A DNA stretch of 42,558 nucleotides from a virus. The notes under the pieces were generated by a model, which was not told where the DNA came from, ran no database searches, and saw only the letters and a program-made list of their open reading frames with translations. Position numbers and translations under genes: made by a program. Positions 1-42,558 of the stretch are shown one piece after another. The stretch spans positions 1 to 42,558 of IMG/VR virus record IMGVR_UViG_3300044682_000004; one strand, given 5' to 3'. How positions within the stretch are numbered: the stretch's first letter is position 1; each line of letters opens with the position of its first letter.

Positions 1-46
1 TTTCCCTGGTGGGCTGCTGCAGGCCCGGAGCCATAACTGACTGCAT
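1..46 (-). CDS. 5' end of an unidentified gene, cut by the window edge
   Basis: An ATG at 46 opens a reading frame that runs off the left edge of the window; only about 15 residues are visible. An AAGGAG ribosome-binding site lies about nine bases upstream, directly after the stop codon of the preceding gene, so it is probably the next gene of the same operon. A second in-frame ATG lies at 34. Nothing can be said about function. Confidence 0.5.
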   Translation of the reverse strand, partial: MQSVMAPGLQQPTRE

Positions 47-58
47 AACTCGTGCTCC

Positions 59-466
59 TTATGCCGGAAAACCCGGGGTCGCTACCGGCTCATTACTTCC
101 GGAAAACCACTCGGTAATCACGCAAGCACTATTCCGGAAAACCCCTCGCTTGCAGTCATATACCGTGCTTATAGACGCGAGGATATCCGCCTGGGTCATA
201 GCCATCAGCCCGGAGATCTGATCTAGCTGCAGATCGTCCAGTGCCCACGGGTAGACATCAAATGCCTGCGCTCCCGCTCGGGTATGCGTGCTGATAAACG
301 AACCCGGGCCGCCGCCGACGAACGCATTTGGCTGGTAGTAGACACCACCCCACCCGTAGGTGGTGTAACTAGCGATCTTTCCGTCACCAAACCTCACGTA
401 GACACCTAGCGAATCATGCCGGGCGTAGGTGAGCGTGAGGGGTAACGCGTTATCGGTGAGAAGCAT
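59..466 (-). CDS. Hypothetical protein, 135 aa
   Basis: I do not recognise the family. The first 75 residues are rich in Tyr, Gly and aromatic residues, a mixed beta-type composition, and there is no signal peptide or membrane segment. The ATG at 466 has a GGGAG site seven bases upstream and overlaps the preceding short gene by 17 bases. The last 30 or so codons run through three copies of a 10-base repeat at exact 35-base spacing. Because 35 is not a multiple of three, each copy is read in a different frame, so the repeat cannot be a protein repeat and the C-terminus may be constrained by a DNA signal. Confidence 0.7.
   Translation of the reverse strand: MLLTDNALPLTLTYARHDSLGVYVRFGDGKIASYTTYGWGGVYYQPNAFVGGGPGSFISTHTRAGAQAFDVYPWALDDLQLDQISGLMAMTQADILASISTVYDCKRGVFRNSACVITEWFSGSNEPVATPGFPA
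64..143. repeat. Three direct copies of CCGGAAAACC at exact 35-bp period
   Basis: The decamer ccggaaaacc starts at 64, 99 and 134. The spacers are 25 bases and unrelated in sequence. The two right-hand copies are preceded by tt, giving TTCCGGAA. The period is about 3.3 helical turns. They lie inside the 3' end of the 135-codon gene and just before the next ribosome-binding site. They could be protein-binding sites (repressor, partition or replication iterons), but nothing nearby identifies the protein. Confidence 0.6.
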
Positions 467-608
467 ACAGAAGCTCCCGGTGCTCGTCGGCTAGCTCCTG
501 GTACTCCGTGAGCAGCGCATGTCGCTTGTGCGGTTCCATATCACCAGGAAGCAGCTTCTGGATGTCGTGGACCCGATCTATAATCTCATGATACCGTTCG
601 TGATCCAT
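450..608 (-). CDS. Short hypothetical protein, 52 aa, charged helical
   Basis: A complete 52-codon frame from an ATG at 608 to a TAA at 450. It overlaps the gene upstream by 23 bases and the gene downstream by 17. The product begins MDHERYHEI and is rich in His, Glu, Arg and Leu, consistent with a helical coiled-coil-like mini-protein (heptad-like Leu in the second half). Its ribosome-binding site is weak. No family recognised. Confidence 0.55.
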   Translation of the reverse strand: MDHERYHEIIDRVHDIQKLLPGDMEPHKRHALLTEYQELADEHRELLYASHR

Positions 609-759
609 TGATCCGTTCCAAGTTCAAGACTGACCGCTCGGTGTAGTGCGCGCAGGGACACGTGGATGGATGCTCACATGCCTCGTGACGAATAGCAGCC
701 AAGTCGGGCTTGCCCGCAGTCAGGTACTCTCCTGCGCGCTTACAGTGTTTGCATAGCAT
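586..759 (-). CDS. Miniature Cys/His-rich protein, 57 aa
   Basis: Runs from an ATG at 759 to a TGA at 586, with a GAGGG ribosome-binding site eight bases upstream. The protein opens with CKHC and continues with a C-x-H and a C-P-C-A-H cluster around residues 28-38, enough ligands for a zinc site. It is one of five small Cys-rich proteins in this 3-kb stretch. Binding of zinc, and of a nucleic acid or protein partner, is inferred from composition only. Confidence 0.6.
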   Translation of the reverse strand: MLCKHCKRAGEYLTAGKPDLAAIRHEACEHPSTCPCAHYTERSVLNLERINGSRTVS

Positions 760-762
760 GTG

Positions 763-891
763 TCAACCCTCGTTCGGGTGGGTCTCGTGGTGAGCCCGGC
801 TACGTGCTTCGGCCTCGGCGCACCACTCGTCATAACAGGTGATGCACAGCGTGCCGGGCATGGCCTGCCGTCCGCACTGGCAGTACTCCAT
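763..891 (-). CDS. Miniature zinc-ribbon-like protein, 42 aa
   Basis: ATG at 891, TGA at 763. Residues 4-24 contain C-x-C, then C-x2-C and one further Cys (MEYCQCG followed by CITC), the layout of a small zinc knuckle; the second half is Glu/Ala/His-rich and probably helical. It starts ten bases after the preceding stop and ends three bases before the next start, fitting an operon. No named family. Confidence 0.6.
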   Translation of the reverse strand: MEYCQCGRQAMPGTLCITCYDEWCAEAEARSRAHHETHPNEG

Positions 892-900
892 CAGGTAATC

Positions 901-1143
901 CTAGCTCTTGCCAAGCGCTCTGTCAATGCACTCACACTGGCACTCGGGGTGGAAGCACGGCGCATGGTTCCTGCCGCTGACCCGGCAGAGCGCGCACCTC
1001 ACCCGGACCATGTGCTTGACATGCTTGCGAAGATGCCGCTTCAGCGACCATAGCCATTTGTCACAGAACGGACAGCGATGGATAATGTCCTCGCCCTCCT
1101 GGCCATGCCAGTTAACCCCCAGCCACGACACCGCGAGCCTCAT
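901..1143 (-). CDS. Small zinc-finger protein, 80 aa
   Basis: Residues 24-42 read as a compact finger with CPFC followed by H-x3-H and a further H, close to a C2H2 arrangement. A second Cys/His block (CALC near 50-53, then HPECQCEC near 65-72) could hold another zinc. Basic residues between the ligands favour nucleic-acid binding, but this is inference. The chosen ATG at 1143 overlaps the preceding gene by 32 bases; a GTG at 1131 with a GAGG site is an alternative start that keeps all the ligands. Confidence 0.65.
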   Translation of the reverse strand: MRLAVSWLGVNWHGQEGEDIIHRCPFCDKWLWSLKRHLRKHVKHMVRVRCALCRVSGRNHAPCFHPECQCECIDRALGKS

Positions 1144-1681
1144 TCAGGGTCAGCAGGTTGCCCGGAGACACCAGTCCGCTCTGCGTGCCAGGGAAGAGAT
1201 CATGCCCGGCTAGCCGGTACGCGTTCACGCAAAGCTGTGAGCAAATCTGCATGTGATCATCTGATAGCCTCCGCACGATCCAGTCGTCACCTCGGAGAGC
1301 GTCGTGAAAGCGCGGCTGAGCCCACGCTATAGCCAGGATGTCCAGGATGTTGTAGCTCTCGCCTACGAAGCTCTCAGCGCTCGATACGATACGCGCCCGG
1401 ATGTCTGCGGCCAGTCGTCGCTGCCCTGGCCCGAGCACCACGTCATTGACAGGGACGAGATGGTCCAGCCAGGTGATGTTGGTGTAGTTAGTAACCGGGC
1501 TAACGCTAACGTGGCGGATAGCTTCGATGATCTGTCCATCGCCCTTGTAGATGAAGGCATGATACGCAGACGATTCCGTGTCAAACTGGATGGCACGCAT
1601 GAAGAAACGGTCAAGCCAGGGGGTGCCGGGCTGCGGAGTAGTGAGAACACCGATAGTACCGGGCAACGGGAGTGCGGGCAT
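1112..1681 (-). CDS. Permuted papain-like (YiiX/NlpC-P60 superfamily) hydrolase, 189 aa
   Basis: The order of motifs is that of circularly permuted papain-fold proteins: an N-terminal His in a strand-like context (AYHAFIYKG, His41), then a C-terminal ICSQLC block (Cys147) and a VSPGNLL segment that resembles the 'P-G-D/N-L' signature of the YiiX group. Members of this superfamily are amidases, peptidases or acyl hydrolases; the substrate here is unknown. No signal peptide or membrane segment is visible, so it probably acts in the cytoplasm or is released on lysis. Its ATG at 1681 shares a base with the TGA of the Pup gene (TGATG), so the two are translationally coupled. It could be a cell-wall enzyme or a protease/isopeptidase connected with Pup. 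Confidence 0.65.
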   Translation of the reverse strand: MPALPLPGTIGVLTTPQPGTPWLDRFFMRAIQFDTESSAYHAFIYKGDGQIIEAIRHVSVSPVTNYTNITWLDHLVPVNDVVLGPGQRRLAADIRARIVSSAESFVGESYNILDILAIAWAQPRFHDALRGDDWIVRRLSDDHMQICSQLCVNAYRLAGHDLFPGTQSGLVSPGNLLTLNEARGVVAGG

Positions 1682-1863
1682 CACTGCCCCCCGGCTTGAA
1701 CGTAAGATTTGACAAAAGCCTCTACTTCGGCCTCAGTTTCACCTTCTAGCACGTCATCGATAGCGTCCAGGATGTCGTCAAGGTCAGCCTTCTTAACCTC
1801 GGACTTGACTTCAGGCTTATCCTCAGACTTCTTCTTGGCTGGCCTGCGCTTTTGTTCACTCAT
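1681..1863 (-). CDS. pup: Prokaryotic ubiquitin-like protein (Pup) homologue, 60 aa
   Basis: The protein has the size and layout of Pup: a Lys/Glu-rich, disordered N-terminal half (residues 1-25) followed by a helix-forming acidic segment (DILDAIDDVLEG, residues 30-41) and a C-terminal VKSYVQAGGQ. Actinobacterial Pup ends in the same way (IDDVLE..., then F-V-x-x-Y-V-Q-x-GGQ). In hosts the terminal Gln is deamidated by Dop, PafA then links Pup to lysines, and the helix is recognised by the Mpa/ARC ATPase of the proteasome. No PafA, Dop or Mpa gene is present in this window, so host enzymes would be needed. The ATG at 1863 overlaps the preceding gene by eight bases and the stop is coupled to a papain-like gene. 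Confidence 0.88.
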   Translation of the reverse strand: MSEQKRRPAKKKSEDKPEVKSEVKKADLDDILDAIDDVLEGETEAEVEAFVKSYVQAGGQ

Positions 1864-2017
1864 TATCCCTGCGCTCCTGATCGATGTACCGCTTCTTCTT
1901 ATTGTAGCGGTCAGGGCTCTTAGGCCCGTGCTTGCCCGCTGCGTTCGAACGCCGTAACTCGGCTAGTATCCTGCCCAGGTTGCCCGACTGCACCTGACGC
2001 CCTGCCTTACGCCGCAC
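1856..2017 (-). CDS. Small basic hypothetical protein, 53 aa
   Basis: I choose the GTG at 2017, six bases after a GGAGG site, which overlaps the preceding stop by 11 bases. The frame stays open upstream to 2125, but that extension lies over the preceding gene. The product is strongly basic (many Arg and Lys, with a KKKR run near the C-terminus) and could bind nucleic acid. It lies directly upstream of Pup. No family recognised. Confidence 0.6.
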   Translation of the reverse strand: MRRKAGRQVQSGNLGRILAELRRSNAAGKHGPKSPDRYNKKKRYIDQERRDNE

Positions 2018-2177
2018 GCTCAGCCTCCTCAAGAAGCATGGACTTATCGGGCCACATGTAATCGTCCTGACAACGATAATACGCAACGAAGTGTTTCCAG
2101 TCCGTATACGGCAGCCTATTTTCAATGCCGTCTAGCAATTCTATGATCTGATACGCCGTGCTTCCTACCCCGATCAT
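2007..2177 (-). CDS. Small hypothetical protein, 56 aa
   Basis: ATG at 2177 sits in an ATGA overlap with the stop of the preceding 37-codon gene, which fixes the start. Sequence is a mixed soluble protein with several aromatic residues (HFVAYYR) and an acidic C-terminus. Function unknown. Confidence 0.6.
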   Translation of the reverse strand: MIGVGSTAYQIIELLDGIENRLPYTDWKHFVAYYRCQDDYMWPDKSMLLEEAERAA

Positions 2178-2287
2178 AGCTCCCCCGTTCCGTAGCAGCG
2201 CATGCAAGGTGCCTCATCCAGGTCCCAGATATCGTAACCCATGCCCCGGCAGTCAGGACATAGCTTCTCGTCCTCGTCCTCATCCAT
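2174..2287 (-). CDS. Miniature CxxCxGxG zinc-finger protein, 37 aa
   Basis: A complete 37-codon frame with start and stop overlapped on both sides. After an acidic N-terminus it has CPDCRGMG and, about 19 residues on, CMRCYGTG. The paired CxxCxGxG units resemble one zinc-binding repeat of the DnaJ cysteine-rich domain. That domain binds unfolded protein in chaperones and is reused in small adaptor proteins; which role applies here is not known. Its place, in the same tight gene chain as Pup, is notable. Confidence 0.7.
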   Translation of the reverse strand: MDEDEDEKLCPDCRGMGYDIWDLDEAPCMRCYGTGEL

Positions 2288-3743
2288 TGTCAATGACCTC
2301 GGCCTCGATAATATCCGCGCTATCCACCTCGTGCGGAGCTTCGACTTCACGGAGCTTGCTAGCTGCCTTCTCCCCGAAGATACGGCTGAACGCGCCCGCG
2401 CCCTCGGCCGGTACCGTGACCTGAGAGAAGTTGGTCATGGTGATCTTGCCCTCGGTGTCCTTCTGCTTGATCATGCGCTGCAGCCTGTCGACCTCCGGTC
2501 CGAGGTTAGGGTCAGCCTGCCCGCCATTGAGTTGTTCCATGAACCGCAGCATCATCACGCGCTGGGTCTGCATCTCGATCAGCGTGTCCTTCAAGGCTGT
2601 CAGCTGCGATGGCATGCGCACGCGCACGGGTATGTCATATGAGCAACTCGCACCCGGTGTGAATGCCGGGCACTTGTCCTGGACAACGCAGGTATTGCAC
2701 TGCATCAGCGAGGCATCGGGAACGGTGAGGTGAGGCACGGAAACCGTTGTCTCGTTGCCATCCTCGTCGTATTCCTTATGCTCTTCCTGCTTGATGCCGA
2801 ACACCGGAAGCATCGTGCGCCCGGAGGGGACGGCAACTGCATCGTTCCGCACCGGAGGTGCGATGTGAGCAACTTCGCCACTACCGGTTTCCGCATTATC
2901 GACATCATGCGAATTCTGCATCTGAGTAACTCTGCTCCTAGTTTTATTGATGTCCTCCACGAACTTGAGCCAGGACCAGATGGACAACCTCAGGTTCTCT
3001 GTGACATCGTCGTTCATGATCAGCTCGACGTCAAACCCCTGATCACGGAGATAGCTGCCGTGGGCCGATCGTGCCCGGTCCTTGTAGTTACGAGGATACC
3101 GGTCCATGCTCAGCCCGTTCCAGATGATGGTGTCACCGAACCGGCTGGGCGTGAGCCACGACAGGCTGCCCACGCTGTCCCAGTTGATCTGCTTCATCAA
3201 GCTCATGCTGGTCATGGCGATGCCGTGGAGCTTGACGCCCGTGTCCATGACCGTGCGGTTCAGGATAGGTGCGAGCAGCATGATGGCGTTCTTGTTAGGC
3301 TGCAGCAGCCCCACACGACGATAGTGCTGAGCAGCGACCCTGATATCCGAAGAGGAAACGACAGGAAGGAACTTATTCCCGAGGAATCCTCGGTAATATT
3401 CCCTGCGATTATCCAGAATATCAACGCCGAGTATATCTGCATTGAACTCGGAAGCCATGGAAATTCTTTCCGCATTATTACTGACGAAGGCAGCGTACCC
3501 TTCATCGAGATCACGGACTTGAGACTCGTCATACTTACTATCCTCCTGGTTCAGTGAGTATGCGCCCGAGTCCAGATGAATATGGACATCATCGGGGAAA
3601 TGGTCAGCGAGCAGCCAGCTGTTCAGGCCCTTCTTGTTGCGGTTGCTGAGCCCGACGAAACTCAGGGACATGTGGCGCACGCCATTAGCGTAGAGCAGGT
3701 CCATGTGCCCGCTCTGCTCGCACCCGCCAAAATAGAGATCCAT
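2280..3743 (-). CDS. TGT/DpdA-like protein with C-terminal Cys-rich domain, 487 aa
   Basis: The N-terminal 270 residues resemble phage proteins of the tRNA-guanine transglycosylase/DpdA superfamily: HLDSGAYS at 56-63 matches the substrate-binding Asp motif, DILGVDILDNR at 103-113 looks like a barrel strand, and KLHGIAMTS (171-179) with SVGSLSWL (190-197) fits the 'H-G...S-V-D-S-x-S-W' segment. In the family the second block carries the nucleophilic Asp; here it is Gly192. Residues 349-367 form a C-x2-C-x5-C-x8-C zinc-type module, followed by a helical tail. Such proteins exchange guanine for 7-deazaguanines in tRNA or phage DNA; no queuosine/preQ0 synthesis genes are in the window. I place the start at 3743 (TGATG overlap); an ATG at 3761 is also possible. 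Confidence 0.5.
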   Translation of the reverse strand: MDLYFGGCEQSGHMDLLYANGVRHMSLSFVGLSNRNKKGLNSWLLADHFPDDVHIHLDSGAYSLNQEDSKYDESQVRDLDEGYAAFVSNNAERISMASEFNADILGVDILDNRREYYRGFLGNKFLPVVSSSDIRVAAQHYRRVGLLQPNKNAIMLLAPILNRTVMDTGVKLHGIAMTSMSLMKQINWDSVGSLSWLTPSRFGDTIIWNGLSMDRYPRNYKDRARSAHGSYLRDQGFDVELIMNDDVTENLRLSIWSWLKFVEDINKTRSRVTQMQNSHDVDNAETGSGEVAHIAPPVRNDAVAVPSGRTMLPVFGIKQEEHKEYDEDGNETTVSVPHLTVPDASLMQCNTCVVQDKCPAFTPGASCSYDIPVRVRMPSQLTALKDTLIEMQTQRVMMLRFMEQLNGGQADPNLGPEVDRLQRMIKQKDTEGKITMTNFSQVTVPAEGAGAFSRIFGEKAASKLREVEAPHEVDSADIIEAEVIDNG

Positions 3744-3883
3744 CAGGTACAACTCCGACATCTACCATTACAGGTACAAGGTTCACATGTCAGGTACTTC
3801 TGCGTGGTAACTGGATCGCGCCATTGAGGCAGCGCACCACAGAGAATACATTTCGGCTTGCACCAATCAATAAACCGACGCAT
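3743..3883 (-). CDS. Miniature Cys-rich protein, 46 aa
   Basis: ATG at 3883 shares a base with the TGA of the gene upstream, and its TGA at 3743 overlaps the next start. The product is basic and has nine cysteines, including CILC (13-16), CEPCTC and CRSC near the C-terminus, so it very likely binds zinc or another metal. No named family. Confidence 0.65.
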   Translation of the reverse strand: MRRFIDWCKPKCILCGALPQWRDPVTTQKYLTCEPCTCNGRCRSCT

Positions 3884-4347
3884 CAATCTTCCCTCACCGG
3901 CTTCTCCTGGGCCTTCATCCGGGCCTGGTCAGCTACCTGCTTCGATAGCTGATCCCATGCCTTGACCGACTTGTCATAGTCAGGACGCCAGTCCGGCCGG
4001 GCGTACTCCGCATGCGTGAACTGCAGCACGTTAAAGCCGTATGCCACTAATTCTGCTGACTGCCCGGGGTCTGCGCAAACTGCAAGGTCGATTCCAAGGC
4101 GGCGTGAACCCCGAAGCCAACGAAGCGTAGTGGCCAGAGATAGCTCGATATGCTCGACCTCATCCCACCAGCGACTTCCTGTTTCGGTGTAAAGCCACTC
4201 TGTGAGAGTAGCCGCTTCTGCATCGGTGACAACATATACCTGCCCGTTCTGTGCGAGTGCCTGCGCCAGCCGTATGCCTTCGGGCAGGAAGTACCCGCCG
4301 ATAGTCTTACGCAGCACGCCTTCAGCATGGACGACCGCGACACTCAT
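3883..4347 (-). CDS. Possible degenerate HAD-like protein, 154 aa
   Basis: I choose the ATG at 4347 because it lies in an ATGA overlap with the preceding small gene; the longer GTG start at 4380 would lie over that gene. The layout (a hydrophobic strand ending AEGVL near residue 10, a second strand ending YVVTD near 40, and a late 'FTHAEYARPDWRPD' stretch) resembles small HAD-fold proteins of actinobacteria and their phages. The catalytic Asp expected in the first motif is not obvious, so enzyme activity is doubtful. Lys/Glu-rich tail. Confidence 0.45.
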   Translation of the reverse strand: MSVAVVHAEGVLRKTIGGYFLPEGIRLAQALAQNGQVYVVTDAEAATLTEWLYTETGSRWWDEVEHIELSLATTLRWLRGSRRLGIDLAVCADPGQSAELVAYGFNVLQFTHAEYARPDWRPDYDKSVKAWDQLSKQVADQARMKAQEKPVRED

Positions 4348-4505
4348 ATTGAAGACCACAGTGATTCTCGGATATTCCACACCGAGTCGGAGAGATCATT
4401 CTCCAGGAAGCCGAGATGCGGCCACCACGGATTGTTATAATACCCCAGGGAACGCCAGATCATATCTGACAATAGCTGGTATCGACCTGGCCTCAATGGA
4501 GTCAT
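4344..4505 (-). CDS. Short hypothetical protein, 53 aa, aromatic-rich
   Basis: A complete frame filling what would otherwise be a 120-base gap. It has ATGA overlaps at both ends: its ATG at 4505 overlaps the nucleotidyltransferase stop and its TGA overlaps the next ATG. That arrangement is strong evidence that it is translated. The product has many Trp and Tyr (WRSLGYYNNPWWPHLGF). Function unknown. Confidence 0.6.
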   Translation of the reverse strand: MTPLRPGRYQLLSDMIWRSLGYYNNPWWPHLGFLENDLSDSVWNIRESLWSSI

Positions 4506-5413
4506 GCCCGGCCCTGGTAACGAGGATTCTGGTAGGACAGCATCGCCCGGGTCAGGAGAACGTCCGGACCTTCGGGCGTGCCTCCGTAAAGGTCAGCATC
4601 AGACTCTTCTTGCGCCGCATGGGCGCTCTGAAGTATCTGATTGAGCCCGGCAACCACGCCCGTCTCTTTCGCCCGCTGCCAGCGGAAGTTCGCCCAGTCT
4701 CCGTAACCCTTACCTTGCTCTCCAAACGCTGCGCGACGGCCCTGGTGGAGAGCATCAAAGAGGGTTCGAGCCCGAGTGATGCCGTTAGCGCGATCGGCAT
4801 TGGACCCGGACCGAACGAGATCCACAATGGATCTGGCCGCGTCAGTATCGCGATCTGCTGCATCGAACCACTCCTGTGAGTAAAGACTGCGAGGGTCCTG
4901 TGGAAGGGACGGCGGGCGCACTGCCCACTTGTCATTGCTCATATCGTAAGCGGCGTAGGGATTGATAGATCGAATGTCTCTGCCCGTGCCCGGATTCCAG
5001 AAGTACGTTACTTCGAAGTGCTTTCCGTTGATGCTGGTGTTGGCTGTACGGGGCCAGAGTTCTTCTTTAAGCTGGGAGGTGACGTAACTCGCAGCGTCAG
5101 ACTCAGGCAGCCCCGCAAAACGAGGATTGAGAGCAGCAAAGCGCTTATAATCCACGCCGAAGAGAACATCAAGATCGCCAGTAGCTCCACGATCGCCACC
5201 CCATTGATAGGTCACGCCGCTGCCCGCTATCCAGGCAGTCAGCCACTCACGCCAGCCCGTGAGTTTCAGGTCATGCTGGAGCGCGTCGGTCAGCAGCTTC
5301 AGCAGATGCTCACGCACGGCAGGCTTCAGGTGCTCAGCGTCAAAGAGTGCGGGGTCCAAGCCATGGCTGGGCGCGCTGAAGTACCCGCTGTGCCCGGACG
5401 GAAGAGTGGCCAT
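4502..5413 (-). CDS. Nucleotidyltransferase-fold protein, 303 aa
   Basis: Residues 64-87 hold the nucleotidyltransferase signature: a Gly-Gly followed by D-R-G-A-T-G-D-L-D-V-L-F, where the two Asp of the DLD motif would bind the metal ions. A third carboxylate may be the Glu in HFEVTYFW near 133. The rest is helical and rich in Ala, Arg and Asp. This fold transfers nucleotides to proteins, RNA or small molecules; the target is unknown. Comparable proteins are common in actinophages. The ATG at 5413 lacks a clear ribosome-binding site. Confidence 0.6.
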   Translation of the reverse strand: MATLPSGHSGYFSAPSHGLDPALFDAEHLKPAVREHLLKLLTDALQHDLKLTGWREWLTAWIAGSGVTYQWGGDRGATGDLDVLFGVDYKRFAALNPRFAGLPESDAASYVTSQLKEELWPRTANTSINGKHFEVTYFWNPGTGRDIRSINPYAAYDMSNDKWAVRPPSLPQDPRSLYSQEWFDAADRDTDAARSIVDLVRSGSNADRANGITRARTLFDALHQGRRAAFGEQGKGYGDWANFRWQRAKETGVVAGLNQILQSAHAAQEESDADLYGGTPEGPDVLLTRAMLSYQNPRYQGRA

Positions 5414-5425
5414 GATTACAGGCTA

Positions 5426-5803
5426 CTAGACCTTCAGCGCACTGGCAAGCTTGGCTGCCTGCTCCTGCTCGGCCATCTGCTGCCCGAGCGCGTTCAGGTT
5501 GTGGATGACGTTGGGCACGACAAGCTGCGTGGTGGCCATGGACACCTTGTTGATCAGCAGCTGCTGGCTGATCGCAGCAACCGCGCCAGTGATCTCGTCA
5601 ATGCTGGGCTCGCGCTGCGTGGCGATGGCCTTGTTCAGGTCGGGTGTCATGCGCACGCTGCCATCAGGCAGGATGTACACGATGAATGCGGTGGTGGCCT
5701 CGACCAGCTCGGGCTCCTGCTGCGCAGCGGCAGCCGCCTCGGCAGCCGCCTCGGCAGCCTTACGGGCCTGAGCAGCAGCAGAGGAAAGCTCAGTAACAGC
5801 CAT
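5426..5803 (-). CDS. Hypothetical protein with Ala-rich helical N-terminus, 125 aa
   Basis: Residues 5-35 are an Ala/Glu-rich helix, probably a coiled coil. A short beta-like segment follows (AFIVYILPDGSVRM), then a helical C-terminus. An AAGGAG site precedes the ATG at 5803, which overlaps the preceding stop as TGATG. Such small helical proteins are often structural or scaffolding-like, but there is no specific evidence. Confidence 0.6.
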   Translation of the reverse strand: MAVTELSSAAAQARKAAEAAAEAAAAAQQEPELVEATTAFIVYILPDGSVRMTPDLNKAIATQREPSIDEITGAVAAISQQLLINKVSMATTQLVVPNVIHNLNALGQQMAEQEQAAKLASALKV

Positions 5804-6363
5804 CAGTATTTCTCCTTATTGATCTTCGATTGCAGATGACTCTGATAGGGACAGTAATTGCAGAGCCAGTGATTACCCCACAAATCCTTGGCCTTAGATG
5901 GAAGACCTTCGGAACGTCGGTCCTTCTGGATCTCCAGGCTGATAAGACGCTTCTTATCAGAACGAAAGTCCTGGCAGTCCGTAGTGCGGTTGTGGTCGAT
6001 TCTCCAGCACTTCATGGCGTCTTCGGCAAAGGTGCTTTTGACGTTGTAGAACTGCTGCCCGAAACCACTACCTTCGCCCGGGGCCAGCCCGGTCTCCTCG
6101 GAGATCTTGGAAAGAATCTCAGACCGCACGCGAGGATTGTCCCAGGACTTCTCCGAGACAGTGCCCACAATGAACTTGTGGAATCTTCCGTCAGGATGAC
6201 GGTGCTCTTGCGCCCGGGCTTGCCCGGTGACGTCATACTCATTCGGGCCATCATAGAAGGGAAGCGGGTCCACAGAATTACACACGCTGCAAACGAGCAA
6301 ACGGATCTTAGGATCGTCGTTGTCCGTTGTCGTAGTAATTTCTGGTACGTCTAAACCTGACAC
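5803..6363 (-). CDS. Cys/His-containing hypothetical protein, 186 aa
   Basis: GTG start at 6363 with a GGAG site eight bases upstream. First gene after a good promoter (6444-6472). Cysteine pairs occur near both ends (CSVC around 25-28; CNYC around 168-171), with further Cys and His between (CWRIDH, DCQDF), so a zinc or Fe-S site made from distant pairs is plausible. The C-terminus is basic. No family recognised. Confidence 0.6.
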   Translation of the reverse strand: MSGLDVPEITTTTDNDDPKIRLLVCSVCNSVDPLPFYDGPNEYDVTGQARAQEHRHPDGRFHKFIVGTVSEKSWDNPRVRSEILSKISEETGLAPGEGSGFGQQFYNVKSTFAEDAMKCWRIDHNRTTDCQDFRSDKKRLISLEIQKDRRSEGLPSKAKDLWGNHWLCNYCPYQSHLQSKINKEKY

Positions 6364-6389
6364 CGAATATGCTCCAGATAAAGTAGTGC

Positions 6390-6435
6390 GGCCCGGCGTG
6401 TCGTAGATGGGTCTCGTACCATGGTTGGCCGGGCC
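6390..6435 (-). other. 8-bp GC inverted repeat in the leader of the 186-aa gene
   Basis: GGCCCGGC at 6390-6397 and its exact complement at 6428-6435 are separated by 30 bases. The repeat lies between the promoter at 6444-6472 and the GTG at 6363, so it would form in the 5' untranslated leader. No U-run follows. A role in mRNA stability or leader regulation is possible. Confidence 0.4.
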
Positions 6436-6443
6436 TTGCGAGT

Positions 6444-6472
6444 AGTCTACCCACGCCTCGTCAACGAGTCAA
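6444..6472 (-). promoter_or_regulatory. Sigma-70-type promoter TTGACT-17-TAGACT
   Basis: Read leftward, TTGACT (6467-6472) and TAGACT (6444-6449) are separated by exactly 17 bases. The -35 box lies just after the stop of the 269-codon gene, and the expected start point leaves a leader of about 75 bases before the GTG at 6363. It would start a unit containing the nucleotidyltransferase, TGT-like and Pup genes. Confidence 0.6.
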
Positions 6473-6474
6473 GC

Positions 6475-7284
6475 TCAGCCACCGGTCGTAAACGTCGCTG
6501 ACGCGAACACGTCTGCCTTGACGCCGGACATGTTCTTGCCACCGGCCACCAGATGAACCGTGTACATGGTCCGCTCTGCCAGTGCACCGACCTGCGCGGA
6601 CGAGACGCTGGTGAAGGTTCGCGGGTAGGACGAGACGAGCGTGGATTCGTCGCGGATCGTGCCTTTGTAGATGAAGACCTGATACTCGGATGCGGCCACG
6701 CCATTGAGCGGGCCAGGTGCGCTCCACTTCAATGCTACAGAGGTGTGCCCGGCAGTGACCCCGGTGAACTTCGGGGGACCATACGTGGACGGAGGATTCA
6801 CAGGTGCTGGTTCGGTACGATGCGGCCATGCCGAGTCATAGACCGCACTGACGTCCCAGTCGGGGTCGCTCACGTACTGCGTAGCGATAGATACCGGATA
6901 GACCTGGTTCGTAGAATCGTCGTAGTCCGCGACCCACAGGTCGTAGTCGGTACCCAGCACGTACGGGCCGGTGCCCACGCGGACAGCGGGCACGGTGGAC
7001 AAATTGCAGTAGATGGTCGGCCGGTAGTACCCTGCCGCCTTCCGCAGCCTGATCCACCCTTCGGTCTGCCCGGGGGTGGCGTCACCGTTCTCCACGTCGA
7101 GCACGTCACCCTCGTTCACGGATGCGGTGACCACGATCTGGACCTTGACAGTGGACGCGGGGAACAGGTTCCAGTCAGCGGCAGACCAGGCCCAGCCACC
7201 ATCCAGGTAACCTGCTACCATCTGCGGGTGAAGGGCCGCGATAGTCGCGGCATCCGGATAAATTCCATCGTACATTAACCGCAT
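6475..7284 (-). CDS. GH25-like hydrolase domain plus fibronectin type III domain, 269 aa; candidate lysin
   Basis: Residues 1-165 resemble GH25/DUF1906-type glycoside hydrolases: an opening YDG strand, VQIVVTAS, then VLDVENGDAT (61-70) with the acidic pair expected at the active site, and a strand ending IYCN (91-94). Residues about 178-269 form a fibronectin type III domain ('VTAGHTSVALKWSAP...', 'YQVFIYKG', 'YTVHLVAGG'). Together they suggest a muralytic or polysaccharide-degrading enzyme with a binding module. No signal peptide is seen. A GGAGAG site precedes the ATG at 7284, which overlaps the previous stop as TGATG. It may instead be a virion-associated protein. Confidence 0.55.
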   Translation of the reverse strand: MRLMYDGIYPDAATIAALHPQMVAGYLDGGWAWSAADWNLFPASTVKVQIVVTASVNEGDVLDVENGDATPGQTEGWIRLRKAAGYYRPTIYCNLSTVPAVRVGTGPYVLGTDYDLWVADYDDSTNQVYPVSIATQYVSDPDWDVSAVYDSAWPHRTEPAPVNPPSTYGPPKFTGVTAGHTSVALKWSAPGPLNGVAASEYQVFIYKGTIRDESTLVSSYPRTFTSVSSAQVGALAERTMYTVHLVAGGKNMSGVKADVFASATFTTGG

Positions 7285-7535
7285 CAGAAGCTCTCCGGGT
7301 CGACCAGCGTGTTCGGGTTGTCGACGTGGTAGGGGTTCACCGTGGTGAGCGCATCCGGGGTGTGCATGACCGGGCACTCATGCAGCCCGTGATAAGTATC
7401 AGACAGGTCCCTGCGGGCCTCCCAGGTGGCAGACTCCACGATGCCGCCGCGATCCTTGACGATCATGCGGTGCTCGCCCTCGGCCATCCCTAATTCCAGA
7501 TCGCGGTTCATACTACGAGGCTTAGCGTAAGACAT
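7284..7535 (-). CDS. Hypothetical protein, 83 aa
   Basis: ATG at 7535 with an AAGGAG site six bases upstream. The product is hydrophilic with several His, Met and acidic residues, and its central GEHRMIVKDRGGIVE looks like a beta hairpin. Coupled to the following GH25-like gene. Family unknown. Confidence 0.65.
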   Translation of the reverse strand: MSYAKPRSMNRDLELGMAEGEHRMIVKDRGGIVESATWEARRDLSDTYHGLHECPVMHTPDALTTVNPYHVDNPNTLVDPESF

Positions 7536-7560
7536 GATTCTCCTTAAGGGGTACAGTACT

Positions 7561-7569
7561 AGTCTATCA
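7561..7569 (-). promoter_or_regulatory. Possible extended -10 promoter (TGATAGACT)
   Basis: In the 35-base gap before the 83-codon gene, TGATAGACT carries both the TGN extension and the TAGACT hexamer found in the two stronger promoters at 6444 and 10697. There is no acceptable -35 box at 16-18 bases. It would start a transcript about 19 bases before the ATG. Confidence 0.35.
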
Positions 7570-7570
7570 A

Positions 7571-7930
7571 CTACGCCCAATATGGGATGCTAGGAATACT
7601 CGTAGCTTCCTGCCCGGCCGTGGTCCCGGAAAAGTCCGTAGGAGCCCGGTCATTAAGGTGCCCGGACTGGGTGTAGTTACCACCGTAGATATCATCCAGG
7701 GTGGGCTGCTGGCTGGTAGCACCGAACATAGCAGGCGGGGGCGCGTCGAACTGAGCATGAATCTCCCAGCTCTGAGTGGTGGCCTGAGCATTGATAAGCG
7801 CCTGGGCCTCAAGCATTTCCTCTCGCGTGCCCTGCTGGAAGGTGCGCTCGTACTGCACCCGATCCGTGGCGTTCTGGTAGAACGGTGGCTTGGTGAAGTC
7901 GTATTGCCCGTCAGGAAAGATATGTGCCAT
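7571..7930 (-). CDS. Hypothetical protein, 119 aa
   Basis: Hydrophilic, rich in Gln, Pro, Thr and Ser, with no cysteine or membrane segment. The first 60 residues look helical, the rest disordered. The ATG at 7930 overlaps the previous stop. Composition matches its neighbours between 7.5 and 11.4 kb, which could be virion or scaffold proteins; no direct evidence. Confidence 0.6.
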   Translation of the reverse strand: MAHIFPDGQYDFTKPPFYQNATDRVQYERTFQQGTREEMLEAQALINAQATTQSWEIHAQFDAPPPAMFGATSQQPTLDDIYGGNYTQSGHLNDRAPTDFSGTTAGQEATSIPSIPYWA

Positions 7931-8781
7931 CAGCCTGCCTGCGTTCCCTGACGTCCGCCCTTGGACATCTTTCCTCGCCCGGCGACTCGATTACCCTTGG
8001 CATCGGTGGCGATGCCCACGCCCTGCTCGATAGCATGGCGCTTGTCCGCAACCCAGGAGATAGCCTGGACCTGATGCGGGCGCATCCCTAGATTGCGAGC
8101 GGCTTCCTGGTGCGCGCCCTGGAAGTAGTCATACCGGCCCTTGGCACCTAGCCCGAGAGCCGTACCCCACTTGTTGCGCGTACCGGTAGTAATGTCGTGC
8201 GACCGTGCGTCGATGGTCACCGGGCCGGACTGCATAGGCTTGTTGATGTTCTGGAAGAAGCTACCCGTCTTCAGGTGCATCGGAAGCACCTCGTCGGGCT
8301 TCTTGTCCCCGTGCGCTAGCTGGTGGGCCTTTACGATGTCCTGGTTGGACGCGAACCGCAGGTTCTTGCCCGCCACCAGGGTATGGTCACCGCCAGCAAC
8401 CTTGGCCGCGTCCTCGTGAGACATCTGGCTGACCTCGTAGGCTGCCGGGACGTTGCGCTCCCAGTTCATGCCACCACCGGACGGAGACAGCCTGGCTATC
8501 GCCGCAGCGGCGCGCGTGGTGTTCTCTCCGCGCTGACCGGGCGACGTGGAGTTGTAGTACTCGTTCCAGTGCTTGCGCTGCTCATTGCGCGAGGCAGAGG
8601 GATCAATGCCCGCGCCGACGCGAGCTGCCTGCCGGTGCGCAGACTTGTACCAGCCCTTGCCGCCCCGGCGCTCTTCAGGCGTAGCGGAATTGACACTTGC
8701 CTCGATATTGGCGACGTGCTGGGCATGCTGCTCAGGGGTGACCGACTTAGGGTCAAGCTTCTGGAACTGCTCGTTCTTCAT
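7930..8781 (-). CDS. DUF7178-like hypothetical protein, 283 aa
   Basis: I take the ATG at 8781, preceded by a GGAG site nine bases away; longer starts at 8805 and 8895 run into the upstream gene. Residues 45-60 (GWYKSAHRQAARV), about 100-120 (AIARLSPSG...NWERN) and about 195 (VTIDARSHD) resemble the 'WYxxAH', 'A-x-LSP...W-x-x-N' and 'TIDxH' motifs of an actinobacterial/phage family I recall as DUF7178, whose function is unknown. The C-terminal 80 residues are basic (KGRYDYFQGAHQEA..., then a Lys/Arg/Gly-rich tail). Confidence 0.5.
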   Translation of the reverse strand: MKNEQFQKLDPKSVTPEQHAQHVANIEASVNSATPEERRGGKGWYKSAHRQAARVGAGIDPSASRNEQRKHWNEYYNSTSPGQRGENTTRAAAAIARLSPSGGGMNWERNVPAAYEVSQMSHEDAAKVAGGDHTLVAGKNLRFASNQDIVKAHQLAHGDKKPDEVLPMHLKTGSFFQNINKPMQSGPVTIDARSHDITTGTRNKWGTALGLGAKGRYDYFQGAHQEAARNLGMRPHQVQAISWVADKRHAIEQGVGIATDAKGNRVAGRGKMSKGGRQGTQAG

Positions 8782-8782
8782 C

Positions 8783-8965
8783 TCACCAATCTCCTTGGCT
8801 GTCATAGGGAACAATGCCCAGCCCGGTGATGCCACCGCTGGTACCGCCTGGTGTGCCGGTAGAACCATCCGGGCCATCCCATGGTTCGGGATCATTTACC
8901 GGAGTATCACCTAATCCAGGATATCCGCTGAATTGCAGGGAGCTTAGGTTATCCGTAGCTGCCAT
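8783..8965 (-). CDS. Small Gly/Pro-rich protein, 60 aa
   Basis: ATG at 8965 shares its A with the TAA of the previous gene (TAATG), which decides against the longer start at 9007. The product is acidic, Gly-, Pro- and Asp-rich and probably unstructured. Function unknown. Confidence 0.55.
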   Translation of the reverse strand: MAATDNLSSLQFSGYPGLGDTPVNDPEPWDGPDGSTGTPGGTSGGITGLGIVPYDSQGDW

Positions 8966-9393
8966 TACCGCCTCGGGTCCTGCTGTTCTTCTGCCATATG
9001 GCTCCAAGGCCCGGTACCCCGGTTAACCTTGACGATATACGCCGGGTACGTGATCTTGTCGAGCTGTACAGCGGCCTCGAAATGGTGGTGCCCGTCAACC
9101 AGCATCAGGTTATCGCGGCCCGGCCTGTCAATGGCGACCAGCGGCAGCTTCTTGCCCTTCTCGATCTCTTTGCGCTTGTCCTTGACAACGCCCGGCTCAT
9201 GAGTGGCACGCCATTCCTGGCGATCGTGATCATCAACATCCTGGAGCGAGACCTTAGTCCGCTCGACATGAATGCTGTCCTCCTTCAGCCACTTGATGTC
9301 GCTTTTGGAGAAGTTCTTCCTGAGCTGCTTGATAAGGGCCTTCTTGTCGCCCGGGTCACCCTGGCTGAACTGCCTGGAGAACTCAATGCTCAT
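8965..9393 (-). CDS. ParB/sulfiredoxin-like domain protein, 142 aa
   Basis: The segment LPLVAIDRPG...LVDGHHHFEAAVQLD (about residues 85-115) resembles the core of the ParB/Srx nuclease fold, with DGHHH in the place of the G-x-R/H-R nucleotide-binding motif, followed by the usual 'EAA' helix. The N-terminal half is basic. Without a helix-turn-helix or long C-terminus it is not a full partition protein; phage versions of this fold include nucleases, CTPases and kinases. The ATG at 9393 lies in an ATGA overlap, against the longer start at 9417. Confidence 0.6.
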   Translation of the reverse strand: MSIEFSRQFSQGDPGDKKALIKQLRKNFSKSDIKWLKEDSIHVERTKVSLQDVDDHDRQEWRATHEPGVVKDKRKEIEKGKKLPLVAIDRPGRDNLMLVDGHHHFEAAVQLDKITYPAYIVKVNRGTGPWSHMAEEQQDPRR

Positions 9394-9977
9394 TGGGCAA
9401 CGTTCACCCCAGACCACGGTGGCAGGCTGCGCGCGATACGGGCAGCCCGGGTCGGATCGGTCATGGTCATGGGCATGGGGTTCTTAGCCGGATCGACACC
9501 ATACTGCCGGGCCATCTTCATCTGCTCCGGAGGAGTGAGCCCGGCTGTGCGTCCCTGGTGCGCCAGGCGCTCAACAGGGTTGCCCGAGCTGGTCCAGCGC
9601 TGTGTGCTGATGGTGTTGCCATCCTGCACCGCACTCTGGGCCTGGAGAGCTAATCCGGCGTCTGGGTTGACTTCGGGCGTCCAGTAGTAGCTATCGCGAC
9701 CGATCTTCTCGCCCTTATGGACACCACGCTGGTAGGATCGGTCATTGAGCCGCTTCTGCAGCGTTCCGTAAAGCTTGTCCTCATTCCGGTCAGTGATCGT
9801 GCCGAGATAGCCATCGGGATAGTCAGCCCCAGGAATAGGAGTGGAACCCATTCGCTTACGGTCCAGGGCATCACGAGCAGCAGTGAATCCACCACCACCG
9901 CCACCGACAGTAGTGCCACCAGATGCGCCCTGGTAGTTGTCATTGGTGCTCACCCACCAGTTATTTCCGCCCGCCAC
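9390..9977 (-). CDS. Hypothetical protein with polyglycine segment, 195 aa
   Basis: GTG start at 9977. Residues 15-32 are a Gly-rich linker with six consecutive Gly, and the remainder is polar with many Thr, Gln, Arg and Pro. Composition suggests a virion or scaffolding component, but no domain is recognised. Coupled by ATGA to the ParB-like gene. Confidence 0.6.
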   Translation of the reverse strand: MAGGNNWWVSTNDNYQGASGGTTVGGGGGGFTAARDALDRKRMGSTPIPGADYPDGYLGTITDRNEDKLYGTLQKRLNDRSYQRGVHKGEKIGRDSYYWTPEVNPDAGLALQAQSAVQDGNTISTQRWTSSGNPVERLAHQGRTAGLTPPEQMKMARQYGVDPAKNPMPMTMTDPTRAARIARSLPPWSGVNVAQ

Positions 9978-9983
9978 AACGCC

Positions 9984-10196
9984 CTACTTTCGCGGATTGC
10001 CAGCACTATACGGACTATTGCCCAACTGGACATTCATGCGGTCGCGGTAGGCATTCTTGGTCTGCTCATGCTGATCACTGAGGCTCATGTGAAACTGGGC
10101 AGTACGCCCGGAAGTCCATTTACCGGGCTCAACTTCATCCCAGTCGCCCGTGTTGAGCAGGTTGGCGTTGGACTCGCGATCAGGATTGCTCTTCAT
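9984..10196 (-). CDS. Small hydrophilic protein, 70 aa
   Basis: ATG at 10196 overlaps the previous TGA (TGATG). The product is rich in Asn, Asp, Ser and Gln, with a charged helix in the middle (SDQHEQTKNAYRDRMN). No family recognised. Confidence 0.55.
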   Translation of the reverse strand: MKSNPDRESNANLLNTGDWDEVEPGKWTSGRTAQFHMSLSDQHEQTKNAYRDRMNVQLGNSPYSAGNPRK

Positions 10197-10450
10197 CAGC
10201 CTAGCTGCCTGTTCATCTTCTCGGCATCGGAGCCCGACTCGAAATGAGCATTGCGGGATTCACCAGAACTGCTGCGTTCCTCCGGAGACGTGTTCTTGAA
10301 ATAGGTCTGAGCCATCCAGCCCGGCTCGCTGCCAGTCGTGCTAGACCCGTCTATGTGCGTCTGGCCACCACGCATGTTCTCCTCGGTGGTATTAGAAGCC
10401 TTGGGCGTACTGTTACCGCCGATGTTGTCGGAAAGATCCTTACGAAGCAT
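10196..10450 (-). CDS. Small Ser/Gly/Glu-rich protein, 84 aa
   Basis: ATG at 10450 shares its A with the TGA of the preceding 59-codon gene. The sequence is low-complexity, rich in Ser, Thr, Gly, Glu and Asn, and probably disordered. Function unknown. Confidence 0.55.
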   Translation of the reverse strand: MLRKDLSDNIGGNSTPKASNTTEENMRGGQTHIDGSSTTGSEPGWMAQTYFKNTSPEERSSSGESRNAHFESGSDAEKMNRQLG

Positions 10451-10629
10451 CAGTTTTCTCCGTACTCGCCCGGGAAGGTCAGGGCCTCATGGTCTGCTAC
10501 ATGGTTCTGGATGGAAGTGAGGAACGAGTCGGTACGCCCTTCAGGACGCTTCGGGGACTCGTGCCAGCTGGACCGGGCCTTCTTATCGATGTACGCGAGT
10601 TCCCGTTCCGAGCTGTAGTCTTTACCCAT
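10450..10629 (-). CDS. Small hypothetical protein, 59 aa
   Basis: A complete frame from an ATG at 10629 to a TGA at 10450, preceded by an AAGGA site about eight bases away, and the first gene after the promoter at 10697-10725 and the hairpin at 10662-10689. The product is charged (MGKDYSSERELAYIDKKARS...) and ends in an acidic/aromatic tail. No family recognised. Confidence 0.6.
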   Translation of the reverse strand: MGKDYSSERELAYIDKKARSSWHESPKRPEGRTDSFLTSIQNHVADHEALTFPGEYGEN

Positions 10630-10661
10630 CCTGCTTGTCCTTACTTCCTAGGGATTTAGGG

Positions 10662-10689
10662 CGTGACCACCACACCGTGGATGGTCACG
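10662..10689 (-). terminator. Compact hairpin, 8+4 bp stem with 3-base loop
   Basis: CGTGACCA and TGGTCACG flank CCAC-GGT-GTGG, giving a 12-bp stem with one bulged T and a three-base loop. It lies in the 70-base gap after the 120-codon gene. There is no U-run, so it is either a Rho-independent-like stop of the kind seen in actinobacteria, or an mRNA 5' structure for the transcript that starts at the overlapping promoter. Confidence 0.5.
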
Positions 10690-10696
10690 TTGTATC

Positions 10697-10725
10697 AGTC
10701 TAGATGACGCGACCGGCGTTGTCAC
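10697..10725 (-). promoter_or_regulatory. Promoter candidate GTGACA-17-TAGACT
   Basis: GTGACA (10720-10725) and TAGACT (10697-10702) read leftward with a 17-base spacer, overlapping the stop codon of the 120-codon gene. The -10 hexamer is identical to that of the promoter at 6444. The predicted start lies just before the hairpin at 10662-10689. Confidence 0.5.
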
Positions 10726-11062
10726 GCCCGGAAGCGCGGTAGAAGTCGCCCTTGCCAGCCTTGGATGGCACGGTGCGCATGCCCCGCTGCGTCTGGCTGG
10801 ACTCCGGGCTGTTGCTGTAGTTGATAGTAGCAACAGGGGTACACGCCGGGCCATCACCGCCGTGGATCAGCCACGGACGGCGGTTAGCCTTGCCGCCCAC
10901 GGGACCCTGGTCGGTCGTGGTGGACTTCTTGGCCACCGGCATGGTGTAGGGGGTGCGGTTGCCCGAGACGTTGACAAGATGGTCAGTCAGGGTTTCGTCA
11001 CCCATCTTGGGGAAGGTCGTCTGCTCATTGTCAGAGAACGGGCGGGAAGCCTTGCGAGCCAT
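10700..11062 (-). CDS. Hypothetical protein, 120 aa
   Basis: ATG at 11062 with an AGGAG site. The product is basic and polar, with many Ser, Thr, Pro and Gly and no strong secondary-structure pattern (GKANRRPWLIHGGDGPAC in the middle). It could be a small virion protein. Family unknown. Confidence 0.6.
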   Translation of the reverse strand: MARKASRPFSDNEQTTFPKMGDETLTDHLVNVSGNRTPYTMPVAKKSTTTDQGPVGGKANRRPWLIHGGDGPACTPVATINYSNSPESSQTQRGMRTVPSKAGKGDFYRASGRDNAGRVI

Positions 11063-11070
11063 AATTACTC

Positions 11071-11382
11071 CTAGGTAACGGCGTTCATGTTCGGGCTGAG
11101 AAGCGGGCGCTCGGCCTGGTAAGTTGACTGGCTGGAACCATTAGAACTAGGAAGCATTCCGCCGCCTACTAGCTGCCGTCCCCGGTCAGTCGCAGACATG
11201 CCATTACCCGTGGCTACCGGGGGCGTGATAACACTGGTAGGGTGATAACCTTGCCCGGCCACGGCATTCTGAGCCTGCGCGGAACTGATGAGCCCGCCAG
11301 TCTCGTGTACTCCGGTGCCGAACGCCATGGTCCGGCTGCCCGGCGCGCTCTCTTCGAGCGCTGGGTCGTTCAGGTCAGCCAT
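11071..11382 (-). CDS. Hypothetical Ser/Gly/Ala-rich protein, 103 aa
   Basis: Low-complexity, polar sequence without charged clusters, probably disordered (many Gly, Ser, Ala, Thr and Pro). ATG at 11382 has only a weak ribosome-binding site; the 46-base upstream gap holds a TACAAT hexamer but no -35 partner. No family recognised. Confidence 0.55.
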   Translation of the reverse strand: MADLNDPALEESAPGSRTMAFGTGVHETGGLISSAQAQNAVAGQGYHPTSVITPPVATGNGMSATDRGRQLVGGGMLPSSNGSSQSTYQAERPLLSPNMNAVT

Positions 11383-11428
11383 CCGGAATCCCCTAGGTAT
11401 AAGCAGTCTGCTACTACTATTGTAGCCC

Positions 11429-11725
11429 CTACCAGGCTTCCACGCGGAGCGTGATAGCGGTTACCTGCTCCTCGTCTCCGACAGGCCCGACACTTACTGT
11501 ACAAAAACCGGGCGTACACACTAAGTCCACGCCACGGGGAGCCACGTGCCCACGGGCCACCGCGATGGCTTTGACGGCCTGGCTGAGGGCACCAGCGCCG
11601 ATCGCACGGAGGGATATAGGCTGATCGTCGTATATGGCATGAGATATGGCCGAAGCGAGCCCGGGCACCGACGTGGTTGACTTTACTCGCAGCAGGATCT
11701 CCTGCTTGTCCTTATCGTCACCCAT
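11429..11725 (-). CDS. SpoVS-like protein, 98 aa
   Basis: Residues 38-72 (ISLRAIGAGALSQAVKAIAV, then ARGHVAPRGVDLVCTPGF) match the core signature of stage V sporulation protein S, in which 'AIGAGA-x-NQAVKAIAIARG' is followed by a strand and a conserved Pro-x-F. SpoVS folds like the nucleic-acid-binding protein Alba and affects septation and sporulation in Bacillus; its biochemical role is not settled. The length is close to the family's roughly 86 residues, with a short charged N-terminal extension. A GGAG site precedes the ATG at 11725. In a phage of a sporulating or filamentous host it could act on host development or bind phage DNA. Confidence 0.8.
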   Translation of the reverse strand: MGDDKDKQEILLRVKSTTSVPGLASAISHAIYDDQPISLRAIGAGALSQAVKAIAVARGHVAPRGVDLVCTPGFCTVSVGPVGDEEQVTAITLRVEAW

Positions 11726-11726
11726 A

Positions 11727-12158
11727 TCAATGCTCCGTCTGTGGCTTCTCCCCTCTTAGAATAGCCTGCGCGGGCATACTGGTGATAACTTCTATAGCTC
11801 GTGCAAGAGCTGCCGGATCATCCCGAAGGTGTCCAAGGATGTTATTACACGGGCGGCAGAGAAGTGCTCGGACAGCCTCAAGTCGGTCTCCGATCGCATG
11901 GTCGTGGTCAACCGATAGCCTGCGAGTTTTGCCCGTAGCTCTCTGGCAGATATAACAGCGTCCGTCTTGAGCGCGGTAAAGCCGGTCGTACTGAGCCGCT
12001 GTGAGTCCATATCTCTCCCATATGGCCCGAGTGTGAGCACCCTTAGACCGTAACTGTTTCATCTCCCTACCGCATTTGAAACAGTATTTCAAGTTGGCTT
12101 GACGAGCGCCCTTCTTGCCTCCGCAGTGCTGACACGATTTGCCGGTCCAAGCGCTCAC
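11727..12158 (-). CDS. Recombination endonuclease VII-like HNH nuclease, 143 aa
   Basis: Two N-terminal CxxC pairs (9-12 and 26-29) and a C-terminal nuclease unit: CYIC (68-71), LSVDHDH (82-88), and LLCRPCNNILG (99-109). This is the zinc-bound His-Me (HNH) finger of endonuclease VII, the T4 enzyme that cuts branched DNA and clears junctions before packaging. It is preceded by a helix rich in Tyr and Arg (YGLTAAQYDRLYRAQDG), also typical. GTG start at 12158 with an AGGAG site. Because HNH enzymes are also mobile, a free-standing homing role cannot be excluded, but the neighbours argue for recombination. Confidence 0.82.
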   Translation of the reverse strand: MSAWTGKSCQHCGGKKGARQANLKYCFKCGREMKQLRSKGAHTRAIWERYGLTAAQYDRLYRAQDGRCYICQRATGKTRRLSVDHDHAIGDRLEAVRALLCRPCNNILGHLRDDPAALARAIEVITSMPAQAILRGEKPQTEH

Positions 12159-12160
12159 GG

Positions 12161-12427
12161 CTAATCTCCTAGATCGAGAATAAGCTTCAGCAGGTCGTCT
12201 TTAGTGTATTCCTCTTCGCCAAGGAACGAGATCTGAAAGGTGACCACACTCTCAATATATCCGTCCGTGTTCGCCCGTTTCTCAATGGTGATCTTCTCGG
12301 CGTTCCTGAGCACCAGCAGAGTGTCATACATGTTCTCTGCAGCGAGACACACGCTTCGCACGACATCAGGGTCCAGGCGGTCAGGAATGTGCTTGGCGGT
12401 CGCGGCTAGGTCGGTGTAGATGCTCAC
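12161..12427 (-). CDS. Hypothetical protein, 88 aa
   Basis: GTG start at 12427 overlaps the previous TGA (GTGA). Helical N-terminus followed by two probable strands (ITIEKRANTDG...VTFQISFLGEEE). Acidic overall. No family recognised. Confidence 0.6.
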   Translation of the reverse strand: MSIYTDLAATAKHIPDRLDPDVVRSVCLAAENMYDTLLVLRNAEKITIEKRANTDGYIESVVTFQISFLGEEEYTKDDLLKLILDLGD

Positions 12428-12747
12428 GGGATATTGCCTGACTCACGGCATGCGATGGCCAAGCATCTCCAGGCAGCGTGTACCAATGGATGAGCCCCGG
12501 AATCCGGGTCCTTCATCTCGCCGCGCTTCCACTTGGTGAGGTGCGAGAGGATAGCAGCCTCATGGGTGAGATCCTTGTGCCAGGGTGGTTTCTCGCCCGT
12601 CTGCCGTTTCTTCGAGCCGTCGCCCGTGGCCTTCTCCAGCTCCGTCAGGAACCGGCAGAGAACATCCTCGCGTTCTGCAGCCCAGGTGTCCTCATCAGGC
12701 AACTTAGACCGCGCGTCTGCGTTTAACGGATACGTCTTCTTGGCCAC
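12424..12747 (-). CDS. DUF5664-type protein, putative dATP/dGTP diphosphohydrolase-related, 107 aa
   Basis: The C-terminal half carries the family pattern: a Trp-x-x-Asp, then HEAAILSHLTKWKRGEMKD, then SGAHPLVHAAWRCLAIA. This layout is that of DUF5664 phage proteins, related to all-alpha nucleotide pyrophosphohydrolases that adjust dNTP pools. I take the GTG at 12747 as the start, since the 43-base overlap with the upstream gene is then modest. A promoter-like sequence lies just upstream (12797-12825). Confidence 0.6.
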   Translation of the reverse strand: MAKKTYPLNADARSKLPDEDTWAAEREDVLCRFLTELEKATGDGSKKRQTGEKPPWHKDLTHEAAILSHLTKWKRGEMKDPDSGAHPLVHAAWRCLAIACRESGNIP

Positions 12748-13603
12748 AGTACCTGCACTCTCCTTCGCACCTAGGGAAGGGCTTCCCCTCCCGCACACAG
12801 TATGCTATCTGCCCGGCTATGTCAAGCATGGGCTGCACGCGCTCTTCGCTGTACTTGATGGTGAATTCCTTGGCCATCTGATTGGCCTTGAACTCGTACA
12901 CGTAGGTCATGGTGTCGAACGGAAGCCCCATCCGCCTGGCTAGCCAGAGGTAGATGTCGCCCTGCTTCAGGTGGGACTTGAGCGGGCGCGTAATGCTCTT
13001 GAACAGCCCGTTAAGGTCGGTGAGCTGGCCCTGCTGGTGCTGCTTCAGCAGCTCAGGTGCGTCGATGCGGATGGTGCCCAGGCCGACGCTCTTGAACTCC
13101 AGCAGGGTACTGTTCATAGCCCCGTCAGCATGCCCGGCGATCATGTACTCGTCATCGTGCAGCGGGATCTCATCATATTCCCACCAGTGAACGAACCCGG
13201 AACCGCAGCTAGACGTTTCCGCCATGTTCGGGTGCGTCACTCCGGAGATGACTTCGTTGCACAAACGACAGCGCCAGTCACCCCAGAGCATATCAGCGCC
13301 CCGTAACCAGCCCTGCCACTTGTTGTGGATCTGGTTGCCCTCTGCGAAGATGCTGGTCCTTACGAAATCGAAGGGCTCTAACTCAGGAAGTCTCGTTCCC
13401 GTAATGCGATCAAAAGTGGATCGCGGACACCAATCTGGCTTGGCCATTTCCGAAGGGTGGATGATGTCAGTGCGGCGCGCTGCGTCTGGTGCATATGCAC
13501 GGAGAAGGTAGTCCTTGACGACCGGAATAACAATTCCAGGCTGTGCTTTGTTCCTAAGGTGCTGCCCGAGCGGTCCATCGACCTTAACCGTCGTCTTCCT
13601 CAT
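12704..13603 (-). CDS. Cas4/RecB-like PD-(D/E)XK exonuclease, 299 aa
   Basis: The order of motifs matches Cas4-like nucleases: an N-terminal HPSEMAKPDWC block (49-59) with the first cluster cysteine, a GHADGAM stretch (157-163) with the metal-binding Asp, the E-x-K of LLEFKS (167-172), a Gln in QGDIYLW (214-220), and three closing cysteines (C279, C283, C286) that with C59 could hold an Fe-S cluster. Residues 112-133 add a further CRLC...C pair. Phage members process DNA ends for recombination. It lies in a block with RecA, a resolvase-like protein and endonuclease VII, so a recombination role is more likely than CRISPR adaptation. Confidence 0.8.
   Translation of the reverse strand: MRKTTVKVDGPLGQHLRNKAQPGIVIPVVKDYLLRAYAPDAARRTDIIHPSEMAKPDWCPRSTFDRITGTRLPELEPFDFVRTSIFAEGNQIHNKWQGWLRGADMLWGDWRCRLCNEVISGVTHPNMAETSSCGSGFVHWWEYDEIPLHDDEYMIAGHADGAMNSTLLEFKSVGLGTIRIDAPELLKQHQQGQLTDLNGLFKSITRPLKSHLKQGDIYLWLARRMGLPFDTMTYVYEFKANQMAKEFTIKYSEERVQPMLDIAGQIAYCVREGKPFPRCEGECRYCGQEDVSVKRRRAV
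12797..12825 (-). promoter_or_regulatory. Promoter candidate TTGACA-17-TACTGT inside the Cas4-like gene
   Basis: TTGACA (12820-12825) and TACTGT (12797-12802) are 17 bases apart in the leftward direction, about 50 bases before the GTG of the DUF5664 gene. The position inside a coding region makes a chance match possible. Confidence 0.35.
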
Positions 13604-13976
13604 CAGGTGCCTCCAGTTCTTTCATGCTCAGTAGCTTGCGTGCTTCGCCCGGTGGGTACCATTCCCACTCCTGGCGCGGCTCCTTGCTGCCCGAGCGCCA
13701 CGGCCATTTCTTGCGCAGTGCCTTGCGGTCATCTTCGCTCATTCCTCCCCAGACTCCAACGCGTTCATTGTTGACCAGGGCGAAAATAAGGCACTCATTC
13801 CTGATAGCGCAGGCAGTACCGTCAACTGTGCCATTGCAAAAGGCGATGGCCTCTTGATGCTCATCCTCGTTAAACCACGGATCTTCAAGCTCACCGGTCT
13901 CCTTATGTCTCCACACCTGCCCGATGCACTTTGCCCGGCTCCAGTCAGGCGCGTGCGTGCGTAATCTAAGCACCAT
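13584..13976 (-). CDS. WhiB-family Fe-S transcription regulator, 130 aa
   Basis: Four cysteines (17, 47, 56 and 62) and the GVWGGMS turn (74-80) followed by a basic helix (DDRKALRKKWPW) identify the WhiB family, which is limited to actinobacteria and their phages. The family binds a 4Fe-4S cluster and sigma factor region 4, altering host transcription or responding to redox. The central spacing here is C-x8-C-x5-C rather than the C-x2-C-x5-C usual in host proteins; I recall this longer form from phage members. ATG at 13976 overlaps the preceding gene by 11 bases; the longer start at 14015 would overlap it by 50. Confidence 0.88.
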   Translation of the reverse strand: MVLRLRTHAPDWSRAKCIGQVWRHKETGELEDPWFNEDEHQEAIAFCNGTVDGTACAIRNECLIFALVNNERVGVWGGMSEDDRKALRKKWPWRSGSKEPRQEWEWYPPGEARKLLSMKELEAPDEEDDG

Positions 13977-14274
13977 GGCGCAGCTCCAGGTAGTCGTCCT
14001 CCCGGAGGACCACATAACTGGTGCCGGTCGCGAATTCCACTAGAAATACAGGGATTCTGCCCTCGCAGACCGCATTGACATTGAGGTCTATGAGATCTTC
14101 CTCGACCAGCCTGAAGGACTTGTTTTCCGTGTACTTGTGCTCGACAAGCTCATCAGTTGTGCGGAAGTCATTCTTCGCCCGGGGTCCGCTGCCTGAGGCA
14201 GGTGATAGCTTCCCGCCCCAGCGATCGGCCGCATCCTTCTCGGCCTTGTGCGCGTCGCGATGCACCTTATCCAT
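13966..14274 (-). CDS. PD-(D/E)XK resolvase-like protein, 102 aa
   Basis: Small protein with an N-terminal basic helix, a Gly-rich segment, then NDFRTTDELVEHKYTENKSF (35-54) and LIDLNVNAVCEGRIPVFLVEF. Asp36 and the E-x-K at about 45-47 fit the metal-binding core of small archaeal Hjc-like/phage Holliday-junction nucleases, and the 'GR-x-PVF-x-V-F' strand fits the next beta element. It lies directly after RecA with an ATG overlap, consistent with junction processing. I see only this one motif set, so the enzyme class is an inference. Confidence 0.5.
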   Translation of the reverse strand: MDKVHRDAHKAEKDAADRWGGKLSPASGSGPRAKNDFRTTDELVEHKYTENKSFRLVEEDLIDLNVNAVCEGRIPVFLVEFATGTSYVVLREDDYLELRHGA

Positions 14275-15328
14275 TTACTTTGTCCAGCACCATCGGGTCA
14301 GATGCAGCATCGAGCACTTCACGGGCCAGCTGATCGCGGAGCGCGTCATCTTCCTTAAGCGCGGCCTTGAGCTTGTCCATGCCCTGCCATTGCTGCCCGG
14401 CGAAACGGTAGTAGGCACCGGCCTGCGTGATAACACCCAGCACCTTCCCCATGGCGATGTACTCCTTAGCCACATCGATCTCACCGCGCTTGAAGCCGCT
14501 GAACGGCGCACCCCGGAAATACAGGTCAGTCGACGTTACCTGCTGCGGAGCTGCGCTCTTGTTCTTGATGGTACGGAACTTGATGGTCTGCCCGACCTTC
14601 ACAGGCTGATCTATGCCTGGGCGCTTCTCAGTTATGAAGTCAGCCCGGCTGACCTCGACACGGGCGTAGTAGAAGTAGTTCTTCCCGTTTCCCCCGGGAG
14701 TGGTCTGGGGGGTTCCGAAAGGACTGAAGCCACCGATCTTGTCACGGAACTGATTGATGATAATCCCGACGAAAGGTCTTTCCGAACCATCTGTAGCCCG
14801 TTGTCCTGCCTTACCGGCTTTCCGGATGAACTTATTGACGAGGCGAGCACCAGTGGCTGTCGTAAACTCGTCCATTGCCTTCTCGTCTTCCTCGCCCGGA
14901 AGGAGCGCGGCATATGAGTCCAGGATGATGCCGTCATAGATCCTCGATTGAGTGGCTTCGAGCATGATCTCGAACGCGGTCTCCATGGCCTGCGTGGATG
15001 CGACAGTCACCCGGTTGTTGTCGACGCCCATGGCCTCGGCCTGCTCAGCATCGTAATGCTCGGCCGCTACCCAGAAGGTATTGAAGTCCGGGTTGAGCTT
15101 CTGGTTGGCTGCTACGGTCTTGAAGGCTACAGCGGTCTTGCCCGCGCTCTCCTTGCCGACAAGCTCGATCCACTGATTACCGGGCCAGCCGCCGCCTAAG
15201 ATGACATCCAGGGACAATGAGCCCGACGTGAAGCGACGGGGAACGGCTAAGTCAGCCGCGCAGATAACAATGTCTTCTTTAAGGGCCTTGTTCAATCGCG
15301 CTGCAAATGCACGGGCGTCGTCTTGCAT
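14267..15328 (-). CDS. RecA/UvsX-like recombinase, 353 aa
   Basis: Walker A GKESAGKT at 58-65, a Walker B-like strand IYDGIILDSYAALLPG (about 131-146) and a loop region with an Asn-Gln pair (IIINQFRDKI, about 197-206) identify a RecA-type strand-exchange ATPase. Length matches the family. The N-terminal 45 residues form the polymerisation domain; the last 80 are divergent. It would coat ssDNA and pair it with homologues during recombination-dependent replication and repair. AAGGAG precedes the ATG at 15328 and a good promoter lies just upstream (15354-15382). Confidence 0.9.
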   Translation of the reverse strand: MQDDARAFAARLNKALKEDIVICAADLAVPRRFTSGSLSLDVILGGGWPGNQWIELVGKESAGKTAVAFKTVAANQKLNPDFNTFWVAAEHYDAEQAEAMGVDNNRVTVASTQAMETAFEIMLEATQSRIYDGIILDSYAALLPGEEDEKAMDEFTTATGARLVNKFIRKAGKAGQRATDGSERPFVGIIINQFRDKIGGFSPFGTPQTTPGGNGKNYFYYARVEVSRADFITEKRPGIDQPVKVGQTIKFRTIKNKSAAPQQVTSTDLYFRGAPFSGFKRGEIDVAKEYIAMGKVLGVITQAGAYYRFAGQQWQGMDKLKAALKEDDALRDQLAREVLDAASDPMVLDKVNG

Positions 15329-15353
15329 GTAACTCCTTCACGGTTATGCGAGA

Positions 15354-15382
15354 AGCTTACTTGCCCGAGGCCAGTCTGTCAA
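15354..15382 (-). promoter_or_regulatory. Promoter TTGACA-17-TAAGCT for the recombinase gene
   Basis: A consensus TTGACA (15377-15382) and TAAGCT (15354-15359) with 17 bases between, read leftward. The predicted transcript starts about 20 bases before the recombinase ATG and includes its AAGGAG site. The -35 box lies within the last codons of the preceding 49-codon gene. Confidence 0.6.
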
Positions 15383-15506
15383 GCAGCTGCCACATCCTGA
15401 TCTCCAGGGCGGTAGCCGGTCGGCAGCTGCCCTCGAATTCAATAACCGTGGTGACTGTGGACACTTGCCTGATGTTCTTGATGCCTAGTTCTTCGGCTAA
15501 TGTCAT
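15357..15506 (-). CDS. Small hypothetical protein, 49 aa
   Basis: A complete frame in the space between the zinc-ribbon gene and the recombinase. Its ATG at 15506 overlaps the preceding TGA (ATGA) and it ends in TAA at 15357. The product has a beta-like centre (VSTVTTVIEFEG) and a helical C-terminus (ALEIRMWQLLDRLASGK). Family unknown. Confidence 0.6.
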   Translation of the reverse strand: MTLAEELGIKNIRQVSTVTTVIEFEGSCRPATALEIRMWQLLDRLASGK

Positions 15507-16003
15507 CGGTGCCCGTCACCCGGCTGCCGGGTGTGCAGGGCACTGATATGCTGTGCCTGCCCGTTCCAGTTGCCGCCCGTGTTATTCATCGTGGGCATCA
15601 CGCCGCCCTTGGCTTTACCGAGCTTGCTGGTTGGCTGCAGCGGGTACTCCGAGTGGATGTTGGCACTGGACCATCCGCAGTCGAAGCAGCGGGATGCTGA
15701 TACGCCCTGCCGGGTCTGCTGGCCCTCAATCAGGTTGGTGCTGCCGCAATGCGGGCAGTTATTGTTGTACTTGGATGCCTGCAGCTTGGCCATGGCAAGT
15801 GTCTCCAGGGCTTCCTGGCTCATCGTGGAAGCATCCATGCTGTTCAGCTGCTGCAGGCTCACCAGGTCGCCGCCCGGAGGTTGCGGCTGCTGCGGGGCAG
15901 GCTGACGTACTTGCGGTGCCCACCACGCCTGTGAGGTCGGTACTGGCTGCGGGGCAGGGTTCTGCGAGCCCAGCTTCCTGGCCCACCAGTCATTCGTGCT
16001 CAT
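15503..16003 (-). CDS. Zinc-ribbon protein with Pro/Gln-rich N-terminus, 166 aa
   Basis: Residues 1-46 are Pro-, Gln- and Trp-rich and disordered. A short helical segment follows (about 47-78), then a zinc ribbon with CPHCGSTN (83-90) and CFDCGW (105-110). The tail is basic and low-complexity. Zinc ribbons of this type usually bind nucleic acid or polymerase partners; here it lies between the polymerase and the recombinase. ATG at 16003 is coupled to the previous stop. Confidence 0.65.
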   Translation of the reverse strand: MSTNDWWARKLGSQNPAPQPVPTSQAWWAPQVRQPAPQQPQPPGGDLVSLQQLNSMDASTMSQEALETLAMAKLQASKYNNNCPHCGSTNLIEGQQTRQGVSASRCFDCGWSSANIHSEYPLQPTSKLGKAKGGVMPTMNNTGGNWNGQAQHISALHTRQPGDGHR

Positions 16004-16404
16004 CGTGTAATGACCTTCTCTGTGTATCCCAGGACGCCCGTCGAAATAAGCTGAGCGATAATAACCAGAGTCGAAATTCTTATGATCTCCGCGTTCTGCG
16101 CATCGAACTGCTTGGCCAGGGCTTCGGTGATCTGTTCCTTGATCTCGTCCGATGCCTGATATATCAGCGCGACACTCAGCACTTGCCCGATGAGTGCGGA
16201 AAAGTACTCCACCGCAGGCTGCAGTGCGTTGACAAGTGTCATGCGTTCATGACTGGCCCGGTGGTCTAGCTCCTGGCCCTCTTCTGTTACCGGAACCAGC
16301 CCGAGCTTCACCTGAATATCCGGGGCCTGCTCACACGGAAGAGCATCCCAGGAAAGCCGTCGCAGCCATAAAGGCTTAAGGTCCAGATCTTGCTCGTTCT
16401 CCAT
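16000..16404 (-). CDS. Hypothetical helical protein, 134 aa
   Basis: AAGGAG site five bases before the ATG at 16404. The second half has long amphipathic to hydrophobic helices (ALIGQVLSVALIYQ; IIRISTLVIIAQLISTGVLG), so peripheral membrane association or a helical bundle is possible, though a clear transmembrane helix is not present. Function unknown. Confidence 0.6.
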   Translation of the reverse strand: MENEQDLDLKPLWLRRLSWDALPCEQAPDIQVKLGLVPVTEEGQELDHRASHERMTLVNALQPAVEYFSALIGQVLSVALIYQASDEIKEQITEALAKQFDAQNAEIIRISTLVIIAQLISTGVLGYTEKVITR

Positions 16405-16433
16405 TACGCTCCTTATTTGCTACTTAGTTTTAT

Positions 16434-16448
16434 GCGGGCAGGTCCCGC
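16434..16448 (-). terminator. Short hairpin between polymerase and the 134-aa gene
   Basis: GCGGG-CAGGT-CCCGC forms a 5-bp stem in the 58-base intergenic gap after the polymerase stop. It has A/T-rich flanks that could extend it, but the T-rich side precedes the stem in the direction of transcription, so it is a weak terminator candidate. Confidence 0.3.
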
Positions 16449-16462
16449 CAAAAATAACAGCC

Positions 16463-19282
16463 TCACTTGCAGTCACTCCAGCGGTCGGCAACGGCAAGGT
16501 CAATGGTCAGGGGGACATCGACCAGAGCCTGGATTTCCTTGCCCGTCATCGCTTCCCGGAGGACTTCACTCGCTGCGTCAATCCTACCATCAGGAGCTGT
16601 AGTTACAAGCTCGTCATGGACATTCAGCAGGAGCTGCATATCATCCGCCCGGAGATTGTCGTAGCGCACCATAGCCGTCTTCAGGAGATCGGCCGAAGAG
16701 CCCTGGATAAGGCTGTTGAATACCTGGCGTTCCGCGAAGTGACGCATATCTTCGTCAGACCAGTTGATCTCCGGTACCCGGCGCTTGCGCCCGAGAATAG
16801 TGCGGATATGCGGGTCCTTGACGTTCCTGCGGCATTCCGACAGTACGAAGTCTTTGTACTCATAGATCTCGGGGAATTCCGCCCGGTGCTTGTTGAGCAC
16901 CGCCTTGGCTTCCTGGTTACCGCAGCCGATCATGCTGGCCACCTTGCTGATACCGGCACCGTAGACCACGGCGAAGTTTATGGACTTGCCGAACTTCTGG
17001 CGCTCGTCCTTGGTGATGTCCTCCGGGCGCTTGCCCAGCACCATGGCAGCGGTCATGACGTGCGGGTCGATGCCTTCCCAGAATCCCTCGTAGAGCTTCC
17101 CGCGCCCCAGGTAGTGCGCCAGTACTACTAGCTCGATCTGGCCGTAGTCGGCTACGACGAGCTTGTGGCCCTCATCTGCAATAAAAGCACCTCGGACAAG
17201 CTTTCCAAGCTCGGTATCAGGCCGAGGAATGTTCTGGAGGTTCGGGTCTCGACTGGAGTTATGGTGGACAAACCCATGTGTCACATAGGAGTGGTCTCCT
17301 TCAACTTCGATATCCCATACTCCCATTGTGCCCAGAGAGGCAATTTCTCGAACTTCGACTTCTTTGAGTGAAGCTTGCCATGCGCTGATTTCGTCACCAG
17401 TGCTAGGTTGTCCAGGTCGTTGTTGTATGGGTCCTCGTCTATATGATGCACATCCAGCCATGCCGGAAGTTTTTCCACGCCTAGCGCTTGTGCCATTACA
17501 TGGCGATGCAGCAGAATGTAGTCCTCGCCTACCTTCACCTGGAGATACCCGTGGCCATCCGAAATAGCCCCCTGATAGTTGTGGTGCCGCTTCCCATATT
17601 TGCCCTTCATAGGGTTCCGTTCGGACATCTTCGATCGAGAATATCGAAGTCGCTGCTCGTTTTTCAACGTTTCCGGTGAGAGCTGTTCCTTCAGTATTGC
17701 GTGAATGTTGTGGAATGAAGTCCCCAACATCTCCGCTACCTGGTGAATTGTAGGCTTCTTCGGATTCTCGCAATATAGAGCTATTACTCGCTGAATATTG
17801 CCCGGATCGTTCGTAAATTTCTTGGAAGCCGTCATAGCTGTATACCTTATCTCCAGGACGGAGGTCTCGGACATGCTGCCAGCCTGCAGCAGTGAGAATC
17901 CGGTGACCTCCGGTACATTTAATCTCAGCTCCATTATACAAACTTACCCGGAACATTGTGTCTTCGCCCTTATAAACCTTCCGGAGAATAGGCTGGCGCT
18001 TACCGGTATGGGTTATAGCTGTATCGCCCAGTTGAGGAATATAATCATCAAAACGGAAAGTGCCCCGGGAAGTTGGCAAAAGAGTATCTCCGGAGACGCA
18101 GAAGCGTCCAGTCTTAGTCCCATACTGTACGAAATCAGTATAAACTCGGCCTTCATAGATCCGGCAGTCATGCGTCTCATCTCCGATATACCCGAGCACG
18201 TAGGTGGTGTATATCTTGTAAACATCCTGGTAATCCAGTAAGGCATCAATCACCGGGTTACCCCGGAAAGTTTCCAGAGCCTCGCCGTCAGTGCTCCAGT
18301 CAGTGAATTCCGGCGTGTATTCCCGGCCCTGCTGCTCGGCTGCCTTCTTTTTCTGCTTAGCAGTCTTGGTAAGACGCCAGGGCTTCAGTCCCTGTCCGCC
18401 TTCGGACTTCGGGCCGAACAGCACGTCGCGTTTCTGCGGAGTGGAGTTGAGATTGAAGCGCTTGCCTGCCGCGACATAGATGCCCGTTTCCAGGTCGGAT
18501 ATCTTCGGCTCAAGGTCTAGCTTCATCTGGTGCAGTCGCGGCTCATCTACCCGGATGCCTGTCAGGCGGATGCGTGAGAGAATGCGCAGGATGTCATTCT
18601 CCAGGTCGTAGACCCTCCGCAGTCCTTGCCTGTCGATCTCGGGGAGCAGGCGCATAAGCTCGCAATAGCAATACGTGCTGTCGCAATGAGCGTAATGCGC
18701 GACCGTGTTGTACGGGTACTTCTCAACGCACTTACCGACATTCTCATCGTCGTACGCGAAACCGTATTCGTCCTTGGTCACGTACTTCATGCCGAACCGC
18801 TTGCGGTTCTCATTGACGAGCCAGTTGATGGTAATGGTGCAGGTGACCGGTGCGGGAATGATGCGGTCACCGTAGTACTTGGCCATCGACGCTATGTCGA
18901 ACTGCCCGCCGTGCGCGGCCTTCAGGATCGTCTCAGAGAAGAGCAGAGGTTCTAATGCTCGTAATACCTCGGCGCGGTCAGGCTGCAGCGGCGGCTTCTC
19001 ATATACCGGTTCCCGGTACATACGCGTTCCGTTACCGAACTTACGCGGTACGCGGGTTTCTCCTACGACTTTAGTTCCTACCGGATGCTGAAAGCTGACG
19101 ACAGCATCGCGTTCCTTGGTGCTGAGAGCTATCCACGCCAGATCATTGAGGTGGGGAACCCCCCGGTTGTCTCCCCAGGTTTCAATGTCAAAACCCACCG
19201 CATCCTGCTGTAAAGCATATTCAACGAATTCCTCCACCTGCTCCACAGTCTGCAGGACATTTGATGAGACTACCTGCTGCAT
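16463..19282 (-). CDS. polA: Family A DNA polymerase with 3'-5' exonuclease, interrupted by an intein (939-aa precursor)
   Basis: Residues 20-210 form a DnaQ-like proofreading domain (FDIET near 31-35; HGGQFDI near 124-130; a Y-A-H-C-D late motif). The polymerase domain carries motif A (ADYGQIEL near 711-718, where Ser is usual at the Gly), motif B (KFGKSINFAVVYG) and motif C (NVHDELV near 887-893). No 5'-3' nuclease domain. The conserved TGR-x-SS-x-DPNLQNIP segment is split by a 281-residue intein at codon 395; joining TGRF to SSRDPNLQNIP restores it. I choose the ATG at 19282 with GGAGGAAC upstream; a GTG at 19318 would place codons across a GC hairpin. This is the likely replicative polymerase. 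Confidence 0.93.
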   Translation of the reverse strand: MQQVVSSNVLQTVEQVEEFVEYALQQDAVGFDIETWGDNRGVPHLNDLAWIALSTKERDAVVSFQHPVGTKVVGETRVPRKFGNGTRMYREPVYEKPPLQPDRAEVLRALEPLLFSETILKAAHGGQFDIASMAKYYGDRIIPAPVTCTITINWLVNENRKRFGMKYVTKDEYGFAYDDENVGKCVEKYPYNTVAHYAHCDSTYCYCELMRLLPEIDRQGLRRVYDLENDILRILSRIRLTGIRVDEPRLHQMKLDLEPKISDLETGIYVAAGKRFNLNSTPQKRDVLFGPKSEGGQGLKPWRLTKTAKQKKKAAEQQGREYTPEFTDWSTDGEALETFRGNPVIDALLDYQDVYKIYTTYVLGYIGDETHDCRIYEGRVYTDFVQYGTKTGRFCVSGDTLLPTSRGTFRFDDYIPQLGDTAITHTGKRQPILRKVYKGEDTMFRVSLYNGAEIKCTGGHRILTAAGWQHVRDLRPGDKVYSYDGFQEIYERSGQYSASNSSILRESEEAYNSPGSGDVGDFIPQHSRNTEGTALTGNVEKRAATSIFSIEDVRTEPYEGQIWEAAPQLSGGYFGWPRVSPGEGRRGLHSAASPCNGTSARRGKTSGMAGCASYRRGPIQQRPGQPSTGDEISAWQASLKEVEVREIASLGTMGVWDIEVEGDHSYVTHGFVHHNSSRDPNLQNIPRPDTELGKLVRGAFIADEGHKLVVADYGQIELVVLAHYLGRGKLYEGFWEGIDPHVMTAAMVLGKRPEDITKDERQKFGKSINFAVVYGAGISKVASMIGCGNQEAKAVLNKHRAEFPEIYEYKDFVLSECRRNVKDPHIRTILGRKRRVPEINWSDEDMRHFAERQVFNSLIQGSSADLLKTAMVRYDNLRADDMQLLLNVHDELVTTAPDGRIDAASEVLREAMTGKEIQALVDVPLTIDLAVADRWSDCK
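17258..18100 (-). mobile_element. Intein in DNA polymerase, 281 aa, with out-of-frame HNH gene inside
   Basis: Splicing blocks are clear. Block A starts at Cys1 (CVSGDTLLPT), block B is GGHRILTAAGW followed by DLRPGDKV, block F is WDIEVEGDHSYVTHGF, and block G is VHHN followed by Ser+1 of the polymerase. Cys1, the block B His, the penultimate His, terminal Asn and Ser+1 are all present, so splicing should work. The roughly 150 residues between blocks B and F contain no LAGLIDADG or HNH motif in this frame and look like low-complexity linker rich in Gly, Ser, Arg and Pro. The same DNA in the next reading frame encodes an HNH endonuclease. Insertion is at the nucleotide-binding region of the polymerase, a usual intein site. 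Confidence 0.9.
17281..17835 (-). CDS. HNH homing endonuclease encoded out of frame within the intein, 184 aa
   Basis: The frame is shifted by one base relative to the polymerase/intein. Residues 28-50 look like a helix-turn-helix (IHQVAEMLGTSFHNIHAILKE). Residues 95-155 form an HNH_3-type nuclease: a strand LQVKVGEDYILLHRHVMAQALG, then LDVHHIDEDPYNND (128-140) and LDNLALVTKSAHGKLH. His130/131, Asn139/143 and His152 are candidate catalytic or metal ligands. The ATG at 17835 follows a GGAGATAAGG sequence; the frame is open upstream to 17934 but that part overlaps splicing block B. It ends inside block F. It would cut intein-less polymerase genes and so spread the intein. Confidence 0.85.
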   Translation of the reverse strand: MTASKKFTNDPGNIQRVIALYCENPKKPTIHQVAEMLGTSFHNIHAILKEQLSPETLKNEQRLRYSRSKMSERNPMKGKYGKRHHNYQGAISDGHGYLQVKVGEDYILLHRHVMAQALGVEKLPAWLDVHHIDEDPYNNDLDNLALVTKSAHGKLHSKKSKFEKLPLWAQWEYGISKLKETTPM

Positions 19283-19302
19283 GGGTTCCTCCAGCCCATT
19301 AG

Positions 19303-19367
19303 GCCCGGACCCCGACACGTCCCGCGCACGCTTGCCGTGCTGGATGTCCGCCAGAGGGTCCGGGCCA
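19303..19367 (-). terminator. 11-bp GC-rich inverted repeat between ssb-like gene and polymerase
   Basis: GGCCCGGACCC (19303-19313) and its perfect complement (19357-19367) enclose 43 bases, which contain a smaller hairpin (GCACG...CGTGC). It fills the 92-base gap before the polymerase ATG. There is no U-run. It may be an attenuator, a processing site or a partial terminator that lowers polymerase expression relative to the ssDNA-binding protein. Confidence 0.5.
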
Positions 19368-19374
19368 GCTTGTA

Positions 19375-20067
19375 TTACTCCTCGCGGTTCTCAGCTACCT
19401 CAAGCAGCTCGGCCCGGGTCAGCTTCTTGACGAGCTTGTCGGTGTACCGGCTCTCAGCAGCCTCGCGAAGAGCTTGTGCAGAAACGGGCTGAAGACCGTC
19501 GTAGTCCTCTTCAAGATCACGTTCCTTCACGATGTCCACGGTGTACACCCGGACGTCGCTGTTCTTCTTCTTGGACTTGTTTACCTTGAAGTAGATATCC
19601 TCGGATGCCAGGTCCTTACCGCGCTCACGCAGCTCCACGAACCGTTTCTCGACCGCGCCAGCCGGGTCCGGGGTAAGCTCCCAGAGCGCCAGCTCCTCGT
19701 CCTTGACGCTGTAGACGTTGATCAGGTGCGTGAGCTTCGGGGTGTCCCCGATGTCACACAGCGGGCAGTCCTCATCGTCGGTCTGAATGCAGACGTACGG
19801 GCGCTTGCTGATCCAGTGCCGGTAGAAGTTGACGAACGGGGCGGGGTCTAAGAACTTGATGATGACCGGGCTGTCGTCCTTAACGCGGAAACGGACGATA
19901 TCGCTCTTGCCCGATGAGCTGGTGCTACTGGCGAACCCTCGCCCGACCTTGGCAACGTGACGTGGACGAGATGCCTCATCCTCCGCTATCGCGGCCCTTC
20001 GGCGGGTAACTGATCTGGATTCCTCGGCGGGTGTTTCTTCGGTCTTCGCTAAGCTGCGACGTGGCAT
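19375..20067 (-). CDS. gp32-like single-stranded DNA-binding protein, 230 aa
   Basis: After a disordered, Arg/Glu/Ser-rich N-terminus (1-55) comes an OB-fold-like segment (RFRVKDDSPVIIKFLDPAPF), then a putative zinc site with Cys93 and CPLCDIG (101-107), and strands LTHLINVYSVKDEE. A zinc-containing OB fold with an acidic C-terminus is the layout of T4 gp32 and comparable actinophage proteins, which coat ssDNA and recruit replication proteins. The C-terminal 50 residues are acidic to mixed helical. GGGAG precedes the ATG at 20067 and a promoter lies 40 bases upstream. Assignment is from pattern and position. Confidence 0.6.
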   Translation of the reverse strand: MPRRSLAKTEETPAEESRSVTRRRAAIAEDEASRPRHVAKVGRGFASSTSSSGKSDIVRFRVKDDSPVIIKFLDPAPFVNFYRHWISKRPYVCIQTDDEDCPLCDIGDTPKLTHLINVYSVKDEELALWELTPDPAGAVEKRFVELRERGKDLASEDIYFKVNKSKKKNSDVRVYTVDIVKERDLEEDYDGLQPVSAQALREAAESRYTDKLVKKLTRAELLEVAENREE

Positions 20068-20076
20068 TACTACTCC

Positions 20077-20337
20077 CTATTCTTGCGGATTGGAACTCGA
20101 AGTCCAAGCATACACAAAGGATGCCTCTTCGTCAAGCCCGGAAGAGTCCATCGCCCGCTGGAGATCTGATGCTAGAAGCTTATCCAGCAATACGTCGAAC
20201 GACTCGACAAGATTGGCAAACTTCTCCGGAGTATTGACTGCTTCGGCAATAGCCTCCTCCTCGACAGTGGCCGATACGATGATGTGCTCGAAGTTACCCA
20301 GATTCACGCGCAGTTCGCGAGTACGTCCTACCTTCAT
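20077..20337 (-). CDS. Hypothetical protein, 86 aa
   Basis: ATGA overlap with the MerR-like gene fixes the start. The sequence is a soluble alpha/beta protein, acidic, with one long helix (EEEAIAEAVNTPEKFANLVESFDVL is split by a Thr-Pro). No family recognised. Confidence 0.6.
   Translation of the reverse strand: MKVGRTRELRVNLGNFEHIIVSATVEEEAIAEAVNTPEKFANLVESFDVLLDKLLASDLQRAMDSSGLDEEASFVYAWTSSSNPQE
20107..20135 (-). promoter_or_regulatory. Promoter TTGACG-17-TATGCT upstream of the ssDNA-binding protein
   Basis: TTGACG (20130-20135) and TATGCT (20107-20112), 17 bases apart, read leftward, in the last codons of the 86-codon gene. The predicted start is about 30 bases before the ATG at 20067. 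A separate promoter would suit a protein needed in stoichiometric amounts. Confidence 0.5.
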
Positions 20338-20774
20338 TTTTTCCTCAGTTCCTGGAATAGTGCCAGCACGCGATTTGCGAACTGCGTTCCTTTGAGCGTG
20401 CTCCCGTTTTCCAGCACGCCCTCGTCCTTGGCTATTGCGTAGATTCCCTCTATCTGCGCCCGGCTGTACAGACGCCTGCGCCCGCGAGGGTCCTTGGACG
20501 GCTTGGTGTAGCCCGACCGGGGCAGCGTGCCGTCAGCCTCCCAGCGGCGCAACGTAGTAGCGCTCCGGTTCAGCACGGCAGCTAGCTGCCCGATAGTAAA
20601 CAGCTCAACATCCCGGCCATTGAGGAGGTAGACCGTGCCGCTAGCTAATGGCAGGTCCTGCCCAGCAGGGTCTACCTCGGCCCCCGCTATACCCGTCTGC
20701 GGGCGCTTCTGTTTCGAGCCCGGGTAATAGCCGTCCTCGAAGGATCTCAGTAAGTCACTTGGATTTTTCGACAT
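20334..20774 (-). CDS. MerR-like helix-turn-helix DNA-binding protein, 146 aa
   Basis: Residues 57-107 are a typical MerR-type winged helix: LFTIGQLAAVLNRSATTLRRWEADGTLP, then the wing (RGRRRLYSRAQIEGI). A disordered 50-residue N-terminus precedes it and a helical tail with a short basic end follows. There is no effector domain, so it could be a small transcription factor, an excisionase-like protein or a helicase-associated DNA-binding factor. ATG at 20774 overlaps the preceding gene by 20 bases; the frame extends to 21050 but only over another gene. Confidence 0.75.
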   Translation of the reverse strand: MSKNPSDLLRSFEDGYYPGSKQKRPQTGIAGAEVDPAGQDLPLASGTVYLLNGRDVELFTIGQLAAVLNRSATTLRRWEADGTLPRSGYTKPSKDPRGRRRLYSRAQIEGIYAIAKDEGVLENGSTLKGTQFANRVLALFQELRKK

Positions 20775-21270
20775 TAAGCGCCCATGATATGTCGGTGGTG
20801 GACAGGTAGTCAAGCTCGTATTCTTCCAGCAGCTCTTGCTGGACGAGGACGTACAGCTCACCGAGGTCCCAGACGTACTCCGTGACGGGCTTGTAGACCC
20901 GGTTGTACAGCGTCCAGCGCCGGGCGATCTCCGTATCGTCCAGTTCCTTGCGGGCTTCCTCGTCGGGCTGCAGGAACGCCTTGACTTTATCCAGGTCGAT
21001 GCCAGTAGACACCTTACGCTGATTGACGAGCCCGGAGTACTTGATGCCATCGACCTCTACCGGGGCCTTGAACTCCAGGTGCCGGTGCCCGTCCTCATCG
21101 ACGTACACGTCCTTGGGGACAACAGTCTCGTCCTCCGGGTCAGGCAGGATATACGCCTGAATGGTGTCTCGCGATGTCTTCCGGTAGCTCTCGGCCTCAT
21201 CCTTCTTGGCCCGCCAGTGCAGGAACGTGATGGCATCCGCAAAGACGCCCGTTAGTGTGTTTCTCGGCAT
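20755..21270 (-). CDS. Hypothetical replication-region protein, 171 aa
   Basis: The ATG at 21270 has an AGGAGGGG site, which decides against the longer start at 21324. The protein is acidic, with a beta-rich middle (VYVDEDGHRHLEFKAPVEVDGIKYSG) and a helical, Glu/Leu/Tyr-rich C-terminus. It lies between the SNF2-type helicase and the MerR-like gene. I do not recognise a family. Confidence 0.65.
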   Translation of the reverse strand: MPRNTLTGVFADAITFLHWRAKKDEAESYRKTSRDTIQAYILPDPEDETVVPKDVYVDEDGHRHLEFKAPVEVDGIKYSGLVNQRKVSTGIDLDKVKAFLQPDEEARKELDDTEIARRWTLYNRVYKPVTEYVWDLGELYVLVQQELLEEYELDYLSTTDISWALNVEKSK

Positions 21271-21293
21271 GGTTATCCCCTCCTGCGCACAGT

Positions 21294-22886
21294 TTAGTCG
21301 ATCCCAAGCTCTTCCGCAAGCCACTGTTTCAGCGAGGTGACCACATTGGGTATATGCCCGTTTCCGGTCCCGTCAATGATGGCCCCGGCCACGTCAGACT
21401 TCTGCCCGACCTGGTACGCCTTGCGTTCCTCGATAGTGCCGCTGACGAGCAGGTTGACCGTGTTGATGCTGTCGAACGTGCTGCTGACACGCCGGTTGCG
21501 CCCGTTAATCTGATGGGCCTTCCCGTGACTCCACGGCAGGTCGTAGTTGACCAGCCACCTGGCCTCAGGCACGTCTGTGCCGTACGCTCCTGCGTGCGAG
21601 GACAGCAGCAGATTGCACTCCGGGTCCTGACGGAAACGGGCCACAGCAGCCGCCTTGGCACGCGTGGAGAGGTCCCCGGTGTACACGGACGCTTCCACGT
21701 CAAGCTCGAACTCCAGCAGGTCCAGCATGTGCTTGTACTGGCTGAAGATGATTACCTTGGCCCGGGGGTCATTCAGCCAGATCTTGCCTACCTCGTAGAC
21801 GAGTCGCGCGGACTTGCTTGATGCCATAGACTCCAGGTCATGAATACCAGCCATGTCGTGCGCAAATTCCGACCCTTCAGCCCCATGTGTATCTTCATAC
21901 CGCGTGGCACTCCAGGCAAGAAGGCAGGGATGGTCCAGGAACATCTCAAGAGCCTGATGTTTAGCCATAACACGACCCGCACCACTCAGACCGCTATCCT
22001 TTACCCGTCTGCCCGCATAGTAGGCCCCGAGATCTTTGGCAGCACCAGCTGGTAGACTGCACAGCTCGTCATACAGCAGCCTGGCTACCATGCGGTACAC
22101 GACGCGCTCGTCCTCGGTAAGCTCTGCGTGCCAGGTGAGTTTCTGCTGGGCGGGCAAGTGCTGGGCCAGTTCGGCGTCATCGGCCGACAGCCGGAACATA
22201 GCCGGTTCCACCTTCTTGTTCAGCACGTCCAGGTTCTTGTACCCCTCCACCGCGTTCGTGTACTTGTTGCGCTCGATATACGCGGCATCAAAGAAGTCCC
22301 AGCGCCCGAGCACATCGGGATCAACCCACTGCATGATGGAATACAGTTCATCGGGCCTGTTCTCGACCGGAGTAGCGGTCAGCGCCAGCCGGTAAGGTAC
22401 CATAAGATCGCGCTTGTAGTTCTTCGACCGGCGCGCCGCGAAGGTCTTGATGGCGCTGGCCTCATCCAGGATGATCATCTCCGCGTTCAGCCTGCGGATG
22501 CATGATGGTTCCAGCAGTGGAGCATCATAGCCGACGATGACGTACTCGGCCCGTTCCGCCACTGTGTAGAGCTTCTTGCGCCTGGCGGGGGTACCGTCAA
22601 TGACCACACAGCCCGGCTCAGCAGCGATCGTGATGGACGTGCCGGACAGTTTCTTCACCGTCGACGGCAGGTCCGTAAACTCGGCCAGCTTCTCGGCCCA
22701 CTGGTACTTGAGGTTAGCCGGGCAGATGATCAGCACGCGCTTTATCCGGCCTAGCTCCAGCAGTTCCTCAGCGGCGGCAATGCTGATGATGGTCTTGCCG
22801 CCTCCGGTGTCTAATGCGCAGAGCAGGTTACCGCGTTCCAGTAAGCGGTCGACGGGCGCGCGCTGGTAATCACGAAGGTACTTCAT
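21294..22886 (-). CDS. SNF2/DEAD-type superfamily 2 helicase, 530 aa
   Basis: Two RecA-like lobes. Motif I is DTGGGKT (26-32), motif II is ILDEAS (about 134-139), motif III is LTATPVENRPDE, and the second lobe has VIIFSQYKHMLDLLE, an LSSHAGAYGTD segment, and the arginine-finger motif GKAHQINGRNRR. The Q-motif-like YLRDYQRAPVDRLL at the N-terminus is typical of SNF2 and phage UvsW-like enzymes. Likely work: DNA unwinding, branch migration or origin melting. ATG at 22886 overlaps the previous stop (TGATG). Confidence 0.88.
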   Translation of the reverse strand: MKYLRDYQRAPVDRLLERGNLLCALDTGGGKTIISIAAAEELLELGRIKRVLIICPANLKYQWAEKLAEFTDLPSTVKKLSGTSITIAAEPGCVVIDGTPARRKKLYTVAERAEYVIVGYDAPLLEPSCIRRLNAEMIILDEASAIKTFAARRSKNYKRDLMVPYRLALTATPVENRPDELYSIMQWVDPDVLGRWDFFDAAYIERNKYTNAVEGYKNLDVLNKKVEPAMFRLSADDAELAQHLPAQQKLTWHAELTEDERVVYRMVARLLYDELCSLPAGAAKDLGAYYAGRRVKDSGLSGAGRVMAKHQALEMFLDHPCLLAWSATRYEDTHGAEGSEFAHDMAGIHDLESMASSKSARLVYEVGKIWLNDPRAKVIIFSQYKHMLDLLEFELDVEASVYTGDLSTRAKAAAVARFRQDPECNLLLSSHAGAYGTDVPEARWLVNYDLPWSHGKAHQINGRNRRVSSTFDSINTVNLLVSGTIEERKAYQVGQKSDVAGAIIDGTGNGHIPNVVTSLKQWLAEELGID

Positions 22887-23104
22887 CAATACGTTCCGCC
22901 CAGCTCATCAAGCAGTACTTCCTGGACATTTCTACCAAGGCTCTGCCATATCCCGTCATCTAGCTCCAGCTCCAGCACGGTACTGTGAGGGAAAGTGCAG
23001 TGGTACGTGAGAAGAGCTAGATGCGTAAGAAACCTTCCGGGCTCCACGAAGCTAGCCGGGTACCACTCCTCCCGGAAGTCGTATCCTGATACTGATGCAG
23101 TCAT
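22886..23104 (-). CDS. Hypothetical protein, 72 aa
   Basis: ATGA overlap with the primase stop. Mixed alpha/beta, acidic C-terminus (ELELDDGIWQSL...). Conserved position between primase and helicase suggests a replication accessory role, but nothing in the sequence shows it. Confidence 0.6.
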   Translation of the reverse strand: MTASVSGYDFREEWYPASFVEPGRFLTHLALLTYHCTFPHSTVLELELDDGIWQSLGRNVQEVLLDELGGTY

Positions 23105-24030
23105 GCCAGCCTCCAGTATGGCACGGTACTGCGCATGCCCGAGTGAATCTCCCCGGCCGACAGGTCCCCTGGATCGCGCCCGTCCGGCTCATTGAGCACT
23201 AGTTTTACACCGTCTTTTGAGGTATCCCCGTAAGGGAAGACGGATACCTGCATGCGCCCGGACAGAGCGTCAATCGCTTTAATAGTTGCCTTGCGCCCGG
23301 CGACGTCGTTGTCGAAGAACAGCACTACCTCACTGGCAACTCCTGCCATCAGGTCGAACTGCGCAGCTGAGACGTTCGTGCCGAAAGTTGCGACTGAATT
23401 GCGTATCCCAAGGGACCACAGGCGAACCCCGTCAAGAGGGGACTCCGCAACAACGAGGGGTGAGTTGTGAGCTGGACTGACCTTGTGACTTCCAAAGAGT
23501 GTTGCAGACTTCTTGACCCCAACAGGGTAGTTGCGTACATGAGCACCCTTCTTCTGGTATCCGAGCTGCCGCCCGGTGAATGGCTCGGTAATGGGGATAA
23601 TCCACGAATCATCATCCTGACTCCACCGAAGCCCGAACACCTTGGCATCCGCAGGCGTGAAGCCGCGTGCCACGCACGCCTGCAGCGGAGGTTCCGTGAA
23701 CTTCCACATGTCAGCCCGGTCGAAAGCCTTAGGTTGCCTCGGTACGTCCTTACCGCGTTTAGTGCCGGTCGTAACTTCCCTCACGCGGCGCTCCTTGATC
23801 CAGGTAGCTGGGTCATCTACATAAAGCGCAGCCAGACTCCTGAATCCTCCAGCAAAGCCACACGAGAAACAGTTATGAAGTCCAGTAGTGAGGTTGATGG
23901 ACCAGGATGGAGAAACATCTCCGTGCTCGGGAGATGGACATTTAGCCGTCGCCTCATCTCCCGACACCCGGTAATCAATTCCCCAAACGTCAAGACAGGC
24001 TGCGATGTCACTTGGCACCAGCGTGCTCAT
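23101..24030 (-). CDS. DnaG-like primase with zinc finger and TOPRIM domain, 309 aa
   Basis: A CHC2-type zinc site uses Cys31, His36, Cys54 and Cys57 (KCPSPEHG; NCFSCGF). The TOPRIM domain begins at LVVAESPLDGVRLW (Glu196) and has the DND motif in VVLFFDNDVAGRKA (around 240-242). At 309 residues it lacks the helicase-binding C-terminal domain of bacterial DnaG, as is usual in phages. It would make RNA primers with the DnaB-like helicase encoded just upstream. The ATG at 24030 overlaps the preceding small gene by 23 bases. Confidence 0.88.
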   Translation of the reverse strand: MSTLVPSDIAACLDVWGIDYRVSGDEATAKCPSPEHGDVSPSWSINLTTGLHNCFSCGFAGGFRSLAALYVDDPATWIKERRVREVTTGTKRGKDVPRQPKAFDRADMWKFTEPPLQACVARGFTPADAKVFGLRWSQDDDSWIIPITEPFTGRQLGYQKKGAHVRNYPVGVKKSATLFGSHKVSPAHNSPLVVAESPLDGVRLWSLGIRNSVATFGTNVSAAQFDLMAGVASEVVLFFDNDVAGRKATIKAIDALSGRMQVSVFPYGDTSKDGVKLVLNEPDGRDPGDLSAGEIHSGMRSTVPYWRLA

Positions 24031-24226
24031 TGATAGCCCTCTCTATCGACAGGTTGACCCAGGCCAGGAACTCCTCATGCCCGCCCAGGAATACCGCTAC
24101 GAGCCGCTTACTGCCACTTTCCCGGCTGATCAACCCGCTGCGGGGTGGTAGCACTAGCATGCGAACAGCGGACTTGAGCGCGAACCACCGTGAGATCGGG
24201 GCTAGGTAGACTTCATTGTCACTCAT
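24008..24226 (-). CDS. Hypothetical protein, 72 aa
   Basis: The ATG overlaps the helicase stop as TGATG. The product is basic in its first half (RWFALKSAVRML...RSGLISRESGSKRL) and has an acidic/hydrophobic helix after that. Placed between helicase and primase; a helper role is possible but not shown. Confidence 0.6.
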   Translation of the reverse strand: MSDNEVYLAPISRWFALKSAVRMLVLPPRSGLISRESGSKRLVAVFLGGHEEFLAWVNLSIERAINEHAGAK

Positions 24227-25536
24227 CAGTCGCTGACCTTCTGAAATCCGCCAGCAGCTGACGGCGAAGCGGAAGTACCATTGCCGTCAACTTCGGTGAC
24301 GGCAAAACTACAACGAGTCCAGTCCCATAGCCCTTTGACGGTAGGAAGATAGCCGGTCCGTGATCTAGTGCAATTGATGGTATGCAGTCTAGTGCTCGGG
24401 TCAGCGTCGAATCCGAGCACCATGTCTGACGCCATGATGAGACCAGTACCACCCATGATTGCCCCGTCATCTATGCCATTACCCTTCTTGCCCGTCAGCT
24501 GCTTCTCACGTACCTGCATCGTGGTAACAAGCGGCACGCGGTGCCGCATCGCTACCTCCTTCATCTCCCGTGCTAAGTTATCATGTCCTTCCCAGCTGCC
24601 GCCGCTCTTGCCCGTGTTCCGGTCGATCATGAAGTAGAACCCGTCAACGAAAACCGCGTCGCACTCGTAACGATCCACATCGTATTCAAGATCTGTGATC
24701 GTATATTTACCCAGGGGCTGGACGACAAAGAACGAGTCACCCCCGGCGCTGGTACGGAAATCTCGGAGAGCAGACTTCTCACCCTGGCTCAGTTCTCCCA
24801 TCGAGTACTTCATGAAATTGATACCAGATGCGAACGCGTCAAGCCGGTCGGTTATTCCCTCGGCATCGATCTCCACAGTCAGGAACATGACGCTCTTCTG
24901 GTTCTCCCAGGCATCCAGTGCTGTCTTCAGTAGGAAGGAGGACTTGCCTGACTTGGCCCGTCCGAGGTAGGTGATCAGGTTGCCCGGCCTGAAGCCGCCG
25001 AAGCTGTCGTCAAGCTCGGGGATGCCGGTCTTGATGCCGGGCAGGATCTTGCGGTCGAGCTTGGCGTCCAGGTCGTAGTCTTCCGCGTCCCAGATGACGT
25101 GCACGTCCTGGCTGACCCGGGCGTTGCGGATCTTGCGGGCAGCGGCCTCCATCAGCTCGACAGCGGACTTGAAGTTGCCCGCCTCGACTTCCTCCGCGAT
25201 GTCGATGACCGCGAGCTGGGAGGTCAGGCGCTCGACGTCGCCCTTGTACAGCTCGACCAGCTCGTCGGAGGTGTAGGACGTATCGGGAAGCCGGTAGCTG
25301 GCCTCCGGGAATCCCAGCCGGAACATGTCGACCGTGGGTGTCTTGCGGTGCTGCGACCAGTGCCTGAGCAGGTACAGGTAAGCCGAGCGGTCTTGCTCCG
25401 TGAAGATGGCGACCCGGGACATGTCCTCCTGGTCAGTCAGCCATTCCTCATCGATGCCCGCCTCTAAGAACGGCTTCAGGTTCTTGATCCGCAGCGCGCA
25501 CGCCACGATCTCTCTTCCAAGATTCGTTTTCCTCAC
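24226..25536 (-). CDS. DnaB-like replicative helicase, 436 aa
   Basis: N-terminal 130 residues are helical, as in DnaB. The RecA-type ATPase core starts with a TGIPELDDSFGGF lead-in and Walker A GRAKSGKS (192-199), continues with FLTVEIDAEGI, Walker B CDAVFVDGFYF (about 288-298) and the VTTMQVR sensor strand, and ends with INCTRSRTGYL, the likely arginine-finger/loop region. It would form a ring that unwinds the fork and cooperate with the primase two genes downstream. GTG start at 25536 has only a weak ribosome-binding site. Confidence 0.88.
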   Translation of the reverse strand: MRKTNLGREIVACALRIKNLKPFLEAGIDEEWLTDQEDMSRVAIFTEQDRSAYLYLLRHWSQHRKTPTVDMFRLGFPEASYRLPDTSYTSDELVELYKGDVERLTSQLAVIDIAEEVEAGNFKSAVELMEAAARKIRNARVSQDVHVIWDAEDYDLDAKLDRKILPGIKTGIPELDDSFGGFRPGNLITYLGRAKSGKSSFLLKTALDAWENQKSVMFLTVEIDAEGITDRLDAFASGINFMKYSMGELSQGEKSALRDFRTSAGGDSFFVVQPLGKYTITDLEYDVDRYECDAVFVDGFYFMIDRNTGKSGGSWEGHDNLAREMKEVAMRHRVPLVTTMQVREKQLTGKKGNGIDDGAIMGGTGLIMASDMVLGFDADPSTRLHTINCTRSRTGYLPTVKGLWDWTRCSFAVTEVDGNGTSASPSAAGGFQKVSD

Positions 25537-25588
25537 CCACTTCGTTTCGTGCCGTTGACTAAAGCACTGATATGTGATTGCCGAGTCG

Positions 25589-25774
25589 TCACGCTACGCT
25601 CCCCAGCTTCAGCTTGCGGATCTCAGTGTGCTCCAGGAACTGGCTCTGATCCTGGGCCAGGTGGATGGTTACCATAGGATCACATGCCCCGAACGGAAGC
25701 CTCTTGCCAGTTGACAGCTGGCTGCCCGGGTTTCCCCACAGCAGCTTGTAGATGTCATCCTCAAGTGAACGCAC
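25589..25774 (-). CDS. Small hypothetical protein, 61 aa
   Basis: GTG start at 25774 with a GGAGGG site, and the first gene after the promoter at 25795-25823. Soluble, mixed composition (MRSLEDDIYKLLWGNPG...). It heads the replication operon. Family unknown. Confidence 0.6.
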   Translation of the reverse strand: MRSLEDDIYKLLWGNPGSQLSTGKRLPFGACDPMVTIHLAQDQSQFLEHTEIRKLKLGSVA

Positions 25775-25794
25775 TGATTTCCCTCCGAACGCAC

Positions 25795-25823
25795 AGACTA
25801 CCCGGCTTGCCCGTCCTGGTCAA
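25795..25823 (-). promoter_or_regulatory. Promoter TTGACC-17-TAGTCT at the head of the replication block
   Basis: TTGACC (25818-25823) and TAGTCT (25795-25800) with a 17-base spacer, read leftward, overlapping the stop of the 205-codon gene. The transcript would start about 14 bases before the GTG at 25774 and run through helicase, primase and SNF2-type helicase genes. Confidence 0.6.
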
Positions 25824-26437
25824 GCTGCTGGCTGACAACGCTCCACCATCCGGTGCTCAGAGTAGATCCGGGCCAGGTAGTCGCCGATCTGGTCGACGCG
25901 AAGCATGTCTTGCTCTCGTTCTTCCTCTGCCCCGGAACCACGGGAGAACTTCCTGATGCCGTCAGCTCCTTGATACCGGGTCCAGAACTCCACGATGATC
26001 AGCTCAAAGAACTGACGCCATACCGGACCGTCCAAGGGGTAGGGATTCAGTTTGGTGAAGGGACCCGGGCCTGGCTGCGGCCAGTGAAGACGGCGGATGT
26101 CTTCAAACATCTGAGCACACATGACTGGAGTTACCGAAGGTTCCTGGTACTTGTCCCGGAACTTGAAGGTTTCTACAAGCTCCCGGAGGTCATCGTAGAT
26201 GAGTACTGGACCCGTGATCAACCGGATAGCAGTTCCATCTGCCCGGACAGCCTGTCCTTCAAAGACCAGTGCAAGATGCCAGATGTCAGGATCTGCTTCC
26301 GCAGGACGAGTACGCTGATCACGACCGAAGTACGACGGCTTGAAGTTTCCTCCCTGGTTGTCTCGTTCCAGGTTGTCGATAGCTTTCCTCAGCTCACTCT
26401 TCTCAGGCTGGAATCTTGATGTGTGGTTCTTCTTCAT
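25820..26437 (-). CDS. Hypothetical protein, 205 aa
   Basis: The ATG at 26437 follows a GAGGAG site six bases upstream; a GTG at 26515 is open in frame but lies inside an operator palindrome and lacks a ribosome-binding site. Residues 50-85 look like a beta sheet (WHLALVFEGQAVRADGTAIRLITGPVLIYDD), and the C-terminal third is helical with an acidic cluster (SGAEEEREQDML). It is the first gene after the four palindromes, so it is likely controlled by the winged-helix protein. No family recognised. Confidence 0.65.
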   Translation of the reverse strand: MKKNHTSRFQPEKSELRKAIDNLERDNQGGNFKPSYFGRDQRTRPAEADPDIWHLALVFEGQAVRADGTAIRLITGPVLIYDDLRELVETFKFRDKYQEPSVTPVMCAQMFEDIRRLHWPQPGPGPFTKLNPYPLDGPVWRQFFELIIVEFWTRYQGADGIRKFSRGSGAEEEREQDMLRVDQIGDYLARIYSEHRMVERCQPAA

Positions 26438-26494
26438 GGTTACTCCTCTGGATGTGTGCGTTCTTAGCTCTCTTAAGTACTTTTCTTCCTCCTT

Positions 26495-26525
26495 AATATA
26501 GGGACCGGAAATCACTTCCGGTCAA
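26495..26525 (-). promoter_or_regulatory. Operator-overlapped promoter candidate TTGACC-19-TATATT
   Basis: TTGACC (26520-26525) and TATATT (26495-26500) are 19 bases apart, longer than ideal. One complete palindrome (26504-26522) occupies the spacer and part of the -35 box, so a protein bound there would block RNA polymerase. The predicted leader of about 55 bases leads to the ATG at 26437. Confidence 0.4.
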
Positions 26526-26595
26526 GACCCTCCTTAACCGGAAATCACTTCCGCCTTAACCGGAACTCACTTCCAAACCGGAACTCACTTCCGGT
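26504..26595. repeat. Four near-identical palindromic operators (ACCGGAA-N5-TTCCGGT)
   Basis: Copies begin at 26504, 26537, 26559 and 26577. The first and last are perfect 7-bp inverted repeats around ATCAC or CTCAC; the two middle copies each have a degenerate right arm. Centre-to-centre distances are about 33, 22 and 18 bases. The array starts at the stop codon of the winged-helix gene and ends in a promoter. This is the layout of a repressor and its operator cluster; binding by that protein is inferred from proximity. Confidence 0.75.
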
Positions 26596-26921
26596 CATGG
26601 AGCTGACCACATCGGGGACCAGGAAATCCTGATGTCCGTCCCGGCCTTTCCCCGGCTGTGCCGTTCGATCAGCCCGGCCTTCTCCATGTCCCTGAGTGCT
26701 GCCCGGATACTGCGCTCGGTGTAGCCGGTAAGCCGGGCGAGTACTTCCTGCCCGGTGATCCCCTGCTGCACGTAGCCGTACGACTGGCCGCTGAACATCG
26801 TGCACTCCAGCAGCACCCGGAACACCGTGATCATAGCCCGGTCACCTTCGGGCGTGGGGACATCGCCGCGCAGCAGGAAGCCGTTGAAAGTGTCCCGCGC
26901 TTCGAAGAAGCTCTTGAACAT
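26595..26921 (-). CDS. Winged helix-turn-helix regulator, 108 aa
   Basis: Residues 53-90 form a winged-helix domain: ITGQEVLARLTGYTERSIRAALRDMEKAGLIERHSRG, followed by a beta wing (TDIRISW). The N-terminal 45 residues are helical, possibly for dimerisation. This layout is shared with MarR/GntR-type and replication-initiator-like winged helices. The ATG at 26921 shares its A with the preceding TGA; the frame extends to 27065 only over the preceding gene. The four palindromes that begin at its stop codon are its probable binding sites, making it a candidate early repressor or, less likely, an origin-binding protein. Confidence 0.72.
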   Translation of the reverse strand: MFKSFFEARDTFNGFLLRGDVPTPEGDRAMITVFRVLLECTMFSGQSYGYVQQGITGQEVLARLTGYTERSIRAALRDMEKAGLIERHSRGKAGTDIRISWSPMWSAP

Positions 26922-27085
26922 CAGTCCCAGTCCCCGTGCTCCTGGATTCCCCGGAGGTCCGGCTCCGGGAACCACACGTCGCGCATATATCTTTTCGCGC
27001 GCCAGAACTCGGGCAGCGCAGCGTACATGCCGTGCGCCAGGCACCTGCCCCGCTCGGACCACCATTCGTTATACAGGCTTCTCAC
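26921..27085 (-). CDS. Small hypothetical protein, 54 aa
   Basis: I choose the GTG at 27085, in a GTGA overlap and eight bases after a GGAG; an ATG at 27112 is possible. The segment GRCLAHGMYAALPEFWRAKRYMRD resembles the product of the gene two positions upstream, which has ERCLAYM and a following LPPEY. Aromatic-rich and basic. Translationally coupled to the winged-helix gene. Confidence 0.55.
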   Translation of the reverse strand: MRSLYNEWWSERGRCLAHGMYAALPEFWRAKRYMRDVWFPEPDLRGIQEHGDWD

Positions 27086-27225
27086 AGCAGCTTCTCCATC
27101 GATTCCTCCCATGCATCCAGCAGGTCGTTCAGCCCGTCAGATATCCAGTAGGCCCGGTAGTACATGGTTGTTGCCTGGAAGTACCTGTCCAGCGGAGTGG
27201 TCCATGTCAGCCTGTCGAAGATCAC
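27082..27225 (-). CDS. Small hypothetical protein, 47 aa
   Basis: GTG at 27225 overlaps the preceding TAG by one base. The frame is open further to 27402, but that extension is antiparallel in quality (low-complexity, His/Gly/Arg-rich) and lies over another coupled gene, so I use the short form. The product is aromatic, with a helical acidic C-terminus (DGLNDLLDAWEESMEKLL). Family unknown. Confidence 0.5.
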   Translation of the reverse strand: MIFDRLTWTTPLDRYFQATTMYYRAYWISDGLNDLLDAWEESMEKLL

Positions 27226-27389
27226 TAGTGTATCGCCATCCGTACCTGCGTTCGGAGCACGCTCATGAAGATTCCCAGTCCGTTGGTGGGTCCGTTGGGT
27301 CCCCAAGATTGCTGGTACTCCGGCGGCAGTTTGTCCCACATGTCCCCGCACCGCATGTACGCCAGGCACCTCTCGTGGAAACCAGTCAT
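27225..27389 (-). CDS. Small hypothetical protein, 54 aa, with RCLA motif
   Basis: ATG at 27389 lies in an ATGA overlap with the previous stop; TAG at 27225 overlaps the next GTG. The protein begins MTGFHERCLAYMRCGDMWDK and continues LPPEYQQSWGPNGPTNG. The RCLA-x-x-M...LP-E layout recurs in the 54-aa product encoded at 26921-27085, suggesting an old duplication. No named family. Confidence 0.55.
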   Translation of the reverse strand: MTGFHERCLAYMRCGDMWDKLPPEYQQSWGPNGPTNGLGIFMSVLRTQVRMAIH

Positions 27390-27829
27390 CGTCCCACCTC
27401 ATGCACGCTCGTCAAGTGAATCCCTTTCCCTCCGTACGTCAGCCACCGGCTTGGTTCCGGGTCGTACACTGAGATGATGTCCGGGGAGAAAGTGGCCCGG
27501 CGTGCGGTCACCTCCGGGGTGGAAGCTACCACCTGACGCACCGGCACCATCTCAATTTCCTGCAATATTACAGCGAGTTCGTCGGCAAGTGCCTGGGGGC
27601 CTATGTAGGTGACCACCTCGACGTTAAGGTCCTGATTCCTCATTATTTTTATGAGCTGAGCCAGCATTAGGGGGTCAAGCTGGAACAGCCGGGCAGCTTG
27701 GTACCACTGCTTCCGCCTGGCGTGCTTCTGATAGGCCCGGACGCTGGCAGCGGGCAGGATGCCGATGGCGTCCTCGAAGACGATGATGATTCTCGGGCTG
27801 CTGTGGCCCGAGATGTCATTCCCCTTCAT
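27386..27829 (-). CDS. Possible HAD-like protein, 147 aa
   Basis: An opening strand IIIVFEDAIGILPA, a middle strand VEVVTYIGP, and a late SPDIISVYDPEPSRWLTYGGKG resemble the first, second and last motifs of small HAD-fold proteins, the last with a plausible metal-binding Asp. The catalytic DxD is replaced by FED-A-I. Function unproven. ATG at 27829 overlaps the previous gene by 14 bases. Confidence 0.45.
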   Translation of the reverse strand: MKGNDISGHSSPRIIIVFEDAIGILPAASVRAYQKHARRKQWYQAARLFQLDPLMLAQLIKIMRNQDLNVEVVTYIGPQALADELAVILQEIEMVPVRQVVASTPEVTARRATFSPDIISVYDPEPSRWLTYGGKGIHLTSVHEVGR

Positions 27830-27974
27830 CCCGGATGCCTGATACGACGTCCCTCATGACCCCGGTCATCGGAACCAGAGCGAAGACCGCACGCGACCGG
27901 AAGATCTCGTCGTTGTACACTGCCATGTTGGATATGCACAGCGCGTGGATGTACGGGCGAACGAAGTCAGTCAT
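27816..27974 (-). CDS. Small hypothetical protein, 52 aa
   Basis: ATG at 27974 overlaps the previous stop by eight bases; the frame is open to 28136 but only over that gene. Mixed soluble sequence with hydrophobic strands (YIHALCISNMAVYND; VFALVPMTGVMRD). No family recognised. Confidence 0.5.
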   Translation of the reverse strand: MTDFVRPYIHALCISNMAVYNDEIFRSRAVFALVPMTGVMRDVVSGIRDEGE

Positions 27975-28152
27975 GGAACTCAGTGCCAATACAGGTACGC
28001 AGCTGGGCCAGCAGGAACCGACTACCGGGCACGCCTCGGTGATCATACATGTACCACATGTTGCTCTCGCGTACCAGCAATCGCTTAGCGGCAATGTGCG
28101 AGTGCAATGCTGTGAGCTTGCCTTTGTTCTCATCACGCGATATGATGTTCAT
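27967..28152 (-). CDS. Small hypothetical protein, 61 aa
   Basis: ATG at 28152, eleven bases after a GGAGGAA site. Basic N-terminus (MNIISRDENKGKLTALHSH), then strands and a helix (RFLLAQLRTCIGTE). First gene of the coupled chain that leads to the winged-helix protein. Function unknown. Confidence 0.6.
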   Translation of the reverse strand: MNIISRDENKGKLTALHSHIAAKRLLVRESNMWYMYDHRGVPGSRFLLAQLRTCIGTEFHD

Positions 28153-28185
28153 GGTCGCGATGCTTCCTCCCGTCGTGACATTCGG

Positions 28186-28236
28186 GATAGCCCGGGGTTG
28201 CAGGACGCCTCCTTCCCCTTCCTCCCCCGGGCTATC
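28186..28236 (-). terminator. 12-bp perfect GC-rich inverted repeat with purine-rich loop
   Basis: GATAGCCCGGGG (28186-28197) and its complement (28225-28236) enclose a 27-base loop that, in the mRNA, is almost all purine with several GGAGG/AAGGAGG words. It lies in the 90-base gap between the 246-codon gene and the 61-codon gene. No U-run follows. Probably a terminator or mRNA-processing structure; the loop could also bind the anti-Shine-Dalgarno end of 16S rRNA. Confidence 0.55.
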
Positions 28237-28242
28237 TGCGTA

Positions 28243-28983
28243 TTACTCAGTTGCGTCCTTGATCTGCTTGACCTCATCCTCGGTGAGGTAGACCTTGACC
28301 GCATCCTTAGGCTTGCGCCCGCGCGCCGGGCCGTGATACGTCGGCTCGTCACCAGCCGGGTCGGTCACCCACCAGGCAACCTTGCCCTCGCCCGGCTCGC
28401 TGGCAGGCTTGTGGTCGGGACCGGTGTCGTGCTCTTCCTCGGCCGCTCCACTCGGCTCAGCGGTGCTCAGCATAAGCTTTGCGAAGCTCTTGAGGACACG
28501 CACCTCGGCATCGGTGAATCCCAGGGACGTGGCAGCCTCGGCCAGCGGCTGCTCCCACGGCGGGTCGTCCTGCGTCTCTTCCAGCTTGGGCGTCTCGGGC
28601 TCGACGGGCAGGATGTCATCGTACGCCTGGCAGAGATCCTTGACCATGATGTCGTAGCGGTGCGCGATGCCGACAAGACCCTGATCTTCTGTGTTCTCCG
28701 GGTCGTAGAGCATGATCAGGACAGCGGGCCAGCCCTTCTCCTTGCTGCGGGCTCGCATCGTGCTGAGCAGGTCGTCACTGGCTCCGTACGCACCTGTCCG
28801 GGTGGCGGGCACGCCTTCGCTCTCGAACCAGGCGAGTGCGGTCTTGAGCCCGGCCTGACCCCGGGCAACGCGTTCCGTGGTGTACGGGTCCAGGTCTTCG
28901 GGCATGTTCTTGTCGAGCAGCGCCCGGATGTTCTCTTCCGTGGCACTCCCGTGCCCGGCCAGGCCGACGATGAGTTCTGACAT
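28243..28983 (-). CDS. Hypothetical protein, 246 aa
   Basis: A globular N-terminal 145 residues (opening MSELIVGLAGHGSATEEN, later GWPAVLIMLYDPENTEDQG) is followed by an acidic, Pro/Glu-rich linker and a short C-terminal module (VAWWVTDPAGDEP... then KVYLTEDEVKQIKD). ATG at 28983. I do not recognise the family. The acidic composition would suit a protein that binds basic partners or mimics DNA, but that is speculation. Confidence 0.6.
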   Translation of the reverse strand: MSELIVGLAGHGSATEENIRALLDKNMPEDLDPYTTERVARGQAGLKTALAWFESEGVPATRTGAYGASDDLLSTMRARSKEKGWPAVLIMLYDPENTEDQGLVGIAHRYDIMVKDLCQAYDDILPVEPETPKLEETQDDPPWEQPLAEAATSLGFTDAEVRVLKSFAKLMLSTAEPSGAAEEEHDTGPDHKPASEPGEGKVAWWVTDPAGDEPTYHGPARGRKPKDAVKVYLTEDEVKQIKDATE

Positions 28984-29010
28984 GTTGCCTCCTAGTAGTC
29001 AACCCAACAT

Positions 29011-29382
29011 TTACAGGTCAGGTATATATTTCCTGGGTATCACCGGGTCCTCGGCAGGAGCTTCGGGCTCATCGTCAGCAGGCTCAGCCTTGTAGACGTG
29101 CTCGACTGTGCGACGTGGCCACGCGGGCAGCCTGACGGAGGGATACACGAAAGGTTCGTGCCCGGTGAGCGGTACGTGAAGTTGCCTAAGGATCAGGCCC
29201 ACCGCGAACGCAGCCGCGAGGGCGATTGCTACCTGCACCGGCACGAATAGCACGATGAGACAGCAGATAGCAACGTACCCGGGAACAAGACGGTCGTCAA
29301 GCTCGACAGGAAGTAGTCCACGCAGTATTACTACCAGCCCTAGCATGGCAGGGATTTCGTATAGTAGCTTGTAGTAGTCCAT
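29011..29382 (-). CDS. Small membrane protein, 123 aa; possible holin-like protein
   Basis: The ATG at 29382 is preferred; longer starts run into the GC hairpin. Hydrophobic segments at about 8-25 and 34-66 could form two or three transmembrane helices, and the C-terminal 55 residues are soluble and acidic (EPADDEPEAPAED). Size, topology and a place just after the tail genes fit a holin, but the only lysin candidate is far away at 6475-7284. There is no Shine-Dalgarno sequence; a TAGACT hexamer ten bases upstream suggests a nearly leaderless mRNA. Confidence 0.55.
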   Translation of the reverse strand: MDYYKLLYEIPAMLGLVVILRGLLPVELDDRLVPGYVAICCLIVLFVPVQVAIALAAAFAVGLILRQLHVPLTGHEPFVYPSVRLPAWPRRTVEHVYKAEPADDEPEAPAEDPVIPRKYIPDL

Positions 29383-29392
29383 AGTGTTTGGT

Positions 29393-29398
29393 AGTCTA
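29393..29398 (-). promoter_or_regulatory. -10 element TAGACT for a nearly leaderless transcript
   Basis: The hexamer matches the -10 boxes at 6444 and 10697 and lies ten bases before the ATG at 29382, so transcription would begin within a few bases of the start codon. No convincing -35 box is present. It is downstream of the stem-loop that ends the structural block. Confidence 0.35.
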
Positions 29399-29404
29399 CT
29401 GCAT

Positions 29405-29456
29405 GCCCGGGAGTCCAATAAGGAAACGAGACCCATTCTCTTCACGACTCCCGGGC
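29405..29456 (-). terminator. 11-bp inverted repeat after the tail gene block
   Basis: GCCCGGGAGTC (29405-29415) and its exact complement (29446-29456) enclose 30 bases, beginning four bases after the stop of the last tail gene. There is no U-run, as in many actinobacterial terminators. It probably separates the structural transcript from the accessory genes. Confidence 0.55.
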
Positions 29457-29460
29457 CATG

Positions 29461-31218
29461 TCACTGTGTGTATGGTACGAAATAACTGGGGGTGTTGGCT
29501 ATGATTCCCTGGGGAGTGTGCTGAGTCAGCACCGTTTCGACACTGCCGACCGATGACTCGTAGCGCTGGTAGTAGTAGCTTCTGGCCAGCCCGGCCGTGC
29601 CGCCCGTCTCCCAGTAGTAATCAGTTCCGAACGAGCCGTCGAAGTACCCTTCGGTGACCTCGCCATGTTCGATAGTGATGGCGTCAACCCAGAAGGTGGT
29701 CGGGTACGTCACGCCGCTGCCTGTTACTGCCGTCCAGTAGAGCTGTACCGTAGATGCCTGAGCTACAAATGTGAACACCGGGTTATACCATTGCCCGGAT
29801 GCCATCTCAGTCACCGGGTCGATGCCACCGTAGTACCCGCCTCCGTAGGTACCCTCGCCGTACCCCGTACCGGTCTGCGCAGAGCTGGCGCTGCCGCCCG
29901 AGCAGTTGACCGTGACGTCGTACAATCCTTCACCGCCCTGAGTCCAGGAGCTGACGATGTAGGTGTCCCCGACGAGCAGGTCAGTAATGCTCATGGCCAC
30001 GCCATCACCGTTGTCATTCACCGTGACAGCCAGGCTGGCGTTGTCCAGTGTGCTCGCCACAGTTTCAGCGGACACAGCAGTGGTCTGCGCGAACGTCACG
30101 GTGGTAGTGATGCCGTAGACATCGGCATCCGATACCGCGAACGACGGGTTGGGCGCGAAGTTCAGCCGGGTCGGCTTGATGGTCGTGAGGATCTGGCGGG
30201 GATTGTGGTACGTGTTAGGAACCGGGGTAGCACCTAGCACATACGGTAGCATCTCTACCTGCACGTCGGCCAGGTCTTGCTGCTGCCCGTTGGTCACGCT
30301 AAGGAACTCCCAGCCCGCCGCCATGTACTGCGCAGCGTTCCACAAGTTAGTACCTGTCGTGGCAGTACCTGAGTCGGGCATGCTCGCGGGCGGGAGGAAC
30401 AGCCCGTAGATCCTGTTGTATCCGGTCTGCCCGGACAGCGTGCCCGCGTTGTTCCATGACGCATAGGAGAACGCCGGGTCAAGGTCCACTGTCGATGGCT
30501 GCCACGCACCGAACGCATCGAACGCGGCGTTGGGGTTGACCGTGGTCGCTCCGGAACATGAACCGCTGAGCGTCATGACTCCGGTGTACTCAGCCTTGAC
30601 CGGGAAGCTCTCACCCCGGCCCACCACAGCCACGGGCTTGCCGGACAGGCGCATGAACCCGTATCCGCCAGCCGGGAACTGGTACTCTTGCTGACTGCTG
30701 GAGTTACCGGGCGTCCCTAACCACGTGCAGAACGCGGAGTTGCCATCGATGTACGGGTGCGCTACCGCGTCCATCTCGTACTGCACAGCGGACACGTAGA
30801 ACGATGTCTCTTGCTGTACCGCTGTCTGCACGATCAGGTACAGCTCCTGTCCTTCAAGCAGGGGCAGGTTGTTGAGCACGACTCGCGCCCACTCCTGGTT
30901 GGCGTTGGCCAGGTTGTAGCTGACGGTCTGCAGGATAGCGGAAGACGGTTCAGCCGCAGCGGAGATAGTCAGCGAGCCCACGCCGGTCGGGCTGTACACG
31001 TACACCGACGCGCTGCCCGTACCGATCGACGGGACGATGCCGCCAGCGGTGAGCACGCCTTCACCGGCCGCGATGCCTGCCGTCTCCACCAGGCATGCGA
31101 AGTACCCGACATACGACACGGTGCCGATGGAGACACTGGAGTTGTCATTGATCGGCAGGTAGCCCGTGTCACCTAGCTGCAGGTTCGGATTCGGGGCGAA
31201 GTTGAGCGTGTAGGTCAT
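29461..31218 (-). CDS. Distal tail/receptor-binding protein with duplicated beta-rich unit, 585 aa
   Basis: The protein contains two versions of one layout: an NFAPNP start (residues 6-11 and about 352-357), a carbohydrate-binding-module-like beta sandwich, and a closing YIDG/YFDG then W-x-GT...S...Y block (about 157-180 and 515-545). Such NxAPNP...DG...W units are common in tail-tip proteins of actinophages, where they probably bind cell-surface sugars. Thr, Ser, Gly and Tyr are abundant and there are almost no lysines. It is the last gene of the tail operon, a usual place for the adsorption protein. ATGA overlap with the previous gene. Confidence 0.65.
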   Translation of the reverse strand: MTYTLNFAPNPNLQLGDTGYLPINDNSSVSIGTVSYVGYFACLVETAGIAAGEGVLTAGGIVPSIGTGSASVYVYSPTGVGSLTISAAAEPSSAILQTVSYNLANANQEWARVVLNNLPLLEGQELYLIVQTAVQQETSFYVSAVQYEMDAVAHPYIDGNSAFCTWLGTPGNSSSQQEYQFPAGGYGFMRLSGKPVAVVGRGESFPVKAEYTGVMTLSGSCSGATTVNPNAAFDAFGAWQPSTVDLDPAFSYASWNNAGTLSGQTGYNRIYGLFLPPASMPDSGTATTGTNLWNAAQYMAAGWEFLSVTNGQQQDLADVQVEMLPYVLGATPVPNTYHNPRQILTTIKPTRLNFAPNPSFAVSDADVYGITTTVTFAQTTAVSAETVASTLDNASLAVTVNDNGDGVAMSITDLLVGDTYIVSSWTQGGEGLYDVTVNCSGGSASSAQTGTGYGEGTYGGGYYGGIDPVTEMASGQWYNPVFTFVAQASTVQLYWTAVTGSGVTYPTTFWVDAITIEHGEVTEGYFDGSFGTDYYWETGGTAGLARSYYYQRYESSVGSVETVLTQHTPQGIIANTPSYFVPYTQ

Positions 31219-34200
31219 GAGATGCCCGCATCCACGATGAGCCCGTGCTGTGTAGCGGTGTCATTGGTGGCGCTGGTTGACGTTAGCACTGACACTCCGT
31301 TCACTAGCACCGTAATGTACGGTGAGGACTCGGCAAGCTCCACGGTCAGCCGGTCACCTGCCTGCGCTGCTGTCGAGTAGGTGCCCAGAGCAGTGTACGT
31401 GCCGCTGCTGTATGACCACAGCTTAGACCATCCTGCTACCAGGTAGGAGGTGCTGGACGCATAGCGGAACACGATGCCTGACCCGTACCCGGATGCAGCG
31501 GGGGTCAGCAGTGTCACAGCAATGGTGGCAACATCCGTGCTGGTGATCAGTGCGATACTTCTGACACCGTTGTTCTGATATGCTGAGCCGCCGTTGTATT
31601 GCCCGATCTGGAAGTATCCAACGGGCTGCGTCCATGTCTGGTCATCAGTGTCAGTCTCGCGCCCGTTCAGGTATGCGTTAGGCTGCGTGGTGAACGAGTC
31701 GAAGGTCAGGTTTGCAGGCGGTGCGGCAGTGCCGACCGTGGCAGTCCGGGCGAACAGCCTGTTAAGGTAGTGCCCGTTCTGGTCGTACCATTCCACGAAC
31801 GGTGTCGTGTTGGTGGCATAGTCTGTCACCTGCGTCAGTGACTGTGAGCAGTACGCGCTGATCATCAGCCGGATGCGCCGGTCCTTGCTCAGTGGCACCC
31901 ATTCGGGTGTGGTCCAGCACGCCAGTCGCAGGAACCCGATGTACATCACCTCGGTAGCAAGCGGAGTGCCAGACATCGCCACGGAGACAGTCGCGTTGGT
32001 AGCATTAGCCGGTGCCGTGGCCAGGGATGCCAGTTGCAGTTTGGTGTAGGTAGAGGTCACTGACACGGTAGCCGTGGAGGTGGAGATGGCTATGCCATTG
32101 AGCCCCGTCCAGTTGATGGAGATGGTGACGGTGTTAGGCCCACCCGTGGGTATGACCAGCCAGGCGTCAGCCATGTAGCCCGCGTTCGCTATGACCGGCA
32201 CCGACTGTGATGTCACAGTGGGAGTAGCTGCCGACCCGCTAGGCGTAAGCTCACCCGAGTTGGTGCCGACGAACACATTGGACGACGACTGAGACAACGT
32301 GCCCCCGGTGGTGGCCCACCCGGTAAGCGACGTGAAGGCGTAATTCTCATTCAGCGGCGTGCCGACTGAGGGAGGTTGCGCTCCGGTGCTCGCGCGCTGG
32401 GCCTGGTACGGCAGGCTGTTGAAGGTGACGATGCTGTTCGTGGCGTACCGGATGTTGTCAACCCAGGCACTCGTCTGGTTGGTCGCTGGCACGGGGATGC
32501 CATCGTAGATGGGCTGGCTCCAGTCGGGTGCCCAGTTAGCGTTGCCTGCGGTGACATCAGACGGCAGCCGGGACAGGGTGCGTGCCCACATCTGCTGTGC
32601 ACCGCTGGTGTACAGGTTGGTAACACGTATGTCGTTAGACTGGAAGTTGCTGGTGTTCAGCGGGTTCTCCACGCCGAGGCCGTTGATCAGTGACCCGGTG
32701 GGCGCGACGTACGTCAGTGCCTGCGAGGGATAGATAGCTTCCCAGGTGTTGACCCCGCCAGCGGTCACGGAGTTAGCCAGCGTGAGGAACGGATCGTTGT
32801 AGTCTTCTACGACAGCCCAGTAAGTGTTGGAGGACGTGGTACCGGTAGGTGCCTGGCCCAGGTTCGCGCCGACCGCGCTGCGCTGGAAGGTGAGCACCGT
32901 CACCGCCCAGTTCTGCGCAGCCGCGTACGTCCCGGAGATGGTGAAGCTGCCCTTGTAGAACTGCTGCTCGCTGAACAGCTGCGTTCGGTACGTGCTGGTG
33001 CTCGCGGTACCTACTGATGTCCATCCGCTCGGGGTACCGGAGGTCAGCGTGACAGAGTTGGCGTTGGTGAAGAACGCCAGTCGCATCTCATCATTGTGAT
33101 TGGTTGTGGTCGTGGTAAGTGTGGGTGCGGTGCTGTTGGTCGATGGTGACGTCTGTGCGAGATCTATGGACCCGGCACCGGGCACTCCGTATGCGCTCAT
33201 CAGGTACTGCTGCGCGGTACCAGCGGCAAGCGTGATGGTGCCTACGCCGCTGGCAAGAGACGAGGTTCCGTATGCCACGTAGAATTGCTGCGTGATGGTG
33301 CCGCCGTCAAGCGGGTTGGTAGAGCCGATGGATTCGTAGGTGTTCCCGGCAGAGTCTGTTAGCGTGACTTCAGAGATCGGCGCGGCCGACATCACTGCTA
33401 CCACGATGGCATCGGACTGGTTGCTGGTCGCGGACACCGTTAGCGAGCCCGTCGCGGTGGTGAACCCGGTGCTTCCCAGGTTGTACGTGGCACTGAGTGC
33501 GTGGTAGATGTACTGTCCGTACGTTACCATCTCCCCGAGCTTGTACGCGGTGTACGGAGACCATGCCTGCTGCACCGGGTCAAGGAAGTTGGACTGATCC
33601 ATCTCCAGCATGATGTTGCTGCTAGTACGCAGGTCCACGCCGTAGTCGGTGAGCAGTTCGATGTGGTCGGTGATGCCGAGAGGAGTGCCGCGTTCCTTGC
33701 ACACCTCGGTCCAGTTCTCCACGGCAACACGCATCTGGCTGCCCGGTACTTCGGGCAGGAACGTCAGGCCCAGCTCTTCCGATAGGTTGTAGAGATCGCT
33801 CAGCGGCATGTACTGCGGGGCGTTCAGGTTCTCGTAGATGAAGTTGTACTGAGTCTGCAGGTAGTCGAAGCCCCAGCCGATGACGTTGAGGAACGCCTGC
33901 AGTACCACGTTGCTGCCTGTGCCCAGCGTTAGGTCAGAGTCTTGCAGCTGCTGAAAGTACGCAGGCAGGTTGCCGAACAGGTACGCACCCGACTGGTAGT
34001 CGTAAGGCACCAGGCATGCAGTGAATCCGCCGCGTATCCAGGAGCTTCCTGCGTACAGGTAGATCGCGTAGTAGATCATGCGACCAGGGATGATGTTCTG
34101 GTCTACGTACTGCGAGCCGAAGTACGAGGAGGTGTTCAGTAGTATGTTGCCGTCGTTCTGGTCGACAGGAAAACCATAACGGTTGGACAGCAGACGGTAG

Positions 34201-34382
34201 CCCGTGATGTTGGTGGCTACAGGCTCGTCCCACGTGAGCAGGACGTTGGTGTAGTTCTGCGGTGCAGCGGTGAAGTTGATGCTGTACTGTGACCACAGCT
34301 GTGTTCCGTAGACACGTGGCGGACCATAGTCCCCGATGCCATACGGTGGTGCGTAGTTCGCCGGAACGTACACGCTACTCAT
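31215..34382 (-). CDS. gpI-like baseplate/tail protein with multiple beta domains, 1055 aa
   Basis: Residues 30-140 contain a fibronectin-like stretch. Residues about 150-265 form a helical domain (LQAFLNVIGWGFDYLQTQYNF; NLSEELGLTFLPEVPGSQMR; ERGTPLGITDHIELLTDYGV) similar to the P2 gpI/TIGR02242 tail domain, which links the J wedge to fibres. The rest is several Thr/Ser-rich beta domains, including an Ig-like one (about 340-480) and CBM-like ones (about 680-790 and 900-1055). It probably connects the baseplate to receptor binding. TAATG overlap at the start. Confidence 0.7.
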   Translation of the reverse strand: MSSVYVPANYAPPYGIGDYGPPRVYGTQLWSQYSINFTAAPQNYTNVLLTWDEPVATNITGYRLLSNRYGFPVDQNDGNILLNTSSYFGSQYVDQNIIPGRMIYYAIYLYAGSSWIRGGFTACLVPYDYQSGAYLFGNLPAYFQQLQDSDLTLGTGSNVVLQAFLNVIGWGFDYLQTQYNFIYENLNAPQYMPLSDLYNLSEELGLTFLPEVPGSQMRVAVENWTEVCKERGTPLGITDHIELLTDYGVDLRTSSNIMLEMDQSNFLDPVQQAWSPYTAYKLGEMVTYGQYIYHALSATYNLGSTGFTTATGSLTVSATSNQSDAIVVAVMSAAPISEVTLTDSAGNTYESIGSTNPLDGGTITQQFYVAYGTSSLASGVGTITLAAGTAQQYLMSAYGVPGAGSIDLAQTSPSTNSTAPTLTTTTTNHNDEMRLAFFTNANSVTLTSGTPSGWTSVGTASTSTYRTQLFSEQQFYKGSFTISGTYAAAQNWAVTVLTFQRSAVGANLGQAPTGTTSSNTYWAVVEDYNDPFLTLANSVTAGGVNTWEAIYPSQALTYVAPTGSLINGLGVENPLNTSNFQSNDIRVTNLYTSGAQQMWARTLSRLPSDVTAGNANWAPDWSQPIYDGIPVPATNQTSAWVDNIRYATNSIVTFNSLPYQAQRASTGAQPPSVGTPLNENYAFTSLTGWATTGGTLSQSSSNVFVGTNSGELTPSGSAATPTVTSQSVPVIANAGYMADAWLVIPTGGPNTVTISINWTGLNGIAISTSTATVSVTSTYTKLQLASLATAPANATNATVSVAMSGTPLATEVMYIGFLRLACWTTPEWVPLSKDRRIRLMISAYCSQSLTQVTDYATNTTPFVEWYDQNGHYLNRLFARTATVGTAAPPANLTFDSFTTQPNAYLNGRETDTDDQTWTQPVGYFQIGQYNGGSAYQNNGVRSIALITSTDVATIAVTLLTPAASGYGSGIVFRYASSTSYLVAGWSKLWSYSSGTYTALGTYSTAAQAGDRLTVELAESSPYITVLVNGVSVLTSTSATNDTATQHGLIVDAGIS

Positions 34383-35086
34383 TACGGCTGGATCTCCTGA
34401 ACCCCGGGTGGCAGCGCGCGAAGCTGATAGACCTTAAGGTACGAGATGATGACGGAGTACGGGGATACGTACGTTCCGTTAAGTGACACGACCTGGACAC
34501 GCTGACCGGCAGACAGCGGGCCGATCCACGAGAAGCCGGTGTCCGCGTACTTCTGCGGAGGATACGATGACGGCCCGGAGGTGTCGAACTGTTCCCAGTT
34601 CCAGTTTCCGCTTTTGGTCTGGCTACCGGTGACGTACAAGCTGGATTGCAGCCATCCGCGACCGGCCTCATTCCAGTCCCAGATCTGGTGATGGTCCACG
34701 AGGTACAGGCCGGTGCTCTGGATGGTGATGTCCTGACCGTTGTAGTACCCGAAAGGATCATAGACTGCACGGTAGTTGACGAAGAATCCGTCGAGCCCCC
34801 CGTCGCCGCCACGGTTGGGCACGGTGAAGTTCTGGGATACCAGCGATGCGAACGGGTGCTGGTTTCCCTGCTGCACATCAGAGATACGGGCGTTGACCGT
34901 GGCATAGGTGACCGGGTTGCCAGCTAGCGGGCTGGACTCCACGTTGGGAGTGGTGCCAATGGCGTTCTCGACAGCAATCAGGTCAGCGGCCAGGGAGTTG
35001 ACATCTGAGGCCAGGACGTTCGAGACTAAGTTGGTCCGGTCCGTCCAGCTGAACACGCCCTTCGGATAAACGGCTTGGGTCGTCAA
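34382..35086 (-). CDS. Tail protein with C1q-like fold, 234 aa
   Basis: TTG start at 35086 with an AGGAG site eight bases upstream. Residues 10-80 are helical and polar (a fibre-like stalk), and 85-230 look like a jelly-roll/C1q-type head (SLVSQNFTVPNRGG..., GQDITIQSTGLYLVDHHQIW, and a closing YSVIISYLKVYQL strand). Proteins of this kind are trimeric fibre tips. It is placed between the J wedge and the gpI-like gene. Confidence 0.6.
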   Translation of the reverse strand: MTTQAVYPKGVFSWTDRTNLVSNVLASDVNSLAADLIAVENAIGTTPNVESSPLAGNPVTYATVNARISDVQQGNQHPFASLVSQNFTVPNRGGDGGLDGFFVNYRAVYDPFGYYNGQDITIQSTGLYLVDHHQIWDWNEAGRGWLQSSLYVTGSQTKSGNWNWEQFDTSGPSSYPPQKYADTGFSWIGPLSAGQRVQVVSLNGTYVSPYSVIISYLKVYQLRALPPGVQEIQP

Positions 35087-35102
35087 CGTGTGCTCCTAGT
35101 CA

Positions 35103-36617
35103 TCACAGGCCACCCGACGCACTGTAATAGAACTGCCCGGGTACCGCTATTTCCGATGGGCGAAGCTGAATGGGGTTCGTATTCGCCTGTGTTACGTCTT
35201 CACGGGTCATGACCGGGACGATGGCCCAGTCAACACCTGCTACTGACATAATAGTCTGATACACCATGCCGACTGTTATGTACTGCCCGAAGGTGGCGGT
35301 CGGGGGCTGGAACAGGAGCTGCAGCGCGGTCTGGATGTTGGAGATCACCACAGACTGGAAGTACTGCGGCTGTACCTGGATGGTGCAGGTGCTCCCGCTA
35401 GACCCGACGTCGATGGGAATGAGGCCCGGGTTGCCCACGGTCACGGTTACCCCGGCCAGGGTCAGCCCGGCGAAGTAGCTGATGATGTTGTCCTGAAGAG
35501 TGGTGGTCGGAGCCTGGAAGCTAGGCCCGAGCGCATAGATAGTGACGCTGGTGGAGTGCTTGGACACGGAGGTGGCAGCGGTGACCCCGGGCACGTTCAT
35601 CACCAGGTCATCGAAGTCCGCGATGCTTACAGCACGGTTCTGGGTCTGGAACGACGCGGCAGCACCAGCACGGATCTGGTCATTGGTCTCGGCGTCCGCC
35701 CCGCCGCTCATCACGGAGGTATTGGGGGTGGTGCCATCAGCCAGGACCGGAATGAACACACCGCTGATAGGGGTGGTGAGCGTGGATACCGTTCCGGCCG
35801 CGACGTTACCCGATGACCCGGCTATCACGGTGTAGCTCGCGGATATGGTCAGTCCGACAGCGGGGATCATGCCATTGAGGTTGTCCCCGAACTCGACATT
35901 CATCAGCCCGTTGGCGTCCAGGTAGGTGGTGTAGACGGCTGCGGAGCTGTTGCTGTTGACCAGGTACTGGACGTAAGACCACTGCGAGGTCCCCGAGCTG
36001 GTGGTGACGTAAACTTCAATGCTGGACGGCAGCACGCCGGTCTGAGGGATCTGGAAGACCTGCCCGGCAAGCCCGGTGCTGGTGCCCAGTGACACTCCGG
36101 TAAATGTAACGCCCTGAGTTACATTTACGGTCGCGGTCCCCCCGTTTGCGGGAACGAGCACGGAGTCATCAGTCTGATAGATGATCGGAGCGTCCAGGGC
36201 GGACACGAAATCAGTCTGGACCTGCGTTCCGGCAGGCACGGTGACGGCCGACCCGGGCGTGGTGGTCTGGAGGACCACGCTGCCGGTAGCGGGCGCTCCG
36301 TTCGACACCGTGTAGCCCAGAAGCTGTGCAATATTTAAGAGACTCAGCCGCTGCGTGGCGGTCGGCAGGTAAGCCTCCTGGGTGATGCGATCGCCGTAGA
36401 ACGACAGAATATCCCCGGCGTACGCGAACAGCTCGACCAGGGCAACGCCGAAGTCACCCTCGCTGGCCGTGTTCCAGTCGGGCAGGATCTGGTTGGCGTA
36501 CTGCAGCATGGAGTAGCTAAGACCCGAAAAGTCTTTCGAAGTGTAGTCGATGTTAGTAGGAATAGTAAGCACAGGGTTCTGTGCCGTGCCGGATACCGTG
36601 GCGTTAGGTGTGGTCAT
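35103..36617 (-). CDS. Baseplate J-like wedge protein, 504 aa
   Basis: The N-terminus (NIDYTSKDFSGLSYSMLQYANQ, split over 20-45; DWNTASEGDFGVALVELFAYAGDIL; YGDRITQEAYLPTATQR) is the helical entry of the baseplate J/gp47-type wedge. The middle holds beta domains (VPAGTQVQTDF, 'ATGSVVLQTT') and the C-terminal part has the GGADAETNDQIRAGAAASFQTQNRAVSIADFDDLV block typical of J proteins. It forms the wedge ring around the hub in contractile tails. ATGA overlap with the gp25-like gene. Confidence 0.85.
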   Translation of the reverse strand: MTTPNATVSGTAQNPVLTIPTNIDYTSKDFSGLSYSMLQYANQILPDWNTASEGDFGVALVELFAYAGDILSFYGDRITQEAYLPTATQRLSLLNIAQLLGYTVSNGAPATGSVVLQTTTPGSAVTVPAGTQVQTDFVSALDAPIIYQTDDSVLVPANGGTATVNVTQGVTFTGVSLGTSTGLAGQVFQIPQTGVLPSSIEVYVTTSSGTSQWSYVQYLVNSNSSAAVYTTYLDANGLMNVEFGDNLNGMIPAVGLTISASYTVIAGSSGNVAAGTVSTLTTPISGVFIPVLADGTTPNTSVMSGGADAETNDQIRAGAAASFQTQNRAVSIADFDDLVMNVPGVTAATSVSKHSTSVTIYALGPSFQAPTTTLQDNIISYFAGLTLAGVTVTVGNPGLIPIDVGSSGSTCTIQVQPQYFQSVVISNIQTALQLLFQPPTATFGQYITVGMVYQTIMSVAGVDWAIVPVMTREDVTQANTNPIQLRPSEIAVPGQFYYSASGGL

Positions 36618-37033
36618 GATCCCAGGTTCCTTATGGTCTCGATTACCGACCCGCCAACCTCGACGGTAGCTGTGTTAACAGTAGAGAGTGTAGTCTGCGT
36701 GGTGCCCGGGGTGTAGTCCACGGACACGCCTACCAGTCCCTGCACATTGTCCTCAGCGTAGACCGGGGTGGTGCTGGTGACCTGTATCGCGGGCTCCCAG
36801 GTGGCCATGGCCTGCACGACTTCGTTGCCCAGGGATGCGGAGGTGATGTCCTGGTTGCCAGCGAACAGGTTTCCCACCAGGTCTACTCCGTAGGTAGTCT
36901 TCATGACCCGCTCGCCCGGGGAGGTCGACACCAGGGCAGTGACATGCTGCTGAGCCTGGACGGCGGGCGTGCTAGTAGTCGCGATGGACCCGCCAGACGA
37001 CAGGGCGAAGGGGAAAAGCAGCTCAGTGGACAT
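36614..37033 (-). CDS. gpW/gp25-like baseplate wedge protein, 139 aa
   Basis: The pattern LLFPFALSSGG near the start, then ALVSTSPGERVMKTTYGVDL (53-72), ITSASLGNEVVQAMATWEPAIQV (about 83-105) and a closing strand region (VEVGGSVIETI) matches gp25/GPW, the wedge protein that triggers sheath polymerisation in contractile phages. The E-R-V-M-x-x-Y-G-V-D-L signature is the most diagnostic part. GGAG precedes the ATG at 37033. Confidence 0.85.
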   Translation of the reverse strand: MSTELLFPFALSSGGSIATTSTPAVQAQQHVTALVSTSPGERVMKTTYGVDLVGNLFAGNQDITSASLGNEVVQAMATWEPAIQVTSTTPVYAEDNVQGLVGVSVDYTPGTTQTTLSTVNTATVEVGGSVIETIRNLGS

Positions 37034-37049
37034 GATAACTCCAGTTTAC

Positions 37050-37865
37050 CTAGAAGGTCAGCGGCAGCCGGACATCGAAGCTCAGGACCACTGCATTGGT
37101 GCTGAAACCTGATACTCGTATCCCTCCGGTAGTCATCAGCACGCCTAGTGGTCCTGAATTGCCCGGGGACACGGGTACTGCGGGATCGTCGGGCTGGACA
37201 GGGAAGTATTTGTTGGTGACGGGCAGGTAGCCCGTTGGCAGGTTGGTGTTGGTAAGGGTGTACCAGTTGCCTCCGCCTCCTGTAGTAGCAATTGTGACCA
37301 GGGCGGAGAGATGCACCTCCTGGTCGGTGGTCAGCCGGTAGTTGGCGTAGGTGGTACCTTGCGGTCCTCCTGTGCGTCCGTACATGGTGGCAGGGATGGT
37401 TCCGCCTGAGGTGAAGTTTGCGGTGTCCAGGCTGATCGCGTGCCAGGTTTCAGCAACTAGCGGAGTCACACCGGGCTGCGCGGGTACCAGGCCATTTGAC
37501 GTGGAGAAGTATGTAGCTCCCTGGAATACCACGGGGTCATCAAAAGTAACAGAGCTGGTAAACGTGGTAGGTGAATCAACTACGTTAGCGGCTGCCGAGT
37601 AGGAGTATGGCAGGTACATGGGATGATCAGGGTCCCCGCCCAGGAACTGCACTATGATCTGGCTGCCCGGCGTCGGAGCGGCGGAGTCCGAGGGTATCAG
37701 CGGCTCGATCCATGTGGTGACGGCATTGCCCATGACCTGTGGCACCATGGCGGTGACGCGGTTAGCGCCTGTGATGTCGTTGTTGTTGACTACGACGCCT
37801 GCGTAGATGCCGAACCACTGGCGTACCGTGTCCTGCCCGGCCGTGGACAGGTAGCTGCTAGACAT
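37050..37865 (-). CDS. gpV/gp5-like baseplate spike protein, 271 aa
   Basis: Residues 15-95 are an OB fold of the gp5/VgrG type (WFGIYAGVVVNNNDITGANRVTAMVPQVMG, split at Asp-Ile; PGSQIIVQFLGGDPDHPMYLPYSY). The rest is beta-rich without a lysozyme domain or an obvious helical repeat. It would form the trimeric puncturing spike beneath the hub. The ATG at 37865 overlaps the hub gene by eight bases. Confidence 0.75.
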   Translation of the reverse strand: MSSSYLSTAGQDTVRQWFGIYAGVVVNNNDITGANRVTAMVPQVMGNAVTTWIEPLIPSDSAAPTPGSQIIVQFLGGDPDHPMYLPYSYSAAANVVDSPTTFTSSVTFDDPVVFQGATYFSTSNGLVPAQPGVTPLVAETWHAISLDTANFTSGGTIPATMYGRTGGPQGTTYANYRLTTDQEVHLSALVTIATTGGGGNWYTLTNTNLPTGYLPVTNKYFPVQPDDPAVPVSPGNSGPLGVLMTTGGIRVSGFSTNAVVLSFDVRLPLTF

Positions 37866-39045
37866 TCTGGGTACCGTCCACGATCACGCTCTGGTTGGTA
37901 GACACCCAGGTTCCGTTCGAATTGACGCAGGCCACGAACTCCGGGCTGATGACGTTGAGCCCGGTGAGGCTGGGCGTGGTGCCCGAGCTGTTGCGCAGGA
38001 GCTGGCATTCAGTCATGTACTTGTCGTTCACGTAGTAGGTGGTTCCGCCCGACTTCATGGTGTGCGTCGCGGACGACACGATCCAGTAGCCTACGCAGTC
38101 AGCGGGCAGACCAGCACCCTGGAGGTACACCACCTTGCCCGGGTACAGAGCCTGGCTGCCGAAGAGCTGCGCCTTCGCGCCGATCCAGAACTGGCTGATG
38201 TTCTGCCATGCGCGTGCGATGTTGGCAGCCTCCCCGGTCGACCGTGCGACGCGCTGCGTGTTGATCTGCGTGATGCCGCTAGTGGTAGCTCCGGTAGCCG
38301 CTACCTGTATGAGGTTGCCTGTCGCCTGGTCGATGCCGTACACCACGCGGGTGGTGGTGGCTGACCCAGGCAGGTTATCTCCTTGCATCTTGCTGAAGTC
38401 CCGCAGTGTGTCCTGCTTGTTGAGCTGCTTGTCGCAACTGTAGATAGGCACACCCTGGTTGGATGACCCGGCCAGCACGATAGCGGGGTCGGTGAGGTAG
38501 AGCGTTCCGTTGCTGACCCAGAAGCGGTAGCCGGTCTTCTGCGCGATGCGCTGCATGAACTGGAAGTCTGACTCGGCTGCCTGGATCTCGGAGGTGAGCT
38601 GCCAGTTAGTGGACGTGACCACAGCACGAAGACTGTGGTTGATGGCGATCGCCTTGGCAATGTAGGTAGGCGTGACGCTGCCCCAGGATACGGTGTTATC
38701 ACTGTTCATCGGCTTCGACATGCCGATGCAGGTATAGGTGACCTGCAGGTTGTGCGTCCCGCTGTCCGCGTTGGTCGAGATAGTGTGGTGGTTGACGTAG
38801 CCGTACCAGGTGTTGAGCACTGCCGGGCGACGCCCCCAGACGATAGACACCATGGCATTGTCCGCCCACGGCGTGACTGTTGCCATGGGGTAGGCGCGGT
38901 TGTATTCAATGCGCAGTGTGAAGATGTCGTGCTGTCCCCAGCATTGTGTCAGCTCCACGTCCAGTATCGACAGGGACTGGAGCACTCCGTTGACCGTGAC
39001 CTGGTATACAACCGGGCCGACCGGCGTACCTGATGGAGCGGTCAT
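37858..39045 (-). CDS. gpD/VgrG-like baseplate hub protein, 395 aa
   Basis: Begins with a strand-rich domain (YQVTVNGVLQSLSILDVELTQ...DIFTLRIEYNRAYP), continues with VSIVWGRRPAVLNTWYGYV, and includes a long IAKAIAINHSLRAVVTSTNW...ESDFQFMQRIAQKTGYRFWVSNGTLYL segment that is characteristic of late control protein D/gp27-like hubs. This protein forms the trimeric ring joining tube and spike. Neighbours (LysM before, spike after) agree. Confidence 0.8.
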   Translation of the reverse strand: MTAPSGTPVGPVVYQVTVNGVLQSLSILDVELTQCWGQHDIFTLRIEYNRAYPMATVTPWADNAMVSIVWGRRPAVLNTWYGYVNHHTISTNADSGTHNLQVTYTCIGMSKPMNSDNTVSWGSVTPTYIAKAIAINHSLRAVVTSTNWQLTSEIQAAESDFQFMQRIAQKTGYRFWVSNGTLYLTDPAIVLAGSSNQGVPIYSCDKQLNKQDTLRDFSKMQGDNLPGSATTTRVVYGIDQATGNLIQVAATGATTSGITQINTQRVARSTGEAANIARAWQNISQFWIGAKAQLFGSQALYPGKVVYLQGAGLPADCVGYWIVSSATHTMKSGGTTYYVNDKYMTECQLLRNSSGTTPSLTGLNVISPEFVACVNSNGTWVSTNQSVIVDGTQNV

Positions 39046-39353
39046 ACGACTACCCCGTTAGTTCCATATGGGATGCGGATGATGGTCCCGGGCGTGAGAC
39101 TGAACCACTGGAGGATCTCAGGATTTGCGTTGGCGATCCTCCACCACTGGGTGGCGTCCTGGAAGCAGTTGTACGCGAGGATGTCAATGCGGTCATTGGC
39201 GGTCCACATGTAGGTGGTGTAGTTGAACGAGTATGCCTGCGCGGCACTGGGCACGATGACGTTGACAGAGGTGAACCCGTCGAGCAGTGGTGTTGGCGGG
39301 CTGGTCAGCGTGACGACTGTACTGTCTGCGTAGCGTGAGTCGGCGGCGATCAA
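39042..39353 (-). CDS. LysM-type tail/baseplate protein, 103 aa
   Basis: TTG start at 39353 with a GGGAG site six bases upstream. The C-terminal half (NDRIDILAYNCFQDATQWWRIA, split; ILQWFSLTPGTIIRIP) has the LysM layout of a short helix-Trp-x-x-Ile-x-x-x-Asn and a Gly-x-x-Ile-x-Ile-Pro close. Comparable proteins (gpX, gp53, eCIS LysM proteins) sit between tube and hub. An ATGA overlap links it to the hub gene. Confidence 0.75.
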   Translation of the reverse strand: MIAADSRYADSTVVTLTSPPTPLLDGFTSVNVIVPSAAQAYSFNYTTYMWTANDRIDILAYNCFQDATQWWRIANANPEILQWFSLTPGTIIRIPYGTNGVVV

Positions 39354-39364
39354 AGCATGCTCCC

Positions 39365-40225
39365 TTAGCCTTGCAGGATGTTGGTCTTCAGGATGGTGCT
39401 GGGGTTAGTAGTGGTAGCTGTCGTAGGCGTGGTCGGTGCGTTGAAGATCTGCAGGTTGCCCTCGCCGTTGCTGGTGAACGCGGCAGCGGCCTTGGCTGAC
39501 AGCCCGCCCGGTGCGGTGGTCTGCGATGGCGGTGGCAGCAGCGTTACGTTGACGTTGATGACCATGCGCATAGGGATGTTGTGCTGCGTCCAGTGCGTGA
39601 ACTGCGGAGTCCACTCGTTGATGTATCCGTAGAAGCTCAGGTTGTTGGTGGTCGATGAGTTTCCGAAGTACATCCAGCACGGGACAAGCTGCATAATGCC
39701 CTTGTTCAGTGCGTAGTTCTGTGCTGCCGTGGTCGGTGCGGTGATGGTGCTGCCCGCTCCGTTGGTGCCGTAGCTGTAGTTCGTGAGCATGCCGGTGAAC
39801 TGCTGCCAGATCAGCCAGTCGTGCGCCACGCCGATAACACTCGGGTCAGTGGCGTTGGCCGTGGTGTTGTTCGGCGTCCCGGTTGAGGTGTTGTACGACT
39901 GCCACAGCTCGAACGTCCGGTCGTAGTACAGTGACCACGAAGCTGTCTGGTACAGCGGGATCGCAAGCTGCGCGGTGTCGTTCGGGTTGGGGAAGTTCAG
40001 GGCAGCCTGCGCCGACGCGTCCGCGATGTTGTAGTCAGCCTCGACTGTGCTGGGGTTCCACAGGTACTGGATGAACGCCTTGCTGGAGTATCCGGGCAGC
40101 ACCTGATCCCACACCATGTACCCGCGCTGGATGTTGCCCGGGCTGGTCCCGCCCATGGGGAAGGCCAGGGTGGATATGCGCGAGTCGAATGCTGCCTGTA
40201 CGATGGGTGCCTGGTTGCTGCTCAT
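39365..40225 (-). CDS. Minor tail/baseplate protein, 286 aa
   Basis: The N-terminal 180 residues look like a tube/hub beta domain (YMVWDQVLPGYSSKAFIQYLWNPSTVEADY is split by Pro; LYQTASWSLYYDRTFELWQ), then a region ending in FTHWTQHNIPMRMVINVNVTLLP, a strand seen in LysM-associated CIS tube proteins. A Thr-rich disordered tail closes it. Position between tape measure and LysM protein fits a tube-completion protein; specific family uncertain. Confidence 0.6.
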   Translation of the reverse strand: MSSNQAPIVQAAFDSRISTLAFPMGGTSPGNIQRGYMVWDQVLPGYSSKAFIQYLWNPSTVEADYNIADASAQAALNFPNPNDTAQLAIPLYQTASWSLYYDRTFELWQSYNTSTGTPNNTTANATDPSVIGVAHDWLIWQQFTGMLTNYSYGTNGAGSTITAPTTAAQNYALNKGIMQLVPCWMYFGNSSTTNNLSFYGYINEWTPQFTHWTQHNIPMRMVINVNVTLLPPPSQTTAPGGLSAKAAAAFTSNGEGNLQIFNAPTTPTTATTTNPSTILKTNILQG

Positions 40226-42558
40226 CCCTTGTTTCCGTTCGCTATGTTCTGTACCAGGCTACTCTGGGCCATGGCAGTAGTGAGTCCGTTGACCATCTGA
40301 CTGACCGCGCTGGAGATGTCCGAGGTGTTGCTGAGGCTGGCGACTTGCACGCTGATGGCGTTAGCGGGGAAGTTGAAATTGATGTCGCACTTGCCGGACA
40401 TCTGTGACTGGTTCTGCGGGGTGTTCGCCATCCACAGTGACGCCAGCGGCCCTGTGCGCCACGGTGCCTGCGCCGCACCCGCAGCGGACCCGGTTAGCAT
40501 GGCAGCGGTCTGCGATGCGTTAGCGACCTTCTCACCGCCGCTGAAGTTGACGATCTCCGGGCCACGGTCACCGACGAGGGCCAGGCCAGCCTGCGCGCCA
40601 CCCGTACCTGATCCGTACCAGTTGTACGCGGTCTCGTGTGCCCACGCACCGGCCGGGCTGCCGTACCGCTGCTTGATGTACTCTTCACCGTAAAGGATCT
40701 GCAGGTCAGCGTTCGAGGTCTTCGGCCCGTAGCCTGCCCACGTGCTGTTCAGGAACTGCGCGATGCCGTAGGCCGTGGAAGTGGGGTTCTGCGCGTTGGA
40801 CCTCCAGTTGGATTCCTTGTTCCACAGGTTGACAAGAGGCTGCTGCTGGTTTGCTCCCCATCCGAACTTGCCGAACAGGCTGAAGGCGTATTTCTGCAGG
40901 CTGGACGCGGACGCATCGGTACCACCCGAGCTGCCAGCGTTCGTGCCTCCGCTCCCGGTCGCTCCGGTCTGCGAGTTTCCGGTACCACCCCACACACCAC
41001 CGCCACCGGTAGCGATGCCACCGGCCAGTGCGGATGCTGTGTTAGCAGACTCTTCAGATGATCCGTAGTTGCCAGGTAGCAGTCCCATGGTGTTGCCTGC
41101 ACCAGCACCGGAGTTACCTTGTCCGGATGCGTTGGCTGTCGGCGCGCTTGAGCCATTGGACACGCCGCTTGTCCCACCTACCGGGCGCGCCGCGTGCTGC
41201 CACTGCCCCGGGTCGTAGGCGATGACGTCGATAGAGGCACCAGTGTAGGGGGCCTGGATCAGCTGCTTGCTGTTGATCATCATTCCGACGTGGCCCGGGT
41301 TGTTAGCGGTGCCGTCCGACCCGGCCATGAATACGAGGTCACCCTCTTGCACCTTGTCCATGGGCACGCTCTTGCTCTGCAGTGACGCCCACTGCTGCTG
41401 GCTGGTGCGCGGAAGCTTCACGCCCGCCTGCCCGTAAGCCCACTGCACCAGGCCGGAACAGTCGAACGAGGTAGCGGGTGAGTCACCGCCCCAGACGTAC
41501 GGCTTGCCGAGCTGTGATTCAGCATCCTTGACCGCAGTTACTACCTGCTTGTTCGTGACGGTACCGCTAGTAGCGGAGGACCCGCCAGACTGGGATGACG
41601 CCGACGAACTCAGCGAGGACCCGCCAGCGGTGATGGCACCGCCGAAGATCCCGCTGAGCATCTCGCCACCACCACCGCCACCTCCCTTGAACAGGTCTCC
41701 GATGTAGCTGCCCACCTTGCTCAGGATGCCGCTGCCACCGCTGCCGCCGAGCAGCACCTTGCCAATCCCTGCCGCGCCAGCCAGGTCCAGGCCCTTGTTC
41801 AGCAGTCCGCCGACAGAAGACCCGCCGATACCACCACCGAAGCCACCAGCCACACCGGCCAGCTTGCCGAGGGGTCCGTTGAGCAAGCTGTTCAGCGCGC
41901 TGTTGAACAGGTTTAGTGAGCTGGCCGCAGCGGACAGTCCCTGGTTGAATCCCTGGGATGTCTCAGTGTCACGTCCGGTCAGTTCAGCTTGGCTGTTCTT
42001 GAGCTGCTGCAGCATGCTCGTCGGCAGCCCGTACTTCTGGAGCTGCTGGAACGCCTGGTTACGAGTGCTGGTGTTGGTGCTCATCTCCGCGTTGGTGAAC
42101 AGCGTGTTCGCCTGGCTCGCGGAGACACCCTTCTGGTACAGGTCGTTGTAACCCTGCATGATGGGCGTCATGGTCTGCGGATTGAGTCCCAGTGCCTGGA
42201 GGTTCAGCGCTCCGATTCCGCCTTGCGCCAGTGCCGCGTTCAGTGTCGAGCTGCTGACACTGGTCTTGCCTCCGTACCAGCGCTGAAGCATGCTCTGCAC
42301 GACTTGTCCCATGGAGTTGGGGTTCATGTTCGCGCTGCCCTGAGCCTGCCGGGGAGTAACCCCGTAGCCCATCTGGCGCATGGCCAGCGATGTGGTCGGG
42401 TTGTATATCGACGCGGCGACCTGCGACGCACCCGCATACCCGATGCCAGGGTTGGTGAACCCGGCAGCTGTGGCCGCGCTCATGGTGGCGGACTGCATGC
42501 CGGTCATGGGCTGGCCGTAGATGAACGGCTGGCCGCCCGATGCCCACGACATGGTGGC
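40222..42558 (-). CDS. Tape-measure protein C-terminal part with NlpC/P60 and SLT domains (5' end outside window)
   Basis: The frame is open to the right edge, so the true start lies outside. Counting from the ATG at 42552, residues 1-230 are Gln/Asn/Ser-rich helices; 230-330 are Gly/Ser-rich hydrophobic repeats; 335-460 are an NlpC/P60 peptidase (YVWGG, DCSGLVQWAYG with Cys365, NNPGHVG with His421); 480-550 a Gly-rich linker; 552-650 a lytic transglycosylase (NKESNW with Glu580, STAYGIAQF, WAHETAYNWYG). It sets tail length and, when released, opens peptidoglycan for DNA entry. Both catalytic Cys/His and Glu are kept. Confidence 0.88.
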   Translation of the reverse strand, partial: ATMSWASGGQPFIYGQPMTGMQSATMSAATAAGFTNPGIGYAGASQVAASIYNPTTSLAMRQMGYGVTPRQAQGSANMNPNSMGQVVQSMLQRWYGGKTSVSSSTLNAALAQGGIGALNLQALGLNPQTMTPIMQGYNDLYQKGVSASQANTLFTNAEMSTNTSTRNQAFQQLQKYGLPTSMLQQLKNSQAELTGRDTETSQGFNQGLSAAASSLNLFNSALNSLLNGPLGKLAGVAGGFGGGIGGSSVGGLLNKGLDLAGAAGIGKVLLGGSGGSGILSKVGSYIGDLFKGGGGGGGEMLSGIFGGAITAGGSSLSSSASSQSGGSSATSGTVTNKQVVTAVKDAESQLGKPYVWGGDSPATSFDCSGLVQWAYGQAGVKLPRTSQQQWASLQSKSVPMDKVQEGDLVFMAGSDGTANNPGHVGMMINSKQLIQAPYTGASIDVIAYDPGQWQHAARPVGGTSGVSNGSSAPTANASGQGNSGAGAGNTMGLLPGNYGSSEESANTASALAGGIATGGGGVWGGTGNSQTGATGSGGTNAGSSGGTDASASSLQKYAFSLFGKFGWGANQQQPLVNLWNKESNWRSNAQNPTSTAYGIAQFLNSTWAGYGPKTSNADLQILYGEEYIKQRYGSPAGAWAHETAYNWYGSGTGGAQAGLALVGDRGPEIVNFSGGEKVANASQTAAMLTGSAAGAAQAPWRTGPLASLWMANTPQNQSQMSGKCDINFNFPANAISVQVASLSNTSDISSAVSQMVNGLTTAMAQSSLVQNIANGNKG

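Follow-up and report, generated by a model that had tools for sequence, protein, structure and literature searches.

A viral DNA polymerase intein with a homing endonuclease that is very probably overprinted rather than fused

The window, that is, the whole analysed stretch of 42,558 nucleotides (IMG/VR virus record IMGVR_UViG_3300044682_000004), contains a DNA polymerase gene interrupted by an intein, which we consider very probably to be a mobile intein whose homing endonuclease is overprinted on it in another reading frame rather than fused to it. This reading is based on the two open reading frames, the catalytic residues, the constraint acting on both frames, the start codon of the nuclease gene, the recurrence of the layout, an identity tract shared by two relatives, and the kinship with nucleases of polA introns. 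Splicing, internal initiation, the exact target site, and cleavage are inferred, since no expression, splicing, or cleavage data exist. The features are as follows:

16463..19318, minus strand: gene of a family A DNA polymerase (951 aa) that contains the intein, with no stop along its length, identified by profile matches
17258..18100, minus strand: class 1-type intein of 281 aa, with the boundaries C1 ... HHN/S
Blocks of this intein: A with C1; B TxxH (C-T-G-G-H); F MGVWDIEVEGDHSYV; G GFVHHN; +1 Ser
17378..17785, minus strand: intein-frame linker, residues 106-241, predicted to be disordered, with low identity in the intein frame
17281..17835, minus strand: gene of the HTH-HNH_3 homing endonuclease, 184 aa followed by a stop codon, in the +1 frame relative to the intein
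17836..17857, minus strand: putative ribosome-binding region of the HNH gene, GGAG-ATAAGG-TATACAGCT followed by ATG, a consensus match only
17284..17361, minus strand: doubly constrained DNA, which encodes both the C-terminal tail of the HNH (FEKLPLWAQWEYGISKLKETTPM) and block F of the intein (VEVREIASLGTMGVWDIEVEGDHSY)

The polymerase frame at 16463-19318 matched the Pfam profiles DNA_pol_A (1.4e-82) and Intein_splicing (6.8e-10) as well as the TIGR profiles intein_Nterm and intein_Cterm, and its translation displays the polymerase motifs DYGQIE, KSINFAVVYG, and HDE. The intein extends from the Cys at 18100 to the Asn at 17258 and is followed by Ser as the +1 residue. The residues C1, T63, H66, D263, H280, and N281 were invariant in 14 intein homologues, in which the +1 residue was Ser or Cys, so that the motif criteria of a class 1 intein (Cys1, block B TxxH, block F Asp, block G His-Asn, and the +1 residue) were all satisfied. 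Nothing recognisable was encoded in the polymerase frame between blocks B and F, and the fused in-frame endonuclease required of a canonical bifunctional homing intein was found neither in the window nor in the related loci. In the AlphaFold model of the intein, residues 1-98 and 242-281 form an ordered Hint domain with a pLDDT of about 90, while residues 106-241 have values of about 30-48, all below 50, which agrees with the proposal in the first-pass annotation that the intein frame reads through this region as a linker. A fold comparison against the PDB matched the Hint parts of the model to mini-inteins such as Mtu RecA and Ssp DnaB (E 1e-6 to 1e-7, TM by target about 0.8), and PDB inteins were also matched in a profile search with the intein. 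Judged by this model, a Hint fold is present in the intein; its self-excision by protein splicing is inferred from conservation, without splicing data. Elsewhere in the window, positions 13584-14015 correspond to a WhiB-like regulator, which, together with a polymerase closest to those of Streptomyces phages, suggests an actinobacterial host.

In the frame shifted by one base, the reading frame from 17835 to 17281 matched HNH_3 (5.9e-11) and the HNH endonuclease family PHROG 7545 (2.6e-21). Searching the two frames separately, as the first-pass annotation had proposed, therefore assigned the splicing profiles to one frame and the nuclease profiles to the other, and the profile matches together with the boundary mapping bore out its coordinates and motifs for both elements. 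The HNH gene begins 265 nt into the intein, with its codon position 1 at intein codon position 2. It had also been described as ending inside block F; while the overlap with block F stands, the stop codon falls immediately beyond the core of block F, 23 nt short of the intein end. The residues H130, H131, D133, N139, N143, H152, and H156 were invariant in 15 homologues, and with a catalytic motif and a DNA-binding domain the product satisfies the criterion of an HNH homing endonuclease. Its AlphaFold model is mostly confident (mean pLDDT 80) and has a helical N-terminal domain. The top Foldseek match of this model was I-HmuI, which was weak at E = 0.27, with no match below that value, and the HNH profile had no match among PDB sequences. 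Cutting or nicking of the target is inferred indirectly from this conservation, the kinship to polA-site nucleases, and the identity tract described below, without cleavage data.

The same layout was found in other viral contigs. L001, a virus contig from another metagenome with a polymerase only 46% identical to that of the window, likewise has both the intein and the out-of-frame HNH gene, which spans intein nucleotides 265-820 and has the same length, exactly as in the window. Besides the window, at least 15 polA loci share the intein site and the frame relation, with near-identical contigs counted once and L005 and L045 being partial. Besides L001, these loci at the same polA motif are L005, L006/L007/L009, L008, L030, L031, L032, L033, L034, L035/36, L037, L038/39, L040, L041/42, and L045. 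The alternative phase was identical in all of these loci, and also in L043/44/47, in which an overprinted HNH occupies another polymerase site. An HNH in frame with the intein had been set beforehand as a refuting observation, and no relative at the polA site showed one. As judged from these contigs, the layout is real and widespread and not a sequencing slip. Regarding the searches, scans for close relatives with single proteins gave one real match each, a two-sequence HNH alignment opened the family, and a five-sequence alignment found the remaining loci, while a scan with the intein alignment found only L001. The first scan of genome contigs yielded no relative; the second yielded distant HNHs, among which those with a nearby Hint domain were examined, and a plasmid scan gave no match.

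Several loci differ in detail. The insertion points lie one codon apart, with the intein (C..N) between TGRF and SSRD in the window and the L033-L039 group and between TGRFS and CNK in L001 and L006. In L030, at about 4787, the polA intein lacks residues 2-35 (GRMS followed by CWMPVVRKLYRG) with the frame and HNH otherwise intact; this could reflect decay, a misassembly, or an unusual, minimal form of the splicing domain. L006 has a second intein in the same polymerase from about 6137, close to the C-terminus of the polymerase domain. Microcystis phage Mvi-JY20 carries a nuclease-free mini-intein at the same polymerase motif.

Evidence of mobility came from L006 and L007, which are different viruses with polymerases about 80% identical upstream of the intein. 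Positions 4231-5721 of L006 are nonetheless 100% identical to L007 over 1.49 kb, a tract that starts about 505 bp ahead of the intein, spans it, and continues for at least 130 bp on the other side, and the L007 version recurs identically in L009 from a second sample. With the caveat that these are metagenome contigs and that L007 ends near the 3′ edge of the tract, this pattern appears to be a co-conversion-like homing signature. Intein-less homologues exist among Streptomyces phage polymerases (42-44% identical), which align in two pieces flanking the intein, and the GiJojo polymerase gene, at 2,037 bp, is too short to contain this intein. The closest HNHs among sequenced phages (Pf-WMP3, PS3, PhAPEC7, Dor1, L13.2, Moonfish, and Acinetobacter phages) are 33-44% identical and lie between or within polymerase exons. 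The flanking exon of PS3 ends in ...TGRLSSSNPNL, which places its intron a few codons 3′ of the intein site between TGR(L/F) and S(S), and I-PfoP3I, the member from Pf-WMP3, nicks intron-less polymerase genes (PMC3428280). Since the relatives are polA-intron HNHs at nearly the same site, these comparisons favor viewing the hidden HNH as a homing nuclease of the polA site that travels with an intein in place of an intron, although the direction of transfer is not shown. In the HNH tree the overprinted copies group together with low support (56/33), and a single origin in polA is not shown.

It is improbable that both products are made and the HNH serves a purpose outside homing, such as the exclusion of related phages or DNA processing. 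HNH proteins are known in other phage roles, and intron HNHs can cut the DNA of competitors, but two findings point to homing: the HNH is related to nucleases that home to the polA site, and two divergent viruses share the identical tract. The two roles are not mutually exclusive.

The nuclease gene had been credited with its own start codon, and the comparison upholds this. Although the stop-to-stop room of the HNH frame begins at 17934, the conserved start is the ATG at 17835, and only the window genome has the longer in-frame start (17934). Across the loci, an ATG or GTG start codon occupies the homologous position (L030 being unclear), and an in-frame stop lies 0-6 codons before it in 10 of 14 loci, touching the start in L001 and L008 and lying 2-6 codons upstream in the eight others. 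The putative ribosome-binding match is weak, comprising the four bases AAGG with a spacer of 9; the string ATAAGGTATACA from this region recurs in L001, and Shine-Dalgarno-like strings upstream of the HNH starts are short across the loci. Programmed ribosomal frameshifting near block B would instead give a fusion of the intein N-terminal part with the HNH and no separate nuclease, and the HNH frame of the window, open for 36 codons upstream of the start (19 in L006), leaves room for this as it does for earlier starts. Because the start is conserved and in-frame stops lie just upstream of it, internal initiation is favored, and such a fusion was rejected as very improbable. A separate start codon for the HNH gene is thus supported by the alignments, with internal initiation inferred in the absence of expression data.

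The first-pass annotation had stated that both frames are open and had called for a test of the constraint on each. We kept the HNH protein fixed and shuffled its synonymous codons in 4000 draws, counting the stops in the intein frame. The expected number was 7.2 on average by shuffling and 10.3 with the codon usage of the genome, while the window has no stop in the intein frame and 15 in the third frame, and stop-free draws numbered 0/4000 under either scheme. Thirteen relatives agreed, with P(0) from <0.0003 to 0.02. Between the window and L001, the mismatch in the C-extein was 0.34/0.30/0.68 at polymerase codon positions 1/2/3, while in the overlap it was 0.24/0.18/0.55 at HNH positions 1/2/3, which corresponds to 0.55/0.24/0.18 in polymerase positions. 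The phase of the substitutions switched between flank and overlap in all ten pairs tested, and the HNH was better conserved than the intein frame in each of ten pairs, with 72% identity for the HNH and 37% for the intein frame over the same DNA in the case of L001. The nucleotide identity with L001 reached 92% over the 78 nt of the HNH tail and block F, compared with 46-79% in the other 39-nt intein blocks, because both frames need block F. The stop test, the phase switch, and the identities together indicate that the HNH dictates the linker sequence, that the intein frame is held open, and that block F is doubly constrained. On this substitution evidence, both frames are under selection, as overprinting predicts.

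The HNH could alternatively be an inactive relic whose frame persists merely because the intein is encoded on the same DNA. Activity data that could contradict this are absent, yet the reading is hardly tenable and was rejected, since the substitutions are concentrated at HNH third positions, the HNH outdoes the intein frame in every pair, and the catalytic residues are invariant. Still less credible is a self-splicing group I intron with an open reading frame in place of an intein. Its support is that the nearest relatives of the HNH sit in polA group I introns (PMC3428280), whereas three observations led to its rejection: the in-frame conservation of all class 1 splicing residues, the predicted Hint fold, and a polymerase frame that stays open. 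Rfam found no family in the window or ten loci, which is weak evidence, as it is insensitive to phage group I introns and also missed the known Pf-WMP3 intron. The chance that sequencing or assembly errors shifted a truly in-frame HNH by two indels is next to nil, for while in-frame HNH inteins do exist (L058, L088, L129, and the polA intein of L141), the pair of flanking frameshift errors that would have overturned the first-pass annotation is excluded by the identical offsets in independent contigs, and the shared phase of the polA loci, the switch in substitution phase, and the presence of the layout in annotated phage genomes also stand against it.

For the preferred reading, a mobile intein with an overprinted nuclease, the following course may be envisaged. 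The polymerase mRNA would be translated straight through both polymerase and intein, and the Hint halves, joined by the long disordered linker, would fold and excise the intein to leave an active polymerase. The same mRNA could be entered at the internal start just after block B, yielding a separate HTH-HNH nuclease from the +1 frame. This nuclease would recognise the conserved polA motif-A region (TGR[LFA]SS..PNLQN) in intein-less genes and nick or cut it, and repair from the occupied allele would then copy the intein, the hidden nuclease, and some flank.

Comparable layouts were found in other genes. Terminase (TerL) inteins carry an HNH in the polA-type phase in L078/79 and L098, with other HNH types, and in the other alternative phase in L089, L121, L142 (Rhodobacteraceae phage LS06-2018-MD07), L145 (Tetrasphaera phage TJE1), and L146 (Acinetobacter phage Highwayman). 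In two of the TerL cases, stop-freeness alone was not significant (P 0.11 and 0.29), and these rest on the recurrence of the layout. The DnaE intein of L055/56 has another HNH type in the polA-type phase, with the HNH preceding the conserved Hint strands. In Xanthomonas phage FoX3 (L143, MT161383.1, 2569-3366), a LAGLIDADG_2 nuclease (1e-21) lies in an alternate frame inside a helicase intein, and the record labels the locus only "putative DNA helicase". In total, four annotated phage genomes have the overprinted layout, and their records name only terminase or helicase, three of them labelling an intein-bearing TerL as a plain terminase. The in-frame HNH inteins of L058, L088, L129, and L141 stand in contrast to these. 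We lean towards regarding overprinted-nuclease inteins as a third design of mobile intein that is general and has evolved repeatedly, with a nuclease neither fused nor outside the intein gene. This design would extend to both HNH and LAGLIDADG nucleases, to host genes of four or more kinds (PolA, TerL, DnaE, and helicase), and to both alternative frames, and would be largely unannotated in phages.

The nearest precedent found is the ShiLan domain, in which an insertion in a mycobacteriophage DNA methylase is free of stops, encodes an HNH out of frame, and has no splicing motifs (Arsenault, Gosselin, & Gogarten, 2025; PMC11855218). Both systems have an HNH out of frame in an insertion that is open in the host frame, and both have a mobile distribution. 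However, the ShiLan insertion, being without such motifs, is believed to remain part of the methylase, whereas the nuclease of the window lies in an intein with all splicing residues, and the layout occurs in polymerase and other essential genes. The window accordingly satisfies the criterion of an out-of-frame HNH in a stop-free insertion, but not that of an insertion without a splicing domain, as its Hint domain is intact; this complete splicing domain offers a plausible way to spare an essential polymerase. As side observations, L057, L075, and L093 have C5-methylase reading frames with an out-of-frame HNH and no Hint match and are ShiLan-like elements, and one further case is possibly ShiLan-like in TerL. 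The ShiLan authors noted that overlapping frames are frequent in actinobacteriophages, citing Gorbalenya 1998 and the Gosselin et al. 2025 preprint (PMC11855218). Our literature search for an overprinted intein nuclease found only ShiLan and a genome note. Gorbalenya 1998, on non-canonical inteins, and the preprint, on actinobacteriophage inteins, may already describe examples. The first-pass annotation did not know of the layout as a described class, which needs qualifying in view of the closely related ShiLan layout without a splicing domain; overprinting within a complete intein may be new, with priority remaining open.

I-PfoP3I and the polA group I intron HNHs (PMC3428280; PHROG 7545) share the homologous HTH-HNH_3 nuclease, the gene, and nearly the site, but have their own reading frame in an RNA-splicing intron without overlapping a protein-splicing domain. 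Canonical bifunctional inteins with an in-frame LAGLIDADG or HNH likewise join a splicing domain to a homing endonuclease and sit at a conserved codon within a replication gene, whereas the nuclease of the window is a separate protein in another frame and its intein-frame linker is no nuclease. Split inteins with a freestanding homing gene between their halves are known as fractured genes. They also pair a splicing domain with a separately translated nuclease, but in the window the host gene and intein form one continuous frame through the nuclease gene. In Pectobacterium phage Amona (L139, 2075-5185), the helicase is encoded in two reading frames with a LAGLIDADG gene overlapping both ends, which looks like a split intein with an overlapping homing gene and a possible intermediate layout.

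Inteins are taught as one polypeptide with two activities. Here, the two activities would be separate proteins from one DNA segment, so that the nuclease could be made without splicing and the intein could host a nuclease without folding around it. This would give a homing gene akin to the polA intron nucleases a route into an intein without a fusion step, and it would be a remarkable example from nature of a single sequence in which two unrelated folds are intertwined. It would also explain "linker-only" inteins that are labelled as mini-inteins, plain terminases, or helicases, and it implies that homing nucleases of phages are overlooked when only a single frame is annotated at each locus.
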